Origin: Burkholderiales bacterium
GTDB lineage: Bacteria > Pseudomonadota > Gammaproteobacteria > Burkholderiales > Burkholderiaceae_C
Assembly (NCBI GenBank): GCA_947381415.1
Contig: CANCVB010000009.1
Coordinates: 26,627-90,626, forward strand
Reading direction: 5' to 3'
DNA length: 64,000 bases
The notes under the pieces were generated by a model. It did no database searches. It was not told where the DNA came from and was given only the letters and a program-made list of their open reading frames with translations. The position numbers were made by a program, and so were the translations under genes. Of the stretch, positions 1 to 64,000 are shown in pieces. Position 1 is the first letter of the stretch. The number at the start of each line of letters is the position of its first letter.

Positions 1-2
1 GG

Positions 3-1829
3 GGCATGGTGGGTCACCTGCAAAGCGTGGCTGACACCCCTGAACTGCGCGCCGCCTACAACGCCGAGTTGCCTCGTATCACTGATTTTTTTACCCGCCT
101 AGGTGCCAACGAAACGCTTTATGCCAAGTACAAGGCCATTCCTTCAGCCAGTTTGAACCCCGAGCAGGCACGCGCGCACACCTTGGCTTTGCGTAACTTT
201 GTCTTGTCAGGTGCAGAATTGCATGGAGACGCCAAAGCGCGTTTTGCAGCCATCCAAGAGCGCTTGGCTGAAATCAGCCAACTGTTCAGCGAACATGTGC
301 TGGATGCGACAGATGCATGGTCTTACTTGGCAAGCGACGCAGAAACAGAGGGTGTCCCACAGGATGTCTTGCAAGCAGCCCAGGCCGCTGCGGCAGCAGA
401 CCAACGCACTGGCTACAAGCTCACGCTCAAAATGCCTTGCTATTTGCCCGTCATGCAGTACGCCCACAGCAGTGGCTTGCGTGAAAAGCTTTACCGCGCC
501 CATGCCACCCGAGCCTCTGCGGAGTTTGCGCACCCCGAATTCGACAACAGTGCATTGCTCACTGAAATTTTGCAACTGCGCCAAGAAGAAGCCACATTGC
601 TTGGCTACGATAACCACGCGCAAGTGTCACTGGCCAGCAAAATGGCTGAGTCTCCCCTGCAAGTGATGGATTTCTTGCGTGATTTGGCGCACAGAGCCAG
701 GCCTTATGCCGAGAAAGACCTGCAAGAGATGCGCGAATTTGCGCGCACGGCTTTACACATGACAGACCCGCAACCCTGGGACTGGACATATATCGGCGAA
801 AAACTCAAGCAAGCGCGCTATGACTTTAGCGAACAAGAAGTCAAACCCTATTTCACCGCACCCACGGTGATGGCCGGCTTGTTCAAAATCGTCGAAACCT
901 TGTTCGAAGTGAACATCCGAGCAGACAGCGCACCGGTGTGGCATCCACAAGTGGCGTTTTACCGCATCGAACGCGCGGGCCAATTGGTGGGGCAGTTCTA
1001 CCTTGACCCCGGCGCTCGAAATGGCAAACGCGGCGGTGCTTGGATGGATGATGTGCGCGCCCGTTGGTTGCGACCCGATACGGGACATCTGCAAACGCCC
1101 ATCGCCCATTTGGTGTGTAACTTTGCCGAAGGCGTCAATGGGCAACCACCCTTGCTCACCCATGACGATGTCATCACCCTGTTCCATGAGTGCGGACATG
1201 GTCTTCACCACATGCTGACGCAGGTGAATGAGCGGGATGTATCTGGCATCAGTGGCGTGGAGTGGGATGCGGTTGAATTGCCCAGTCAATTCATGGAAAA
1301 CTTTTGCTGGGAATGGTCTGTGTTGCGACACATGACAGCCCATGTAGAAACAGGTGAACCCCTGCCGCGTGCCTTGTTTGACAAGATGCTGGCCGCTAAA
1401 AATTTCCAAAGTGGTTTGCAAACATTGCGACAAATTGAGTTTTCTCTGTTGGATATGCGCTTGCACACCGAACCCCTGCGCAGCAGCGATGTGTTGTCTG
1501 TATTGAAAGAGGTGAGAGACGAGGTCGCCGTCTTGCAGCCGCCCGAGTGGCACCGCATGCCGCATTCATTCAGCCATATTTTTGCGGGCGGCTATGCCGC
1601 TGGTTATTACAGCTACAAATGGGCAGAAGTGCTCAGTGCCGACGCGTATGCGGCTTTTGAAGAAACCGCTGGCGACGATGGCACCCCTTCAGTTGAAACC
1701 GGACGCCGCTACAGGCAAAGCATTTTGGAGCGCGGCGGCAGTCGCTCAGCCATGAGTTCATTCAAAGAATTTCGCGGTCGCGAACCCTCTATCGATGCCT
1801 TGATGCGGCACCAAGGCATGAGCGCTTAA
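3..1829 (+). CDS. prlC: M3 family metallopeptidase (oligopeptidase A / PrlC-like), 5' truncated by window edge
   Basis: Frame open to the window start; zinc motif [11 protein letters not shown]-terminal [18 protein letters not shown] and FLERGGSR-like ([22 protein letters not shown]) typical of M3A peptidases. Confidence 0.9.
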
Positions 1830-2518
1830 TAACGCAAGGTTTGCACACCTGCGGGGGTGCCCATCAAGCACACATGGGCTTTTTGAAACGCAAAAATACC
1901 AACTGTGACCACACCAGGCCATTGGCTGATACGGGCCTCGAGTGCCAAGGGTTCCGTCAACCTCAAGCCGTGCACATCCAAAATGTGCTGACCGTTATCG
2001 GTGACCACCGCTTGGTTGTTTTTCATGCGAAGCACGGCATTGCCACCCAACTTGGCAAATTCACGTACCAATTGCGGCACAGCCATCGGAATGACCTCTA
2101 CCGGCAAAGGAAAAGCGCCCAAGACCTCAACCCGCTTGCTTTGGTCAACAATGCAAACAAATTGTTGGGCTTGCGCGGCGACGATTTTTTCCCTCGTCAG
2201 CGCTGCGCCGCCGCCTTTGACCATATAGCCGTGGGCGTCAATTTCATCCGCCCCGTCGATGTACACCGCCAAGGACGGCACTTCAGACAAATCCACCACA
2301 TGCATGCCCAAAGCTTGCATGCGCTGGGTGGACGCGATCGAGCTTGAAACAGCCCCCTGTATAGCAATGCCACTTTGTGCCAATGCATCGATGAAGAAGT
2401 TGACTGTTGATCCCGTCCCAACACCAATCCATGCATGTGGCTGAACATAAGCCAATGCGGCATGGGCAACCTGGGCTTTCAGTGCATCTTGGCCAGAGAG
2501 TTGACTCATCGGTGACAA
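1826..2518 (-). CDS. rpiA: Ribose-5-phosphate isomerase A
   Basis: [40 protein letters not shown](G)NAVLR motifs. Confidence 0.96.
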
Positions 2519-2548
2519 TTCCTTGATTTGTAAGACGACCGATTATCC

Positions 2549-3628
2549 ATGTCCCTGTTGCCCTACCCTTTGCTTCGGCCATTGCTGTTCAGCATGGATG
2601 CCGAAAAAGCCCACGATGTCACTCTGAAACTGCTGGCGCTCACTCAGCACAATGTGCTGCGACACCTTTACCAGCAACAGCGAATTGAAGACCCTGTGCA
2701 GTTGGCGGGTTTGCATTTTCCCAATCGCTTGGGATTGGCCGCAGGCCTGGATAAAAACGCGCGTTGCATTGACGCCTTTGCGGCCATGGGTTTTGGGTTT
2801 GTCGAAGTCGGCACGGTGACGCCTTTGGCACAAGCGGGCAACCCTAAGCCGCGCATGTTTCGCCTGCCGCAAGCACAGGCATTGATCAATCGATTGGGTT
2901 TTAACAACCAAGGGCTGGAGAGTTTTTTGCACAACGTCCAGCGTGCGCGTTTTCGACAGCAAAGCCACCAGCCCATGCTGTTGGGTTTGAATATCGGCAA
3001 AAACGCCGTGACTCCGATGCAAGAGGCTGCCAAGGATTACCTGACATGCCTGCATGCGGTTTACCCGTTTGCAGACTATGTGACCGTGAACATCTCTAGC
3101 CCCAATACACAAAATTTGCGAAGCTTGCAAAGCGATACTGCCTTATCGGCGCTGATCGCTTTATTGGATGAAGCGCGCCAAGCCTTGGCACACCAGCATC
3201 GCAAACACGTTCCTATTTTCATCAAAGTTGCCCCAGACTTGGATGACACGCAGCTTGCACAGTTGTGCAGCACATTGCGAACCCATTGCCTGGTTGACGG
3301 GCAAGTCAAAGACAATGCTTGGGGGGTGATTGCCACCAATACCACCTTGGACAAAGAGGCGGTGCTGCATTTGCCACACGGCAGCGAAACGGGCGGCCTC
3401 TCAGGTGCACCGGCCAAGCAGGCGAGTAACCGTGTGATTCACGCTTTGCGCCAAGCACTGGGCCCACACTTTCCACTGATCGGGGTCGGCGGGGTCATGA
3501 ATGCTGAAGATGCTGTGAGCAAACTTCAAGCAGGTGCGAATCTGGTGCAGATCTACACCGGATTGATTTACCAAGGCCCTGCACTGGTCACACAAGCCGC
3601 CCAAGCACTGCGCAAACAATCTGCTTAA
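2549..3628 (+). CDS. pyrD: Dihydroorotate dehydrogenase (quinone), class 2
   Basis: [80 protein letters not shown]. Confidence 0.97.
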
Positions 3629-4206
3629 CGGCTGTGCTCCCAGTGTTTGAGCCAGTTGTCTTTGTAGTTTTGCGCCAATTCAGACGAACCCAAAATTAGC
3701 AAATTTTCAGCATTGCGGCTTTGGGCGGCATTGGTGAAGTTGTAACTTCCCGTGATGACTGTCTGCCCATCCATGACCATCACTTTGTTGTGTGCGATTG
3801 CGTGTTGCCCATCTAAGCGCAAAGGCACTTGGGCTTCACGCAGCATATCGATGATGTTTCGATTGGTGGACTGGCTTTTTTCATCCAACAAGACGCGCAC
3901 CCGCACCCCTCGCCCATGTGCGTTGACCAAGGCCTGTGCCATGGCCACATGGGTAAAGCCATAGGCTTGCACCAACACCTCACTGCGACTCTGGTCTATC
4001 GCATCGATCACTGCTTTGGCGGCGTCAGCGGGCGGTGTGAAATACAAACCGATGACTTGGGCATTGTCAGTTGCAAAGGGTTTGTCTGCGCTTGGAGAGA
4101 TTTCTTGGGCAAAAGCGCAGACAACCAACAGACTTGCACCAAGACCCATCAAGACCCGTTTCCACGGTCTTGTATTTCTGTTTGTGATGTTATGTGTACT
4201 GCGCAC
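3625..4206 (-). CDS. Phospholipase D-like family protein (Nuc-type HKD endonuclease), signal peptide
   Basis: N-terminal hydrophobic signal; single HKD motif [23 protein letters not shown]. Confidence 0.85.
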
Positions 4207-4266
4207 GTCTGCCCCTTAAACTCTGTACCTAGGCCATACCACTTTCGCCTGTTACCTAAGCATTCT

Positions 4267-5196
4267 ATGAACCTCAGTGAACTTTCATCCCAAGACATTC
4301 TTGAACTGGCGCAAGCATTGAACCAGCACCCCGATTACCATGTCTTGCGCCGCTTGTTACCCAGACAACAATTTTCGCCAACGACAGCGGGTCAGGTTTT
4401 GCAAAAAGCCGTTGTGCTTGACACAGAAACCACCGGCTTGAGCGCGCAAGATGACCAAGTCATTGAACTGGGCATGATTGCTTTTGAATTTGACCCTGTG
4501 CTGGGCACTGTTCATGGCGTGACCGCCGTGTTTGATGAGCTTGAAGACCCTGGTCGGCCCATTCCACCCGAGACCACACAGGTTCATCACATCACCGATG
4601 AGATGGTGCGCGGCAAGCGCATCGACGATGCCCGTGTTCACCAAATCATTGCAGATGCCACGGTCATCATTGCCCACAACGCTGCTTTTGACCGCCCCTT
4701 TGTGGAGAGCCGTTGGCCGGCGTTTGAACAGAAGCAATGGGTTTGCAGCATCAAAGACATCGATTGGAAAAGCGAAGGTGTGGGTTCAGCCAAGCTGGAA
4801 TACTTGCTGCAAACCCAAGGTTTCTTTTACGAAGCCCACCGCGCCGAAACCGATTGTTGGGCTTTGCTGGAGTTGCTCAACGCGGTCCTGCCGCAAAGTC
4901 AACAACCGGCGTTGTTGCGTTTGTTGGAGTCGCTCAACCAACCACAGGTCCGCTTGTACGCCACGGGTTCTCCGTTTGACAGCAAAGATTTGCTCAAAGC
5001 AAGAGGTTATCGCTGGGCACCCGAGATCAAATGCTGGCACCGCCAATTAGGAGGCGATAAGGCATTGCAAGAAGAACTGTCTTGGCTGAAAAACAAGGTT
5101 TACCAAGGCAAACGCGCCAGTGTGGACATTGAAACTTTGGGCGGATTGGTCAGACACTCTGCGCGACAAGGCCAAAAGTCTACGCAGGTACTTTGA
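4267..5196 (+). CDS. 3'-5' exonuclease, DnaQ/PolC-epsilon family with C-terminal extension
   Basis: VVLDTETTGLSAQDDQVIELGMIAFEF (ExoI), HNAAFDRPFVESRWP (ExoII), HRAETDCWALLELL (ExoIII). Start chosen at internal ATG 4267; the longer ORF overlaps the opposite-strand PLD gene. Confidence 0.88.
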   Translation: MNLSELSSQDILELAQALNQHPDYHVLRRLLPRQQFSPTTAGQVLQKAVVLDTETTGLSAQDDQVIELGMIAFEFDPVLGTVHGVTAVFDELEDPGRPIPPETTQVHHITDEMVRGKRIDDARVHQIIADATVIIAHNAAFDRPFVESRWPAFEQKQWVCSIKDIDWKSEGVGSAKLEYLLQTQGFFYEAHRAETDCWALLELLNAVLPQSQQPALLRLLESLNQPQVRLYATGSPFDSKDLLKARGYRWAPEIKCWHRQLGGDKALQEELSWLKNKVYQGKRASVDIETLGGLVRHSARQGQKSTQVL

Positions 5197-5198
5197 GA

Positions 5199-5594
5199 TC
5201 AGTAAGACACCAACTGCCAAGGCATATTGCAGCTTGGAACATAGGGATAGTACTGGCCCGATGATTGGCAAAAATACGCCACACGTGGCGCCTCTAAATA
5301 CACGGGCGGTGGTGGTGGCGTAATGACTGTGACTGCAGGTTGGCCATAGGCTTGTTGATTGGCCCAGTACAAGCCAGAACCAATCACAGCAGCCGACACC
5401 CACGGAACCCAGCCTCTGCCCCGGTCACCACGCCATCCATGGTGATCATGCCCGCCGTGGTAACCGTGATCGCCTTGATCGCCACCACGGCGATACATGG
5501 AAGAATGCCGCTCCCCACCCCCCTCCCACGCCATGGACAGGCTGGGAACAGCGAAAACAAGGCAGATTGCAAGACAGGACAGGGGCTTTTTCAT
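5199..5594 (-). CDS. Hypothetical secreted Gly/His-rich protein
   Basis: Signal peptide MKKPLSCLAICLVFAVPSLSMA, then GGDQGDHGYHGGHDHHGWRGDRGRGW, a TM-like segment and a Pro-rich C terminus. Confidence 0.65.
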   Translation of the reverse strand: MKKPLSCLAICLVFAVPSLSMAWEGGGERHSSMYRRGGDQGDHGYHGGHDHHGWRGDRGRGWVPWVSAAVIGSGLYWANQQAYGQPAVTVITPPPPPVYLEAPRVAYFCQSSGQYYPYVPSCNMPWQLVSY

Positions 5595-5680
5595 AGGAAA
5601 CCTTGATTAATTGCAAAAGACATGGATTTAACGTGGTGCCAAGGTCCATGGATGACAGCCAAGTGTTTTATGATGGGATC

Positions 5681-6022
5681 ATGAAGATCAGTATGGTTAT
5701 CTGCCGCTTGGCAAGTCTTGTGTCATTGTTGCTTTGGGTCTCATGCGCCATGGCCAATGACCCTTACAAATTCCCTTATGTCTCCTTGCATGACTTGCCA
5801 AGTCCTTTGCAAGAAGCCTATCGAAACGAGAAGCCCCATCTGGGTGAAATTGGTCGCTGTGCTGTCAGTTATGACAACAGCATGGACCAGGAAAAAATGG
5901 TTTTCACCTGCTCTATTTACGTCAAAATGTCTGCAGTAGCAGAACGCAAAGCCATGGAACGCTGCGAGCAAATGAAAACAGCACGCGGCATCAAAGCAGC
6001 CTGCAAAGTGATTTCTGAATAA
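5681..6022 (+). CDS. Hypothetical secreted protein with Cys-containing C-terminal domain
   Basis: Signal-like MKISMVICRLASLVSLLLWVSCAMA; Cys-spaced C terminus AMERCEQMKTARGIKAACKVISE. Start at internal ATG 5681. Confidence 0.6.
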   Translation: MKISMVICRLASLVSLLLWVSCAMANDPYKFPYVSLHDLPSPLQEAYRNEKPHLGEIGRCAVSYDNSMDQEKMVFTCSIYVKMSAVAERKAMERCEQMKTARGIKAACKVISE

Positions 6023-6042
6023 AGCGAGTTCGCTAAAGAGCT

Positions 6043-6423
6043 TTACAGCAAAGGCAGGTAAATGGCGATACACGCGCCGTAACCCACCACCCAACAGAGG
6101 GTGCGAAAACTGGCCCAATCCATCAGGTAGGCCACAAAGTACAACACCCTGGCCGCTACAAACATCAAGCACAGTGTGTCTAGCCAAGCCGACTCCGCTT
6201 GGAAATGCAAAGCCAATAAGACAGCCACCGCAAAAAAAGGAAACGCCTCAAAACTGTTGAGTTGCGCTGCATTGGCGCGGGCACGCAAGCCTGATTGTTC
6301 AGCCAACCATGCACGGGGTTGGTGGTTGTCAAATCCCTTGAAACCCCATTTTGCTGTGGCCGCCCCCAACAAAGGCATCACGCCAGCAAACAAGACACAA
6401 GCAAGCGGCGTGTTCATGGGCAT
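6043..6423 (-). CDS. MAPEG family membrane protein
   Basis: RARANAAQLNSFEAFPFFAVAVLLA, ARVLYFVAYLMDW; four hydrophobic segments. Confidence 0.85.
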   Translation of the reverse strand: MPMNTPLACVLFAGVMPLLGAATAKWGFKGFDNHQPRAWLAEQSGLRARANAAQLNSFEAFPFFAVAVLLALHFQAESAWLDTLCLMFVAARVLYFVAYLMDWASFRTLCWVVGYGACIAIYLPLL

Positions 6424-6872
6424 TACTTCGGTTGACGGTGCGCCAATGCCTGTATTGCCAAGGCATAACCTTGAATACCCAAGCCTGCGATCACGCCGAC
6501 AGCGACCGGTGACAGATAAGAATGGTGGCGAAATGCTTCGCGCGCAAAAACATTGCTGATATGTGTCTCAATGACTGGCAAGCCAGTGCCTTTAACCGCA
6601 TCATGCAAGGCCACAGAGGTATGGGTAAATGCCCCTGGATTGAACACAGCACCCAAGGCTTTGCCTAGTTGGCACAGTTGTCCATAGGCGTGAATGTGGT
6701 CAATCAATTCACCCTCATGGTTGCTTTGCACAAAATGCACCTCCAAGCCCAAGGGCGTGGCCGTGGCGCGGCACAAAGCTTCCACATCGGCCAAACTGGC
6801 ATGGCCATATTGCTCGGGCTCACGCGTGCCAAGCAGGTTGAGATTGGGACCGTTGAGAATAAGAATCTTCAT
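6423..6872 (-). CDS. aroQ: 3-dehydroquinate dehydratase, type II
   Basis: ILILNGPNLNLLGTREPEQYG, NPGAFTHTSVALHDA, PVIETHISN, GLGIQGYALA. Confidence 0.96.
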   Translation of the reverse strand: MKILILNGPNLNLLGTREPEQYGHASLADVEALCRATATPLGLEVHFVQSNHEGELIDHIHAYGQLCQLGKALGAVFNPGAFTHTSVALHDAVKGTGLPVIETHISNVFAREAFRHHSYLSPVAVGVIAGLGIQGYALAIQALAHRQPK

Positions 6873-6953
6873 AAAATGAGTATACGATGGCACCCTCAAC
6901 GCTATCCAAAGTCAGGATGGTCTGACAAGCAACGACGATAGCAGGAGTCAACC

Positions 6954-7640
6954 ATGATTCGTTTGGTGGTTTTTGACGCATACGGCACCTTGTTCGATGT
7001 GTACGCGATCAGCGCCATGGCCGAGCAGCTATTTCCCGGACATGGCCAAGCCGTGTCAGTGGTATGGCGCGACAAACAAATCGAGTACAGCCGTTTGGTG
7101 AGCATGAGTGACCCACTCAATCCCTTGGGCAGCCGCCATTACCAATCGTTTTGGGATTTGACACGCCTTGGTTTGCAATACGCTTGCCAAAAACTGGGGC
7201 TTGAACTCACCCCTGCCAAGCAAAAACAACTGATGGACCAATACGCGCAGCTCACTGCTTTTGAAGAAAACCTGGCGGTCTTGCATCAGCTTAAAGCCAT
7301 TGGCATGCGTTGCGCGATTTTGTCCAATGGCAGTCCCGACATGCTTTCCAAGGCGGTCAGCAGTGCGGGCATGGCCGGACTGATAGACAAAATTCTTTCT
7401 GTCGATGAAGTACGGCAATTCAAAACCTCACCGCAGAGCTACGGCTTGGTCACTCACCACTACCCTATGGATGTGCGCGAAGTCTTGTTCGTCTCCAGCA
7501 ACAGTTGGGATGCGCTGGGCGCGACATGGTTCGGTTTCAAGAGCTTTTGGGTCAATCGCCAAAACTTGCCTTTTGAAACCTTGGGCCCCCGCCCCACTTA
7601 CAGCGGCCAGACATTGAAAGACATCCTGCCTTTGCTATGA
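6954..7640 (+). CDS. Haloacid dehalogenase, type II (HAD superfamily)
   Basis: VVFDAYGTLFDVYA, CAILSNGSPDML, VSSNSWDALGA. Confidence 0.93.
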   Translation: MIRLVVFDAYGTLFDVYAISAMAEQLFPGHGQAVSVVWRDKQIEYSRLVSMSDPLNPLGSRHYQSFWDLTRLGLQYACQKLGLELTPAKQKQLMDQYAQLTAFEENLAVLHQLKAIGMRCAILSNGSPDMLSKAVSSAGMAGLIDKILSVDEVRQFKTSPQSYGLVTHHYPMDVREVLFVSSNSWDALGATWFGFKSFWVNRQNLPFETLGPRPTYSGQTLKDILPLL

Positions 7641-8038
7641 AACGCTGGGTTTGGTTCTGTGTGAGTTTGGTCACCCATGCTGCGTTTGGTATGGGTTGGT
7701 GGGACAGCAAAGCTTCATTGCAAGGCTTTGATTTGACACCTGCCGAATTGAAACAAGTAGGCATCCAATCGGGTTGGTCCAATGACGACCCGCAATTGAT
7801 GCTGTTTGAACTCGACAACCGTTTAAGTGGCCCTATTTACTGCGTGGGGGCCAGCTTCGAGATGAAAGATGGCAAAAAGCGCCAACACGTGTTCGAGCCC
7901 AAACTCTATATTCCTGCCGGACAAAAAAGAAATGCCTCGATAAGAGGCATTGAAAAAAAGGACTTGAAAACCTATGGCTTTGGTTGTCGGTGCATGCGAA
8001 AAACAGCCGACACAGTCTGCGAAAACCCCTACAAGTAG
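7637..8038 (+). CDS. Hypothetical secreted protein
   Basis: ATG overlaps the HAD stop (ATGA); signal-like N terminus; conserved-looking Cys residues. Confidence 0.6.
   Translation: MKRWVWFCVSLVTHAAFGMGWWDSKASLQGFDLTPAELKQVGIQSGWSNDDPQLMLFELDNRLSGPIYCVGASFEMKDGKKRQHVFEPKLYIPAGQKRNASIRGIEKKDLKTYGFGCRCMRKTADTVCENPYK
7921..7951 (-). terminator. Candidate rho-independent terminator for the minus-strand bactofilin gene, embedded in the convergent CDS
   Basis: Minus-strand AATGCCTC-TTATC-GAGGCATT followed by TTCTTTTTT; 8-bp perfect stem. Confidence 0.6.
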
Positions 8039-8047
8039 GGGGCTTGC

Positions 8048-8509
8048 TCAGTTAGAGGTGTTGTTGTTATTGCCAGCAGACGGGGCAGCAGGGCTTGTTG
8101 CAGGGCTTGCCGCCGGTGCCATGGCAGGCTTGCTCGGCGCAGCAGCAGGGTTGCTGCCGGCAGGGTAAACAGGCGGTGCGCCAACTTGTTGCATTTCGCC
8201 GCGGAATTCACCGCCACGCTCGATTTGAATTTGCGAATACTCCAGCTTGCCAGAGACTTTGCCGGTGGCGCGGATGTGCAAATGGTCACGGCAGTGAATG
8301 ACTTGGTGCATCTCACCTTCAACTTCAATGCTACGTGCAGTGACTTTGCCCGTGATTTTTCCAGACTGACCGATGAAGATTTCTTCTGCCGTCAACTCGC
8401 CATCCACAGTGCCGTAAATCGTGGCTTTCTTTGGCACATTGAGCGTGCCCTTGAAAGTCACGCCGTTGCCAATCACCAGATTGTTGGATTGATCAATATT
8501 GGTTGCCAT
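8048..8509 (-). CDS. Bactofilin (polymer-forming cytoskeletal protein) with Ala/Pro-rich tail
   Basis: VIGNGVTFKGTLNVPKKATIYGTVDGELTAEEIFIGQSGKITGKVTARSIEVEGEMHQVIHCRDHLHIRATGKVSGKLEYSQIQIERGGEFRGEM beta-helix repeats. Confidence 0.92.
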   Translation of the reverse strand: MATNIDQSNNLVIGNGVTFKGTLNVPKKATIYGTVDGELTAEEIFIGQSGKITGKVTARSIEVEGEMHQVIHCRDHLHIRATGKVSGKLEYSQIQIERGGEFRGEMQQVGAPPVYPAGSNPAAAPSKPAMAPAASPATSPAAPSAGNNNNTSN

Positions 8510-8542
8510 AAGTCAGTCTCGCTTTGAAATGAAGTGGATAGT

Positions 8543-9115
8543 TTAGTAAAAAAGGAAATAGCCGTTGATGGTGCATGCCGAACCCACCAAGCCCAAGAGG
8601 ATAGCGGCATAAAACATGGGGCGTCGGTTGGAGATGATGGCCACAGAGGTCAAGACAATGGCCAGCTGCAGCAAGCCTTCGGCATAGTCAAACCACGGGT
8701 CTTTGCGCAAGGCCAGGTCACGCTCTTCTTCCAAATGCTTGGCTTTGGCCATGAGTTCCTTTTTGCCTTCACCCGTATCGGGTTCGGACTCATAGCGTTC
8801 GATGGTTTTTTTGTAGGCCGCCAGTTTGTTCTGTATCAATTCTGTGGCTTGAGGGCTGAGCTTCTCAGTGGCCAACTGGATTTCCAAGCGATCAGCAGAC
8901 AGTTTGTACTCGGTTTGGCGAATGCTCTTGGCTTGAAAAAAAGAATACGTGTTGGCAGCAAGAATATTGGTCATGGTTGCCTCTTTGCCGGTGTTGCTGC
9001 CGCCGAGGTTATTCAAAGCCAATATCAAAGCCAAGGTAGACACCAGCAAAGCGCAATAGGTCTTGAACGGGTCGCCGGCGGCTTCAGCCAATTCGGTAGG
9101 GTCTGGGGTTTCCAT
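8543..9115 (-). CDS. DUF4337-like membrane protein
   Basis: AALLVSTLALILALNNLGGSN ... NILAANTYSFFQAKSIRQTEYKLSAD ... C-terminal hydrophobic segments. Confidence 0.75.
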   Translation of the reverse strand: METPDPTELAEAAGDPFKTYCALLVSTLALILALNNLGGSNTGKEATMTNILAANTYSFFQAKSIRQTEYKLSADRLEIQLATEKLSPQATELIQNKLAAYKKTIERYESEPDTGEGKKELMAKAKHLEEERDLALRKDPWFDYAEGLLQLAIVLTSVAIISNRRPMFYAAILLGLVGSACTINGYFLFY

Positions 9116-9150
9116 GGATCAAGGTCAAAATCGTATCGGGTGCATTGTAG

Positions 9151-9726
9151 TCAGCGTTTGACCGGTTTTACCTCGTAGGGAGTCACAGAAACAGCTTCGA
9201 TCAAATAGCCGCTAACCCCTTGGGAGGTGGCGACCCGCCCTTCTTTGATCTCCCCCTCAACCCAAACGATGTCCATAGACTCCGGTAACTTCTTGATTTT
9301 GCTCTGTGCGGTGGGGCGAATGAGGACAATTTGATTAGCGGGCGGGGGTGGTGTATGAATGCACGCACCAAAATAAGGAACCAACAAAAACTCACGCTTT
9401 TCGCTGCGCTCAGCGTCCAAAGGCACCACGTAGCCAGGTAAACGCACTTTTTTGTTCAACTGCGTTTTGACAATGGGTGCTTCGTCGAATTTTTTGCGCA
9501 TGACGGCCATGGCTTTGTAAGCTTCTTCGCTGCTGTCTTGCAAATTGGACAATTTGCCCACTGCGGCCATCTCTTTGGACATTTCTTTCACCCAAGGCTC
9601 GGGCATGAGATCGTTCCAATCGATCAGGTTGTAACCAGGGGTTTGGGCGCCCGCACCCAAGGCCGTGGTGAGCGCCATCCAGCACACACAACGCAACACC
9701 TTATTCACCCAAGCTTGCCAATGCAT
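9151..9726 (-). CDS. DUF3299 domain-containing secreted protein (ZrgD-like)
   Basis: Signal peptide; KVRLPGYVVPLDAERSEKREFLLVPYFGACIHTPPPPANQIVLI is DUF3299-like. Start at internal ATG 9726. Confidence 0.8.
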   Translation of the reverse strand: MHWQAWVNKVLRCVCWMALTTALGAGAQTPGYNLIDWNDLMPEPWVKEMSKEMAAVGKLSNLQDSSEEAYKAMAVMRKKFDEAPIVKTQLNKKVRLPGYVVPLDAERSEKREFLLVPYFGACIHTPPPPANQIVLIRPTAQSKIKKLPESMDIVWVEGEIKEGRVATSQGVSGYLIEAVSVTPYEVKPVKR

Positions 9727-9743
9727 ACATATTTCCTTTTCAC

Positions 9744-11033
9744 TCAAACCGACGGTGGATGCAAACCGTCTGACAAAGACAGGCGATACGCCCGCCACGC
9801 TGGCACCCAACTGGCCAAGCAAGCAGCGCCACACAAGCCCGCCAAAGCCCACCACGCCTGCGTCACAGGCCACCCTGGCTGCACCAACACACCCCATTCA
9901 GTGCGCAATGTGGATTGACCCACCATCAGAAACACTTGGCACAACACATAGCCAAACACTATACCCACCACACAAACCAACAAAGACTCCAACAGAACAA
10001 AACCCATCAAGGCCAAGGGTGCTGCACCCATGGCACGCAAAATAGCCAGCTCTTTGCGTCGCCCAGCCATGGCCACCAAGAGCACCGCCGCGACGCTGAA
10101 CATCGCGCTTACCGCCACCAGAATGCCCACCAGCAACAAGGTGTTTTCAACCACCTTGACGATCTGCCACAACTCATCCAAAGCCACCCCAGGCATGACC
10201 GCCATCAACTGCCCGCGCTCCAAGCTTTCGATCTTGCGCCGCACCGAAAACACCTCGGCACGGTTGTGCAAACCCACCCATACCGCAGACAAAGAAGCAG
10301 GTTGCAAGTCCTTCATATCGGGGACGGAGGCGATGCCACTTGCCACTTTTAAAGCACCGGGTGAAATGCCCATGCCCCATCCGACATGGATGGCTTCAAA
10401 CGCCTGCAAGCTGACAATGACGCTTCGGTCGATGGGTGCACCGGTAGGCGCCAAAATGCCCACCACCGTCATGGGGTGGTCTTCGTGCTCGGTGCCAAGA
10501 CCACTGGACTGCCCGTGGGTAAGCACCAATTTGTCATGGAGCTTGTGTCCAAAACGACGGGCCACTTCCGCGCCCAAAACCACTTCGTTCAAGGCCTCTG
10601 GCTGGGTAAGTGGGTCTGCAAAAGGCCGGCCTTGGGCCCATTGCAAGCCTTGACCTTGGCTTTTGAAACGAGTGAAGATCTCTGGTGAACTACCCAGTAC
10701 AGGGTGACCCAAGTAACTGTCGCCCAGCTGTATCGGCACCGCCCATTGCACCTGCGGCAATTGCGCCAGTGCCACAAAGCCCTCGTAGCCCATGTTGCGC
10801 GAAGGGCGTCCAATTTGGAACACGCTGTAGAGCATGAGTTCGGTGGCACTTCCACGCGGTCCCACGATCAAGTCCACGCCACTCAAAGCGTTGGAGAAAC
10901 TGCGCTTGGCGTCCTCGCGCAGTTGCTGTACAGCCAACAAGATCAGCACCGACACGCTGACCGACACCATCACCATGGCCAAGGCCTGCCTGCGCGACCA
11001 CGCACTGCGCCATGCCAAGCTCAGCCACATCAT
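9744..11033 (-). CDS. ABC transporter permease, FtsX/MacB family
   Basis: SLAWRSAWSRRQALAMVMVSVSVSVL, GRRKELAILRAMGAAPLALMGFVLLES. Confidence 0.92.
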   Translation of the reverse strand: MMWLSLAWRSAWSRRQALAMVMVSVSVSVLILLAVQQLREDAKRSFSNALSGVDLIVGPRGSATELMLYSVFQIGRPSRNMGYEGFVALAQLPQVQWAVPIQLGDSYLGHPVLGSSPEIFTRFKSQGQGLQWAQGRPFADPLTQPEALNEVVLGAEVARRFGHKLHDKLVLTHGQSSGLGTEHEDHPMTVVGILAPTGAPIDRSVIVSLQAFEAIHVGWGMGISPGALKVASGIASVPDMKDLQPASLSAVWVGLHNRAEVFSVRRKIESLERGQLMAVMPGVALDELWQIVKVVENTLLLVGILVAVSAMFSVAAVLLVAMAGRRKELAILRAMGAAPLALMGFVLLESLLVCVVGIVFGYVLCQVFLMVGQSTLRTEWGVLVQPGWPVTQAWWALAGLCGAACLASWVPAWRAYRLSLSDGLHPPSV

Positions 11034-11716
11034 GGCTGGCCTCGCAAGGGCATGGCAAACACATGATCGAAACGCGAAGCCAAATGCGCGTTATGGCTGA
11101 CCAAGACCACGCTGGCAGATTGACGCCGTGCGGTACGCAGCAAAAGCTCTAGAAATTCCAGTTGGTTAGCGTCGTCCAAGGCAGAGGTGGGCTCATCGGC
11201 AATCACCAAGCGCGGACTGCCCATCAGCGCACGCACGGCGGCCACACGCTGTTGCTGACCGACGGACAACTGATGGACCGGTTGCTTCCACACGCGTGGG
11301 GATAAACCCAAGGTCTGGATCAAGTGAAGCGCTTGGCTTTGGGCGTCGCCCCACTCTTGGGCAGCAGCTTGGGCGCGACTGGGGAACAAGCGCGTCGGCA
11401 ACAGCACATTGGCCTGTACATCCAGGTAAGGCAGCAAATTGAATTGCTGGAAAATCACACCCATATGCTCACCACGCAAACGGTCACGTGCAACGCTGCT
11501 GAGTTGAGCCATGTCTTGCCCAAGCACCTCGAGTTGGCCTTGGCTGACCGCAATCACGCCTGCCAGCATGCCCAGCAATGTGCTTTTGCCACAGCCACTG
11601 GGGCCTTGAATAAACAGGTTTTCACCCTGCGCCAGCGTCAGTTGCGCAATGTCAAACAAGGGCGGCGAAGTGCCCCAAGCATGGGAGAGTTGCGAGAGCT
11701 GAAGGGCGTGGGTCAC
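11030..11716 (-). CDS. ABC transporter ATP-binding protein (LolD/MacB type)
   Basis: IQGPSGCGKSTLLGML (Walker A), LSVGQQQRVAAVRAL (signature), LVIADEPTSALD (Walker B). Confidence 0.95.
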   Translation of the reverse strand: MTHALQLSQLSHAWGTSPPLFDIAQLTLAQGENLFIQGPSGCGKSTLLGMLAGVIAVSQGQLEVLGQDMAQLSSVARDRLRGEHMGVIFQQFNLLPYLDVQANVLLPTRLFPSRAQAAAQEWGDAQSQALHLIQTLGLSPRVWKQPVHQLSVGQQQRVAAVRALMGSPRLVIADEPTSALDDANQLEFLELLLRTARRQSASVVLVSHNAHLASRFDHVFAMPLRGQP

Positions 11717-11719
11717 GGT

Positions 11720-12259
11720 TTACCAGCGAAGCACCGGGTCCTTGGCTTTGAGGGTGACGCTGGACTGTCCTTTGGGGCTGACCATGTCCACTTTCAAAGC
11801 ACTTAAACGGACGTGCTTCTTAAACAAGGGAATTTCAATCTGTGTCAAAGCGCTGGGCTGGCTGCAGCTGAACTCGAGTTCGGCATCCAAGTCGCTGTGC
11901 TCGGCTGTTTTGCCTTTGAACATCGCGGCATTCACTTGCAAAGACACCAACTTGCAAGCGGCAGCTGCAGGCAGGGTAATGAAGTAACTGGCTTGCCCGG
12001 TTGCTGCTTGCAACTCGACCATGGCTTTTTTTTGTGCGGGTGTACGCGGCAAATGCTCATGACCCAGCAGGCTCTCCATGGGAATGTCAAAGTGGGCTGT
12101 GAGCATGCCACCTTGCACCACCAACTCGAGACTACCTAGACCGTGGGTGTGGGCAGCGTGTACATGCGAATCTGCTGACACCTTGTCAGCGGCACTCGCC
12201 AAAGACAGTGCCCCCGCAAGCACGCAGATAAACACAGCACCCTGCTTCATCACCGTCAT
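11720..12259 (-). CDS. DUF2796 / ZrgA-family putative zinc-binding periplasmic protein
   Basis: Signal peptide; HVHAAHTHGLGSLELVVQGGMLTAHFDIPMESLLGHEH; ATG at 12259 overlaps the stop of the upstream gene; the ORF-track extension uses a TTG and reads into that gene. Confidence 0.82.
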   Translation of the reverse strand: MTVMKQGAVFICVLAGALSLASAADKVSADSHVHAAHTHGLGSLELVVQGGMLTAHFDIPMESLLGHEHLPRTPAQKKAMVELQAATGQASYFITLPAAAACKLVSLQVNAAMFKGKTAEHSDLDAELEFSCSQPSALTQIEIPLFKKHVRLSALKVDMVSPKGQSSVTLKAKDPVLRW

Positions 12260-13263
12260 CAGTCCCCCGCCACCTTGAGCATGATTTTGCCAATATGGGT
12301 AGAGGACTCCATCAGTGCATGGGCTTGCGCGGCTTGGTCGAGTTCGAACACCTGGTGAATGACCGGCAAGGCTTGTCCTTTTTCCAGCAACGGCCAAACC
12401 TGTGTTTGCAATTCATGGGCCATCTGCGCTTTGTCGGCCGCGCTGCGCGGACGCAAGGTGGAGCCGGTGAAGGTCAGGCGCTTGACCATCAGCGCAATCC
12501 AATCGACCTCGGTTTTGGAAGGCTGCAAAAACGCAATTTGCACCAAGCGACCATCGATGGCCAAGGTCTGCAGATTGCGCTGCATATAGTCACCACCCAC
12601 CATGTCCAAAATGATGTTCACGCCTTTTTGCTCGGTGGCGGCGAGCGCTTGGGCCACAAAGTCTTGTTGACGGTAATCGATGGCCACATCGGCACCGGCT
12701 TTCAAACAAGCCGCCACTTTATCGGCGTTACCCACGGTACACAGCACTTTGGCACCAAAGGCTTTGGCCAATTGAATCGCTGTCAAACCAATGCCTGAAG
12801 ACCCGCCGTGCACCAAGAAGCTCTCGCCTGCTTGTAAACGCCCGCGCTGAAACACATTGGTCCAGACGGTGAAATAGTTTTCTGGCAAAGCCGCCGCTTG
12901 CAACAGGCTCAAACCTGCGGGGATGGGCAAGGCTTGACCTGCCGGAATGCTGACGTACTCGGCGTAAGCACCGCCATTCGCCAAACCACACACAGCATCG
13001 CCCAACTTCCACTGCGTCACACCCTCGCCCAGCGCCACCACATGGCCCGAGGCTTCTAAACCCAAAATGGGCGAAGCGCCAGGAGGGGGCGGATAGCGCC
13101 CGCTGCGCTGCAAGCAATCGGGGCGATTGACACCTGCATAAGCCACTTTGACCAAGACCTCGCCCGCCGCCGGCACAGGCACGCCTGTCTGGGCAAGCTG
13201 CAAAACCTCAGGGGTGCCGCCACTGCCGTGGTCAATGAATCGCATCAGGGAGGGAATCGTCAT
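12259..13263 (-). CDS. NAD(P)H-quinone oxidoreductase, zinc-type MDR family
   Basis: VKVAYAGVNRPDCLQRSGRYPPPPGASPILGLEASGHVV, ALPENYFTVWTNVFQRGRLQAGESFLVHGGSSGIGLTAIQLAKAFGA. Confidence 0.93.
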   Translation of the reverse strand: MTIPSLMRFIDHGSGGTPEVLQLAQTGVPVPAAGEVLVKVAYAGVNRPDCLQRSGRYPPPPGASPILGLEASGHVVALGEGVTQWKLGDAVCGLANGGAYAEYVSIPAGQALPIPAGLSLLQAAALPENYFTVWTNVFQRGRLQAGESFLVHGGSSGIGLTAIQLAKAFGAKVLCTVGNADKVAACLKAGADVAIDYRQQDFVAQALAATEQKGVNIILDMVGGDYMQRNLQTLAIDGRLVQIAFLQPSKTEVDWIALMVKRLTFTGSTLRPRSAADKAQMAHELQTQVWPLLEKGQALPVIHQVFELDQAAQAHALMESSTHIGKIMLKVAGD

Positions 13264-13372
13264 GGTGAAAACCTTGTCTACAAAGCGGGTTGGACTGCCA
13301 TTGCTGGGGCGTGCAGGATAGCACCGCCACCGTTAAAAGGTATTTCCAAGGACGGCATTCAAATCCGATAAA

Positions 13373-13388
13373 CTGTGTTTTTATACAG
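13373..13388. promoter_or_regulatory. LexA/SOS box CTGTGTTTTTATACAG
   Basis: Perfect CTGT-N8-ACAG, 19 nt upstream of the umuD ATG at 13407. Confidence 0.88.
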
Positions 13389-13406
13389 TACTTGTATCCT
13401 CTTGAC

Positions 13407-13853
13407 ATGCAAACCCTGCACCAACACCCCCAGACCCTGCAAACCCAGCCCAGCGCTGCCCCACTGCGCCTGCTGCTGCACCGCATGTCGGCGGGCTTTC
13501 CCTCGCCGGCTGCCGATGACAGCGAAGACAGCCTCGACCTCAACGACTATTTGGTGCGTCACAAGCCCGCTACCTTCATGTTCAATGTGCGTGGCGACTC
13601 GATGCGCGGCGCCAGCATTGAAGACGGCGACAAAGTGGTCGTAGACCGCTCGCTGCAAGCACGCCACAACGACATCGTCATCGCCGTGGTCGATGGCAAC
13701 TACACCATCAAACGCTTGCACCAGCAACACGGACGCGTGGAGTTACGCCCCGAAAACAGCGCTTACCACGCGATTGTGCTCAATGCGGAACACCCGCTAG
13801 AAGTGTGGGGCGTGGTGGTCGGTGTGGTGCGACGCTTGACGCGCGGAACGTAA
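13407..13853 (+). CDS. umuD: UmuD-like translesion polymerase V autoproteolytic subunit
   Basis: Cleavage region SAGFPSPAADD, DLNDYLVRHKPATFMFNVRGDSM (Ser), YTIKRL (Lys), followed by umuC. Confidence 0.93.
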   Translation: MQTLHQHPQTLQTQPSAAPLRLLLHRMSAGFPSPAADDSEDSLDLNDYLVRHKPATFMFNVRGDSMRGASIEDGDKVVVDRSLQARHNDIVIAVVDGNYTIKRLHQQHGRVELRPENSAYHAIVLNAEHPLEVWGVVVGVVRRLTRGT

Positions 13854-13856
13854 ACC

Positions 13857-15146
13857 ATGGGTGTACCCGCACAGTTTGCGCTGGTTGACGTCAACAACTT
13901 CTACGTCAGCTGCGAGCGCGTGTTTCAGCCGCACCTGCACAACATACCCATGGTGGTGCTCTCTAACAACGATGGCTGCGCGGTGGCGCGCTCCAACGAG
14001 GTCAAGGCATTGGGCGTGAAAATGGGCGCGCCTTGGTTTTCGCTCAAAGCGCTGGCGCAACAGCATGGCATTGAGGCCCTTTCCTCCAATTACACGCTGT
14101 ACGCCGACATGAGCCAACGGGTGGTGGACATCTTGCGTGACTACGCACCAGACCTTGAGGTCTACAGCATCGATGAAAGTTTTTTACGCGTCGAGGAAGT
14201 GCTGCCGCTGCATGGCGGCGGTGTGGCCTTGGGTCGGCAGATGCGCCAACGCATACGCCAATGGACGGGTTTGCCGGTGTGTGTGGGCATCGCGCCAACC
14301 AAAACGCTGGCCAAGTTCGCCAACCACTTGGCCAAGAAACAGGCCGTGTTTGAGGGTGTGTGCGATTTGAACGCCCTGTCTCGCCCGGAGCGTCAAGACT
14401 GGATGGCGCAAACCGAGGTGCGGGAAGTCTGGGGCGTCGGTAGCCGAACAGCGCGGCGCTTGGGCGAAATGGATATTCACACCGTGCTGGACTTGCGCAA
14501 CACGCCCCCTGCCCGTATGCGCGAGCGCTTTGGCGTGGTGATGGAGCGCATCGTGTGCGAGTTGCGTGGCATCAGTTGCTTGGGGCTGGAAGACATCACG
14601 CCACCCAAGCAACAAATCATGGCCTCGCGCAGTTTCGGTCGCCCTGTGCACAGCGTGGTCGAGTTGCGCGAAGCTTTGAGCGCGCATGTGGCGCGAGCAG
14701 GCGAAAAACTGCGCGCCCAACAGTCGTTGGCGGGTGCGGTACACGTGTTTATTCGCACCAACCCTTTCAAGCCCGATGACCCGCAGTACAACGCCAGTTT
14801 CTTGGTGCCTTTGCCTGAACCCAGCGACGACAGCCGTTTGCTCAGCGATGCGGTATGGGTGGCGCTGCGCAAAATCTTTCGCACCGGTTTTGCCTATAAA
14901 AAAGCGGGGGTGATGCTCACCGCTTTAAGCCAAGCGCGGCGCCAGCAACACAGTTTGTTCACAGAGACGACAACCCGTTCACGCGATGTGCAACTGATGA
15001 AAACCGTGGACCGCCTCAACCTGCATTTCGGGCGCGACACCATCCATCTGGCGGCGACCGGTCTCACGCGGGACTGGCGTATGCGCAGTGCCAACCGCTC
15101 GCCACGCTTTACCACCTGCTGGGACGAGTTACCGAGCGCAAATTGA
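13857..15146 (+). CDS. umuC: DNA polymerase V catalytic subunit UmuC (Y-family)
   Basis: [70 protein letters not shown]. Confidence 0.96.
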
Positions 15147-15152
15147 ACACAC

Positions 15153-15713
15153 TCAACGCCAAACCTGCACCTCAAAATGCACACTGCCCAAATGGCTGCT
15201 CAGCGTCATGCCCCCCTCTTGCAAAGTGGCTTGCAATTGCATGCTGCGCTCAGCCATGGCGGCCATGGCTTGCGAGGCTTGCGCGGGAATACGCAGCACT
15301 TGCAGCTTGTCTTGGCGATGCAGTTTGTTCTCTATGCCACGCCACCAAATATCAGCTGAATGGGCAAAGGCGTACACCAACACGCGGTCAGATTTGCTGC
15401 AAGCGCGCAGCATGGGCTTTTCCTCGGGTTGACCCACCTCGATCCATACGCGTTTGCGCCCTGTGAAATCGGTGATGGACACATCGGGGTCATCGGGGTC
15501 GGACAGGCCCGCGCCAAACGCCAGGACCGCGTCACCTTGACACAGGTCTTGCACCCAGTGGGCGTTCATCGCCAGCGCGGCAAGCCGCACCATCATGCGC
15601 TCATCGGTCTCACTGGGGTGACGTGCCAAAGTGAGCGCATGGTCGGCGTAGTAACCGTGGTCGATGTCGGCGATCTGCAATTGCGCCTTGTAAATGGTAG
15701 ATTTGATGGCCAT
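15153..15713 (-). CDS. YaeQ family protein
   Basis: MAIKSTIYKAQLQIADIDHGYYADHALTLARHPSETDERMMVRLAALAMNA. Confidence 0.93.
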   Translation of the reverse strand: MAIKSTIYKAQLQIADIDHGYYADHALTLARHPSETDERMMVRLAALAMNAHWVQDLCQGDAVLAFGAGLSDPDDPDVSITDFTGRKRVWIEVGQPEEKPMLRACSKSDRVLVYAFAHSADIWWRGIENKLHRQDKLQVLRIPAQASQAMAAMAERSMQLQATLQEGGMTLSSHLGSVHFEVQVWR

Positions 15714-15761
15714 GGGTGATGATAGTCTGCACCCTCCACCGATTCTTCACCAGCCACCACC

Positions 15762-16565
15762 ATGACACCAGAAGTACTTTTGCAGCACCTTGACCAAGCG
15801 AGCTTGTGGCCCGCCGATAGCGTGGCTGCCATCCCCAGCGATGTGCCCTTGGCCTACCAAACCGCTTTGCAAGTGCGTCAATTGCGTGTGCAGCGTGGCG
15901 AGCAGGCACGTGGTTTCAAAATCGGTTTCACCAACCGCAGCATTTGGGAACGCTACCAAGTGTTCGAGCCTATCTGGGGCACGGTGTGGGACACCACCCT
16001 CACCCATGCCAACCAGTATGGCGAGGGCAGCGTCGACATCCGTCGCATGAGCCAACCGCGCTTAGAGCCCGAGTTGGTGTTTGGCATGCGTGCCACGCCT
16101 GCTGACGAGTTACATCCGCAAAGCCTGTTCGATGCCATCGAGTGGATGGCCTGTGGTTTTGAAATCGTGCAGTCGCACGCCGCTGATTGGCGCTTCAAAG
16201 TCGCAGACACCGTGACCGACAGCGGCCTGCATGCGCATTTGTTGGTAGGTAAACCTTTGGCGATCCGTGAGGTAGCCTCGGACGGTGCAGCGTTGCATGC
16301 GTTACTGGCTGGCATGTCGCTGCAACTGCTGTACGAGGCTAAGACGGTGGAGACAGGTTATGCCCGAAACGTGCTTGACAGCCCCTTGATGGCTTTGCTT
16401 TATTTTTTGAAAGCCTTGAGGCAATGCCCTGGTGCACCTGATGTCAAGGCGGGGGATGTGATTACCACGGGGACTTGGACCGACGCTTGGCCTTTACAGG
16501 CTGGCCAGCAATGGGAAAGCCGCTACGACTTTCCTTTGACGGGGTTAAAAATACGCTTGATTTAG
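15762..16565 (+). CDS. 2-keto-4-pentenoate hydratase / 2-oxohept-3-enedioate hydratase family (FAH superfamily)
   Basis: RGFKIGFTNRSIWERYQVFEPIWG, LEPELVFGMRATPADE, GDVITTGTWTDAWPLQAGQQW. Confidence 0.82.
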   Translation: MTPEVLLQHLDQASLWPADSVAAIPSDVPLAYQTALQVRQLRVQRGEQARGFKIGFTNRSIWERYQVFEPIWGTVWDTTLTHANQYGEGSVDIRRMSQPRLEPELVFGMRATPADELHPQSLFDAIEWMACGFEIVQSHAADWRFKVADTVTDSGLHAHLLVGKPLAIREVASDGAALHALLAGMSLQLLYEAKTVETGYARNVLDSPLMALLYFLKALRQCPGAPDVKAGDVITTGTWTDAWPLQAGQQWESRYDFPLTGLKIRLI

Positions 16566-16573
16566 GTAGTGAT

Positions 16574-16774
16574 TCAGGCACGCAGGGCACGTAAGCCAGG
16601 GTATAAACGAGAGACAGGGCGACTTTTTTGCTCTGCTTCTTGCGCCAACTGACTGCGAATGCGCTCGAAGGTATTGCGTATGGGGGTATGGATGGAGGGC
16701 ACGTAAGCGGTGTGGCTTGGTGCTTGTGCAGATGTAGCAGGCTGATCGGCGTGTGATTTGTTCATGGTGCTCAT
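16574..16774 (-). CDS. Small hypothetical protein (66 aa)
   Basis: Only reasonable ORF in the gap; no overlap with a stronger gene; no recognised family. Confidence 0.35.
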   Translation of the reverse strand: MSTMNKSHADQPATSAQAPSHTAYVPSIHTPIRNTFERIRSQLAQEAEQKSRPVSRLYPGLRALRA

Positions 16775-17160
16775 GGTTTAACAATCTTGCTGCTCTTAAC
16801 GCCCCACAACAGTACACGGATGACAAACCGCCCCAAAATATTTTGAAAAAGCAAGTCTTTCAGAATTTTCCCTGAAAAATTAATTCATAAATACGCATAA
16901 AAACAATCAATACACCCAAAATAGTGCACCTCATCCAAGCGACTGGCACCATTAAAGTGCCTCCTGTTTTGCCTCCGGTACACGATGCGCAAAAGAGATT
17001 CAGGACATGCTTGCACGCGTGAAGTGACGCAGGCAAAACGCCTACACCAAAAAAAATTTCCCTGCAAATTACGAGCATAGAGTTAACACCTATGCAAAGG
17101 GCATTCCAAGGGTCCTATCATGCATTCGCCTGATAAAAGGGTGCAATCCCAAGGACAGGG

Positions 17161-17203
17161 TTGTTAAGTTTACTTAGTAACAGCAAGTCGGGATTGTTAA
17201 GTT
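17161..17203. repeat. Direct repeat TTGTTAAGTT (17161-17170 and 17194-17203) upstream of PQQ sugar dehydrogenase
   Basis: Exact 10-bp copies 33 bp apart (three helical turns). Confidence 0.5.
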
Positions 17204-17230
17204 CAATTCACAATGATGAGGAGTTCTCTA

Positions 17231-18541
17231 ATGCGTGCACTTAAACTGGTTGCGGCTATCGCTGCGACTACATTGATGGCATTCGGCTCAGCTGCACAAG
17301 CTGGTCCAAGCGTCAAGCTCGAAAAAGTAGTCAGCGGTATCAACACGCCGCTGTCCATGGTGCAACCTGCCGGTGATAGCCGCATGTTCATCACTGAACA
17401 AAACGGTCGTATCAAGATTCTTGAAAACGGCAAAATCTCCGGCACTTTCCTCGACATCCGCAGCAAGATCGTTCCCTTGATGCAAGATTTCGACGAGCGA
17501 GGCTTGTTGGGCTTGGCTTTCCACCCCGACTTCAAATCCAACGGCAAGTTCTACGTGGCTTACTCAGCCCACTTGGACTACCAATCCGATTTGGGTCAAA
17601 TGCTTTGGTACAACCACAGCAACGTGGTTGAAGAGTACACCGTCTCCAAAGGCGACAAAAACGCTGCAGATCCTTCTTCAGCACGTCGTATCCACTCCAT
17701 CAGCTGGCCCCAGTTCAACCACAATGGTCACTGGATTGGCTTTGGTCCCGACAAGAAGTTGTACATCTCCACCGGTGACGGCGGCTATGCCAACGACTGG
17801 GGCATTGGCCACAATCCTTTGGTCGGTAACGGTCAAGACTTGACCACCCCCATGGGCAAAATCCTGCGCATCGACGTTGACGCACGTACAGGCGACAAGC
17901 CTTACGGCGTTCCTTCTGACAATCCATTTGTCGGCAAGAAAGACGTTCTGCCAGAAATCTGGGCTTACGGTCTGCGTAACCCCTGGAGATGTTCATTCGA
18001 CCAAGCTGGTGGCACACAACTGTATTGCGGCGACGTGCAGCAAAACAGCTGGGAAGCCGTTAAAGCTATCGACAAAGGCCAAAACATGGGCTGGCGTCGT
18101 GTGGAAGGTGTGATGCGCTGCTTCAACTGGGCAGAGCCTGACAACCATCCTGCTAGCTGCGACAAATCTGGCATCACTGCTTCCATCATGGAATACGCCA
18201 ACTGCACCGCCGTTCCTAACGGTTGCAAAGGCATCTCCGTTACTGGTGGCTACATCTCCCGCGGCGATGGCACTGGCTCTAAAGGCAAGTACATCTTCGG
18301 CGACTGGAGCAAAGGCTTTGCTGAAAACGACGGCCAAATCTTCATCGGTACCAAAGGTGCTGATGGCAAATGGTCCATGGAAGTGGCTTCTGTTGAAGTC
18401 CAAGGTGGAACCCCCAACGGCAAGACCCCTTACATCCTGGCTTTTGCCCAAGATGCCAAAGGTGACGTCTATGCTTTGACTTCCATCACCACAGGCCCCA
18501 ACGGCTCTTCTGACACCATCTACAAAGTTGTTACCAAATAA
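17231..18541 (+). CDS. PQQ-dependent sugar dehydrogenase (glucose/sorbosone dehydrogenase family), secreted
   Basis: Signal peptide; FITEQNGRIKILENGK, DERGLLGLAFHPDFKSNGKFYVAYS, LYISTGDGG, PEIWAYGLRNPWRCSFD. GAGGAG ribosome-binding site supports start at ATG 17231. Confidence 0.93.
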   Translation: MRALKLVAAIAATTLMAFGSAAQAGPSVKLEKVVSGINTPLSMVQPAGDSRMFITEQNGRIKILENGKISGTFLDIRSKIVPLMQDFDERGLLGLAFHPDFKSNGKFYVAYSAHLDYQSDLGQMLWYNHSNVVEEYTVSKGDKNAADPSSARRIHSISWPQFNHNGHWIGFGPDKKLYISTGDGGYANDWGIGHNPLVGNGQDLTTPMGKILRIDVDARTGDKPYGVPSDNPFVGKKDVLPEIWAYGLRNPWRCSFDQAGGTQLYCGDVQQNSWEAVKAIDKGQNMGWRRVEGVMRCFNWAEPDNHPASCDKSGITASIMEYANCTAVPNGCKGISVTGGYISRGDGTGSKGKYIFGDWSKGFAENDGQIFIGTKGADGKWSMEVASVEVQGGTPNGKTPYILAFAQDAKGDVYALTSITTGPNGSSDTIYKVVTK

Positions 18542-18563
18542 TTTTGTCATTTGAGGTCTGAAA

Positions 18564-18599
18564 CTGCCACCTGTGCGACACAGGTGGCAGTTTTTTTTT
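18564..18599 (+). terminator. Rho-independent terminator
   Basis: CTGCCACCTGTG-CGA-CACAGGTGGCAG (12 bp perfect stem) followed by TTTTTTTTT. Confidence 0.93.
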
Positions 18600-18614
18600 G
18601 CATATACTGATGTC

Positions 18615-19022
18615 ATGAAAACTTCATATCTCCCCACCTTTTCACTGCGTCGCGCACCGCTCATGCTGTGTGTTTCAACCTTGCTGGCCTTGGGCTTGAC
18701 AAGTACCCACGTGTGGTCTGAAGAAGCGGCCGCCCCTGCCAATGATGAGCCCGTTCCCGAGTTCACGGCCGCCATGATGAAAGACCAGACCAGCATTGAA
18801 GCTGGCAAACAGGTATGGGATGGCCAGTGTCGTCACTGCCACGGCAACAGCGCTTACCCAGGTAAAGCGCCTAAGCTCAAGCCCTCGTCCTACCAGCCTG
18901 ATTTTGTGTATGACCGTGTCACCAATGGCTTTCGCAAAATGCCCGCATGGAAAGCAGTGTTCAACCAGCAACAACGCATTGGCGTGGTCACGTTCATCAT
19001 GAGCGACCAATTCATGCCCTGA
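18615..19022 (+). CDS. Mono-haem c-type cytochrome, secreted
   Basis: Signal peptide; haem motif CRHCH; conserved PxMP near the C terminus (FRKMPAW). Confidence 0.87.
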   Translation: MKTSYLPTFSLRRAPLMLCVSTLLALGLTSTHVWSEEAAAPANDEPVPEFTAAMMKDQTSIEAGKQVWDGQCRHCHGNSAYPGKAPKLKPSSYQPDFVYDRVTNGFRKMPAWKAVFNQQQRIGVVTFIMSDQFMP

Positions 19023-19043
19023 GTTTGCTTCAACTTGTCATGC

Positions 19044-19076
19044 AAAAAACCTGCTGGTTCTCAGCAGGTTTTTTTC
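19044..19076 (+). terminator. Rho-independent terminator
   Basis: AAAAAACCTGCTG-GTTCT-CAGCAGGTTTTTTT. Confidence 0.9.
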
Positions 19077-19114
19077 GCCTGTGGCGTTTATCGCCAGAGA
19101 GAACGGGCGGCTAA

Positions 19115-19438
19115 TTAAATAGAAAATTTCTCTAAGGTGATTGCGTCTTCAGGACAAGATTTGAGGCACAAACCACAGGCATGACAGGTCTCGGGGTTTA
19201 CCACGTCGGCCTGCATGCGCTTGTGCGCCCATGCTTTCAACCTGCCGCGCAAGGAGATGTCCCCCAACTCCTCCCACGTGAACTGACGCACCTGGAACAC
19301 GTCATAAGGACAGACGGTCACGCAATCGGCCTTGCCCTCGCAACGGCTTCGGTTGATCACGGGGACGACCTTGCCAGGTGTGCCTGCGCAGTCTGATGGT
19401 TTTTCCAAAGATTCGTTCACGGTAGGGAGCCCAGACAT
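19115..19438 (-). CDS. 2x[4Fe-4S] ferredoxin family protein
   Basis: CEGKADCVTVCPYDVF and CHACGLCLKSCPEDAI Cys motifs. Confidence 0.92.
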   Translation of the reverse strand: MSGLPTVNESLEKPSDCAGTPGKVVPVINRSRCEGKADCVTVCPYDVFQVRQFTWEELGDISLRGRLKAWAHKRMQADVVNPETCHACGLCLKSCPEDAITLEKFSI

Positions 19439-20347
19439 TCAATACGATGCAGACGCAAAGGCAGACCATTCCATGCGACTGGCTTGCGCCGCCCATGAAT
19501 GGGCTTGAACCGCCGCGACCACTTCAGGCGGACACAGTTGAGGGAAATGCTGACACATTTTGGCAATCATCTGCTGCTCGCGCTCGGCACTTTTACCCGC
19601 CAAAGCTTGCAAAATAACGGCTGCGCCATCGGCATTGGCATGTGGCACCGCACAACGCCAAATTTCAGGGGCAATAAAACGCCCTGCTGCCCATCGTTCT
19701 TGTACCAACAAAATCAAAATGACCGATAAGTCGGCGTTGTAGCGCTGGTCGATACCTTGTATCTGCCAAATTGACGAATCTAAGAAGAAAGCCTTGACAA
19801 TCATTTGGTTCCATGCCGCTTCGTCAAAAAACTCAAAGGGGTAAGGATGACGGTGCGACATGGCCTCGTACACCGGCCGCATGGTTGATCGAATGGCTTC
19901 GCGCGCCTTGGGCTCTAAGGCTTGCGGATGAGGAAACAAGGCAAAGCCTCTGAAGATGGCCAACAGTTCATTGATCTCTGAGGTGTCAACCAGCATACCC
20001 ATTTGTTGAACAAAGTCAGTCTCATCACCTTGGTAATACGCCAGCGTGAAGGCCATACGGGCGGTTTGGTCAACACTCCATTCTGTGGGATCCAAACCTT
20101 GACGCAAATTTTGGGCGGCTTGCAACTCAGCCGTGCTGGGGAGTAAATCTGCCTTGCCTAACTTGCGTGGTGCCATCCCCAGCGCCTTGAACCAACGGGC
20201 CTGCTCAGGCTTGGCTAGCAAACCCCTCAATTCAGTGTCAAACCAAGCATAGGCATCGGCAGACAAACGTGCTTGCAACCATGCACCCAACAAATGAATG
20301 GCTTGCGGGATTGAAGAAGGCGAAAGGTGGTGGTGTTGAGGGTACAT
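19439..20347 (-). CDS. eboA: EboA domain-containing protein
   Basis: Position in an ebo gene set (TatD/UbiA/sugar-phosphate cyclase/TIM barrel/phosphodiesterase); EboA-like RWFKALGMAPRKLGKADL, ARMAFTLAYY, EFFDEAAWNQMIVKAFFLDSSIWQIQGIDQRYNADLSVILI. Confidence 0.85.
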   Translation of the reverse strand: MYPQHHHLSPSSIPQAIHLLGAWLQARLSADAYAWFDTELRGLLAKPEQARWFKALGMAPRKLGKADLLPSTAELQAAQNLRQGLDPTEWSVDQTARMAFTLAYYQGDETDFVQQMGMLVDTSEINELLAIFRGFALFPHPQALEPKAREAIRSTMRPVYEAMSHRHPYPFEFFDEAAWNQMIVKAFFLDSSIWQIQGIDQRYNADLSVILILLVQERWAAGRFIAPEIWRCAVPHANADGAAVILQALAGKSAEREQQMIAKMCQHFPQLCPPEVVAAVQAHSWAAQASRMEWSAFASASY

Positions 20348-20353
20348 AAGCAA

Positions 20354-21223
20354 TCACGTGCCAGGAATGAATTTTTGGAACAAGCGACATGCCAAGTAAG
20401 CCAATACACAGGCAACCACCCAAGGCCAAGCACCGCCACTGAAAGCCACCGCCGCCGCATCAAGCAAGGCACAAGCCGCAATCAACTGTGCGACCGCTCG
20501 GGGGACATCGCCGCCTTGGCGACGCAATGCCAACAACCGCACCGCCAAGATATTGGCCACCGCCAGCAGCAACAAGGTCAGCAGGGCCAAGGGATTGACA
20601 ACAAAGTTAACCACAAAGATGGCAAAAGGCAAAACCAAAATCAACAGCGGCCAAAGTCGCTCTATGCGATCAAGGCTTTCTTGCTTAGCGGCATAGGTCA
20701 AGCCCGCGATGTGCGCAAAAACAGCCAACATGCCCCACAGCAAGGTGTCAGGTGTGTGCGGCACACATACCCAAGCCGCCAAGGCATAAACCAACGCACG
20801 GCAAGTGCCCATGATGACTGGCGAAAACACATTGCCTTTGTGCCAAGCGTTATACAAAAGAATAGCCAAACTCAATGCCGCCCCTGCTTGCACCGCCAGC
20901 GTGCCATAAGGCGCGATGATGACGATACCCCCCATCAACATGGCGCAACCCAAAGCTGAAACCGCCTTGGCTGAAATTTGTCCAGAGGGTATGGGCCGAT
21001 TGGGGCGTTCACGCGCATCAATGTCGGCATCGAATGCATCGTTGAGATACATACCCCCGGTGTAAAACAAGGTGATGGCCAACATCACCCACAACAGGGT
21101 GCTGACATCGGCCGCATGGCCAGACAAAAAGGCACCCGCCAAGACATTGGTCCAGACAGTGGGCAAATTGGAGACTCGGCCAATTTTCAAATAGGTGGCC
21201 AACCCGGTGCGCTGCGTATTCAT
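20354..21223 (-). CDS. eboC: UbiA-like prenyltransferase EboC
   Basis: GRVSNLPTVWTNVLAGAFL, YTGGMYLNDAFDADIDARERPNRPIPSGQIS (NDxxDxxxD); multi-TM. Confidence 0.9.
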   Translation of the reverse strand: MNTQRTGLATYLKIGRVSNLPTVWTNVLAGAFLSGHAADVSTLLWVMLAITLFYTGGMYLNDAFDADIDARERPNRPIPSGQISAKAVSALGCAMLMGGIVIIAPYGTLAVQAGAALSLAILLYNAWHKGNVFSPVIMGTCRALVYALAAWVCVPHTPDTLLWGMLAVFAHIAGLTYAAKQESLDRIERLWPLLILVLPFAIFVVNFVVNPLALLTLLLLAVANILAVRLLALRRQGGDVPRAVAQLIAACALLDAAAVAFSGGAWPWVVACVLAYLACRLFQKFIPGT

Positions 21224-22422
21224 GCCAGTAAAACCTTTTTCACAAACAACAGTTCACGTGCAATGGCTTGCGCCTTGGAGTCTGTTTTCAGCGCATCGGG
21301 CAAGACATCCCACGTGTAGGTTTCGACTTCCAGATGCGAAGAAAACCCTTCACGCTTGCAAGCCTCTAAGGTTTGTAGCAACTGGGCTTGGGTGGTCGAG
21401 ATGCTGCCCGCATCATGCAAGAAAACAGGGACATGGCAATGCACACGCCACTCACCTTGGGCTTGACCCGCATGAAAAGCGCTCAAGGCTTCAGGTAAAT
21501 CCACAAAACGCTTTAACGCGCCAGACTGCTCTACAACCACTTGATGCAAGTAAACCGCGTCGTCAAAGCCTTGCACCGTGGCCAGATGCTCTGAACCCAT
21601 ACGCCCTATCCGCACTGCACTGCTGAGTTGGATTTTTGCAATGGCAATATCAGCTTGTCTTAGGTCACGCAGGGCCTGGGCGGGGTCTTCAAATTCGACC
21701 GCACTGTGGCAGACATCAAAACACACACCCAAATGCGCCACCAAGGCTTGACGGGCCCTCTCGGCAGAACACGCCAAGAGCTTCGCCAACTCAGCCACGG
21801 CCTCTTCGCTACGCACATAGGTTTGGATGAAATGCAAAGCTTCTTGGGTGGTCTCCAAATAGCAAGAAGGTTCGGGCTCTAAGGCCAAGGCAATGTGTTT
21901 TCCTGTTTGGTGCGCTGTCTGCACCATGTGGGCCACGCACTGCATCAAGTGACGCAACACAGAGGACATCGCGTCTGGGGCATCGGCTGCATGGCGAAAA
22001 CCGACCGGCACGGTAGAAATACTGCCATCCACGCCTTCAGGCAACAACGCAGCCAAAATATCGATACACGCCAAGGTGTAACGCACCCGCTCTGTGTGTG
22101 TCCAATCTGGGGCGTAAACATCTTGCTTGACAGGCACCCCATGGAAGGTGCCGTAGGGGAACGCATTGAGGGTAAAGACATAGGCGTTGAGTGACTCCAA
22201 CTGTGCCTGTAAAGCCTGTAATGCTTGAGGCTCATGGAGGCTGAAAGCAGCCTGACCGGACAAGCGCAACCCTATACCCATGGGAGCGCCGTCGGCAACG
22301 GCGTCACGAATGGCTGGGACAAATTCGTTGAGACTCTGGCTTACCGCATCCCAACTCTCGCCTGCATGAATATTGGTGCAGTAAGTGAGATGCGGTTGAT
22401 GGCTAAGCCGTTTGAGTTGCAT
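21220..22422 (-). CDS. eboE: Xylose isomerase-like TIM barrel protein, EboE (metabolite traffic protein family)
   Basis: HLTYCTNIHAGESWDAVSQSL, NAFPYGTFHGVPVKQDVYAPDW, ALEPEPSCYLETTQEAL, GVCFDVCHSAVEFEDPA, SSHLEVETYTWDVLP. Confidence 0.88.
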   Translation of the reverse strand: MQLKRLSHQPHLTYCTNIHAGESWDAVSQSLNEFVPAIRDAVADGAPMGIGLRLSGQAAFSLHEPQALQALQAQLESLNAYVFTLNAFPYGTFHGVPVKQDVYAPDWTHTERVRYTLACIDILAALLPEGVDGSISTVPVGFRHAADAPDAMSSVLRHLMQCVAHMVQTAHQTGKHIALALEPEPSCYLETTQEALHFIQTYVRSEEAVAELAKLLACSAERARQALVAHLGVCFDVCHSAVEFEDPAQALRDLRQADIAIAKIQLSSAVRIGRMGSEHLATVQGFDDAVYLHQVVVEQSGALKRFVDLPEALSAFHAGQAQGEWRVHCHVPVFLHDAGSISTTQAQLLQTLEACKREGFSSHLEVETYTWDVLPDALKTDSKAQAIARELLFVKKVLLA

Positions 22423-22426
22423 GGCA

Positions 22427-23638
22427 TCAAAGGTGCTGTTTCAGCCAAGCAATGGATTCGGTCACCCAGGTGTCATTGATTTCATGGACCTCAATGCCCT
22501 TGCCAATGCCCGCCAGCAAGGTAATGGTGAGTTCACCACCCAAGTGTTCGCGGAAATCTGCCAAACCTTGCAGAACAGCCAATTGACCTTTGGCGTTACG
22601 CGTTTCAAGTTGGTTGTTCCATAGCTTGAAACCCAAGGACGTGAGCAAGCGGTGAACTCGCAGGTCTTCTCCCGCAGGCAATAAGCCAGCCAATACCGAG
22701 TAATGCGCATCCAAGGCGATGCCGATGGCAACCGCCTCGCCGTGGCTGAGTTCGTGCTGGACTGTCATGCGTTCCAACTTGTGCGCAACCCAGTGCCCGT
22801 AGTCCAATGGTCTGGCCGACCCAGACTCGAAAGGGTCACCGCCCAAGGCGATCTGGTTCATGTGAATCTGGGCTGATCGCTTGATCAAATACGACAAAGG
22901 GACCGTCTCAAAGCGAGCCAAGGCTTGCACATTGTTTTCAAGCCAAGTGAAGAAAGTGCCATCTCGAATCAAGGAGACTTTGACCGCCTCAGACATGCCG
23001 CAACGCTTTTCACGCTCAGGCAAAGAATCAATGAACACACCGTCGTTGATGACAGCCCAAGGTGGCGCAAAAGTACCCACCAAGTTCTTCAAACCCAACC
23101 AGTTGACGGCATTTTTCACGCCCACGCCGCTGTCGTCTTGCCCAAGAACCGTGGTGGGAAAGCGAATGTGCCGAACACCGCGGTGAAAGATAGCAGCGGC
23201 ATAACCCACGGCATCCAAAATCGCGCCACCCCCAATGGCCAAGGCATAGGAGTGCCTGTCAATCGCTTTGTCTGACAGTATTTTTAGCAGCTTAGAAATC
23301 AATTCAGGGTCGTTTTTGCAATCTTCTCCACCTTGCAAGATGACCGCTTCACCCACCAGTTCGATGTGTTCGGCATGGGCCCCGAAGTACGCCTGAATCT
23401 GTCCCAGCAAGTTGGGTAAGGCTTGGGCAACGCCACCATCGATAAAGACGGCTACACGGTGGCGCTTGTGTGCTTCACGACGGCGCAAAACATCCAGCAA
23501 ATGGGTATTGATGGGATCAAAAGCATGCCGTGTAAACACCACAGGGTAGGCGTACTCCACCGCAAAACTTTGCACCTGCACGCTGTCGCTCACAGTGTCT
23601 GGCGCTAGCGTTTCAATGGATGGTGCTCGGGCATTCAT
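22427..23638 (-). CDS. eboD: 3-dehydroquinate synthase-like sugar phosphate cyclase, EboD
   Basis: GGGAILDAVGYAAAIFHRGVRHIRFPTTVLGQDDSGVGVKNAVNWLGLKNLVGTFAPPWAVINDGVFIDSLPEREKRCGMSEAVKVSLIRD. Start at 23638 has an upstream AGAGGAAG. Confidence 0.88.
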   Translation of the reverse strand: MNARAPSIETLAPDTVSDSVQVQSFAVEYAYPVVFTRHAFDPINTHLLDVLRRREAHKRHRVAVFIDGGVAQALPNLLGQIQAYFGAHAEHIELVGEAVILQGGEDCKNDPELISKLLKILSDKAIDRHSYALAIGGGAILDAVGYAAAIFHRGVRHIRFPTTVLGQDDSGVGVKNAVNWLGLKNLVGTFAPPWAVINDGVFIDSLPEREKRCGMSEAVKVSLIRDGTFFTWLENNVQALARFETVPLSYLIKRSAQIHMNQIALGGDPFESGSARPLDYGHWVAHKLERMTVQHELSHGEAVAIGIALDAHYSVLAGLLPAGEDLRVHRLLTSLGFKLWNNQLETRNAKGQLAVLQGLADFREHLGGELTITLLAGIGKGIEVHEINDTWVTESIAWLKQHL

Positions 23639-23707
23639 AACAGCTTCCTCTTTTTGAATTCTGGGGTAAGGGGTAATGACATCGGTCAAGGATGGGGTTG
23701 CGCTCAA

Positions 23708-25114
23708 TCAATTCGCCTCTTGGCTGACAGGGGACGAGACGCCAAAAATATGTTGCAAAGCCATGGCTTTGATATCCGTGGCAGACACAGTGTCAGCAAG
23801 CAAATGGGGCATGTCGCTCATGACCAAGGGACCATCCAGCGGGTCGTCGGTGGGGCGACCATGTGAGCCTTTGACCAAATGGGCATCCAAAGGAATGACG
23901 TCGAGCAACATGCGAAAGCCCAGTATTTTTTTCAATAATTTCCACACAATATAAAGCTTGGGAAATGCCAACTTAGGGTCGAGAAACAACTCAACGGGGT
24001 CATACCCTGCTTTTCGATGAATTTCTACTGTGCGTGCAAAGTCTGGGGCCAATGCATCATCTAACCAAAAATAATAGGTAAACCATGAACGCGCATCTGA
24101 CATAACCACCAACTCGCCGCTTCTCTCATGGGCAATATGGTGCGCGGCTTGTTCATTTTTATCCCAAACCGATTCAACGCCAGGAACAGCGAGCAGCAAG
24201 GCTTTGACCTGAGGAATCAGCGCAGGGTCACGCACATAGACATGGGCAATTTGGTGATCGGCCACCGCAAACACTTTGGACGTCGTCGGGTCAAGCATTT
24301 CATGCCCATCTTCCATGCGGACATTAAGCCACCCTTGGCGACGAATCTCTCGGTTAATGTGAATGGGTCGATCAACCTCGGTGATACCGTATTCGGACAA
24401 AACCATGACACGGCGACCATGTTTTTGCGCGAAATCGATCAAATCACCCACGACCGCATCGACCTCTCGCAAAGACTTGGCCACAGCAGGATGGTTTTCG
24501 TTGGGACCAAAACGCTGCATATCGTAATCAAGGTGCGGCAAATAGACCAAGGTAAGCGTTGGGTCAAAGTCGGTAATGGCCAATTCGGAGGCCTTGGCGA
24601 TCCAACGCGTAGAGGCGATATTGGTATTGGGCCCCCAAAAGTTGAACAAGGGGAATTTGCCCAAACGTGCGCTTAGCTTCTCTCGCCAATCGGTAGGAAC
24701 GGTAAAGCAGTCTGGCAACTTTCGACCATCGGCTTTGTAAATCGGCCTGGGCGTCGCACCGTAGTCATGCGATGACGCCATGTTGTACCACCAGAACATA
24801 TTGGCGCAGGTAAAGCGCGGGTCTCTTGCTTTGCCAGCTTCCCAAATTTTTTCACCGTTCACCAGTCGATTGGATTGACGCCAAAACCAAATCTCTTGCA
24901 AATCGCGAAACAGCCATCCATTGGCCACCACACCCGTTTGGTCTGGTGCCAAACCCGTCATGAACGTGGCCTGGGTCGTGCATGTCAATGCAGGCAAGGT
25001 TGTGGTCAATGGTCGCATGCCACCTTGACGGGCGAATGCAGACAAGCGCGGGGTGTTGGGGCCCAGGTGCCGAGGCGTTAATCCCACCACATTAAGAACA
25101 ATCAACGGTTGCAT
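23708..25114 (-). CDS. eboF: Type I phosphodiesterase / nucleotide pyrophosphatase (alkaline phosphatase superfamily), EboF-like
   Basis: TTLPALTCTTQATFMTG nucleophile region, VYLPHLDYDMQRFGP, VMVLSEYGITEV, AVADHQIAHVY metal-ligand motifs. Confidence 0.85.
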   Translation of the reverse strand: MQPLIVLNVVGLTPRHLGPNTPRLSAFARQGGMRPLTTTLPALTCTTQATFMTGLAPDQTGVVANGWLFRDLQEIWFWRQSNRLVNGEKIWEAGKARDPRFTCANMFWWYNMASSHDYGATPRPIYKADGRKLPDCFTVPTDWREKLSARLGKFPLFNFWGPNTNIASTRWIAKASELAITDFDPTLTLVYLPHLDYDMQRFGPNENHPAVAKSLREVDAVVGDLIDFAQKHGRRVMVLSEYGITEVDRPIHINREIRRQGWLNVRMEDGHEMLDPTTSKVFAVADHQIAHVYVRDPALIPQVKALLLAVPGVESVWDKNEQAAHHIAHERSGELVVMSDARSWFTYYFWLDDALAPDFARTVEIHRKAGYDPVELFLDPKLAFPKLYIVWKLLKKILGFRMLLDVIPLDAHLVKGSHGRPTDDPLDGPLVMSDMPHLLADTVSATDIKAMALQHIFGVSSPVSQEAN

Positions 25115-25143
25115 AAAAAACCCAATGCCGGTGAGTAAGCTGT

Positions 25144-26256
25144 TTAGCGAATCACGTTAGCGTCTACTTGACGGGTGAGCACTTTGGGCTCTTGGCCACG
25201 CAACACTGAGTTGCCCTCGTAAAGCGTGCGCTGGTCGATGGCCTGGGGTTTGAGCCAATGGTCCTCTTGCATTTCACCGTTCAAACCGTAAATGGCCAAG
25301 GCATTTTTATAAACCACTTGGTGAATGATGTCTGCAGAGATGCCTTTATCTGCCATTAAACGAGCGGTTTTGGGCACAGCCAAAGGATCAGAAACGCCCC
25401 AATCACAAGACGAGTCAACTATGACGCGCTCAGAGCCATATTGCTGAACCAAAGCAGCCAAGCGTTCGTTGCCCATTTTGGTTGAGGGGTAAATCGTAAA
25501 AGCACACCAATACCCTCGATCGAGTACCTCACGCACGGTTTCCTCGTTGTTGTGATCAATCACGCAACGGGCTGGGTCAAAGCCATGCTCTTCCAAAACA
25601 TCCATGGTGCGTTGCGTACCACGTGTTTTGTCGCGATGCGGCGTGTGGATCATGATGGGAAGATCGTATTCTTTGGCCATCTCAATTTGGGCGCGCAAAG
25701 CTTTGTCTTCTTGCGGCGTTTGCTCGTCATAACCAATTTCACCAACAGCAACCACGCCCTCTTTGGTCAGGTAACGCGGCAAGACAGCCAAAACCTGCTC
25801 AGCCAAGGCTTCGTTGTTGGCCTCTTTGGGGTTCAAACCAATGGTGCAGTAGTGACGAATCCCAAACTGGCCCGCACGAAAACGCTCAAAGCCCGTGATG
25901 GTTGAAAAGTAATCGACAAAGGTACCGACGTTGGTTCGCATTTGACCCAACCAAAAAGCCGGCTCAATCACAGCCACGATGCCTGCTTGGGCCATGGCTT
26001 CGTAGTCGTCAGTGGTGCGCGCGGTCATGTGGGCGTGGGGATCAATCATCATGCCCAAGCCACCGGTTGGGATTGCACGAAAATCTTTTTTGAAGCCTTC
26101 TAAACGACTGGCGTCATCCATGATTTTTTGCAACATGCTGGGCGATAAAGCGCCATTGCAACAAGGACAAGCAACCGACTTTCCGGCAAACATTTCTTCG
26201 ATAGCGGAAGCATTGACCTGAACATCAGATCCTGTAGATGGGGTTGGGGTCGTCAT
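25144..26256 (-). CDS. eboB: TatD-family metal-dependent hydrolase, EboB
   Basis: MIDPHAHMTARTTDDYEAMAQAGI, GEIGYDEQTPQEDKALRAQIEMAKEYDLPIMIHTPH, CVIDHNNEET, IVDSSCDWGVSDPL. Confidence 0.87.
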   Translation of the reverse strand: MTTPTPSTGSDVQVNASAIEEMFAGKSVACPCCNGALSPSMLQKIMDDASRLEGFKKDFRAIPTGGLGMMIDPHAHMTARTTDDYEAMAQAGIVAVIEPAFWLGQMRTNVGTFVDYFSTITGFERFRAGQFGIRHYCTIGLNPKEANNEALAEQVLAVLPRYLTKEGVVAVGEIGYDEQTPQEDKALRAQIEMAKEYDLPIMIHTPHRDKTRGTQRTMDVLEEHGFDPARCVIDHNNEETVREVLDRGYWCAFTIYPSTKMGNERLAALVQQYGSERVIVDSSCDWGVSDPLAVPKTARLMADKGISADIIHQVVYKNALAIYGLNGEMQEDHWLKPQAIDQRTLYEGNSVLRGQEPKVLTRQVDANVIR

Positions 26257-26371
26257 ATCTTCCTCATGAACTGGCCATACATCGGTCGAGCAATGCTCGG
26301 CTGAGAGCCTTTAATCATAGCACCAGGGGGCCTATCTGCCCCTAAGGGAAAGCCCCTCTTTCAGAGGAGAG

Positions 26372-26755
26372 TCAAGGTTTTGGACGAGATTTGTTGGGCT
26401 CAGCGGTTGACTTCACTTGGTCCGCAGGGTGTTGGGTCATTTGCCCCATAAATTGACCACCGCGCTCGATCTCTATTTCTGCGTAATCCAACTTGCCGGA
26501 CACAGCCCCGTTACGGTGAATCATGATGTGCTCATGGCAAACAATGTTTTGGGCCAGTGATCCGTGAACATCGATGGTGTGGGCATCTATGCTGCCTGAC
26601 ACACTGCCTTGTACACCGATGTGTAAATCATGCACCGTGATTTCACCCGAAACCACGCCATTGACAGTGGCACGCCCAGGAGCTGTGATCGAGCCAACAA
26701 AAGTGACACCTTCGCCAATGATCAAACTGCTTGCTGAGGGAGTTGTATCAGCCAT
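26372..26755 (-). CDS. Bactofilin (second copy in window)
   Basis: IIGEGVTFVGSITAPGRATVNGVVSGEITVHDLHIGVQGSVSGSIDAHTIDVHGSLAQNIVCHEHIMIHRNGAVSGKLDYAEIEIERGGQFMGQM. Confidence 0.9.
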   Translation of the reverse strand: MADTTPSASSLIIGEGVTFVGSITAPGRATVNGVVSGEITVHDLHIGVQGSVSGSIDAHTIDVHGSLAQNIVCHEHIMIHRNGAVSGKLDYAEIEIERGGQFMGQMTQHPADQVKSTAEPNKSRPKP

Positions 26756-27006
26756 GTCATACCTTTGAATTAAAAATGACGGGAAAAATTAACCTTCCAA
26801 TAATTCTAATGAGAAAATTAGCCTAAATCGCCATGAGAATTATCAAAAAATAAGTTTTGTTGCATTATTTTGAATGCTAAATTATCCATATCAAAAGCTA
26901 AGCTTAGAAATGGTTGATTTACCACCTCAAGTCAGTCGTTTTCGATCCGATTAAAGTGGAACAAGTCTTGCTTGTAAACTATGGAAACTATTAGATTTTT
27001 TGACAA

Positions 27007-27525
27007 ATGAATACAAAAGGAATGACGAAATACCTGATCATGGTGATGTTGATGACCTGCATCAACATCCCATTGTTCTTCTATTCCCGATCATTTTTGA
27101 CACCGAAGCACCTTACAGAAGACGTTTCAGCAACCGAGCAAGGCTTGGCGTCAGATAAACCATCGCACCACGACGCCGAACCTGCCGATCACAGCAAAAA
27201 TGCATCTGCCCAAGACCAGTCTGGAGAAAGTCTGGCTTTGGAGCCCAAACCAGAACCGCCGTCTTTGGCCACTTTATACCGTCCGCCGCTTCTTGGAAAA
27301 TGCAAAAAATTGTTTGAACGTTTCATGAGACAAACGGACCCCGACAAACCTTTTCGCGCATTTGTTTACAGTTTTGATGGGGAAACCGCTTACTGCGCGG
27401 GCGCCGTCACTGACAAAAGCCAAGAAAAAGCCGAAGAAATTGCCAAACGAGATTGCGAAGAAAACCAAGCCAGCACAGGCAAGTATTCTCCTTGTCGAAT
27501 TTACACATCAGAAGAAACTAACTAG
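27007..27525 (+). CDS. Hypothetical membrane-anchored protein with Cys-containing C-terminal domain
   Basis: N-terminal TM TKYLIMVMLMTCINIPLFFYS; acidic linker; C-terminal DGETAYCAGAVTDKSQEKAEEIAKRDCEENQASTGKYSPCRIYTSEE. Confidence 0.65.
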   Translation: MNTKGMTKYLIMVMLMTCINIPLFFYSRSFLTPKHLTEDVSATEQGLASDKPSHHDAEPADHSKNASAQDQSGESLALEPKPEPPSLATLYRPPLLGKCKKLFERFMRQTDPDKPFRAFVYSFDGETAYCAGAVTDKSQEKAEEIAKRDCEENQASTGKYSPCRIYTSEETN

Positions 27526-27533
27526 GTAAAGCC

Positions 27534-28679
27534 ATGGATTGCGTTGCATGTGGAAAACCCATTTCAATCACCGCCAAATTTTGCGGTAAATGTGGCGCGC
27601 CCGCCAAACGAAGCGCCAAGCCGATTGAAGCAGCTGTCTCAACAGACACCGTCGCAAACACCACTGCGCCGCTTGAGACACCTATGGTGGACGATCTCAC
27701 CTTCAACTTGAGCCCCCCGGAGCACATGGCAGACATGCCTGACATTGACTTGGATTTGGCGCCCAAAGTGACAGAACCTGCTGTGGCGGCACCTCCTCCA
27801 CCTGTCTGGCCAGCCAGTCCACCGGTTCTTGCCGCAGCACCGAAAGAAACCCTGCCATCGGTTGACATTGAAAGACTGAAAGCACTGGAACAAACCCAGC
27901 AAGAAATCAAAAAGACGCTGGAAAAACATTCATTGTTATTGGACTTTATCTCGCTGGCATCCCAGCAGCAAAGCCATCAACAAACCCAACCCGACCCACT
28001 CGAACCCCTTATCCATCAAGTGGCGGAGCAACAAAACAGCTTGCAAAGCCAGCTCACCCAATTGGCTGCTTTACTTTCACAAAATGAAGCGCAACAGCAC
28101 TCACAGCGAATGCCCGATGAGTTCAAACTGCAACTTGAAAAACAAAAAATTGAGTTACATAAATTGATGTCACAAAGCTTTGCCCAAGGTCTGGCTCAAA
28201 GCACTGAAAACCTTCAAGATGCTGAACATGAGGCATTGGAACAACTGGAAAAACGCTTAGAAAACTACCACCAAGCCGCTCAGCAAAGTCTGGAAAAAAA
28301 CATGGGCGCTTTGGCCTCTGGCATGAGTGAGTTAAAAACCCAATTGCAAGCTATCCAGAAAAAATCAGCTGATAAGCCCACAGCTCGCAACCCATCCTCC
28401 CCCGATACAGACGGAGATGGTGGCAACTTTATGATTTTTATCATTGGTTTGTTGTGTGGTTTGACCGTTGTGCTGAGTTCTTTGGCGATATACAACTTCC
28501 TCTCACACGAACCCGCTAAGGCAGATGCACCCAATAAAGTTGAGAAGCACGACAGCGGCGATCACACCGAGGCAGCAGACAAGCACGCTGGACCAGCCCC
28601 CGACAAGCATGAAGATGCCGCTGATAAACATGGCGCTTCCGACAAGCATGAAGCGCCTGCCAAAGCCAAGTCTCACTGA
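27534..28679 (+). CDS. Zinc-ribbon / coiled-coil / TM protein with His-rich DKH-repeat tail
   Basis: CVACGKPISITAKFCGKCGAPAK zinc ribbon; Gln-rich coiled coil; TM FMIFIIGLLCGLTVVLSSLAIY; tail DKHAGPAPDKHEDAADKHGASDKHEAPAKAKSH. Confidence 0.8.
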   Translation: MDCVACGKPISITAKFCGKCGAPAKRSAKPIEAAVSTDTVANTTAPLETPMVDDLTFNLSPPEHMADMPDIDLDLAPKVTEPAVAAPPPPVWPASPPVLAAAPKETLPSVDIERLKALEQTQQEIKKTLEKHSLLLDFISLASQQQSHQQTQPDPLEPLIHQVAEQQNSLQSQLTQLAALLSQNEAQQHSQRMPDEFKLQLEKQKIELHKLMSQSFAQGLAQSTENLQDAEHEALEQLEKRLENYHQAAQQSLEKNMGALASGMSELKTQLQAIQKKSADKPTARNPSSPDTDGDGGNFMIFIIGLLCGLTVVLSSLAIYNFLSHEPAKADAPNKVEKHDSGDHTEAADKHAGPAPDKHEDAADKHGASDKHEAPAKAKSH

Positions 28680-28704
28680 TGTACGCAAATTCTGAAAGCC
28701 CCAC

Positions 28705-29364
28705 ATGATTTGCACCAGTTGCTATTTCATCAACCCCAGTGAGAATGTTTTTTGCCAAAACTGCGGCTCGCAACTGCCGCATGTGCAAAACGAAAAACCG
28801 AACATTTCCCCGCTGATTTTGGCCAACACGCTTGACAACAGTTCGTTGTTGATTTCGCGTGGCCCCTGGGAGATGCGGCTGGACTTGTCCATCCCCTTTT
28901 TGTTGGTGGCATTGGCCATTTATCTTTTCACCGGGAATCAGGTCTATGCCTTGACCGCGGTGGGATTGGGATTGGCCTTTGCTTTGTACAAAACGCACGA
29001 TACCCAGCAAATCATCAGCCAAAGCATACCGGTGGAATTGATCAACAAGACCATCATTGCTTACGGCCCGGCCAACACCTCCAATCGCTTTTCTCTGCCG
29101 ACAGGGGTCTTGTATTTGCTTTCAGATGGCTTGTATTTCAAATCCTTCGACAGCAATGAAGATATTTCATTCATTCACATCGAAATTTCATTCACTGAAA
29201 GTGCCAAACGCATCAAAGGACTGTCATTGTTTGCCCATTGGCATGAAATTCAAATGAACAATGGCATGAATGAGCAATTCACTTTCACCGTCCAAAATGC
29301 TGGCGAGTGGATGTTATTGATGAAAGTATTGCGCTCAGACATGTTCAAAAAACCGACGGTGTGA
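28705..29364 (+). CDS. Zinc-ribbon membrane protein with C-terminal soluble domain
   Basis: CTSCYFINPSENVFCQNCGSQLP; TM FLLVALAIYLFTGNQVYALTAVGLGLAFALY; globular C terminus. Confidence 0.78.
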   Translation: MICTSCYFINPSENVFCQNCGSQLPHVQNEKPNISPLILANTLDNSSLLISRGPWEMRLDLSIPFLLVALAIYLFTGNQVYALTAVGLGLAFALYKTHDTQQIISQSIPVELINKTIIAYGPANTSNRFSLPTGVLYLLSDGLYFKSFDSNEDISFIHIEISFTESAKRIKGLSLFAHWHEIQMNNGMNEQFTFTVQNAGEWMLLMKVLRSDMFKKPTV

Positions 29365-29365
29365 T

Positions 29366-30706
29366 TCAAGCCGCAAACATGCGCTGCATTTCTTGACGCA
29401 CGCGATAAGCTGGCAATTGTTTGTCCATGGCCACATCGTCCCAGCACAATGACTGGCCCTTTTTGACGGGTCGAACAAGCTTGACTTGGTGCGCCAACCC
29501 AAGCGGCAAACCACCCATCCGGGCAGAAGTGCTGGCGGGCAATAACTTGCCCCACACGGTATAGCCCCCTTCGCCATCCAATATTTCACCCGCTTGCAAA
29601 TCACGTTTGGCGGTGGCAACCACATCGGCATTCCAACTTTGTGCAACACCTGTAGCTTCACCGCGCAAAGCCACACTGGCCACCGACATACCGACCTCCA
29701 GTCCAATCAAATGCCATCGTTTGTAAAGGGTGAAGTAACGACCGGACGGATCGGTATGCGCGTTGTACTCTTCAAAACAATGTTTGATGTAGTCGGTCTC
29801 GGCCTCTACTGTGACCCAAACGCCCATGCGAATGTCATAAGGAATCACTCGGCCATCGGCCTCCAAAGAAGAGATGACCTCAACCATGCCCTTGTGCTCG
29901 AGCACCCCACCTTCGCTGCGAGGACGGGTGACAAAAGGAATATCTTCCACACTGGCAGGTGGGTAGAGCAAGCCATTGCTTGGCACAGTCAAGCCTGTGG
30001 CATTCGAGACGGCAGTGCTTTCAATGCTGGGCTTAGAGCCGTCCAAAAAGCTGTTGAACATTTTGGGATTCAAACCACCGCGACTGGCTTGCTCGGGGGT
30101 TAATCCGTAGTTGCCCCACACCGTGTCTGGGGTCGATTCACAAAAATGCGGCAACCATTTATGTCCCCGACCTGCCGCCACCACTGGGAAACCACAGGTG
30201 CGGGCCCAATCAACCAAATCACAAATCAAAGCGGGCTGATCACCAAATGCCAAGGAATAAACCACACCCGCTTGCGCGGCTTTGTGGGCCAGCAAAGGGC
30301 CACAAAATGCATCAGCTTCCACCGTGACATTCACCACATGTTTGCCATGTTCAAACGCAGCGAGGCAGTGCTCAACTGCCGCAATAGGGTTGCCAGTACA
30401 TTCGACAACGACATCAATGCGCGGGTCACTCACCAGCGCATGCCAATCTTCAGTCAGAAATGTCAATCGACTGTCAAACGCATGGTCTAAAGATGTGGCT
30501 TGGGATTGGTGAACTGGCCACCCTACCCGCGCCAAATTTGTTTGGGCACCCGACAAAGACAAGTCAGCGATGCCTGCCAAATGAACGCCCGGGGTTTTGG
30601 GCACTTGCGCCAAATACATGGCACCAAATTTTCCAGCGCCAATCAGCGCGACACGTATGGGCTTGTTGTCGCGCTCACGCTGTTGCAGTTGAAGGTACAA
30701 ACTCAT
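29366..30706 (-). CDS. NAD(P)-dependent oxidoreductase with SAF domain (homoserine dehydrogenase-like)
   Basis: RVALIGAGKFGAMYLAQV Rossmann motif; VVECTGNPIAAVEHCLAAFEHGKHVVNVTVEADA; C-terminal AKRDLQAGEILDGEGGYTVWGKL SAF-like. Confidence 0.83.
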   Translation of the reverse strand: MSLYLQLQQRERDNKPIRVALIGAGKFGAMYLAQVPKTPGVHLAGIADLSLSGAQTNLARVGWPVHQSQATSLDHAFDSRLTFLTEDWHALVSDPRIDVVVECTGNPIAAVEHCLAAFEHGKHVVNVTVEADAFCGPLLAHKAAQAGVVYSLAFGDQPALICDLVDWARTCGFPVVAAGRGHKWLPHFCESTPDTVWGNYGLTPEQASRGGLNPKMFNSFLDGSKPSIESTAVSNATGLTVPSNGLLYPPASVEDIPFVTRPRSEGGVLEHKGMVEVISSLEADGRVIPYDIRMGVWVTVEAETDYIKHCFEEYNAHTDPSGRYFTLYKRWHLIGLEVGMSVASVALRGEATGVAQSWNADVVATAKRDLQAGEILDGEGGYTVWGKLLPASTSARMGGLPLGLAHQVKLVRPVKKGQSLCWDDVAMDKQLPAYRVRQEMQRMFAA

Positions 30707-31584
30707 GCGGCTTTTTGGGTTTGGTCAAAAGGAACATCCGAGGTCACCAAAGCACTGGCAGGCAAGCCCTTGGCCCATGGCAAATCCACAGGGTAGGACT
30801 TGGACAAGCAATCGTCAGGCAGGCATTCAATAGGTGTGAAGTCGCGGTGAGCGATGAATTCAGGACGCTTGTGGCGACGAATATGGTTGCTCACGGCGCA
30901 CAAGCTCAGGTACACGCTGACACGGTTCCAGGGTGACAAATTGCTGGCAGACGCATGCACCAAACAGCTGTGAAACAAAATCATAGAACCCGCAGGACCT
31001 GTGGGGCTGACAATCCCACCTTGCTTGCCGCCTGCTCGCTCAACGAGCTGACCAATCAGGTCGTTGTCAACTGTCCACAACGGGTAACTGGTGGTAGTCA
31101 GATCGTGCTTGGCATCCACCACCCCTTTTTTATGGCTGCCGGGAATGAACATCAATGGGCCATTGAATTCATTCACATCGTCAAGAAAAATAGCCACGTT
31201 CATCGCCCGCTCTGTGGGCATCATGTCGTCGTTGAGCCAAGTGCCATAGTCTTGGTGCCATTGCCAAACATCGCCTTCAAACGCCATCTTGCCGTTGATC
31301 TTGAACTGGTGCATGTACAACTTTTCGCCAAACAAATCTTCGACGGGCTCAATCATTCTTGGATGCCTGGCCAATTTGGCAAAAGGTTCGCTGTACAAGT
31401 GGGCTGCAAAATTGGTGCGTACCGCGTCCTTGCCTTTTTCTCGCACATTGAATGCTTCTCGGCGGCTGTAGAGCTGAGGCACCTCCTCGACCAACACACG
31501 GGTTTCGTCTGGCGTGAACAGACCAGGGAAAAACAAATAGCCTTCTGTGTCAAATTGAGCGTGTTGTTCTGGGGTGAGTTTCAT
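30703..31584 (-). CDS. Phytanoyl-CoA dioxygenase (PhyH) family Fe(II)/2-oxoglutarate dioxygenase
   Basis: GYLFFPGLFTPDETRVL, VWQWHQDYGTWLNDDMMPTERAMNVAIFLDDVNEFNGPLMFIPGSHK, H-x-D and distal HASASNLSPWNR. Confidence 0.88.
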   Translation of the reverse strand: MKLTPEQHAQFDTEGYLFFPGLFTPDETRVLVEEVPQLYSRREAFNVREKGKDAVRTNFAAHLYSEPFAKLARHPRMIEPVEDLFGEKLYMHQFKINGKMAFEGDVWQWHQDYGTWLNDDMMPTERAMNVAIFLDDVNEFNGPLMFIPGSHKKGVVDAKHDLTTTSYPLWTVDNDLIGQLVERAGGKQGGIVSPTGPAGSMILFHSCLVHASASNLSPWNRVSVYLSLCAVSNHIRRHKRPEFIAHRDFTPIECLPDDCLSKSYPVDLPWAKGLPASALVTSDVPFDQTQKAA

Positions 31585-31714
31585 GAGATGCTCCTGGGGC
31601 CGAATTCTGAATACGGCAAATTATCGCCCTTTCGCATTGTCTTGGCTGGCCAGGGAAAGCTGAGTTTCGCCATAATGCAGCCAAGCTTGTCACCTATGTG
31701 CCTGGAGTGTTTGC

Positions 31715-32149
31715 ATGAAACTGCTTTTTATTCTTGTTTTTAGCTTTTGTGCCTCATTGAATGCTGCCGCAGCAGATATCTCCGATGCCAATGCGCCCCC
31801 AGACTTGGCTGTCGCCAAAACATGGATTGAAAAGAAAGACTGGCCATCGGCAATTTCCAGCTTGGAGAAATTTGTCAAAGCCAACCCCAACAATGCCGAC
31901 GGGTTTAATTTGTTGGGCTTTAGCCTTCGCAACAGCAAACGCTACCCCGAAGCCATCTTCAATTACAAGGAAGCGCTACGCATAGACCCAAACCACCGTG
32001 GCGCCCATGAATACCTGGGGCAGACCTATGTGCAAACCAAGCAAATTGACAAGGCCAAAGAATTGCTGGCTTCGCTTGAAAAAATATGCGGCTTGCAATG
32101 CGAGGAATACATCGACCTGAAAAGAGCCATCGACAAATTCAAGAAGTAA
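31715..32149 (+). CDS. TPR-repeat protein, secreted
   Basis: Signal peptide; NNADGFNLLGFSLRNSKRYPEAIFNYKEALRIDPNHRGAHEYLGQTYVQTKQIDKA. Confidence 0.85.
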   Translation: MKLLFILVFSFCASLNAAAADISDANAPPDLAVAKTWIEKKDWPSAISSLEKFVKANPNNADGFNLLGFSLRNSKRYPEAIFNYKEALRIDPNHRGAHEYLGQTYVQTKQIDKAKELLASLEKICGLQCEEYIDLKRAIDKFKK

Positions 32150-32618
32150 ACACTGGCGGTTTCAGCGGTAACGCGGTTTTATAACGTACTTGCTTGAGGG
32201 CGAAACTGCTTCGAATTTTTTCAACCCCTGGGATAGGCGAGAGTTGCTCGAGGATAAATTTCTCCAGGGTCGCCATATCGGTGATGGCCACCCGTATCAG
32301 GTAATCGGAATCGCCCGTCATGAGGTAACACTCCATCACCTCGTCATGGTCGGCAATACGTCTTTCAAATTCAGCCAATGTGGCTTTGGACTGCTCTTTC
32401 AAACTGATGGAAATAAACACATTCAAACCTATGCCCAAGGCCTTGGGTTCGGCAAGCGCCACATATTTTTGAATCACGCCTGACGACTCTAATGCTTTGA
32501 CACGGTTCAAACATGGCGAGGGCGACAAATGCACTCTTTTGGCAAGCTCTACATTGGTGATGGCACTGTTTTCCTGCAATTGCGCCAATATTCTGTAATC
32601 AACCTGATCCAAAGACAT
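32139..32618 (-). CDS. Lrp/AsnC family transcriptional regulator
   Basis: QVDYRILAQLQENSAITNVELAKRVHLSPSPCLNRVKALESSGVIQKYVA; AsnC ligand domain. Confidence 0.94.
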   Translation of the reverse strand: MSLDQVDYRILAQLQENSAITNVELAKRVHLSPSPCLNRVKALESSGVIQKYVALAEPKALGIGLNVFISISLKEQSKATLAEFERRIADHDEVMECYLMTGDSDYLIRVAITDMATLEKFILEQLSPIPGVEKIRSSFALKQVRYKTALPLKPPVFTS

Positions 32619-32724
32619 AATATTCCTTTAAAGCCCATTTTCAAAATATTTTATGCTTTAAAAAGCTATTTTTAACCTATATATAAGGCATTCATTGGGA
32701 TCGATTTTGGCTACAGTTACAGCC

Positions 32725-35352
32725 ATGAACAAACGCCTTTTCAGTCTACCCGTGACCGCAAGCAAGCTTGACGCTGACCCCCAAGAGACCGCCGAATGGC
32801 GCGATGCATTTAACGCCGTGGTAACGCAACACGGTGCCGAACGGGCAGGTTTTTTACTGGACCAACTGGTTGCCCTGGCCCACCAAAACCAAATTGAATG
32901 GTCTCCAGAATTGGTCACGCCTTACGTCAACACGGTTGCTGTCGATGTGCAATCGCCTTTTCCTGGGGACCTGTCCATCGAAGAAAAAATAGCTTCGATC
33001 ATGCGATGGAATGCCTTGGCCATGGTGGCCCGCGCCAACGCCGCTTATGGTGAACTGGGTGGGCATATTGCCAGCTATGCCAGTGCAGCAGATTTGTTTG
33101 AAGTCGGTTTTAACCATTTCTTCCACGCCCGCAATGCGCAGCATGGCGGTGACCTGGTGTTTTTCCAACCCCACAGTGCGCCTGGCGTTTACGCAAGGGC
33201 ATTTTTGGAAGGTCGCCTCAGTGAACAGGATTTGGCGCATTACCGGCAAGAACTGAGTGCGCCGCGCACGGGGGCACGCGGTTTGTCCAGTTACCCACAC
33301 CCTTGGTTAATGCCCGATTTTTGGCAGTTCCCCACTGGCTCCATGGGCTTGGGGCCGATCAGCTCCATCTACCACGCGCGCTTCATGCGCTACCTCTCTC
33401 ACAGGCAGCTGCTGGACTGTAGCCAACGCAAGGTTTGGGGCGTTTTTGGTGATGGCGAAATGGATGAACCCGAGAGCATGAGTGCATTGACACTGGCCTC
33501 ACGGGAAAAATTAGACAACTTGGTGTGGGTAGTGAATTGCAATTTACAGCGATTAGACGGCCCTGTGCGTGGCAACGGTCGCATCATGGATGAATTGGAA
33601 AAGCTTTTCCGCGGTGCTGGCTGGAACGTCATCAAACTGATCTGGGGAAGCGACTGGGATGGTTTGTTTGCACGCGATACACAACACGCCCTGGTGAAAG
33701 CATTTGCCAACACAGTTGACGGACAAATGCAGACCTTTGCTGCCAAGGATGGGCGCTTTAACCGGGACAATTTCTTTGGCCAAAACCCTGAACTTGCCCA
33801 ACTGGCACAAGGTTTGACCGATGAGCAAATTGACCGCTTGAAACGAGGCGGTCACGACTTGGTCAAAATTCACGCAGCCTATGCCGCCGCCGCCACCCAC
33901 ACGGGTCAACCCACGGTTATTTTGGCGCACACGAAGAAAGGCTATGGCATGGGCCAAGCCGGTCAAGGCAAGATGACCACCCACAGCCAGAAGAAACTGG
34001 ATGACACCGCGTTACTGGAGTTTCGCAACCGTTTCAACCTGCCCTTAAGCGATGAACAAGCCAAAGAACTGGCTTTTTTCAAACCAGACGCCAACAGTGC
34101 AGAAATGCAATATTTACATGCCAAGCGAGATCGGCTCGGTGGCTATTTGCCCCGAAGAGAAACACTGTGTGACGCCGTTGCTGTCCCCGATCTGGCGCAA
34201 TATGCCCACTTTGCCAGCCAGGCTGATGGCAAAGAGATGTCAACCACCATGGCCTTTGTCCGATTGCTGGGCAATTTACTGAAAGACCCCCAACTGGGCC
34301 CACGGATCGTGCCCATCGTGGCCGATGAAGCGCGTACCTTTGGTATGGCTAATTTGTTTAAGCAAGTGGGCATTTATTCCAGTGTTGGCCAGAAATACGA
34401 GCCCGAGGATATTGGCTCGGTTCTCAGTTACCGTGAAGCCATGGATGGCCAAATATTGGAAGAAGGCATCAGCGAAGCCGGCGCGATTGCCAGCTGGACA
34501 GCCGCTGCAACCAGTTACAGCGTACATGGTTTGGCCATGCTGCCTTTTTATATCTATTACTCCATGTTTGGCTTCCAGCGGGTGGGCGATGCCATTTGGG
34601 CGGCAGCTGACCAAAGAGCCAGAGGCTTTTTGCTTGGCGCGACTTCTGGTCGCACCACATTGGGTGGTGAAGGCCTGCAACACCAAGACGGGTCTAGCCA
34701 TCTGGTGGCGGCAACCATTCCCAATTGCAAAGCGTATGACCCTGCTTTTGCATGCGAAATGGCTGTGATCGTTGACCACGGTATGCGCGAGATGCTGGTC
34801 GAACAAAAAGATGTTTTCTACTACATCACGCTGATGAACGAAAACTATGCGCAACCCAACTTGATTCCAGGCTCGCATGCGCATATTTTGCAGGGAATGC
34901 ACTTGGTTGCAGACAACCGAGACGAGATGAAGAAGTCTGCGCCAAGTGTGACACTCATGGGCTCTGGTGCAATCATGCTGGAAGTGATTCAAGCCGCTCA
35001 ATTGCTTGCCAAAGAGGGCTTTGCGTCACAAGTGTTCAGCGTGACCAGTTGGAGTGAGCTTGCGCGCAACGGACAGGCCAGCGAGCACGCCGCCATGGCC
35101 CAAGAGACCACCACAGTCCCATTTGTCACCACCCAACTGCAAAACACGCACGGTCCTGTGATCGCAGCAACAGACTATGTCAAGGCTGTGCCTGAAAGCA
35201 TCCGCGCCTTCATGCCACAAGGAAGGACTTACAAAACCCTTGGGACTGATGGCTTTGGTCGCAGCGATACGCGCGCCGAACTAAGGTCTTTTTTCCAAGT
35301 TGATGCCGCGCATATTGCCAAAGCAGCACGCTTGGCATTGCGTCAGGCATGA
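32725..35352 (+). CDS. aceE: AceE-type homodimeric 2-oxoacid (pyruvate) dehydrogenase E1 component
   Basis: RWNALAMVARANAAYGELGGHIASYASAADLFEVGFNHFFH, GDGEMDEPESMSALTLASREKLDNLVWVVNCNLQRLDGPVRGNGRIMDELE. Start at ATG 32725. Confidence 0.88.
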   Translation: MNKRLFSLPVTASKLDADPQETAEWRDAFNAVVTQHGAERAGFLLDQLVALAHQNQIEWSPELVTPYVNTVAVDVQSPFPGDLSIEEKIASIMRWNALAMVARANAAYGELGGHIASYASAADLFEVGFNHFFHARNAQHGGDLVFFQPHSAPGVYARAFLEGRLSEQDLAHYRQELSAPRTGARGLSSYPHPWLMPDFWQFPTGSMGLGPISSIYHARFMRYLSHRQLLDCSQRKVWGVFGDGEMDEPESMSALTLASREKLDNLVWVVNCNLQRLDGPVRGNGRIMDELEKLFRGAGWNVIKLIWGSDWDGLFARDTQHALVKAFANTVDGQMQTFAAKDGRFNRDNFFGQNPELAQLAQGLTDEQIDRLKRGGHDLVKIHAAYAAAATHTGQPTVILAHTKKGYGMGQAGQGKMTTHSQKKLDDTALLEFRNRFNLPLSDEQAKELAFFKPDANSAEMQYLHAKRDRLGGYLPRRETLCDAVAVPDLAQYAHFASQADGKEMSTTMAFVRLLGNLLKDPQLGPRIVPIVADEARTFGMANLFKQVGIYSSVGQKYEPEDIGSVLSYREAMDGQILEEGISEAGAIASWTAAATSYSVHGLAMLPFYIYYSMFGFQRVGDAIWAAADQRARGFLLGATSGRTTLGGEGLQHQDGSSHLVAATIPNCKAYDPAFACEMAVIVDHGMREMLVEQKDVFYYITLMNENYAQPNLIPGSHAHILQGMHLVADNRDEMKKSAPSVTLMGSGAIMLEVIQAAQLLAKEGFASQVFSVTSWSELARNGQASEHAAMAQETTTVPFVTTQLQNTHGPVIAATDYVKAVPESIRAFMPQGRTYKTLGTDGFGRSDTRAELRSFFQVDAAHIAKAARLALRQA

Positions 35353-36425
35353 AGTTTTTCAAACGCAAACATAAAGTCGCGAAGTTTCTGTACGGCTGAC
35401 AAAGGCATGGCGTTGTAAATGGACGCACGCATTCCGCCCGCGATGCGATGACCTCGCAGCTGAACCATGCCTTGTGCCTGCGCAGAGGACAAAAACTCAG
35501 CGTTTAAGGATTCATCGCGCAAATAAAAAGTTACATTCATGCGTGATCGGTCACAAACCCTGACCCGGTTGCTGAAAAATTGGCTGTGATCCAAAAAGTC
35601 ATACAGCAAGTCGGCTTTCGCTTGGTTATGCGCTTGCATCGCGGACAAACCACCCTCGCGCTGGATGTGCGTCAAAACCAACCCCATGATGTAGATAGCG
35701 TAGGTGGGAGGGGTGTTGTACATTGATTCGTTGTCAACCTGCAATTGATAGTTAAATGCGGATGGCGTGATGGGCAAAGCGTGGCCAAGCAAGTCACGGC
35801 GAACAATCACCAATGTCACACCGGATGGACCGATGTTTTTTTGAGCCCCTGCGTAAATCAGACCATACCGCGAAACATCGATGGGTTTGGACATGATGTT
35901 GGAAGACATGTCTGCAACCAAGGGAACATCACCGGCATCAGGCGTCCAATGACATTCCACGCCACCAATCGTTTCGTTGCTGCAAAAATGCACATAGGAA
36001 GGCTTTGCGGAGTAAGTCCAAGTCTCTTGGGCAGGCATGCAGTGATACGCATGTGCTTCAGCGCTGGCAGCGATATGCACTTGGCCATAACGCATGGCCT
36101 CTTGCATGGACTTGAGTGACCAATTCCCGCTGACAACGTAGTCTGCACTGCCGGTTAGACCCATCAGGTTCATAGGGACAATCGCGTTTTCTGCGATCGC
36201 CCCCCCTTGCAACAGCAAGACCGCATAGTTATCAGGGATGGCCAACAGTTCGCGCAACAACGATTGCGTTGTTGACAGTATCTCGGTGAACTCTGGACCC
36301 CGATGGCTCATCTCCATGACCGACATGCCAGAGCCTTGCCAATCGAGCATGTCGCTGGCGGCTTGACGCAAAACGGATTCCGGCAATGTGGCCGGTCCCG
36401 AGCTGAAATTGATGACGCGATTCAT
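35343..36425 (-). CDS. serC: Phosphoserine aminotransferase
   Basis: NFSSGPATLPESVL, MSVMEMSHRGPEF, LLLQGGA, GAQKNIGPSGVTLVIVRRDLLG. Confidence 0.96.
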   Translation of the reverse strand: MNRVINFSSGPATLPESVLRQAASDMLDWQGSGMSVMEMSHRGPEFTEILSTTQSLLRELLAIPDNYAVLLLQGGAIAENAIVPMNLMGLTGSADYVVSGNWSLKSMQEAMRYGQVHIAASAEAHAYHCMPAQETWTYSAKPSYVHFCSNETIGGVECHWTPDAGDVPLVADMSSNIMSKPIDVSRYGLIYAGAQKNIGPSGVTLVIVRRDLLGHALPITPSAFNYQLQVDNESMYNTPPTYAIYIMGLVLTHIQREGGLSAMQAHNQAKADLLYDFLDHSQFFSNRVRVCDRSRMNVTFYLRDESLNAEFLSSAQAQGMVQLRGHRIAGGMRASIYNAMPLSAVQKLRDFMFAFEKLHA

Positions 36426-37435
36426 TTGCCGTTTTCTGTTAAATCAATACCTTCTTGCATGGCTACCCTTTGCAAGGCCTCTTCAAACAAGGCCCTGGCA
36501 GTGCCAGAGACGGCAGAGAGATAGGCATGCAATTTGGCATCGTTTTGCGAACTGTTAAGACACTCACTGCTGTACTTTTCAAAACTGCTGAGTTGGGAAA
36601 TCAATTCAGCCACATGGCGGGGACATTCGCACAACACCTGCGACGGAATGGCAGCCACTCTTTGTAAAACGCGGTCTGAGTATCTGCGGGCAGGAATGGT
36701 TTTCGCTGAAAGTTCAGACATCTGACGCGATGGATCTACAAACAGTACCGACTGCATGATGTCGCTCAAATCAGAATCGGACACAGGCTCGCGGCGCAAC
36801 AAAAAGCCTGCATCTTTCAAGGTCTGCGTGACTTGCTCAGAAGCATAACGATAAACCAATAAACCTTTGCTGACTTGCAAACGCTGTTGCAAACGCAAAA
36901 TGTCATCGGCATGGTTGGACAGGACGGATGCTTGATGCAACACAAGCATGGTGGAAGCATCATCTACCGCAGGCATTTCTGCTGACGATAAGGCGTCTTG
37001 CAGATCGGTAAATACCTGCACCACTTTCAAACTTGCATGGCCGAATGTCAAGGTGAATTTTTGCGTTTCGAGCCGACTTGCCAAGTTATAGCCCACCACC
37101 ACCAAGGAGATCACCGCTGGCAACACCTGGCGCGCCGAATGCACTTGCATGGCTTGACGCGATTCATTCAACAAACTTTGCAATGAAGATATGTCTATGT
37201 TTGCCAAAGTACTGATGGCGTGACCTTGCTGGGTTAAGCTTTTCAGCAATGTCACTTTGAGTACGTCTTGGTCACTGTACAACCTGTGACCGCCATCTGT
37301 CTTTGGGGGCGTGACCACCGAATAGCGACGCTCCCACACACGCAGTGTCGCCACGGGCAGTCCGGCCAGTTTGGCGACAGCGCCAATTCGGTATCGGCCC
37401 AAGTTTTGATCAACAGGTTTGTCTTGTAAAGGCAT
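36422..37435 (-). CDS. MerR family transcriptional regulator with large C-terminal domain
   Basis: RYRIGAVAKLAGLPVATLRVWERRYSVVTPPKTDGGHRLYSDQDVLKVTLLKSLTQQGH; C terminus resembles a degenerate CarH-like sensor region. Confidence 0.87.
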   Translation of the reverse strand: MPLQDKPVDQNLGRYRIGAVAKLAGLPVATLRVWERRYSVVTPPKTDGGHRLYSDQDVLKVTLLKSLTQQGHAISTLANIDISSLQSLLNESRQAMQVHSARQVLPAVISLVVVGYNLASRLETQKFTLTFGHASLKVVQVFTDLQDALSSAEMPAVDDASTMLVLHQASVLSNHADDILRLQQRLQVSKGLLVYRYASEQVTQTLKDAGFLLRREPVSDSDLSDIMQSVLFVDPSRQMSELSAKTIPARRYSDRVLQRVAAIPSQVLCECPRHVAELISQLSSFEKYSSECLNSSQNDAKLHAYLSAVSGTARALFEEALQRVAMQEGIDLTENGK

Positions 37436-37462
37436 GGAATCGGTCTTTCTGGCTTTATTGAA

Positions 37463-37476
37463 TAGGTTTTGACCTA
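37463..37476. promoter_or_regulatory. Candidate operator TAGGT-TTTG-ACCTA in the MerR/Rrf2 divergent promoter
   Basis: 5-bp inverted repeat flanked by a further ACCTA (37482-37486) and outer ATTGAA/TTCAAT arms. Confidence 0.4.
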
Positions 37477-37607
37477 ATATTACCTAAAAAATAGTTCAAT
37501 ATTTGGTTTTTTATTTGAAATATTGCAGTTTGACTCTATATTAACAACACAAAACTTATTCACCAAGCTTTTCTTGTGATGAATCTTACAACCAGTCGGA
37601 GATACTG

Positions 37608-38129
37608 ATGTTTTCAAAATTGACGCAGAACGCAGTGAATACCTTGCTCTGGGTGTGCAAACACCAAGACACAGGACCAGTCACCACAGACATTGTGAGC
37701 AAGCGTTTGGGGTTGTCTGTGTCGTATTTGGAGTCTCTTTTTTCTCAACTCAAAAAGCATGGCTTTGTGGTCTCTTACCGTGGACCAGGCGGGGGATATT
37801 GCACGCAAGGTAAGCCAGCAGATTTGATGCTGCTTGACGTGATCAAAGTGTTTGATTTTCAAGACCCGCAGACGCAACGGCCGCGCGACTCCCAAGGCGA
37901 GATGAGCAAAGATCTGGTCGCCCATCTGATGCAGAACTTTTGGGAAAAACACCTGCATGGTTTAAGTTTGGCCGATGTCATGTCGCAGGTCCCTGACAAT
38001 GCATGGGGCGGCGCAAACCTTACGCCTTCAAGCAAGCTGGACCCCCGCAAATTCAAACCCTTACAAGCGCCCAAACTGCCCTCAGGCCCCAACTCTGTGT
38101 TCAGTTTGGCCAACTCTTTAGCCGCGTAG
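37608..38129 (+). CDS. Rrf2 family transcriptional regulator
   Basis: VSKRLGLSVSYLESLFSQLKKHGFVVSYRGPGGGY. Confidence 0.88.
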   Translation: MFSKLTQNAVNTLLWVCKHQDTGPVTTDIVSKRLGLSVSYLESLFSQLKKHGFVVSYRGPGGGYCTQGKPADLMLLDVIKVFDFQDPQTQRPRDSQGEMSKDLVAHLMQNFWEKHLHGLSLADVMSQVPDNAWGGANLTPSSKLDPRKFKPLQAPKLPSGPNSVFSLANSLAA

Positions 38130-38195
38130 TTCAAAACTATTACCCCTACCTTTGCGCTAAAGTCTGCTCCTTTTTGTGAATCGGGACGCAGTCGT

Positions 38196-39008
38196 ATGAG
38201 TCGTACTTACCACTCCAACATCGCTTGGAAAAATCGAATTGAAGACTTCATGGAGCACCCATGGATTCAACACTTTTTGGTTTTTTTGATTTTGTTCAAT
38301 GCAGCCATCTTGGGCCTGGAAACAGATCCAGAGATCATGCAAAACATTGGCACAGAGCTCATCCTGCTGGACCATGCCATTTTGTGGATTTTCATTGCAG
38401 AAATCGTGGTGTTGATCACTGCCCGGGGTTGGGGCTATTTCAAAGATCCTTGGTGTGTTTTTGACTTTATTGTGGTGGGTATTGCCCTCATTCCTGCATC
38501 CGGCTCCTTGTCTGTCTTGCGTGCATTGCGCGTGTTGCGTGTTCTGCGATTGATTAACAAAGTAGAGAGTATGCGCAAGGTGGTTGGCGGTTTACTTGGC
38601 TCACTGCCGGGTCTTGGTTCAGTCTTTGGACTGATTTTGATTATTTTTTATGTCGCCTCTGTCATTGCCACCAATTTATTTCGCAACGATTTCCCCCAAT
38701 GGTTTGGTGATTTAGGGGCCAGTGCGTTTACCTTGTTTCAAATCATGACTTTGGAAGGCTGGTCCCAAGACCTTGCCCGACCGGTGATTGAAGTGTTTCC
38801 CTACGCATGGGTGTTTTTTGTATTGTTTATTCTCATCGCCACTTTCATCATCTTTAACCTGTTTATTGCGGTGATTGTGGACTCCATCACGGCGGACAAG
38901 GAACAAGACCATAAAGACCATGCGCAATTTGACGCCATCGAAGAGGAGATCAAGGCGGTTCGCCTTGAGATGAGCGAAATACGCAAGTTACTTGAGCAAC
39001 GCAGTTAA
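38196..39008 (+). CDS. Voltage-gated cation channel, NaChBac-type single-domain (ion transporter)
   Basis: S4 SVLRALRVLRVLRLINKVESMR; pore TLFQIMTLEGWSQ; S6 FVLFILIATFIIFNLFIAVIVDSI; C-terminal coiled coil. Confidence 0.93.
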   Translation: MSRTYHSNIAWKNRIEDFMEHPWIQHFLVFLILFNAAILGLETDPEIMQNIGTELILLDHAILWIFIAEIVVLITARGWGYFKDPWCVFDFIVVGIALIPASGSLSVLRALRVLRVLRLINKVESMRKVVGGLLGSLPGLGSVFGLILIIFYVASVIATNLFRNDFPQWFGDLGASAFTLFQIMTLEGWSQDLARPVIEVFPYAWVFFVLFILIATFIIFNLFIAVIVDSITADKEQDHKDHAQFDAIEEEIKAVRLEMSEIRKLLEQRS

Positions 39009-39026
39009 CTGCCCGCCTCCATCACC

Positions 39027-39962
39027 ATGCGCAACGGGTCAAAGCATCTAGATTTACCTTTCTCCTGTGCTTCTTTGACCCAGATGCCCACACCTGTTCG
39101 CCAATTCTTGGGCGAACGCATCAAAGAACTGACGGGCTCTGTCCATTCGCCAGACAGTTTTAAAACCCCTGCTGGCGATGCGGGTCTGCTGGGGCCTGAC
39201 TCTATGCCTTGGCGTGTACATGCGCATTTCATGGGCATGATGGTCGGCGGCTTATCTTCATTGATGCTGCAAGCCTTGCACCCAAGGGCTTTGGCCGCTG
39301 TGTGGGACCATTCCAATTTTCGACATGACCTGCAAGCTCGGTTGGGTAGAACCGCTTATTTTGTGGCTGTCACAACCTATGGTGGTCGCGAACAGGCCTT
39401 GAAAGCCATAGAGCGAGTCAACCGCATCCACGCCAACGTCAAAGGCTTGATGCCAGATGGTTCACCCTATGTGGCCAATGAGCCTGCGTTGTTGAAGTGG
39501 GTGCATCTTGGTGAGGTCAGCAGTTTTTTGCGAGCCTATCAGCGCTTTTCTTTGAACCCACTCAGTCCTCTGCAAGAAGATGCCTACTTGGCAGAAATGG
39601 GCGTGATTGGCCAACTGCTTGGCGTTGAAGCGTTGCCCCATAACCTGGCCACAACGACCCAAGCGCTTCAACAATTCCGACCGCATTTGCGTTTTGATGA
39701 ACGTACCGCAGAAATTATCAAGATCATCGAAAACTATCCCTGCCGTCCATGGGACCGTCCATTCATGAAACTGGTCATCCAAGCGGCTTTCGATACCCTG
39801 CCTGATTGGGCCTTGCGCATGTTGGGGCGGCAAGCTGCCCACCCACTGCAACAGCAAGCCGTGAGCCACGCATTGCGTTTGCTGGGACTGCCCATTCAAG
39901 CAGTGCTCGACCAAGATGGCGTCGCTGCCTATTCCAGAGAGCGAATGGCTTCACGCCAATAA
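39027..39962 (+). CDS. DUF2236 / MpaB-family oxygenase-like protein
   Basis: HFMGMMVGGLSSLMLQALHPRALAAVWDHSNFRHDLQARLGRTAYFVAVTTYGGREQALKAIERVNRIHANVKG. Confidence 0.87.
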   Translation: MRNGSKHLDLPFSCASLTQMPTPVRQFLGERIKELTGSVHSPDSFKTPAGDAGLLGPDSMPWRVHAHFMGMMVGGLSSLMLQALHPRALAAVWDHSNFRHDLQARLGRTAYFVAVTTYGGREQALKAIERVNRIHANVKGLMPDGSPYVANEPALLKWVHLGEVSSFLRAYQRFSLNPLSPLQEDAYLAEMGVIGQLLGVEALPHNLATTTQALQQFRPHLRFDERTAEIIKIIENYPCRPWDRPFMKLVIQAAFDTLPDWALRMLGRQAAHPLQQQAVSHALRLLGLPIQAVLDQDGVAAYSRERMASRQ

Positions 39963-40154
39963 TCCATACTGCGCCAATACGGTGCAAATAACCGCTCCCG
40001 CACTGTATGCGTGCATTGAATGCCTGCAAATCAAGGTGTTTATCGAACCCCAAAGCCTCTTTATTGCACATTTGCACTGAAAAGTTGCACATCAATGACT
40101 CGGCATAAAGTCTGCTTAAGCCTTTACAGACACACTCCAGCAAGGCAGATCTCC

Positions 40155-41576
40155 ATGGCACACACCATCTTCGATGAAATGCGCCAATCGAACGGTTTGG
40201 CTCGCGCGCACTACGCCACCTTTGATACATGGCTCAAGGGCATTTCTTCCGAGACCGTCCAACAAAAACAAACAGAAGCCGATTTGATATTTCGCCGCAC
40301 AGGCATCACCTTTTCTTTAAACGGCGACGAAGGTGGCACAGAACGGCTGATTCCCTCAGACTTGATTCCTCGCATCATCGATGCAGGTGAGTGGACGTTG
40401 ATGGAAAAAGGTTTGGTTCAACGGGTCACTGCCATCAATATGTTTTTGCATGACGTCTACCATCAGCAATCGATATTGAAGGCTGGCATCGTTCCCAGTG
40501 AGCAGGTTTTGGCCAATGCGCAGTTCATGCCCATGATGTTGGGTTTGGATTTACCGCATCAAATCTATGCGCACATTGCAGGGGTCGACATCATTCGCCA
40601 CGCAGACGGCAGTTTTTATGTGCTTGAAGACAATTTGAGAGTGCCTTCAGGCGTGTCATACATGCTGAGTAACCGCATCTTGATGATGCGACTCTTTCCT
40701 GATTTGTTTCGCCGTTATGCCGTGCGCCCCGTTGAGCATTACCCAGCTTTGTTGCTGCAAACACTGCGGTCTTCAAGTTGGGTGGATCAACCCACAGTGG
40801 TATTGCACACCCCAGGTCGCTTCAACAGCGCGTATTTTGAACATGCCTTTTTGGCCAAGCAAATGGGCATTGAGTTGGTTGAAGGCTCAGACTTGTTTGT
40901 CAGGGATGGCTTTGTGTACATGCAAACCACTGAAGGCCCCCAACAAGTCGATGTGATTTACCGCCGGGTGGATGACACGTATATGGATCCCTTGTGTTTC
41001 CAAGCAGACTCTTACATTGGCGTTCCAGGTCTGGCCTCGGTGTATCGCCAAGGAAACGTCATCATTGCCAATGCCTTAGGTACCGGCGTGGCTGACGACA
41101 AATCGATTTACCCGTTTGTGCCAGAGATGATTCGGTTTTACCTTCAAGAAGAACCTATCTTGAAGAATGTGCAAACTTGGCAATGTCGCCATGCTTATGA
41201 ACTGAGTTATGTGCTGGCCAACCTGAAAGACCTGGTGGTTAAAGAGGTACATGGCGCTGGAGGGTATGGCATGTTGGTCGGCCCCGCCTCCACGAAAAGC
41301 GAAATCGATGCCTTTGCAAAACGTATCAAGGCACACCCTGAAAACTATATTGCACAACCCACACTGAGCTTATCGACTTGCCCCATTTTTGTCGAGCAAG
41401 GTATTGCGCCCAGACACATCGATTTACGACCCTTTGTATTGATGGGTGACAAGACCCGCATCGTGCCAGGTGGTTTGACGCGGGTGGCTTTGCGAGAAGG
41501 CTCCTTGGTGGTGAACTCTTCTCAAGGTGGAGGTACGAAAGACACTTGGGTACTTGAAGAAAGCGAGGTGCCATGA
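40155..41576 (+). CDS. Circularly permuted type 2 ATP-grasp protein
   Basis: GDEGGTERLIPSDLIPRIIDAGEWTLMEKGLVQRVTAINMFLHDVYH, DIIRHADGSFYVLEDNLRVPSGVSYMLSNR, VKEVHGAGGYGMLVGP. Start at ATG 40155. Confidence 0.95.
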   Translation: MAHTIFDEMRQSNGLARAHYATFDTWLKGISSETVQQKQTEADLIFRRTGITFSLNGDEGGTERLIPSDLIPRIIDAGEWTLMEKGLVQRVTAINMFLHDVYHQQSILKAGIVPSEQVLANAQFMPMMLGLDLPHQIYAHIAGVDIIRHADGSFYVLEDNLRVPSGVSYMLSNRILMMRLFPDLFRRYAVRPVEHYPALLLQTLRSSSWVDQPTVVLHTPGRFNSAYFEHAFLAKQMGIELVEGSDLFVRDGFVYMQTTEGPQQVDVIYRRVDDTYMDPLCFQADSYIGVPGLASVYRQGNVIIANALGTGVADDKSIYPFVPEMIRFYLQEEPILKNVQTWQCRHAYELSYVLANLKDLVVKEVHGAGGYGMLVGPASTKSEIDAFAKRIKAHPENYIAQPTLSLSTCPIFVEQGIAPRHIDLRPFVLMGDKTRIVPGGLTRVALREGSLVVNSSQGGGTKDTWVLEESEVP

Positions 41577-42526
41577 TGCTTTCACGTGTCGCTGCACAGC
41601 TTTATTGGATGTCTCGGTATCTTGAGCGCGCCGAAAACATGGCGCGCATCTTGGAAGTCGGTCAATCCTTTGCACTGGTTTCCGCCAACGACAGTCAGGG
41701 TGATGATCTAGAGGCCATCAAAGAACCCTTGGTCATTACAGACACGCTTGCCGCCTTCGAAACCACAGGCAAGCCTGTGCGGGCAGACCAAATCGCGCAA
41801 TTCTTGGCATGGGACCAAGATCACCCCTCCTCGATTTTCAATTGCATACAAGCCAGCCGTGAAAATGCCCGCGCTGTTCGAGGTGCCATGACCGTGGAAA
41901 TGTGGGAATGTATCAACGACACGTGGCTAGAGTTGCTGTCACGCAAAAAGAAAATGCTGCGCAATGACGCCATGGTTGATTCGAATTTTTTCGAATGGAT
42001 CAAGCAGCGCTCACATCTTTTCCGTGGCGTTACTTTTGCCACGGTGCAACGCGACCAACCCTATCATTTCATCAGACTCGGCACCTACCTTGAACGGGCA
42101 GACAACACCGCCCGTATTTTGAGTGTCAAAACACGACGTCAAGCCGAGGAAGGCAGCGACATGGTCGACGACTATTACCGATTGGGTGCAGTACTTCGCT
42201 CTGTGAGTGCCTTGGAGGCTTACCGCGACACTTACCGTGACACCATTGACGCAGACCGTGTGGCTGAGTTGCTGATTTTCAACCCACGGGTTCCCCGTTC
42301 ATTGCACTTTTGCCTCGATGAGTGTGCGCTCATACTCAGCTCTTTACCCCAACAAACCGGTCGTGAAGCCCGCAAACGTTGCGCCAACCTTTTGACACAT
42401 CTGCGCTTCGGTGCATTGAAAGAAGTCTACGCGCTGGGATTGGAAGACTATCTCGAAAAATTTGTGGAAGAAAACATTGGTCTGGCACAAGCTGTGCAAA
42501 CCGATTACTTGGAAGTCTTGTCATGA
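41573..42526 (+). CDS. Alpha-E domain-containing protein
   Basis: MLSRVAAQLYWMSRYLERAENMARILEVGQ; FIRLGTYLERADNTARIL. Confidence 0.95.
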   Translation: MMLSRVAAQLYWMSRYLERAENMARILEVGQSFALVSANDSQGDDLEAIKEPLVITDTLAAFETTGKPVRADQIAQFLAWDQDHPSSIFNCIQASRENARAVRGAMTVEMWECINDTWLELLSRKKKMLRNDAMVDSNFFEWIKQRSHLFRGVTFATVQRDQPYHFIRLGTYLERADNTARILSVKTRRQAEEGSDMVDDYYRLGAVLRSVSALEAYRDTYRDTIDADRVAELLIFNPRVPRSLHFCLDECALILSSLPQQTGREARKRCANLLTHLRFGALKEVYALGLEDYLEKFVEENIGLAQAVQTDYLEVLS

Positions 42527-43326
42527 AACTGCAAATCTTTCATGAAACCACTTACACCTACGACCAGCCCATGCGCAGAAGCATACAAATGTTGCGCATG
42601 TCCCCACCGCAAACCGCTAGACAACAGATCAGCCAGTGGCAATTGCAACTGCCGTCGAAAGCCACGCCATGGCTAGACGCGTATGGCAACCAGTGTCACT
42701 GTTTGGTGTTGGAAAAACCCTTGCAATCGATTGTCCTCAGAGCCCAAGGCCTGATTGACCTGAAGCAAAGCGAACAAGGCGAACCCGAAGGGCCCGTGCC
42801 GGCGGCAGTGTTCTTGCGCATGACGCCTTTGACACAACCCGATGCGGCCATCAAAGCTTTCATTGATCCGTTTCGGCAAACCGTTCGCTCTCGCCCTTAC
42901 CTCGGTTTGCATGATGTGATGCTTGCCTTACTCAATCACATGCCTTATGAAAAAGGGCATACCCAAGTGGGGTTCACTGCAGCGCAGTCTTTTGCCGTTG
43001 GCAAAGGGGTATGCCAAGACCACACCCATGTTTTTCTTGCATGTGTCAGACACCTCGGTGTGCCCGCGCGGTATGTCAGTGGCTATCTCAATTCCGACGA
43101 CCAAGGCCATGTGGCCAGCCATGCCTGGGCGGAAGTCTGGATTGGCGGTCGATGGGTTGGGTTTGATGTCAGCAATTCGGTGGGGGCGGATCAGGGGCAT
43201 ATACGCCTCGCCCATGGACTGGACTACGACGATGCAAGTCCTGTTCGTGGCGTACGTATTGGCGGGGGCAACGAGACGCTGGACAGCTTTGCGAAAGTAG
43301 AATCAGTCAACTTCACTCAGCAGTAA
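42523..43326 (+). CDS. Transglutaminase family protein
   Basis: IFHETTYTYDQPMRRSIQMLRMSPP, GKGVCQDHTHVFLACVRHLGVPARYVSGYL, ASHAWAEVWIGGRWVGFDVSNS (Cys-His-Asp triad). Confidence 0.95.
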   Translation: MKLQIFHETTYTYDQPMRRSIQMLRMSPPQTARQQISQWQLQLPSKATPWLDAYGNQCHCLVLEKPLQSIVLRAQGLIDLKQSEQGEPEGPVPAAVFLRMTPLTQPDAAIKAFIDPFRQTVRSRPYLGLHDVMLALLNHMPYEKGHTQVGFTAAQSFAVGKGVCQDHTHVFLACVRHLGVPARYVSGYLNSDDQGHVASHAWAEVWIGGRWVGFDVSNSVGADQGHIRLAHGLDYDDASPVRGVRIGGGNETLDSFAKVESVNFTQQ

Positions 43327-43332
43327 ACCGCT

Positions 43333-44064
43333 ATGACTTATTGTGTTGCGATGGCATTGGACGAGGGTTTGCTTTTTGCTTCCGATTCGCGCACCAATGC
43401 GGGTGTGGATCATGTGTCCACTTTTTGCAAAATGACGGTGTTTGAAACCCCCGGTGAAGGCGTCATTGTGATGCTCAACAGCGGTAACTTGGCCACCACC
43501 CAACAGGTGGTTAGTCGCATCAAGCAATACGCCAACCGCACCGGCCAAGCTTTGACGGCCATAGACTCTTTGTTTTCGGTGGCTGAGTTGCTGGGCAAAG
43601 AACTTCGCGATGTCATCACGACCACGCAAAACGAAGCACCCGAACAATCTTCCGTTGATTTTTCAGCCACATTTTTATTGGGTGGACAGCTCAAAGGTGA
43701 AGCGCCCCGCCTGTTCATGGTCTACCCGCAAGGTAACTTTATTGAGTCCTCCGCGGACACCGCATTTTTCCAAATTGGCGAGAGCAAATACGGCAAGCCT
43801 ATTTTGGACCGTGTGATTCAACCCGAACTCAGTCTGTACAAGGCGGCCAAATGTGCCTTGGTATCGTTTGACTCCACCATCAAAAGTAATTTGTCGGTGG
43901 GCTTGCCGATTGACTTCGCCATGGTCAAGCGCGATGGATTGTCTGTCTTTAAGCGCCACCGCATTGACGAAGGCGACGACTATTTCCGTGAACTGCGAAC
44001 CAGTTGGAGCCACGGTCTGCGAAATGTGTTTAACCAACTCCCTGAACCTGATTGGCTGAAATAA
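43333..44064 (+). CDS. Proteasome-type protease, Anbu family
   Basis: MTYCVAMALDEGLLFASDSRTNAGVDHVSTFCKM with Thr at position 2; genomic neighbours are the usual Anbu partners. Confidence 0.93.
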   Translation: MTYCVAMALDEGLLFASDSRTNAGVDHVSTFCKMTVFETPGEGVIVMLNSGNLATTQQVVSRIKQYANRTGQALTAIDSLFSVAELLGKELRDVITTTQNEAPEQSSVDFSATFLLGGQLKGEAPRLFMVYPQGNFIESSADTAFFQIGESKYGKPILDRVIQPELSLYKAAKCALVSFDSTIKSNLSVGLPIDFAMVKRDGLSVFKRHRIDEGDDYFRELRTSWSHGLRNVFNQLPEPDWLK

Positions 44065-44092
44065 TCTGTATATTCCAGCTACAGATTGCTTC

Positions 44093-45034
44093 ATGACCTA
44101 CGACACCACCCTTCCCTACCCAAGAGACTTGGTTGGCTATGGCCAACAAGTCCCGCATGCCCGCTGGCCAGGCCAAGCACGTGTTGCTGTGCAATTTGTT
44201 CTGAATTACGAAGAAGGCGGTGAAAACGCAGTTTTACATGGCGACGCAGGTTCAGAGCAGTTTTTGTCAGAAATGTTCAACCCACCCAGTTTTGCCGACC
44301 GTCATCTCAGCATGGAAGGTATTTACGAGTATGGATCCAGAGCAGGTGTATGGCGCATCTTGCGTGAGTTTGAAAAACGCCAGCTCCCCCTGACTGTATT
44401 TGGCGTGAGCATGGCTTTAGAACGTCATCCTGAATTGACGGCTTACCTGGTTCAACAGGGCCACGAGATTGCCTGCCACGGTTGGCGTTGGATTCATTAC
44501 CAACACATCGATGAAGCCACCGAGCGCCAACACATGCAAATCGGTATGAACATCATTCAACAGATGACGGGACAAACGCCTCTGGGTTGGTACACCGGAC
44601 GCGACAGCCCCCATACACGACGCTTGGTGGTAGACCACGGTGGGTTTGAATACGACAGCGATTACTATGGTGATGATCTGCCGTTTTGGATGAGGGTCGC
44701 CAAAACCAACGGCGAAGTGGTTCCCCATTTGGTCGTCCCCTATACGCTCGACACCAACGATATGCGTTTTTCGCTGCCACAAGGTTTCTCGCAGGCAGAA
44801 GATTTTTTCATTTACCTGCGTGACAGCTTTGATGCACTTTATGCGGAAGGTGCCGATACCCCGAAAATGATGAGTGTGGGTATGCACTGCCGACTCCTAG
44901 GACGGCCAGGGCGAATCGTGGCTTTGCAAAAATTTCTAGACCATATCGCCAAGTTTGACCGCGTGTGGGTCTGTAAGCGTATCGATATTGCCCAACATTG
45001 GAAACAACACCACCCCTATCAGGACAACACGTGA
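44093..45034 (+). CDS. Polysaccharide deacetylase family, PuuE-like putative allantoinase
   Basis: YPRDLVGYGQQVPHARWPGQARVAVQFVLNYEEGGENAVLHGD, HGWRWIHYQHIDEATERQHM, GWYTGRDSPHTRRLVVDHGGFEYDSDYYGDDLPFW. Confidence 0.88.
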   Translation: MTYDTTLPYPRDLVGYGQQVPHARWPGQARVAVQFVLNYEEGGENAVLHGDAGSEQFLSEMFNPPSFADRHLSMEGIYEYGSRAGVWRILREFEKRQLPLTVFGVSMALERHPELTAYLVQQGHEIACHGWRWIHYQHIDEATERQHMQIGMNIIQQMTGQTPLGWYTGRDSPHTRRLVVDHGGFEYDSDYYGDDLPFWMRVAKTNGEVVPHLVVPYTLDTNDMRFSLPQGFSQAEDFFIYLRDSFDALYAEGADTPKMMSVGMHCRLLGRPGRIVALQKFLDHIAKFDRVWVCKRIDIAQHWKQHHPYQDNT

Positions 45035-46275
45035 GCACAGACAGCCAACTAGACCAGTGGATAGACGCCCATTTCGATGAACAAGTGAAGTTCTTGCAAG
45101 CATTGGTTCGCATTCCCACCGACACCCCACCCGGCAACAACACGCCTCACGCCTTGAAAACGGCAGATCTGCTGGCGCAAATGGGTTTGCCTTGTCAGCG
45201 CTATGAAGTGCCTGAAGCCGAAGTGAAAGCGCAAGGCTTGACGTCGATCACCAACTTGATTGTCAAGCGACACTATGGTGAGGGCTTGGTGATTGCACTT
45301 AACGCGCATGGCGATGTGGTTCCACCCGGTGAGGGTTGGACACATGACCCTTATGGGGGTGAAATCGTCGACGGCAAGATCTACGGGCGCGCAACAGCGG
45401 TCAGCAAATGTGATTTTTCAACTTTCACTTTTGCACTTCGTGCCTTAGAGGCTGTTGCCAAACCCACCAAGGGTCAGGTGGAACTGCAATTTACTTACGA
45501 TGAAGAATTTGGTGGCGAAGTTGGCCCAGGCTGGCTGTTGTCACACGGGTATACCAAGCCCGACTTGATGATTGCCGCAGGCTTTAGCTACCAAGTGATT
45601 ACCGCGCACAATGGTTGCTTGCAAATGGAAGTCACTGTCCACGGAAAAATGGCGCATGCGGCCATTCCCGACAGCGGTATTGATGCGCTGCAAGGTGCAG
45701 TTGCATTGCTGAATGCTTTGTATGCGCAAAACAGTTTGTACCAAAAAATCACCTCTGCAGTAGAAGGCATTAGCCATCCTTACCTCAATGTTGGCTTGAT
45801 TCAAGGTGGCACCAATACCAACGTGATTCCAGGCACTGTGGCCTTCAAATTAGACCGGCGCATGATCCCTGAAGAAGATCCGGTGCAAGTGGAAGCCTCG
45901 ATTCGCAAACTCTTGGAAGACACCGTTGCCGCTTACAACCGCCAGCGCGATCCAAGCCATGCCATACATATCGATGTCAGACGCATGCTCATGGCCCATG
46001 CCATGAAACCGCTGCCCGGTAACAAACCATTGGTAGATGCTTTGCAAAAACACGCCAGTGCGGTTTTTGGTGAAGCTATTCCTGCAGTGGGAACGCCTTT
46101 GTATACCGATGTTCGTTTGTATGTGGAACGCGGCATACCTGGAGTGATTTACGGCGCTGGGCCTCGAACCGTTTTAGAGTCACATGCCAAGCGAGCAGAT
46201 GAACGCTTGGACTTAGAGGACTTACGCAAAGCCACCAAAGTGATTGCCCGTACATTGGCGGATTTATTGCACTGA
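45031..46275 (+). CDS. M20 family metallopeptidase/amidohydrolase (ArgE/DapE-like)
   Basis: ALNAHGDVVPPGEGWTHDPYGGEIVDGKIYGRATAVSKCDFSTF; DEEFGGEVGPGWLL. GTG start overlapping upstream TGA. Confidence 0.88.
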   Translation: MSTDSQLDQWIDAHFDEQVKFLQALVRIPTDTPPGNNTPHALKTADLLAQMGLPCQRYEVPEAEVKAQGLTSITNLIVKRHYGEGLVIALNAHGDVVPPGEGWTHDPYGGEIVDGKIYGRATAVSKCDFSTFTFALRALEAVAKPTKGQVELQFTYDEEFGGEVGPGWLLSHGYTKPDLMIAAGFSYQVITAHNGCLQMEVTVHGKMAHAAIPDSGIDALQGAVALLNALYAQNSLYQKITSAVEGISHPYLNVGLIQGGTNTNVIPGTVAFKLDRRMIPEEDPVQVEASIRKLLEDTVAAYNRQRDPSHAIHIDVRRMLMAHAMKPLPGNKPLVDALQKHASAVFGEAIPAVGTPLYTDVRLYVERGIPGVIYGAGPRTVLESHAKRADERLDLEDLRKATKVIARTLADLLH

Positions 46276-46301
46276 AACAGAAGTCTTCAACCAAAGCCGG
46301 C

Positions 46302-47027
46302 TTACCGTAACGACATGTAGTCTGGCATCGCTGTCCAAGTGGTCTCAAAACTAGGGGTGGTACGTCGGGCCTGCGGCATCGTTTGGTTGAGGTAGAGCGC
46401 CAAACCTGCAGAGACACTGTCAATCAAAGGCACAGGGCATGTCGCCTGTAAATCTGCTGCATAACCGGCCAAACCTGCGCCACCCAAGATCACTGCTTTT
46501 GCCCCTGTTTCTGCAGCCTGTTGGCAAGCCTTTGACAAAACGCGCAAAGCCAGTTCTCGGTCGGCGAGCAACTGTGCGCCCGTCTCTTGAACCAAGGCAA
46601 TATGCTGCAAAAGAGAAGCAAAACCCAAACTCACGGCCAGTCGCTCTAGCATGGGTTTCCAACGGGTACCGCCGGTGACGATGGCAAAAGAACCGTATCG
46701 AGAAGCTTGGATAAACGAGGCCTCAGCAAGCCCAGTCACGGGACATGCACTGACCTCGCGCAACGCAAACAGCCCAGGGTCACCAAAACACGCAATGATG
46801 ACACCATCGGGTGAATGCGATTGGGAATGCAGATGGTGCGCCCATGCATCTAGCAAGGCATGACCCGCAACGGCGTGGCTGGCCTCACAAGCAATATAAG
46901 GGGCCCCGAATCGCGCATTGATGCAATCTAAATTGACATCGAGGGGCAAAAGGGTTTGCAAATGGGATTGCAGGCGTTGGGTCGTGGCTTGCCCAGTGTT
47001 GGGATTGATGACCAATAAACGCCGCAC
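46302..47027 (-). CDS. Aspartate/glutamate/hydantoin racemase family protein
   Basis: LLVINPNTGQATTQRLQSHL, GVIIACFGDPGLFALREVSACPVTGLAEASFIQA, AVILGGAGLAGYAADLQ. Confidence 0.9.
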   Translation of the reverse strand: MRRLLVINPNTGQATTQRLQSHLQTLLPLDVNLDCINARFGAPYIACEASHAVAGHALLDAWAHHLHSQSHSPDGVIIACFGDPGLFALREVSACPVTGLAEASFIQASRYGSFAIVTGGTRWKPMLERLAVSLGFASLLQHIALVQETGAQLLADRELALRVLSKACQQAAETGAKAVILGGAGLAGYAADLQATCPVPLIDSVSAGLALYLNQTMPQARRTTPSFETTWTAMPDYMSLR

Positions 47028-47033
47028 TGCTGT

Positions 47034-47771
47034 TCAATCTTGCAAGAGTTGCTCAAGGTCCACCGATTGCACATGGGCCAGCGTGAAATTGAGTTGGCTC
47101 TCAATGGTGTGAAGATGTGCCACCATTTGCTTGGGCGCTTCAATTGGGTCGCGCAAGCGAATCGCATCCAGCAGCTTTTTATGCTCCAAACACCCACATG
47201 CCGCATGCTGTCGCCGCAAACTGGGGTCACGCGAACCCCAGGCCATGAGAATGAGCGAATTGCGCGAAATCAGTTCGTGCATCATTCGACCAAAGGTTTC
47301 ATGACCTGCGATTTCAGATATGTACAAATGGAATTCACCTGACAAACGAATGGCTGTGTGCCAGTCACCCGCTTCTTGCGCCTGCGCCTCTTGCGAGAGC
47401 ATTCTGGACAAATGCGCAATATCGTGGGCATGGGCTTTTTCCATGAAACGTACAACCAGCACAGGCTCAATCAAACGCCGAGCCTCAAAAACTTCGATGG
47501 ACTCTTGCTGTGTGGGCTGAGAAACCGAGGCACCACGGTTATGCGTCAAGGTAATGATGCGTTCATTGGCCAGGCGAACCAATATAGGCTTGATTCGGGT
47601 GCGCGAAACACCAAAAATACCGCACAACCTGTCCTCGGTCAGTCGGGTGCCAGGCGGTAAGCGGTGATCCAACACAGATTCAACGATGCGCTCGTAGATA
47701 GCCTGATCGCTCCAAGCCACATGCTCGTCCCTCACCGCAGGGTTACTCAACCACGTCTCCTGCGTAACCAA
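47034..47771 (-). CDS. GntR family transcriptional regulator (FCD domain)
   Basis: AIYERIVESVLDHRLPPGTRLTEDRLCGIFGVSRTRIKPILVRLANERII. Confidence 0.93.
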   Translation of the reverse strand: MVTQETWLSNPAVRDEHVAWSDQAIYERIVESVLDHRLPPGTRLTEDRLCGIFGVSRTRIKPILVRLANERIITLTHNRGASVSQPTQQESIEVFEARRLIEPVLVVRFMEKAHAHDIAHLSRMLSQEAQAQEAGDWHTAIRLSGEFHLYISEIAGHETFGRMMHELISRNSLILMAWGSRDPSLRRQHAACGCLEHKKLLDAIRLRDPIEAPKQMVAHLHTIESQLNFTLAHVQSVDLEQLLQD

Positions 47772-48631
47772 GCACCGGTAGCCAAAGCCACACCAATCAC
47801 CGCAAAAGAAATCAAGGTGGTGACACTGCCCAAGGCGTAAATGGCGGGATTGGTGACGGTGGTTGTCAAACCTTGCAATTCAAGTGGCAAGGTGTTGACG
47901 TCCCCAATCGCCTGTGAGGTGCGGGCAATCTCATCCCAGCTCAAGGTGAAACCAAACATTCCCACACCCACCACGGAAGGGGCAATCAATGGAAACACCA
48001 CATGCTTGAAAGTTTGCCAAGGTGTCGCTCCCAAGTCTTGCGCCGCTTCTTCATAGGCAGGGTTAAAGCGGTTGAAGACGGCAAACATGATGAGTAAACC
48101 AAACGGCAAGGTCCATGTGAGGTGCGCACCCATGGCAGAGGTAAACAAACCTAAAGAGGTTCCAAAACTCTCCAGCGTCTCAGTCATGCCGGCAATGTCC
48201 AACAAGGACTTGATGCCACTGTCCATCAAGCGGAATTGAAGACCAATACCCAGTGACACGATGATGGAAGGCATGATCAGGCTGGCAACGGTGACATAAA
48301 ACAAAGCGTCACCACCGCGCAATTTTTTACGAAAAGCCAGACCAGCCAAGACCGACATCAGCATGGTCAATGTCATAACCACAGCGCCCAGCAACAAAGA
48401 ACGTTTAAATGCGGCGCCAATATCCACCACCCCTAGACCCTCGGCCAGTTTGTAAAACCAATGCAATGACATGCCTCGCAATGGGAATGTCAAGCCACCC
48501 TCGGGGCCTTGAAAACTCAAAATGAAAATAGTGATCATGGGGCCGTATAAAAACAGCACAAAGGCAGCAAACACAGCCAGCAATCCCCAAAAACCAGCAG
48601 GCTTCTTGCGCGCGTAAGAAACATGGGCCAT
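47747..48631 (-). CDS. ABC transporter permease (PotC-like)
   Basis: YEEAAQDLGATPWQTFKHVVFPLIAPSVVGVGMFGFTLSWDEI (EAA loop). Confidence 0.92.
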   Translation of the reverse strand: MAHVSYARKKPAGFWGLLAVFAAFVLFLYGPMITIFILSFQGPEGGLTFPLRGMSLHWFYKLAEGLGVVDIGAAFKRSLLLGAVVMTLTMLMSVLAGLAFRKKLRGGDALFYVTVASLIMPSIIVSLGIGLQFRLMDSGIKSLLDIAGMTETLESFGTSLGLFTSAMGAHLTWTLPFGLLIMFAVFNRFNPAYEEAAQDLGATPWQTFKHVVFPLIAPSVVGVGMFGFTLSWDEIARTSQAIGDVNTLPLELQGLTTTVTNPAIYALGSVTTLISFAVIGVALATGAWLRRRRG

Positions 48632-48633
48632 GG

Positions 48634-49548
48634 TTAAAGTTCCTTGCGAATATCAACCAAACGGGTCAAACCCCAAATGATCATCAACACCACCAACAGC
48701 AAAATCACCGCATTGGCAGCGGCCAGCGGAAACTGCAAAAATGAAGTCTGCACTTGGATGATTTTGCCAACCGAGGCAATTTGCTGCCCGCCCATCACGC
48801 CAATGGTGACGAAGTCGCCCATGACGATGGTGATGACAAAAATAGAGCCGATGATGATGCCCGTGCGTGACAAAGGCACAATGACATTCCACAAAGTCTG
48901 CCAAGGTGTGGCCCCGGTGTCATAAGCCGCTTCAATCAGTGAGCGGTCTATGCGCATCATGGAGTTAAAAATTGGCACGATCATGAACATGGTGTAGAGA
49001 TGCACAAAAGCCAACACCACAGAAAATTCAGAAAATAACAGCCACTCAACGGGCTGGCTGACCAAGCCCATGCTTAACAAGGTTTGGTTGACCAAACCAT
49101 TGCGACCGAGCAAGGGAATCCAAGAGATCATGCGAATCACATTCGATGTCCAAAAAGGAACGGTACACAAGACAAAAAGCAAGGTCTGGGTCGCAGATGA
49201 CTCCACACAAAAGGCCAAAAAGTAAGCGATTGCAAAACCCAATAACAAGGTGATGGCCCACACCATCAAACTGATGCTGATGGTGGACCAATAGGTTTTC
49301 AAGGTCACACAAACATCGCCATAGTCATTCAAACTGGAGCAGCCTTCAAAAATACTGAAGTAGCTGTGCAGCGTGAAGGTAGGAATCATTTCATATTCAT
49401 TGAATTCCCAGAAACTGACCATGAAGATCAGTCCCAAGGGAATCAAAAAGAACAGCAGAAACACCAACGAATATGGCGTAGCTTGCCATCGTGCCAAGAT
49501 CCTCCAAGAGGTGGATGACGGCGTTGTGGTGATCTGCTGTGTTGACAT
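48634..49548 (-). CDS. ABC transporter permease (PotB-like)
   Basis: LIEAAYDTGATPWQTLWNVIVPLSRTGIIIGSIFVITIVMGDFVT. Confidence 0.92.
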   Translation of the reverse strand: MSTQQITTTPSSTSWRILARWQATPYSLVFLLFFLIPLGLIFMVSFWEFNEYEMIPTFTLHSYFSIFEGCSSLNDYGDVCVTLKTYWSTISISLMVWAITLLLGFAIAYFLAFCVESSATQTLLFVLCTVPFWTSNVIRMISWIPLLGRNGLVNQTLLSMGLVSQPVEWLLFSEFSVVLAFVHLYTMFMIVPIFNSMMRIDRSLIEAAYDTGATPWQTLWNVIVPLSRTGIIIGSIFVITIVMGDFVTIGVMGGQQIASVGKIIQVQTSFLQFPLAAANAVILLLVVLMIIWGLTRLVDIRKEL

Positions 49549-49563
49549 GTCAGTTTGGGTTCA

Positions 49564-50838
49564 TCAAGCGGCGACGAACTCGTTCCATTTCTTGACCATG
49601 TACTCGTTTTCGTCCATCACGGCATTCCAGCAAGCGATGCCACCCATGCGGGTTTCATAGCTGCCGCCGTCACGCACGCTGCCTGCTTTGGCCAGCAAAT
49701 CACCGTTGGGAGACTTGATGTCTTTGGCCGCAGGTTTGCCTTCCATCCAGTAGGCCCACTCGTAGGCTTCCATTTTGGCTTTGGCTGTGTCCAACACGGC
49801 ACTGTAATAACCTTGACGGTTCAGGTAAGCACCTGCCCAGCCGTCGAGGAACCAGTTGATGAACTCGTATACGCCGTCGGCTTTTTTGCCAGTGACTGAC
49901 TTGGGTACGCCGAAACCTGCAGCCCATGCGCGGTATCCCTCTTTGAGCGGCTGGAAAACGCAATCAATGCCTTTGGTGCGAACTGCAGTCACAGCAGGCG
50001 ACCACATGGACTGAATCACCACTTCACCAGACGCCATCAGGTTGACAGATTCATTGAAGTCTTTCCACAACGCACGGAATTGACCTGCTTTTTTGGCTTC
50101 AATCAAGGTCTTGATGGTCAGGTCGATCTCGGCTTTGGTCATGTTGCCCTTGTCGGGGTATTTGTAAATGCCCTTGGCTTCCACCACCATGGCGGCATCC
50201 ATGATGCCGATGGATGGGATGTTCAAAATAGCTGCCTTGCCCTTGAATTCAGGGTTGAGCAATTCAGCCCATGAGGTGATGGGACGTTTGATCAAGTCGG
50301 GACGAATACCCAAGGTGTCAGCGTTGTACACCGTGGGGATCAGTGTCATGTACTGTGTGGGTGTGGCAGAGAAGGTCTTGCTGTCAGGTTTGTCCAAGTA
50401 CATGACTTTCTTGGGGGCGGTACCTTGGTCACCGACTTTTTTACCAGCGACTTCGCCTTTGGTAAACAAAGTGGTGATCTTGTCAGCGTTTTTGATGCGC
50501 TTGGTGTCAATGCCAAGCAAGTTACCAGTGGGAACGATCTTCTTCAAAGAGAAGTACTCGGTGTCGATCAAATCAAATGAGTTGGGTGCGGTCACGGCAC
50601 GCTTGGTCACGTCATCGGTGGTCACAGCCACATATTGAATTTCAATGCCTGTATCGGCTTTGAATTTCTCGGCGATGGTTTTGTCTTGGTTCACAGCGGT
50701 ACCGAGGTAGCGCAACACGATTTTTTCACTGGCGTGCACTGAGGGGAAAATACCGCTAGCCAAAATCGCTGCAGTACCTTTCAGTACGGCGCGGCGATCT
50801 GTCGCCACTTGATCTACAGAGGTTTTTTCGTCTTTCAT
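49564..50838 (-). CDS. ABC transporter extracellular solute-binding protein (PotD-like), Tat signal
   Basis: TDRRAVLKGTAAILASG twin-arginine signal; PotD-like GPA architecture. Confidence 0.88.
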   Translation of the reverse strand: MKDEKTSVDQVATDRRAVLKGTAAILASGIFPSVHASEKIVLRYLGTAVNQDKTIAEKFKADTGIEIQYVAVTTDDVTKRAVTAPNSFDLIDTEYFSLKKIVPTGNLLGIDTKRIKNADKITTLFTKGEVAGKKVGDQGTAPKKVMYLDKPDSKTFSATPTQYMTLIPTVYNADTLGIRPDLIKRPITSWAELLNPEFKGKAAILNIPSIGIMDAAMVVEAKGIYKYPDKGNMTKAEIDLTIKTLIEAKKAGQFRALWKDFNESVNLMASGEVVIQSMWSPAVTAVRTKGIDCVFQPLKEGYRAWAAGFGVPKSVTGKKADGVYEFINWFLDGWAGAYLNRQGYYSAVLDTAKAKMEAYEWAYWMEGKPAAKDIKSPNGDLLAKAGSVRDGGSYETRMGGIACWNAVMDENEYMVKKWNEFVAA

Positions 50839-50897
50839 GGTCTTCCTTTTACTGAGTTAAAACCTGAGATCGTCAGGCGGCGATGGGGATGAATTGA

Positions 50898-51917
50898 TCA
50901 ATGAGGGGACAACACGTGCGCATCCACTTCACTCCATTGCAAGTGGTAGGTTTGTCCAGCAAGCCACTGTGAATTGACTTTGGCCTCAGGCAACATGACG
51001 CTCATGGGTTCACCCTGTGCGTCTTGCGGCTGAAAAGCCAAAAGGCAGAAACTGCCCTGAAATTCAATATCAATCAGGGATGCTCGCATGCCTGGTTGGC
51101 TGCTGATGTTGTTTGGTTCCTGCACATCAATCTTGTCGCTGCGAACGGCCACCAAACCTTGCGATGTTTTCACCAGGTTATGACCACCCATGAAGCGGGC
51201 CACAAATTCCGAAGCCGGACGGTTGAAAACTTCTTGCGGTGAACCCGCTTGCTCAATGCGGCCATGGTTCATGACCACCATGGTGTCGGCCAAAGCCATG
51301 GCTTCTTCTTGCGAATGCGTGACATGGATAAAGGTCAAGCCCAGTTCTTTTTGCCAGCGACGCAACTCGGCGCGCATTTGAATACGAAGAAAGGGGTCTA
51401 GCGCCGACAAAGGCTCGTCAAGCAACAGCACACGGGGCTCCATGATGAGGGCACGTGCCAAGGCAATGCGCTGTTGCTGGCCACCAGAGAGTTCTGACGG
51501 AAAACGCTGTGCATAGGATTGCATAGCCACGCGCTCCAACAATGCGTGGGCACGTTGGTGACGCTCAGCCTTGCCCACACCGCGCATCTTCAAGCTAAAA
51601 GCAACGTTGTCCAGTGAATTCAGATGAGGAAACAAGGCATAACTCTGAAACATCATGGCCGTACCGCGTTCCGCGGCAGTGGCGTGGGTGATGTTTCGAC
51701 CACCCAAAATCACATCACCCGAAGTCACCACCTCATGGCCTGCGACCATACGCAGCGTGGAGGTCTTACCGCAACCCGAGGGCCCCAATAGACAGCAATA
51801 GTGGTTGGTGGGCACCTTTAAATCGATGCTGTCGACAGCAATGCTGTCTGCGCTGTAATGCTTAGACAACGCAATCAGCTCTAAGGTGTTGTCTTTGGTG
51901 TTTGGTGACAGAGGCAT
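50898..51917 (-). CDS. ABC transporter ATP-binding protein (PotA-like)
   Basis: LLGPSGCGKTSTLRMVAG, LSGGQQQRIALARAL, LLLDEPLSALD, TOBE-like C terminus. Confidence 0.95.
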   Translation of the reverse strand: MPLSPNTKDNTLELIALSKHYSADSIAVDSIDLKVPTNHYCCLLGPSGCGKTSTLRMVAGHEVVTSGDVILGGRNITHATAAERGTAMMFQSYALFPHLNSLDNVAFSLKMRGVGKAERHQRAHALLERVAMQSYAQRFPSELSGGQQQRIALARALIMEPRVLLLDEPLSALDPFLRIQMRAELRRWQKELGLTFIHVTHSQEEAMALADTMVVMNHGRIEQAGSPQEVFNRPASEFVARFMGGHNLVKTSQGLVAVRSDKIDVQEPNNISSQPGMRASLIDIEFQGSFCLLAFQPQDAQGEPMSVMLPEAKVNSQWLAGQTYHLQWSEVDAHVLSPH

Positions 51918-52112
51918 ACATTTCCCTAGCAATCAAGATGCCAAGTGATTTTGGCCTGTTTGTATGCAAAGATAATCGAAATTGCATTCAATCGGTGCCA
52001 ATTTCGGAATTTAATCGCACAAAATGGGTGCAAAACTAGGGTAAACGATAGGCATCGAGCACCAAATCGGGGCTGCATCACAAGCGCGTCGACACAGCCA
52101 TTTGAAGCGACA

Positions 52113-52778
52113 ATGCAAGCAAGCTTTCTACATCAGACCATGCAACAAGATCCCTTTGTACACGTCATTTCACACCCCTTGGTACAGCATAAATTGACCT
52201 TGATGCGGCGCAAGGATGCCAGCACCAGCAGTTTCAGACGTCTTCTCAATGAGTTATCCATGCTCATGGCTTATGAAGTGACGCGCGACATGGAAATCAG
52301 CTATGTCTCGATTGAAACGCCGATGGAGACCATGCAAGCGCCTAGCATCGATGGAAAAAAACTCGCTCTGATCAGCATTTTGCGAGCCGGCACGGGTATT
52401 TTGGACGGCATGCTGCAAGTCGTGCCTGGGGCACGCGTGGGTCACATAGGTATTTACCGAAATCCCGATACCTTGCAAGCGGTAGAGTATTTTTTCAAAG
52501 TCCCCCAAAACATGCCTGAACGCGATGTGATTGTGGTGGACCCCATGCTGGCGACTGGTAATTCAGCGGTAGCCGCCATCACACGCATCAAACTGACGCA
52601 ACCCAAGTCCCTCAAATTTTTGTGCTTGCTCACCTGCCCAGAAGGTGTTGCCGCCATGCGCCATGCGCATCCCGATGTACCGATTTACACCGCAGCCATT
52701 GATCGTCAACTGAATGAGGATGGCTACATATTGCCAGGCTTGGGAGATGCGGGCGACCGTATTTTTGGAACCAAATAA
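52113..52778 (+). CDS. upp: Uracil phosphoribosyltransferase
   Basis: [84 protein letters not shown]. Start by ATG 52113 (52140 possible). Confidence 0.96.
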
Positions 52779-53656
52779 TGTTGACACTTCGCTCTTTGCT
52801 TTTTGTCCCTGGGGACAGTGAAAAAAAACTGGCCAAAGGTATCACCACTTCTGCAGATGCGTTGATACTCGATCTTGAAGACTCTGTTGCACCCGAACGC
52901 ACCGCCATTGCCAGACACATGGTCGCCGATTTTTTGAGTGCCCATACAAACCGAGCACAGCAACAACTGTGGGTTCGCATCAACCCTTTACAGAGCCAAG
53001 AAGCGCTTACCGATTTGGCGGCGGTCATGGCAGGCAAACCCGATGGCATCATGCTGCCCAAGCCCTTGAACGGTCAGCATGCGCTGCAGCTCGATCACTA
53101 TTTATCTGCCCTGGAATCACGTGAAGGTTTGGTTTTGGGCTCGACCCGAATCATTCCTGTTGCAACAGAAATGCCTGGCGCTTTGTTTGATTTGCAGTCG
53201 TATGCGGGATCCACCAAGCGACTACAAGGCTTGACGTGGGGCGCAGAAGATTTGGCCACGGCAATAGGCGCAAGCACCAACCGTGAAGCGTCTGGGGAAT
53301 TCACCTTTACCTATAAATTGGCCCGCTCATTGTGCTTGTTGGCCTCAGCCCATGCGCAGATTCAAGCCATCGACACTTTATCGGTAGATTTCAAAAACAT
53401 TCAAGCCTTGGCGGACGATGTGCAACGGGCAAGAACCGAAGGTTTCAGTGGCAAGCTGGCCATACACCCTGATCAGGTGGATGTGATCAACCAAGGTTTC
53501 ACGCCGTCAGCTCAAGATATCAGCCATGCACAACGCATCGTGGACGCTTTTGCGCAAGCCCAGGGTGCGGGCGCTGTTCAATTGGACGGCAAAATGGTGG
53601 ATAAACCTCACCTTACCCAAGCACTGCGCTTGTTGAATCTCTCTGGGAAACACTGA
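52778..53656 (+). CDS. CoA ester lyase, CitE/HpcH family
   Basis: LRSLLFVPGDSEKKLAKGITTSADALILDLEDSVAPERTAIAR, GLTWGAEDLATAIGAS, FSGKLAIHPDQVDVIN. Confidence 0.94.
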   Translation: MLTLRSLLFVPGDSEKKLAKGITTSADALILDLEDSVAPERTAIARHMVADFLSAHTNRAQQQLWVRINPLQSQEALTDLAAVMAGKPDGIMLPKPLNGQHALQLDHYLSALESREGLVLGSTRIIPVATEMPGALFDLQSYAGSTKRLQGLTWGAEDLATAIGASTNREASGEFTFTYKLARSLCLLASAHAQIQAIDTLSVDFKNIQALADDVQRARTEGFSGKLAIHPDQVDVINQGFTPSAQDISHAQRIVDAFAQAQGAGAVQLDGKMVDKPHLTQALRLLNLSGKH

Positions 53657-54123
53657 TGGCTGGTTTGTACTTTGAAGCTTTTTATGTCGGGCAAGTTTTT
53701 CAACATGCCATTCGCCGCACAGTCAGTGAGATGGACAATGTGATGTTTTCCGCCCTGACCCACAACCCAGCGGCCTTGCACCTTGACGAAGAGTATTGCA
53801 AACACCACACCGAATTCGGCCAACGCATCGTCAACAGTGTTTTTACACTGGGTTTGATTGTGGGGGTGTCCGTGGGTGACACCACCTTAGGCACAACCGT
53901 GGCCAACCTGGGCTGGGATGAGGTACGCTTTCCTAAACCCCTGTTTCACGGGGACACGGTCAGGGTAGAAACCGAAGTGCTCGAACTCAGAGAAAGCCAA
54001 TCTCGACCACGCAACGGTATTGTGATTTTTGCCCACAGAGGCTTTAACCAACACAACGAATTGATTGCCTCCTGCAAACGCTCAGCCCTGATGCTGAAAA
54101 CACCAACGGATGTCAGCACATGA
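53656..54123 (+). CDS. MaoC family dehydratase
   Basis: SEMDNVMFSALTHNPAALHLDEEYCKHHTEFGQRIVNSVFTLGLIVG, VRFPKPLFHGDTVRVETEV. Confidence 0.93.
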   Translation: MAGLYFEAFYVGQVFQHAIRRTVSEMDNVMFSALTHNPAALHLDEEYCKHHTEFGQRIVNSVFTLGLIVGVSVGDTTLGTTVANLGWDEVRFPKPLFHGDTVRVETEVLELRESQSRPRNGIVIFAHRGFNQHNELIASCKRSALMLKTPTDVST

Positions 54124-54824
54124 ACTATCTCTTTGAACCACAACCCATCGTGGGACTGCCTATCGCTGGTCAATCCACCTACTTTCCGGTCAGGCGCGTG
54201 TATTGCGTAGGCCGAAATTACGCAGCCCACGCCAGGGAAATGGGCTTCGACCCCGACCGAGAACCCCCTTTCTTTTTTTGTAAAGCCAACGATGCCCAAT
54301 CGGTGGTGGTGGTGGCTGCCAATGAAACCATTTCTGTGCCCTACCCTTCTTTAACCCAAAACTACCACTATGAAATTGAGTTGGTGGTCGCCATTGGCAA
54401 GGCTGGAAAAAATATCGCCATTGACCAAGCTGCTGACCACATACTGGGTTATGCCGTGGGCTTGGACATGACGCGCAGAGACCTGCAAATCAAAATGCGT
54501 GAACAAGGACGGCCTTGGGAAATTGGCAAAGCCTTTGATTACGCCGCACCTGTGGGTGTATTGCATCTCAAGTCTGAGACGGGCGAAATCCATTCTGGTG
54601 ACATTTCTTTAAGCGTGAATGGTGAAGTCAAACAGCAAAGCAATATTTCCCATTTGATTTGGTCTGTCAATGAAACCATCGCCAATCTTTCCACCCTTTT
54701 TGAACTGCACCCCGGTGACCTGATTTTCAGCGGCACACCCGAGGGCGTCGGTCCGGTCCAAGCGGGCGACACCATGCATGGGCTTATTCAAGGTCTTTCA
54801 CCGCTTTCAGTCAAGGTTACGTAA
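54120..54824 (+). CDS. Fumarylacetoacetate hydrolase family protein
   Basis: VYCVGRNYAAHAREMGFDPDREPPFFFCKANDAQSVV, YHYEIELVVAIGKAGKNI, FSGTPEGVGPVQAGD. Confidence 0.94.
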   Translation: MNYLFEPQPIVGLPIAGQSTYFPVRRVYCVGRNYAAHAREMGFDPDREPPFFFCKANDAQSVVVVAANETISVPYPSLTQNYHYEIELVVAIGKAGKNIAIDQAADHILGYAVGLDMTRRDLQIKMREQGRPWEIGKAFDYAAPVGVLHLKSETGEIHSGDISLSVNGEVKQQSNISHLIWSVNETIANLSTLFELHPGDLIFSGTPEGVGPVQAGDTMHGLIQGLSPLSVKVT

Positions 54825-55105
54825 TGAGCACACCCACTTTAGAGTCTTTCACTTCACAAGCCATGGACGAAGGTTTTGATGAAATTTTGGTTCGCGAATG
54901 GGCGCCAGATTTGAAAATAGATACACATACGCATCCATTTGATGTGAGTGCCTATGTACAGCGTGGGGAGTATTGGTTAACGGTGGGAGAAAAAGTCACA
55001 CACCTCAAGGCCGGAGACTATTTTCGACTTGCCCGCAACATTGCGCATGCAGAGTTATATGGCGCTGAAGGCGCCACGGTGTGGGTTGCTCGCGCCAACC
55101 ATTGA
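54824..55105 (+). CDS. Cupin-domain protein
   Basis: DTHTHPFDVSAYVQRGEYWLTVGEKVTHLKAGDYFRLARNIAHAELYG. Confidence 0.85.
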   Translation: MSTPTLESFTSQAMDEGFDEILVREWAPDLKIDTHTHPFDVSAYVQRGEYWLTVGEKVTHLKAGDYFRLARNIAHAELYGAEGATVWVARANH

Positions 55106-55728
55106 GTCTTTCTGAAGTGGCCACCACACAGATCACGCATATTATTTATGCACATGGCTTTCGATCTGGCCCACGCTCTTTCAAAGCCCAGTACATCGCT
55201 CAATGGCTGCAAGCCAACAGGCCCGACATTGAATGGTTGTGTCCCCAACTGCCAGTCTCACCTCAGGCAGCGGCAGACTTGTTACGCAACGCCGTTCACA
55301 CATGGCCCAAGCAATCGACTGCGGTCATTGGGTCTTCATTGGGTGGGTTTTACGCCACATGGCTTGGGGCTTTGTTGAAATGTAAAACAGTGTTGCTCAA
55401 CCCCGCAGTTCACCCTGCAAGAGACTTGCTGGTGTATACCGGAACACATTCACATTGGCACGAACCCACGGCCTCATTGGTTTTTGAAAACCACTACATC
55501 GAAGAGCTGAAAACACTTTACGTGGGCAGCGGCAACACAAACACCAACAACTTGCTGGACCCCGCCGACATACTCAATATGGTTGCCAAAGGTGACGAGG
55601 TGTTGAGTTGGCAAGAAATGGCTGCCCGCTACCCACTCGCCACGCTGTATGTGATGGAAAGCTCGGACCACGGCATCACCGATTTCGCGCAGCATTTCCC
55701 CGTGGTGCAGAAATACCTGGGCTTGTAA
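55081..55728 (+). CDS. YqiA/YcfP-family alpha/beta-fold hydrolase (start uncertain)
   Basis: HIIYAHGFRSGPRSFKAQYIAQWL, AVIGSSLGGFYATWLG (GxSxG), SDHGITDFAQH. Confidence 0.85.
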   Translation: MGCSRQPLSLSEVATTQITHIIYAHGFRSGPRSFKAQYIAQWLQANRPDIEWLCPQLPVSPQAAADLLRNAVHTWPKQSTAVIGSSLGGFYATWLGALLKCKTVLLNPAVHPARDLLVYTGTHSHWHEPTASLVFENHYIEELKTLYVGSGNTNTNNLLDPADILNMVAKGDEVLSWQEMAARYPLATLYVMESSDHGITDFAQHFPVVQKYLGL

Positions 55729-55769
55729 TGTCGGTGTTTGACCTTGGCAACACCTGCGGCAGAACCCAG

Positions 55770-56603
55770 TCAGTTCACAGCAGAGATAAGGTATTTGTAT
55801 TTGTCCATGCTGACAGCTGTTTCAAATGCACTGGAAAACTCTCTGGCAGCCCTGAGCAGCATTCTTTTGGGAATGGCATCTTTGTATTGGATTTTGTGCA
55901 ACGAAAACAAAATCGGGCCAAAGCGGGTTCGCGTATCAACCTCTATGACAAAGTTACCCAAGCGGGCATTGGCCTGTTCACTGATGGTGTGAATATCATT
56001 GGAATCAACGCTTGAACTGACCGGGAAAGCTTGCGCACCAAACACAATTTCATTCGCTTGGGTATTGATACGCGTCCAAAACGGGTAACTGAAACCAGAG
56101 GGCACAAACACATCGTTGTGTCGATCTATACGCGCCTCTGCCCTGGATTTATTGAACATAGCGCAAATGCTTTCCGTGCTCACCTCATGCGAGCGCAAGA
56201 CATTGGGCTCTGTGTCGGCAATCAATGCCCGGGTCTCTTCAATGTTTTCGATGATGTAACTGGCCAGCCTGGGAATTTGTTTTTTCAGAAATCTCTGCTT
56301 TTTAAGCACATCCAGCAAGCAACTGTAAATATCTTCGAACTGATTGGGGGTGACCTGCAAATTGGCAGGTGCCGTTTGTGAGATGACGTCTCGGTAGTAT
56401 TTGTCCGGCTTGAGAACCACGAAATCGCCATGGACTTTCATGTTCTCGTAAATTTTGTCTAATGAGAGTCCAAACAAGAAATGCTTGATGCTTTTTTGTT
56501 CCCCAACCGTGTTGTAAAAAGTTTCGGTCGCAGTCTCTACCGACTCTTGGAAAGAAGAGAGATTGTCTGAATCACTTCGCGGATGATGGAGTTTTGACAG
56601 CAA
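55770..56603 (-). CDS. Hypothetical protein (277 aa), no recognised family
   Basis: Long uninterrupted ORF with protein-like composition; flanked by AT-rich intergenic DNA. Confidence 0.65.
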   Translation of the reverse strand: MLSKLHHPRSDSDNLSSFQESVETATETFYNTVGEQKSIKHFLFGLSLDKIYENMKVHGDFVVLKPDKYYRDVISQTAPANLQVTPNQFEDIYSCLLDVLKKQRFLKKQIPRLASYIIENIEETRALIADTEPNVLRSHEVSTESICAMFNKSRAEARIDRHNDVFVPSGFSYPFWTRINTQANEIVFGAQAFPVSSSVDSNDIHTISEQANARLGNFVIEVDTRTRFGPILFSLHKIQYKDAIPKRMLLRAAREFSSAFETAVSMDKYKYLISAVN

Positions 56604-56733
56604 AATAAGTTTCTCAAGTGCGAATACATCACATGCATCGGATTTGGAGACCTTAAGTTAAGCCAATAAGTGCTTAGAAACATTACAAAACCATCATTTA
56701 GACAGGAAAATGGCTTTCCCGTCGTTTAAATGT

Positions 56734-58131
56734 TCAACCAAACCAAGCTTCCGGGGGTTTCAGAGGCGCGGTCACAGCAACAGTAACTATTTGGTTCTCA
56801 TCTGCGGTTAAGGTGATGCGCCCGTGGTGTAAATGAATAATTTCGATACACAAACTCAAACCCAAACCGTGGCCATCGATATGCCTGGTGTGGGCAGAGT
56901 CACCTCGGTAAAACCGCTCAAATGCCCGCCCAGTCAAATCTTGGACAACCTCATGCGTGGGATTGGAAATGGACAACTCTAAAGTGCCGTTAAGTTGTTT
57001 TAATTTAAAGTCAATCCATCCATTGGGAAGGTTGTAATTGACTGCATTGACGTACAGGTTTTGAATGAGCTGATAGATCAAATTTTTATCGCATTGCCAA
57101 AAAATTTGTGGCTCAATCTTGGTGGTGATCTTGAGATTGGGTTGCAAAAATTTCGCATCTTCGGCCATTTGCGACACGACATCACTGATGTTGATGCGCT
57201 GCATGTCCAATTTCAAACTATCTGAATCGGCGCGAGAAAGCAAAAGTAACTTTTCCGTGATGTCGATCAGACGCTCAATTTCTTCACCCATTAAGCGCAA
57301 GCGTATTTGCCCCAGGGACCCACTGGGAAGCTCTGCAATACCTAACTCCACATGCCCGCGCAAAATGGTCAAAGGGGTACGCAATTCATGGGAGGCATCT
57401 GAAGAAAAACGGTGTGACTGCAAAAAACTATTGTGTAAGCGGCCTCGAAGCTCTTCAAAAACAGAGGTAAACGCTTCAAACTCTTTGTAGTCAGCCGACA
57501 CCTCCAATGGCTCATTGAGGTTTTTGGAAGAGAGCTTTTCCAAAGTCAGCCGAATGTGGTTGACGGGCTTGAGCAGTACCGAAGCCATCAACCAACTCAC
57601 TGCCAGCAACATCAAGGCGATGACCGGAAAAACATATTGCATGACCCGGTTGCGAATACCCCAAAGTTCATCGGTGGCCTTTTGCACCACCGATTGCTCA
57701 ACCAACAATACGCGCTGTTTGGACATATTCCTCACCGCACTCCACTGCACCTCATTTAATGTCAGAAGTGAGAACTCAAAATCGAGCACAGGGTTAGCAT
57801 GGATCGGCCCCCATTTTGTTTCAGCAGCGTGGACTTGCTGACACAAGGGCGATAAATGCTTATCCGAGGACGGTGCCTCACAGTAAAGATACGCATTGGG
57901 CAAACTCTCCATCCAAGACTGGGAACGGGCGTCGTCGGCGCATCGTTTGAAAGCATCCTCCGCAGCAGCCAAGTCTGAACACAGTTGCAAAACTTTCACC
58001 ATGCCAGATTGAATGCGCTCATGCAGGTATTGGGCGGCAAAGTATTGGCTTAAGGTGCGGTTAAGCAAAGTAACGATCAAGATGCACACAAAAAAGAGCA
58101 GCATCAAGCGAAGCCTGAAAGAACGTCTCAC
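56734..58131 (-). CDS. Two-component sensor histidine kinase
   Basis: FSSDASHELRTPLTILRGHVELG H-box; N, F, G2 boxes (NLYVNAVNYN, GHGLGLSLCIEII); two TMs. Confidence 0.95.
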   Translation of the reverse strand: MRRSFRLRLMLLFFVCILIVTLLNRTLSQYFAAQYLHERIQSGMVKVLQLCSDLAAAEDAFKRCADDARSQSWMESLPNAYLYCEAPSSDKHLSPLCQQVHAAETKWGPIHANPVLDFEFSLLTLNEVQWSAVRNMSKQRVLLVEQSVVQKATDELWGIRNRVMQYVFPVIALMLLAVSWLMASVLLKPVNHIRLTLEKLSSKNLNEPLEVSADYKEFEAFTSVFEELRGRLHNSFLQSHRFSSDASHELRTPLTILRGHVELGIAELPSGSLGQIRLRLMGEEIERLIDITEKLLLLSRADSDSLKLDMQRINISDVVSQMAEDAKFLQPNLKITTKIEPQIFWQCDKNLIYQLIQNLYVNAVNYNLPNGWIDFKLKQLNGTLELSISNPTHEVVQDLTGRAFERFYRGDSAHTRHIDGHGLGLSLCIEIIHLHHGRITLTADENQIVTVAVTAPLKPPEAWFG

Positions 58132-58817
58132 GCCGTACTTTCGAGGTTGATGCGGTAACCAACCCCACGAATAGATTCAATGGGAAACACCGACTTGCTG
58201 TTTTTATCAGAGAGCAATTTCTTACGGATACGCTGTACGCACACATCCACCACATTGGTTTGGGGGTCAAAGTTGAAATTCCAAACGTGTTGAAGAATTT
58301 GTTTGCGCGAAAAAATATAGCCAGGTGAGCGCATCAAGTAATCGAGCAACATGAATTCACGTTGACTGAGTATGGCGCTGTGGTCTTGCCAGTCGGCTTT
58401 GCGCGTCAAGCGGTTCAATGTGATGCCCGCGACACTGAAAATATCCTCGTTATGGCTGGCATTGCGGCCCAACAAGGACCGTATGCGTGCAATCAATTCC
58501 TCAATGAAAAACGGCTTGGCCAAATAGTCATCTGCCCCCAGGTCGAAGCCTTGCAAACGATCGGGCAAATCGGTCTTGGCGCTCAAGACAATGACAGGCG
58601 TGGCAATACCTATCGGTCTGATTTTTTGCAGCAACTCAAAACCATTCAATCCAGGGAGCATGATGTCGAGCACCACCAAATCATGTTGCGCAAGTAGCAC
58701 GGCTTGCAGACCTTGCATGCCGTTGTCGATGTGCTCCACTGTCATGCCAGAAGCACGAAGACCTTGACACACGAATGACGCTATCTTGGGCTCGTCTTCT
58801 ATCAGCAGTATGCGCAT
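58128..58817 (-). CDS. Two-component response regulator, OmpR/PhoB family
   Basis: MRILLIEDEPKIASFVCQGLRASG receiver; C-terminal winged helix NVVDVCVQRIRKKLL...IRGVGYRI. Confidence 0.96.
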   Translation of the reverse strand: MRILLIEDEPKIASFVCQGLRASGMTVEHIDNGMQGLQAVLLAQHDLVVLDIMLPGLNGFELLQKIRPIGIATPVIVLSAKTDLPDRLQGFDLGADDYLAKPFFIEELIARIRSLLGRNASHNEDIFSVAGITLNRLTRKADWQDHSAILSQREFMLLDYLMRSPGYIFSRKQILQHVWNFNFDPQTNVVDVCVQRIRKKLLSDKNSKSVFPIESIRGVGYRINLESTA

Positions 58818-58827
58818 TGCGATTGAC

Positions 58828-60522
58828 TCAGGTGAATTCGGTCAAAAGTTGACCCGCAAGCTCGGTTTGGTCTTTTAAACCATGCTGATCGGCAACCATG
58901 TGTCCATTGACCCAAACCCCGTGAACGCCGTTAGCCAGCGTATTGAGACGGGCGGCACCACCGGGGAGATCAAACACCCTGTGCTTAGGGCCGCGGCCAA
59001 CGGTCTGAGGGTCGAACAACATCAAGTCGGCCGCATAGCCGGGCAGCAACTGTCCACGGTCTTTCAGGCCAAGTACTTTGGCGGGTTGCGCGGTCAGTTT
59101 GTGCACCGCCTGCGTCATCGACATGACAGCCAAGTCTCTGGCCCAATGCCCCAGCAGGTGCAATCCAAAACCAGCGTCATTGAAAAATGTCAGATGGGCA
59201 CCCGCATCACTCAGCGACACCAGACTGTTGGGGTCGTTCAGTAACTGTCCCACGGCCTGGGTATCGCTGTTCAACAACTGCGCCGTGAAAACGGTTTGCA
59301 AATCTTCTTTGAGCGCCAAATCCAAAGCAAAGTCCAAGGGGTCTTGACGCAATGCCTGCGCCAGCTCAGCAACACTTTTTTGCTCATACGCCTGGTGTTC
59401 GGCCTGTATGACTTGCACCACATGCACCTTGTCCCATTCGTTATTAAAGAGGCGAAAGCTGGCTGTTTGTGCCAATTCATCTTTCACTTTTTGGCGAAAT
59501 GCGTGATCGGCCAAACATGTCTTGAGCGCCTCGTGCGACAAACCCATGGCAGGTCGCCAACTGACCAATCCCTCTACGGGGTAAGCCGATGCAAAGGTGA
59601 AGTCCATGGTCAAAGGACAACATGACACCTGACCAATCAAGGGAATGCCTTGGTCGTTGGCTTGGGCAATGGCAGTCATGTCGTTGAAAACCGCTTGCGG
59701 GTTGGTACTGTTATGTAACAACGCAGCCACCATCACAGGCCTGCCACTGGCTTGCGAAAGCGACCGCAAAAAGGCCATGGGCATTTGTCCGCCCTTGGTA
59801 ACCATGTAAACACCTCGGCCCTGACTTGCCATCGCCAAAGTGAGTTGCATCATTTCTTCATCGCTGGCCAAACGAGAAGGCATGGGAAAACCACCCTCCC
59901 CATTGTGGGCAGGACTGGTGCTGGTGGCAAAACCCACAGCCCCTGCGGCCATCGCTTCTTTAACCACTTCCGCCATGGCGGCAATTTCTTCTGGCGTGGC
60001 TTGGCGCTTATTGGCCTGTTCGCCCATGACCCATGTGCGAACCGAGGAGTGACCAACGTAGGCCGCCACATTGATGGCAGACCCTTTTTGCTTGAGCATG
60101 GCCATGTATTCGGGAAATGTTTCAAAGCGCCAATCGATACCTTGCCTCAGCACGTCCAGCGACATGCCTTCAACTTGGGTCAAGTTGCGCATCGTTAACT
60201 CGCGGTCTTGCGGGCGACAGGGCGCAATGGTGAAACCACAATTGCCTATCACCGCGGTGGTAACACCCATCGCAGGCGAAGGACGCACATAAGAATCCCA
60301 CGTGATCTGGGCATCAAAATGGGTGTGCGAGTCGATAATGCCTGGCATCAACGCCAAGCCCTTGGCATCGATGGTTTCCTTGGCTGGGGATTGAATACTG
60401 TCTTCTACTGCCGCGATTCGACCTTCATAGACAGCGACATCTTTGGTTTGGGGTTCACGCAAGCTACCATCAAAGACCAAGGCCTGACGAATAAGCAAGT
60501 CGATAGGATGCGATAAATTCAT
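58828..60522 (-). CDS. N-acyl-D-amino-acid deacylase family amidohydrolase
   Basis: MPGIIDSHTHFDAQITWDSYVRPSPAMGVTTAVIGNCGFTIAPC; SDAGAHLTFFNDAGFGLHLLGHW. Confidence 0.9.
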   Translation of the reverse strand: MNLSHPIDLLIRQALVFDGSLREPQTKDVAVYEGRIAAVEDSIQSPAKETIDAKGLALMPGIIDSHTHFDAQITWDSYVRPSPAMGVTTAVIGNCGFTIAPCRPQDRELTMRNLTQVEGMSLDVLRQGIDWRFETFPEYMAMLKQKGSAINVAAYVGHSSVRTWVMGEQANKRQATPEEIAAMAEVVKEAMAAGAVGFATSTSPAHNGEGGFPMPSRLASDEEMMQLTLAMASQGRGVYMVTKGGQMPMAFLRSLSQASGRPVMVAALLHNSTNPQAVFNDMTAIAQANDQGIPLIGQVSCCPLTMDFTFASAYPVEGLVSWRPAMGLSHEALKTCLADHAFRQKVKDELAQTASFRLFNNEWDKVHVVQVIQAEHQAYEQKSVAELAQALRQDPLDFALDLALKEDLQTVFTAQLLNSDTQAVGQLLNDPNSLVSLSDAGAHLTFFNDAGFGLHLLGHWARDLAVMSMTQAVHKLTAQPAKVLGLKDRGQLLPGYAADLMLFDPQTVGRGPKHRVFDLPGGAARLNTLANGVHGVWVNGHMVADQHGLKDQTELAGQLLTEFT

Positions 60523-60583
60523 GGGAATCATTCAATTCATTCAAGGAACATATGTTTCAAACAAATATTATGAAAGAAATGCC

Positions 60584-60871
60584 ATGAAAACCAAGTCACT
60601 TATGTGCATGCTAACGTGTATTGGCATGAGCGCTTTCGCCCATGGGGCCTCGTGCGAGGAATGGGAAAGCAAGCTGCAAGGCGAGATTCGCAACGCCAAC
60701 CAATGCGAGCCCAAGCATCAAGCCTGCTTGGCCAAGGAGTTTGGCAACCCTATGCGGGAACTCGATTACTGTAAAAAAGTATTCAAACGCTGTGAATCCT
60801 TGGAGGCAAGGCCAGAGACTGGCAACTTGCCCAAGGAGGTAGAGGCCTTTAAAAAACAATGCACAGGCTAA
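60584..60871 (+). CDS. Small secreted Cys-containing hypothetical protein
   Basis: Signal peptide MKTKSLMCMLTCIGMSAFAHGAS, six Cys residues after it. Confidence 0.55.
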   Translation: MKTKSLMCMLTCIGMSAFAHGASCEEWESKLQGEIRNANQCEPKHQACLAKEFGNPMRELDYCKKVFKRCESLEARPETGNLPKEVEAFKKQCTG

Positions 60872-60895
60872 TGCGCCAGCTAAGGGGTTGAAAGA

Positions 60896-62074
60896 TCAGC
60901 GCTCTATGGTGAGTGACACACCCATACCACCACCAATACACAGTGCAGCCAAGCCTTTTTTGGCGCCGCTGCGCTGCATCTCGTGCAACAGCGTGACCAA
61001 AATGCGGCAACCTGATGCGCCTATGGGGTGGCCAATGGCAATGGCGCCACCGTTCACGTTCACTCTCTTGGGATCGATGTCCAAAGCCTGATTCACCGCA
61101 CAAGCTTGTGCCGCAAATGCTTCGTTCAGTTCGAACAGGTCCACGTCCGAGGCCTTCCAACCGGCACGCTCCAGCGCTTTGCGCGAAGCTGGCACAGGAC
61201 CCATACCCATGGTGGCAGGGTCTAGACCCGTCGTCGCAAAAGAAGCAATGCGACCCAAGGGGGTTAAGCCCAAGGACTGCGCTTTAGCGGCAGTCATGAC
61301 CATCACAGCGGCAGCGCCGTCGTTGATGCCAGAGGCGTTGCCCGCTGTCACGCTGCCCGCTTTGTCAAACGCTGGACGCAAACCTGCCAAAGCGTCGGCA
61401 TTGGTTTTGAGGTTGATGAATTCATCGTTGGCAAACACCACAGGATCGCCCTTTTTCTGCGGCAACAAGACCGGGGTGATTTCGTCCTTGAATTTGCCTG
61501 CTGCTTGGGCTGCGGCTGCCTTTTGTTGACTGGCGAGGGCCAATGCGTCTTGCATCTCACGGGTGATGCCATTTTGCTTGGCCACGTTTTCGGCGGTGAT
61601 ACCCATGTGGTATTGGTTATAGACATCCCACAAACCATCAACGATCATGCTGTCTATCAATTTCCAATCGCCCATGCGTTGACCGTCGCGTGAAAGGGGC
61701 AGCACATGGGGTGCGGCGCTCATGTTTTCTTGACCGCCGGCAATGACGATGTCACTGTCGCCCCATGCCACGGCTTGGGCCGCCAGCATCACCGCTTTGA
61801 GGCCGGATCCGCACACGGCGTTGATGGTCAGGCCTGGGACCTCTTTGGGTATGCCGCCCTTCATAAGGGCTTGGCGGGCAGGATTTTGACCCGCGCCGGC
61901 AGCCAGCACCTGGCCCATGACGACCTCACCCACCAAGGCGGGGTCGATACCCGAACGAGCCACGACATCTTTGATGACCAGGCCACCGAGTTCGGTAGCG
62001 CTGAGCTTGGCCAAACTGCCGCCAAATTTGCCTACAGCGGTTCGGGCGGCTGAAACGATCACGATGTCTTGCAT
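60896..62074 (-). CDS. Acetyl-CoA C-acetyltransferase (thiolase)
   Basis: VSAARTAVGKFGGSLAKLSATELG, NAVCGSGLKAVMLA, ELNEAFAAQ, NVNGGAIAIGHPIGASGCRILVTLLHEM, CIGGGMG. Confidence 0.96.
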   Translation of the reverse strand: MQDIVIVSAARTAVGKFGGSLAKLSATELGGLVIKDVVARSGIDPALVGEVVMGQVLAAGAGQNPARQALMKGGIPKEVPGLTINAVCGSGLKAVMLAAQAVAWGDSDIVIAGGQENMSAAPHVLPLSRDGQRMGDWKLIDSMIVDGLWDVYNQYHMGITAENVAKQNGITREMQDALALASQQKAAAAQAAGKFKDEITPVLLPQKKGDPVVFANDEFINLKTNADALAGLRPAFDKAGSVTAGNASGINDGAAAVMVMTAAKAQSLGLTPLGRIASFATTGLDPATMGMGPVPASRKALERAGWKASDVDLFELNEAFAAQACAVNQALDIDPKRVNVNGGAIAIGHPIGASGCRILVTLLHEMQRSGAKKGLAALCIGGGMGVSLTIER

Positions 62075-62194
62075 GGCTGGTCTCCTGGTAGTTCGCCCGA
62101 TGTAGGCAAGGTTTTGTGCGCTAAAGCTTATTCAAACTTCCGTACACCACGCTTACCAACCATCACACCACCCAGAAATGCTGTGTGGGTCGTC

Positions 62195-62650
62195 TCAAAC
62201 CTTGCGCAAGGCAGCGCTGACCCAACGCGCCACATCGGGGGCCGACATCGCCCCAGGCTGTCTGGCAATTTCACGGCCGCCCGCGAAAACCGCCAAAGTG
62301 GGAATGCTTCGAATATTGAACTTGGTCGCCAAGCCTTGCTCGTCTTCGGTGTTGACCTTTACAAAACGGGCTTTGCCCTGCATGTCGTGGCTCACTTTTT
62401 CATAGGCCGGTGCCATGGCACGGCAAGGACCACACCAAGGCGCCCAAAAGTCCACCACCAAGGGCAAATCGCTTTTGGCCAGTTGCGCGTTAAAAGCGGC
62501 TTCGCCTAAGTTGTCGGGATGCGCTTGCAGCAAAGCAGCGTGACATTTGCCGCAGTTGAGTTCGGCTTGCAACTTGTCCGAGGGCACGCGGTTGGTGGCG
62601 TTGCAGTGGGTGCAGACCAAATGCATTTTTGGAGTCGCAGTTTCAGTCAT
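62195..62650 (-). CDS. trxC: Thioredoxin 2 (TrxC)
   Basis: N-terminal zinc finger CTHCNATNRV...CGKC; active site FWAPWCGPCRAMAP. GTG at 62656 is an alternative start overlapping the MBL stop. Confidence 0.94.
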   Translation of the reverse strand: MTETATPKMHLVCTHCNATNRVPSDKLQAELNCGKCHAALLQAHPDNLGEAAFNAQLAKSDLPLVVDFWAPWCGPCRAMAPAYEKVSHDMQGKARFVKVNTEDEQGLATKFNIRSIPTLAVFAGGREIARQPGAMSAPDVARWVSAALRKV

Positions 62651-62652
62651 GG

Positions 62653-63528
62653 TCACAGGGCGTTCAGAGGGATTTTGGCGTAGGCAATGCCATTGTCTTC
62701 CTTGGGTGGCAACTCACCCGCACGAATGTTGATTTGCACCGCAGGCAAGATGAGCACAGGCATTTCCAAGGTGGCGTCGCGCTGGGTGCGCATCTCCACA
62801 AACTGGGCTTCGCTGATGCCGTCATGCACATGGATGTTTTGGGCCTTTTGCTCGGCCACGGTGGTTTCGAAGTTCACAGGGCGGCCATTGGGTGGGTAGT
62901 CGTGGCACATGAACAAGCGGGTGGCGGGTGGCAGGCTCAAAATTTTGCGGGTGGAGGCGTACAAGGTTTTGGCATCCCCTCCTGGGAAGTCACAGCGGGC
63001 GGTGCCCACATCGGGCATGAACATGGTGTCGCCAACGAACACGGCGTCGCCAAATTGGTAGGCCACGCAAGCGGGGGTGTGGCCAGGCACATACATGGTG
63101 TGGCCGCTGAGGCCGCCCACTTGAATGGTTTCTCCGTCTTTGAACAAATGGTCAAACTGAGAGCCGTCGAGCTTGAAGCTGTCTTCCATGTTGAAGATGC
63201 CCTTGAACACTTTTTGCACGCCACTGATGTGGTCGCCAATGGCGGTCTTGCCGCCAAGGTGCTGTTTCAAATACGGTGCGGCGGTCAAGTGGTCGGCGTG
63301 GGCATGGGTTTCCAGAATCCAGTCCACCTTCAAGTTGTTGGTTTTGACGAATTCGATGACTTTGTCAGCTGACTTGTGGCTGGTGCGGCCCGACTTGGGG
63401 TCGTAATCCAACACCGAGTCGATGATGGCGCAGGACGAGCCTGGCTTTTCATAAACGACGTAGGTGACGGTCCAGGTGGCGGGGTCAAAAATGCCGTGAA
63501 CGAGTGGATTGACAGTGGCTGTGGTCAT
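62653..63528 (-). CDS. MBL-fold hydrolase, Blh/persulfide dioxygenase-like
   Basis: HAHADHLTAAPYLK, YVPGHTPACVAYQF, VFVGDTMFMPDVGTARCDFPGGDAKTLYAST, MCHDYPPNGR. Confidence 0.9.
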   Translation of the reverse strand: MTTATVNPLVHGIFDPATWTVTYVVYEKPGSSCAIIDSVLDYDPKSGRTSHKSADKVIEFVKTNNLKVDWILETHAHADHLTAAPYLKQHLGGKTAIGDHISGVQKVFKGIFNMEDSFKLDGSQFDHLFKDGETIQVGGLSGHTMYVPGHTPACVAYQFGDAVFVGDTMFMPDVGTARCDFPGGDAKTLYASTRKILSLPPATRLFMCHDYPPNGRPVNFETTVAEQKAQNIHVHDGISEAQFVEMRTQRDATLEMPVLILPAVQINIRAGELPPKEDNGIAYAKIPLNAL

Positions 63529-63560
63529 CGAGAACTCCTGTTGAATTAGATTTCCGATAA

Positions 63561-63591
63561 TATATTGACAAATATTTTGTTTGTCAATATA
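63561..63591. promoter_or_regulatory. Perfect palindromic operator TATATTGACAAA-N7-TTTGTCAATATA (putative BigR/SqrR-type box)
   Basis: 12-bp perfect inverted repeat located between divergent MBL hydrolase and ArsR-family genes. Confidence 0.8.
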
Positions 63592-63629
63592 CTTTTCACA
63601 TCTTCTTCAAAAAACAGGACTTTTCGCCC

Positions 63630-63959
63630 ATGGATACCACCACCTTGGACCTCGACAAAATGAAAGCCTCGGCCGGAAACGCCTGCCGGCTGATGAAAGT
63701 GCTCTCCAACCCCGACCGCCTGATGCTGCTGTGCCAGCTGTCCCAAAGTGAAAAACGGGTGGGCGAGTTGGAAGAAATTTTGGGCATTGTGCAGCCCACC
63801 CTGTCCCAGCAACTCACCGTTTTGCGTGAGGAAGATCTGGTGACCACCCGCCGCGACGGCAAAAACATCTATTACCAAATTGCCAGCCCCCAGGCGCTGG
63901 CGGTCATGAACGTTTTATTTGAGCAATTTTGCGGACCACAAGCAGGAGCATCAGCATGA
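63630..63959 (+). CDS. ArsR-family regulator, BigR/SqrR-like persulfide sensor
   Basis: winged helix QPTLSQQLTVLREEDLVTTRRDGKNIYYQIAS; Cys residues in NACRLMKVLSNPDRLML and EQFCGPQ. Confidence 0.87.
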   Translation: MDTTTLDLDKMKASAGNACRLMKVLSNPDRLMLLCQLSQSEKRVGELEEILGIVQPTLSQQLTVLREEDLVTTRRDGKNIYYQIASPQALAVMNVLFEQFCGPQAGASA

Positions 63960-64000
63960 ATCTAGATTGGGCAAATTTCACGCCTTTCGCCTCTCTCACT
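63956..64000 (+). CDS. 5' end of a membrane protein, probably YeeE/YedE sulfur-transport family (truncated by window)
   Basis: ATG overlaps the regulator stop (ATGA); MNLDWANFTPFASLT resembles YeeE/YedE N termini. Confidence 0.5.
   Translation, partial: MNLDWANFTPFASLT

Follow-up and report, generated by a model that had tools for sequence, protein, structure and literature searches.

What are the three membrane-protein genes that lie divergent to a bactofilin gene in a Burkholderiales genome, do they form one functional unit, and is the bactofilin its core? The locus is part of a 64,000-nucleotide stretch of DNA, here called the window, and the first-pass annotation, made from the sequence, read it as an undescribed envelope-associated complex nucleated on a bactofilin scaffold. 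The four open reading frames of that reading, a bactofilin and three same-strand genes, are all present in their places and orientations. The bactofilin gene (26372-26755, minus strand) encodes 127 aa, and genes A (27007-27525), B (27534-28679) and C (28705-29364), all on the plus strand, encode 172, 381 and 219 aa, respectively. The intergenic gap between the bactofilin and A (26756-27006, 251 bp) is as AT-rich as had been remarked, with a GC content of 0.303 against 0.52, a level as low as this being found in 0.05% of same-size segments of the 64 kb. A and B are 8 bp apart, B and C are 25 bp apart, and many orthologous loci have a 4-nt overlap between A and B, so the three closely spaced or overlapping genes have an operon-like arrangement.

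Among 61 genomes searched, A is present in 23 and C in 22, all of them from the same genus, and neither protein has any match in the 24 other families sampled within this search. One genome (G013) has A without C, and its contig terminates within B. All genomes with intact contigs keep the A-B-C order on a single strand. A genus-wide profile search, in which matches (E ≤ 4e-46) are sharply divided from non-matches, detects A in 41 of 84 genomes of the genus; A-B-C is intact in about 40 species, and its order is unchanged although the surrounding genes represent at least six unrelated neighbourhoods. Conserved co-occurrence in related genomes, on which the first-pass annotation had staked its proposal beforehand, was thus found, A, B and C being adjacent wherever the contig permits. 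C and the C-terminal domain of A both have a dN/dS of about 0.03, which indicates strong purifying selection. Given this low ratio and the intact recurrence in about 40 species, A, B and C are genuine genes and not chance ORFs, and the sequence comparison shows them to be a conserved operon.

Outside the genus, profile searches of about 400 other Burkholderiales and about 370 genomes across the class revealed no relative of the same build. The full-length C profile gave only short zinc-ribbon matches in other genera, and trimmed profiles were therefore adopted; trimmed C had a single weak match of 44 residues in 368 other genomes of the class, trimmed A retrieved two distant DUF4189-like proteins from other genomes of the class, and no relative of C was found in the plasmid collection. 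On an FlhA tree of 40 genomes, the presence of A-B-C requires 3 changes versus 9.1 for shuffled labels, and this agreement points to mainly vertical inheritance of the operon with a deep gain or loss. The genus is known mainly from lake metagenome-assembled genomes (MAGs), and its motility has been little studied. Further loci from a scan of public genomes come nearly all from freshwater MAGs labelled Comamonadaceae, Burkholderiales or Limnohabitans sp.; a few of the records that carry the locus have names that look mislabelled, among them MAGs entered as Rickettsia typhi and Bordetella parapertussis (L111 and L107).

Protein A has a single N-terminal transmembrane (TM) helix (residues 4-30), in agreement with its earlier description as a TM-anchored protein, followed by a variable linker (31-88) predicted to be disordered and by a C-terminal domain of about 80 residues (89-172), in which C99, C130, C150 and C163 are invariant. 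Its structural model has a mean pLDDT of 75, with most domain blocks at 89-96, and a structure search gave no significant match (best E 0.36). The domain resembles DUF4189 (PF13827) in its Cys/Ala/Gly pattern, and 7 of 23 A orthologues match that family weakly (best E 0.046), all below the gathering score, while the window's A has no match. Unlike DUF4189 proteins, A has a membrane anchor, a long linker and an extra N-terminal invariant cysteine.

Protein B begins with a zinc ribbon of the CxxC...CxxC type, which scores 24.9 bits for Zn_Ribbon_1 (cut-off 25), and continues with a long polar, Pro-rich stretch, a single TM helix at about 303-325 with conserved G305 and G309, and a charged tail. 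Two CxxC knuckles are found in both B and C, and the four cysteines are invariant in all aligned orthologues, although the Pfam zinc-ribbon scores of the window's B and C lie just under the cut-off. The B orthologues range from 338 to 707 aa, with a middle part of variable length. B had been described as a zinc-ribbon, coiled-coil and TM protein with a His-rich tail: the ribbon and the TM helix stand, the coiled coil is probable (heptad periodicity at p = 0.056, with weak matches to the coiled coil of ZorA), and the His-rich tail is a feature of the window's clade, the tails of other clades being K/E/S-rich. Metal binding by this tail was considered and dropped, since the tail composition is not conserved. 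Membership in the Zorya system was also rejected. The weak PADLOC match to the MotA-like ZorA (E 2.6e-4) is confined to the probable coiled-coil region of B, with none in A or C; B has no MotA/ExbB membrane domain, and no other Zorya part, including ZorB, is present.

Protein C, earlier called a zinc-ribbon/TM protein, indeed has a zinc ribbon and two TM helices (54-104), and it also carries a predicted PH-superfold domain (117-215). The seven-strand barrel of this fold is predicted at residues 117-197 and its C-terminal helix cap at 199-215. The best Foldseek match has an E-value of 2.9e-5, and the 28 matches at E ≤ 0.001 are mostly PH or PH-containing proteins, for a model of moderate confidence (mean pLDDT 73.7). 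The likeness to PH-superfold domains lies in the predicted fold; unlike known PH domains, that of C has no Pfam PH or bPH match and shares its chain with a zinc ribbon and a TM hairpin. Sequence searches of NCBIfam, Pfam and PDB assign A, B and C to no family beyond the zinc ribbons, and no named system of this composition was found in the family libraries or the open-access literature searched. The reading as an undescribed, envelope-associated gene set was in this respect well placed, as the TM proteins are conserved together and match no named system.

A feature of the AT-rich gap that the first-pass annotation missed is a putative sigma-28-type flagellar promoter reading into A. In 16 aligned gaps of the window's clade (clade I, with C identity of at least 77%), a near-invariant CTCAAGT-N14-[CT]CGAT lies about 80 nt upstream of A, and the rest of the gap is mostly poorly conserved. 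The E. coli sigma-28 consensus is TAAAGTTT-n11-GCCGATAA (PMC2859248). A promoter of the FliA-regulon type, TAAA-N15-GCCGATAA at the usual distance from the gene, is matched before A by TCAA-N15-TCCGATTA (26927-26953, plus strand), which begins 80 nt upstream of the A start. A search of the window's own genome with the pattern gave 13 matches versus 3 for a reversed control, and four of them are in the flagellar cluster. With a C/T wobble, well-placed sites precede four genes that Pfam confirmed as fliS, flgM, fliD and flaG, and in a clade-III genome the same motif precedes its fliS.

A relaxed pattern of fixed spacing, T[CTA][TA]A-N15-N[CT]CGAT, precedes A-B-C in 29 of 36 loci, a count that is partly circular because the pattern was devised after the alignments had been viewed. 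It lies 75-87 or 125-162 nt before the unit, is present in clades I, IIa, IIb, III and IV, and has a background of 0.2-3% in dinucleotide shuffles and of 2 among 341 other genes of the same loci. The case for a promoter rests more firmly on the sharing of the motif with flagellar genes of this genome and on its recurrence in clades with unrelated surroundings. The -10 part alone is recognisable in a small group of three loci (L126, L128 and L139), and in L132, L136, L137 and L138 no motif passes the relaxed pattern. A sigma-70 scan of the region gave no excess over shuffles. In clade III the motif precedes an additional gene, X, which sits between the sigma-28-type site and A. Gene X encodes 130 aa with no Pfam match, and is found next to A-B-C in this clade only, in 7 of 84 genomes (for example at L140 3122-3514, L142 3080-3472, L143 3035-3427, L144 104-496 and L145 3045-3437).

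FliA and FlhA are encoded in nearly all genomes of the genus. The window's genome has both FliA (contig C1, 221795-222445) and a flagellar system (FlhA, C1, 217422-219389). One genome that carries A-B-C (G472, a draft reported as 96% complete) has neither FlhA nor FliA above the cut-off; the two genes are close together, and so one missing contig could explain both gaps. The operon resembles the FliA class-3 operons of the same genome (fliS, fliD, flaG and flgM) in promoter motif, spacing and start-codon distance, and, on sequence grounds, its membership in the FliA regulon is strongly supported. Unlike these flagellar operons, it sits outside the flagellar cluster, and sequence searches link its products to no known flagellar, stator or chemotaxis family. 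Accessory operons under FliA control are a known kind; the products of this one are undescribed.

The reading that we favour, as the probable one, is that A, B and C form an inner-membrane complex of the FliA regulon that is accessory to the flagellum. A-B-C would be a late (class-3) flagellar-regulon operon transcribed by FliA from the promoter in the AT-rich gap, and its products would be synthesised when the filament and the other late flagellar products are. By a topology proposed from helix count and cysteines, A would use a flexible tether to hold a domain, probably stabilised by disulphides, in the periplasm, B would present its zinc ribbon and coiled coil to the cytoplasm with its tail outside, and C would carry a cytoplasmic zinc ribbon and the PH-fold domain on a two-helix membrane hairpin. 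The operon structure and the co-inheritance of the genes make it likely that the three proteins form one complex, which most likely would serve the flagellum; it might, for instance, be a scaffold or regulator that connects cytoplasm and periplasm and is associated with the motor or the pole. More tentatively, this may be an undescribed envelope-spanning accessory of the flagellar motor, a complex of zinc-ribbon, PH-fold and disulphide-domain proteins that arose in one freshwater Burkholderiales lineage and was coupled to a bactofilin of its own in one sublineage. An anonymous gene island becomes a testable motility gene set with a sigma-28-type promoter. If it acts at the motor or pole, it would represent a lineage-specific accessory added to a machine with an ancient core, and bacterial zinc-ribbon and PH-fold membrane proteins would be shown in such a role.

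For the complex, a site of action at the flagellum is somewhat favoured over one elsewhere in the motile cell. FliA regulons include genes without a role in the flagellum itself, and belonging to the regulon does not determine what a gene does. A-B-C is missing from half of the flagellated genus and is therefore not needed for flagella as such; this absence, like the G472 draft, speaks against a core flagellar role. The correlation between the operon and flagella is uninformative, as nearly the whole genus has FlhA. The absence from half of the genus, and the position of A-B-C outside the flagellar cluster, lend some weight to a FliA-controlled unit with a task apart from the flagellum, such as remodelling of the envelope, sensing of surfaces or second-messenger signalling. 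However, no signalling or enzymatic domain was recognised in A, B or C, a structural role fits them better, and we hold a function outside the flagellum to be the less likely of the two, at roughly one chance in a few.

The complex built on an adjacent bactofilin filament that was first proposed is now improbable. The bactofilin itself is secure (PF04519, E 2.3e-20, 73.1 bits against a gathering score of 27.9); the 2.5-Mb genome of the window has six bactofilin genes, and the other one in the window lies at 8048-8509 (minus strand). The bactofilin beside A-B-C adjoins A in the window and in 15 named clade-I loci, 16 in all, and it keeps this place despite changing genes on its far side, where some loci have the ebo genes and others YaeQ or different genes; downstream of C, clade-I loci have either DRL and PhyH genes or, immediately, a TPR gene. 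Bactofilins can be linked to motility, and BacE and BacF of Bacillus subtilis are required for flagellar hook and filament assembly (PMC4627819). The likeness is that here a bactofilin adjoins a motility-regulon operon in one clade; unlike in the BacE/BacF setting, it is missing from the locus in the other clades with A-B-C. In these, A-B-C lies among unrelated metabolic genes: aldolase-II and FAD-enzyme genes upstream with a multi-rhodanese protein gene downstream, flavin reductase and alpha/beta hydrolase, esterase and UDP-sugar dehydrogenase, sulphate permease, or methyltransferase and TctC receptor. To our knowledge, the BacE/BacF system has no genes like A-B-C.

In the clades other than that of the window no bactofilin was found beside A-B-C, yet the sigma-28-type promoter is there; the nearest bactofilin relatives in these clades are in other contexts, and the locus yielded no sigma-28 site directed towards the bactofilin. 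A bactofilin-nucleated complex is thus not supported as a rule. A tree of the bactofilins proved too unstable for orthologues to be assigned. Being beside A-B-C in the window's clade only, the bactofilin is an occasional, clade-specific companion of the operon, which may or may not take part in its function. Chance neighbours with a chance motif and no functional unit, for which nothing speaks beyond the low-complexity linkers, are very improbable against co-occurrence in about 40 species and at least six contexts, the low dN/dS in the folded parts and the enrichment of the motif.

Several features of the surroundings were also observed. Next to the bactofilin, an ebo-type cluster (20354-26256, minus strand) encodes EboE (NF035939, E 1.9e-137) and candidates for an AroB-like EboD, a PF01663 phosphodiesterase (EboF), a TatD-like EboB and probably EboC; it adjoins the bactofilin only in some close relatives. 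Convergent with C are genes for a DRL-type oxidoreductase with a SAF domain and a PhyH-family dioxygenase (29366-31584, minus strand), the latter ectoine-hydroxylase-like below the cut-off; both genes are absent downstream of C in L116 and L124. The genome's flagellar cluster contains, near fliD and flaG, an ORF of 1086 aa (L201, 12646-15903, minus strand) with 46 ALTTAQ repeats (PF20080).
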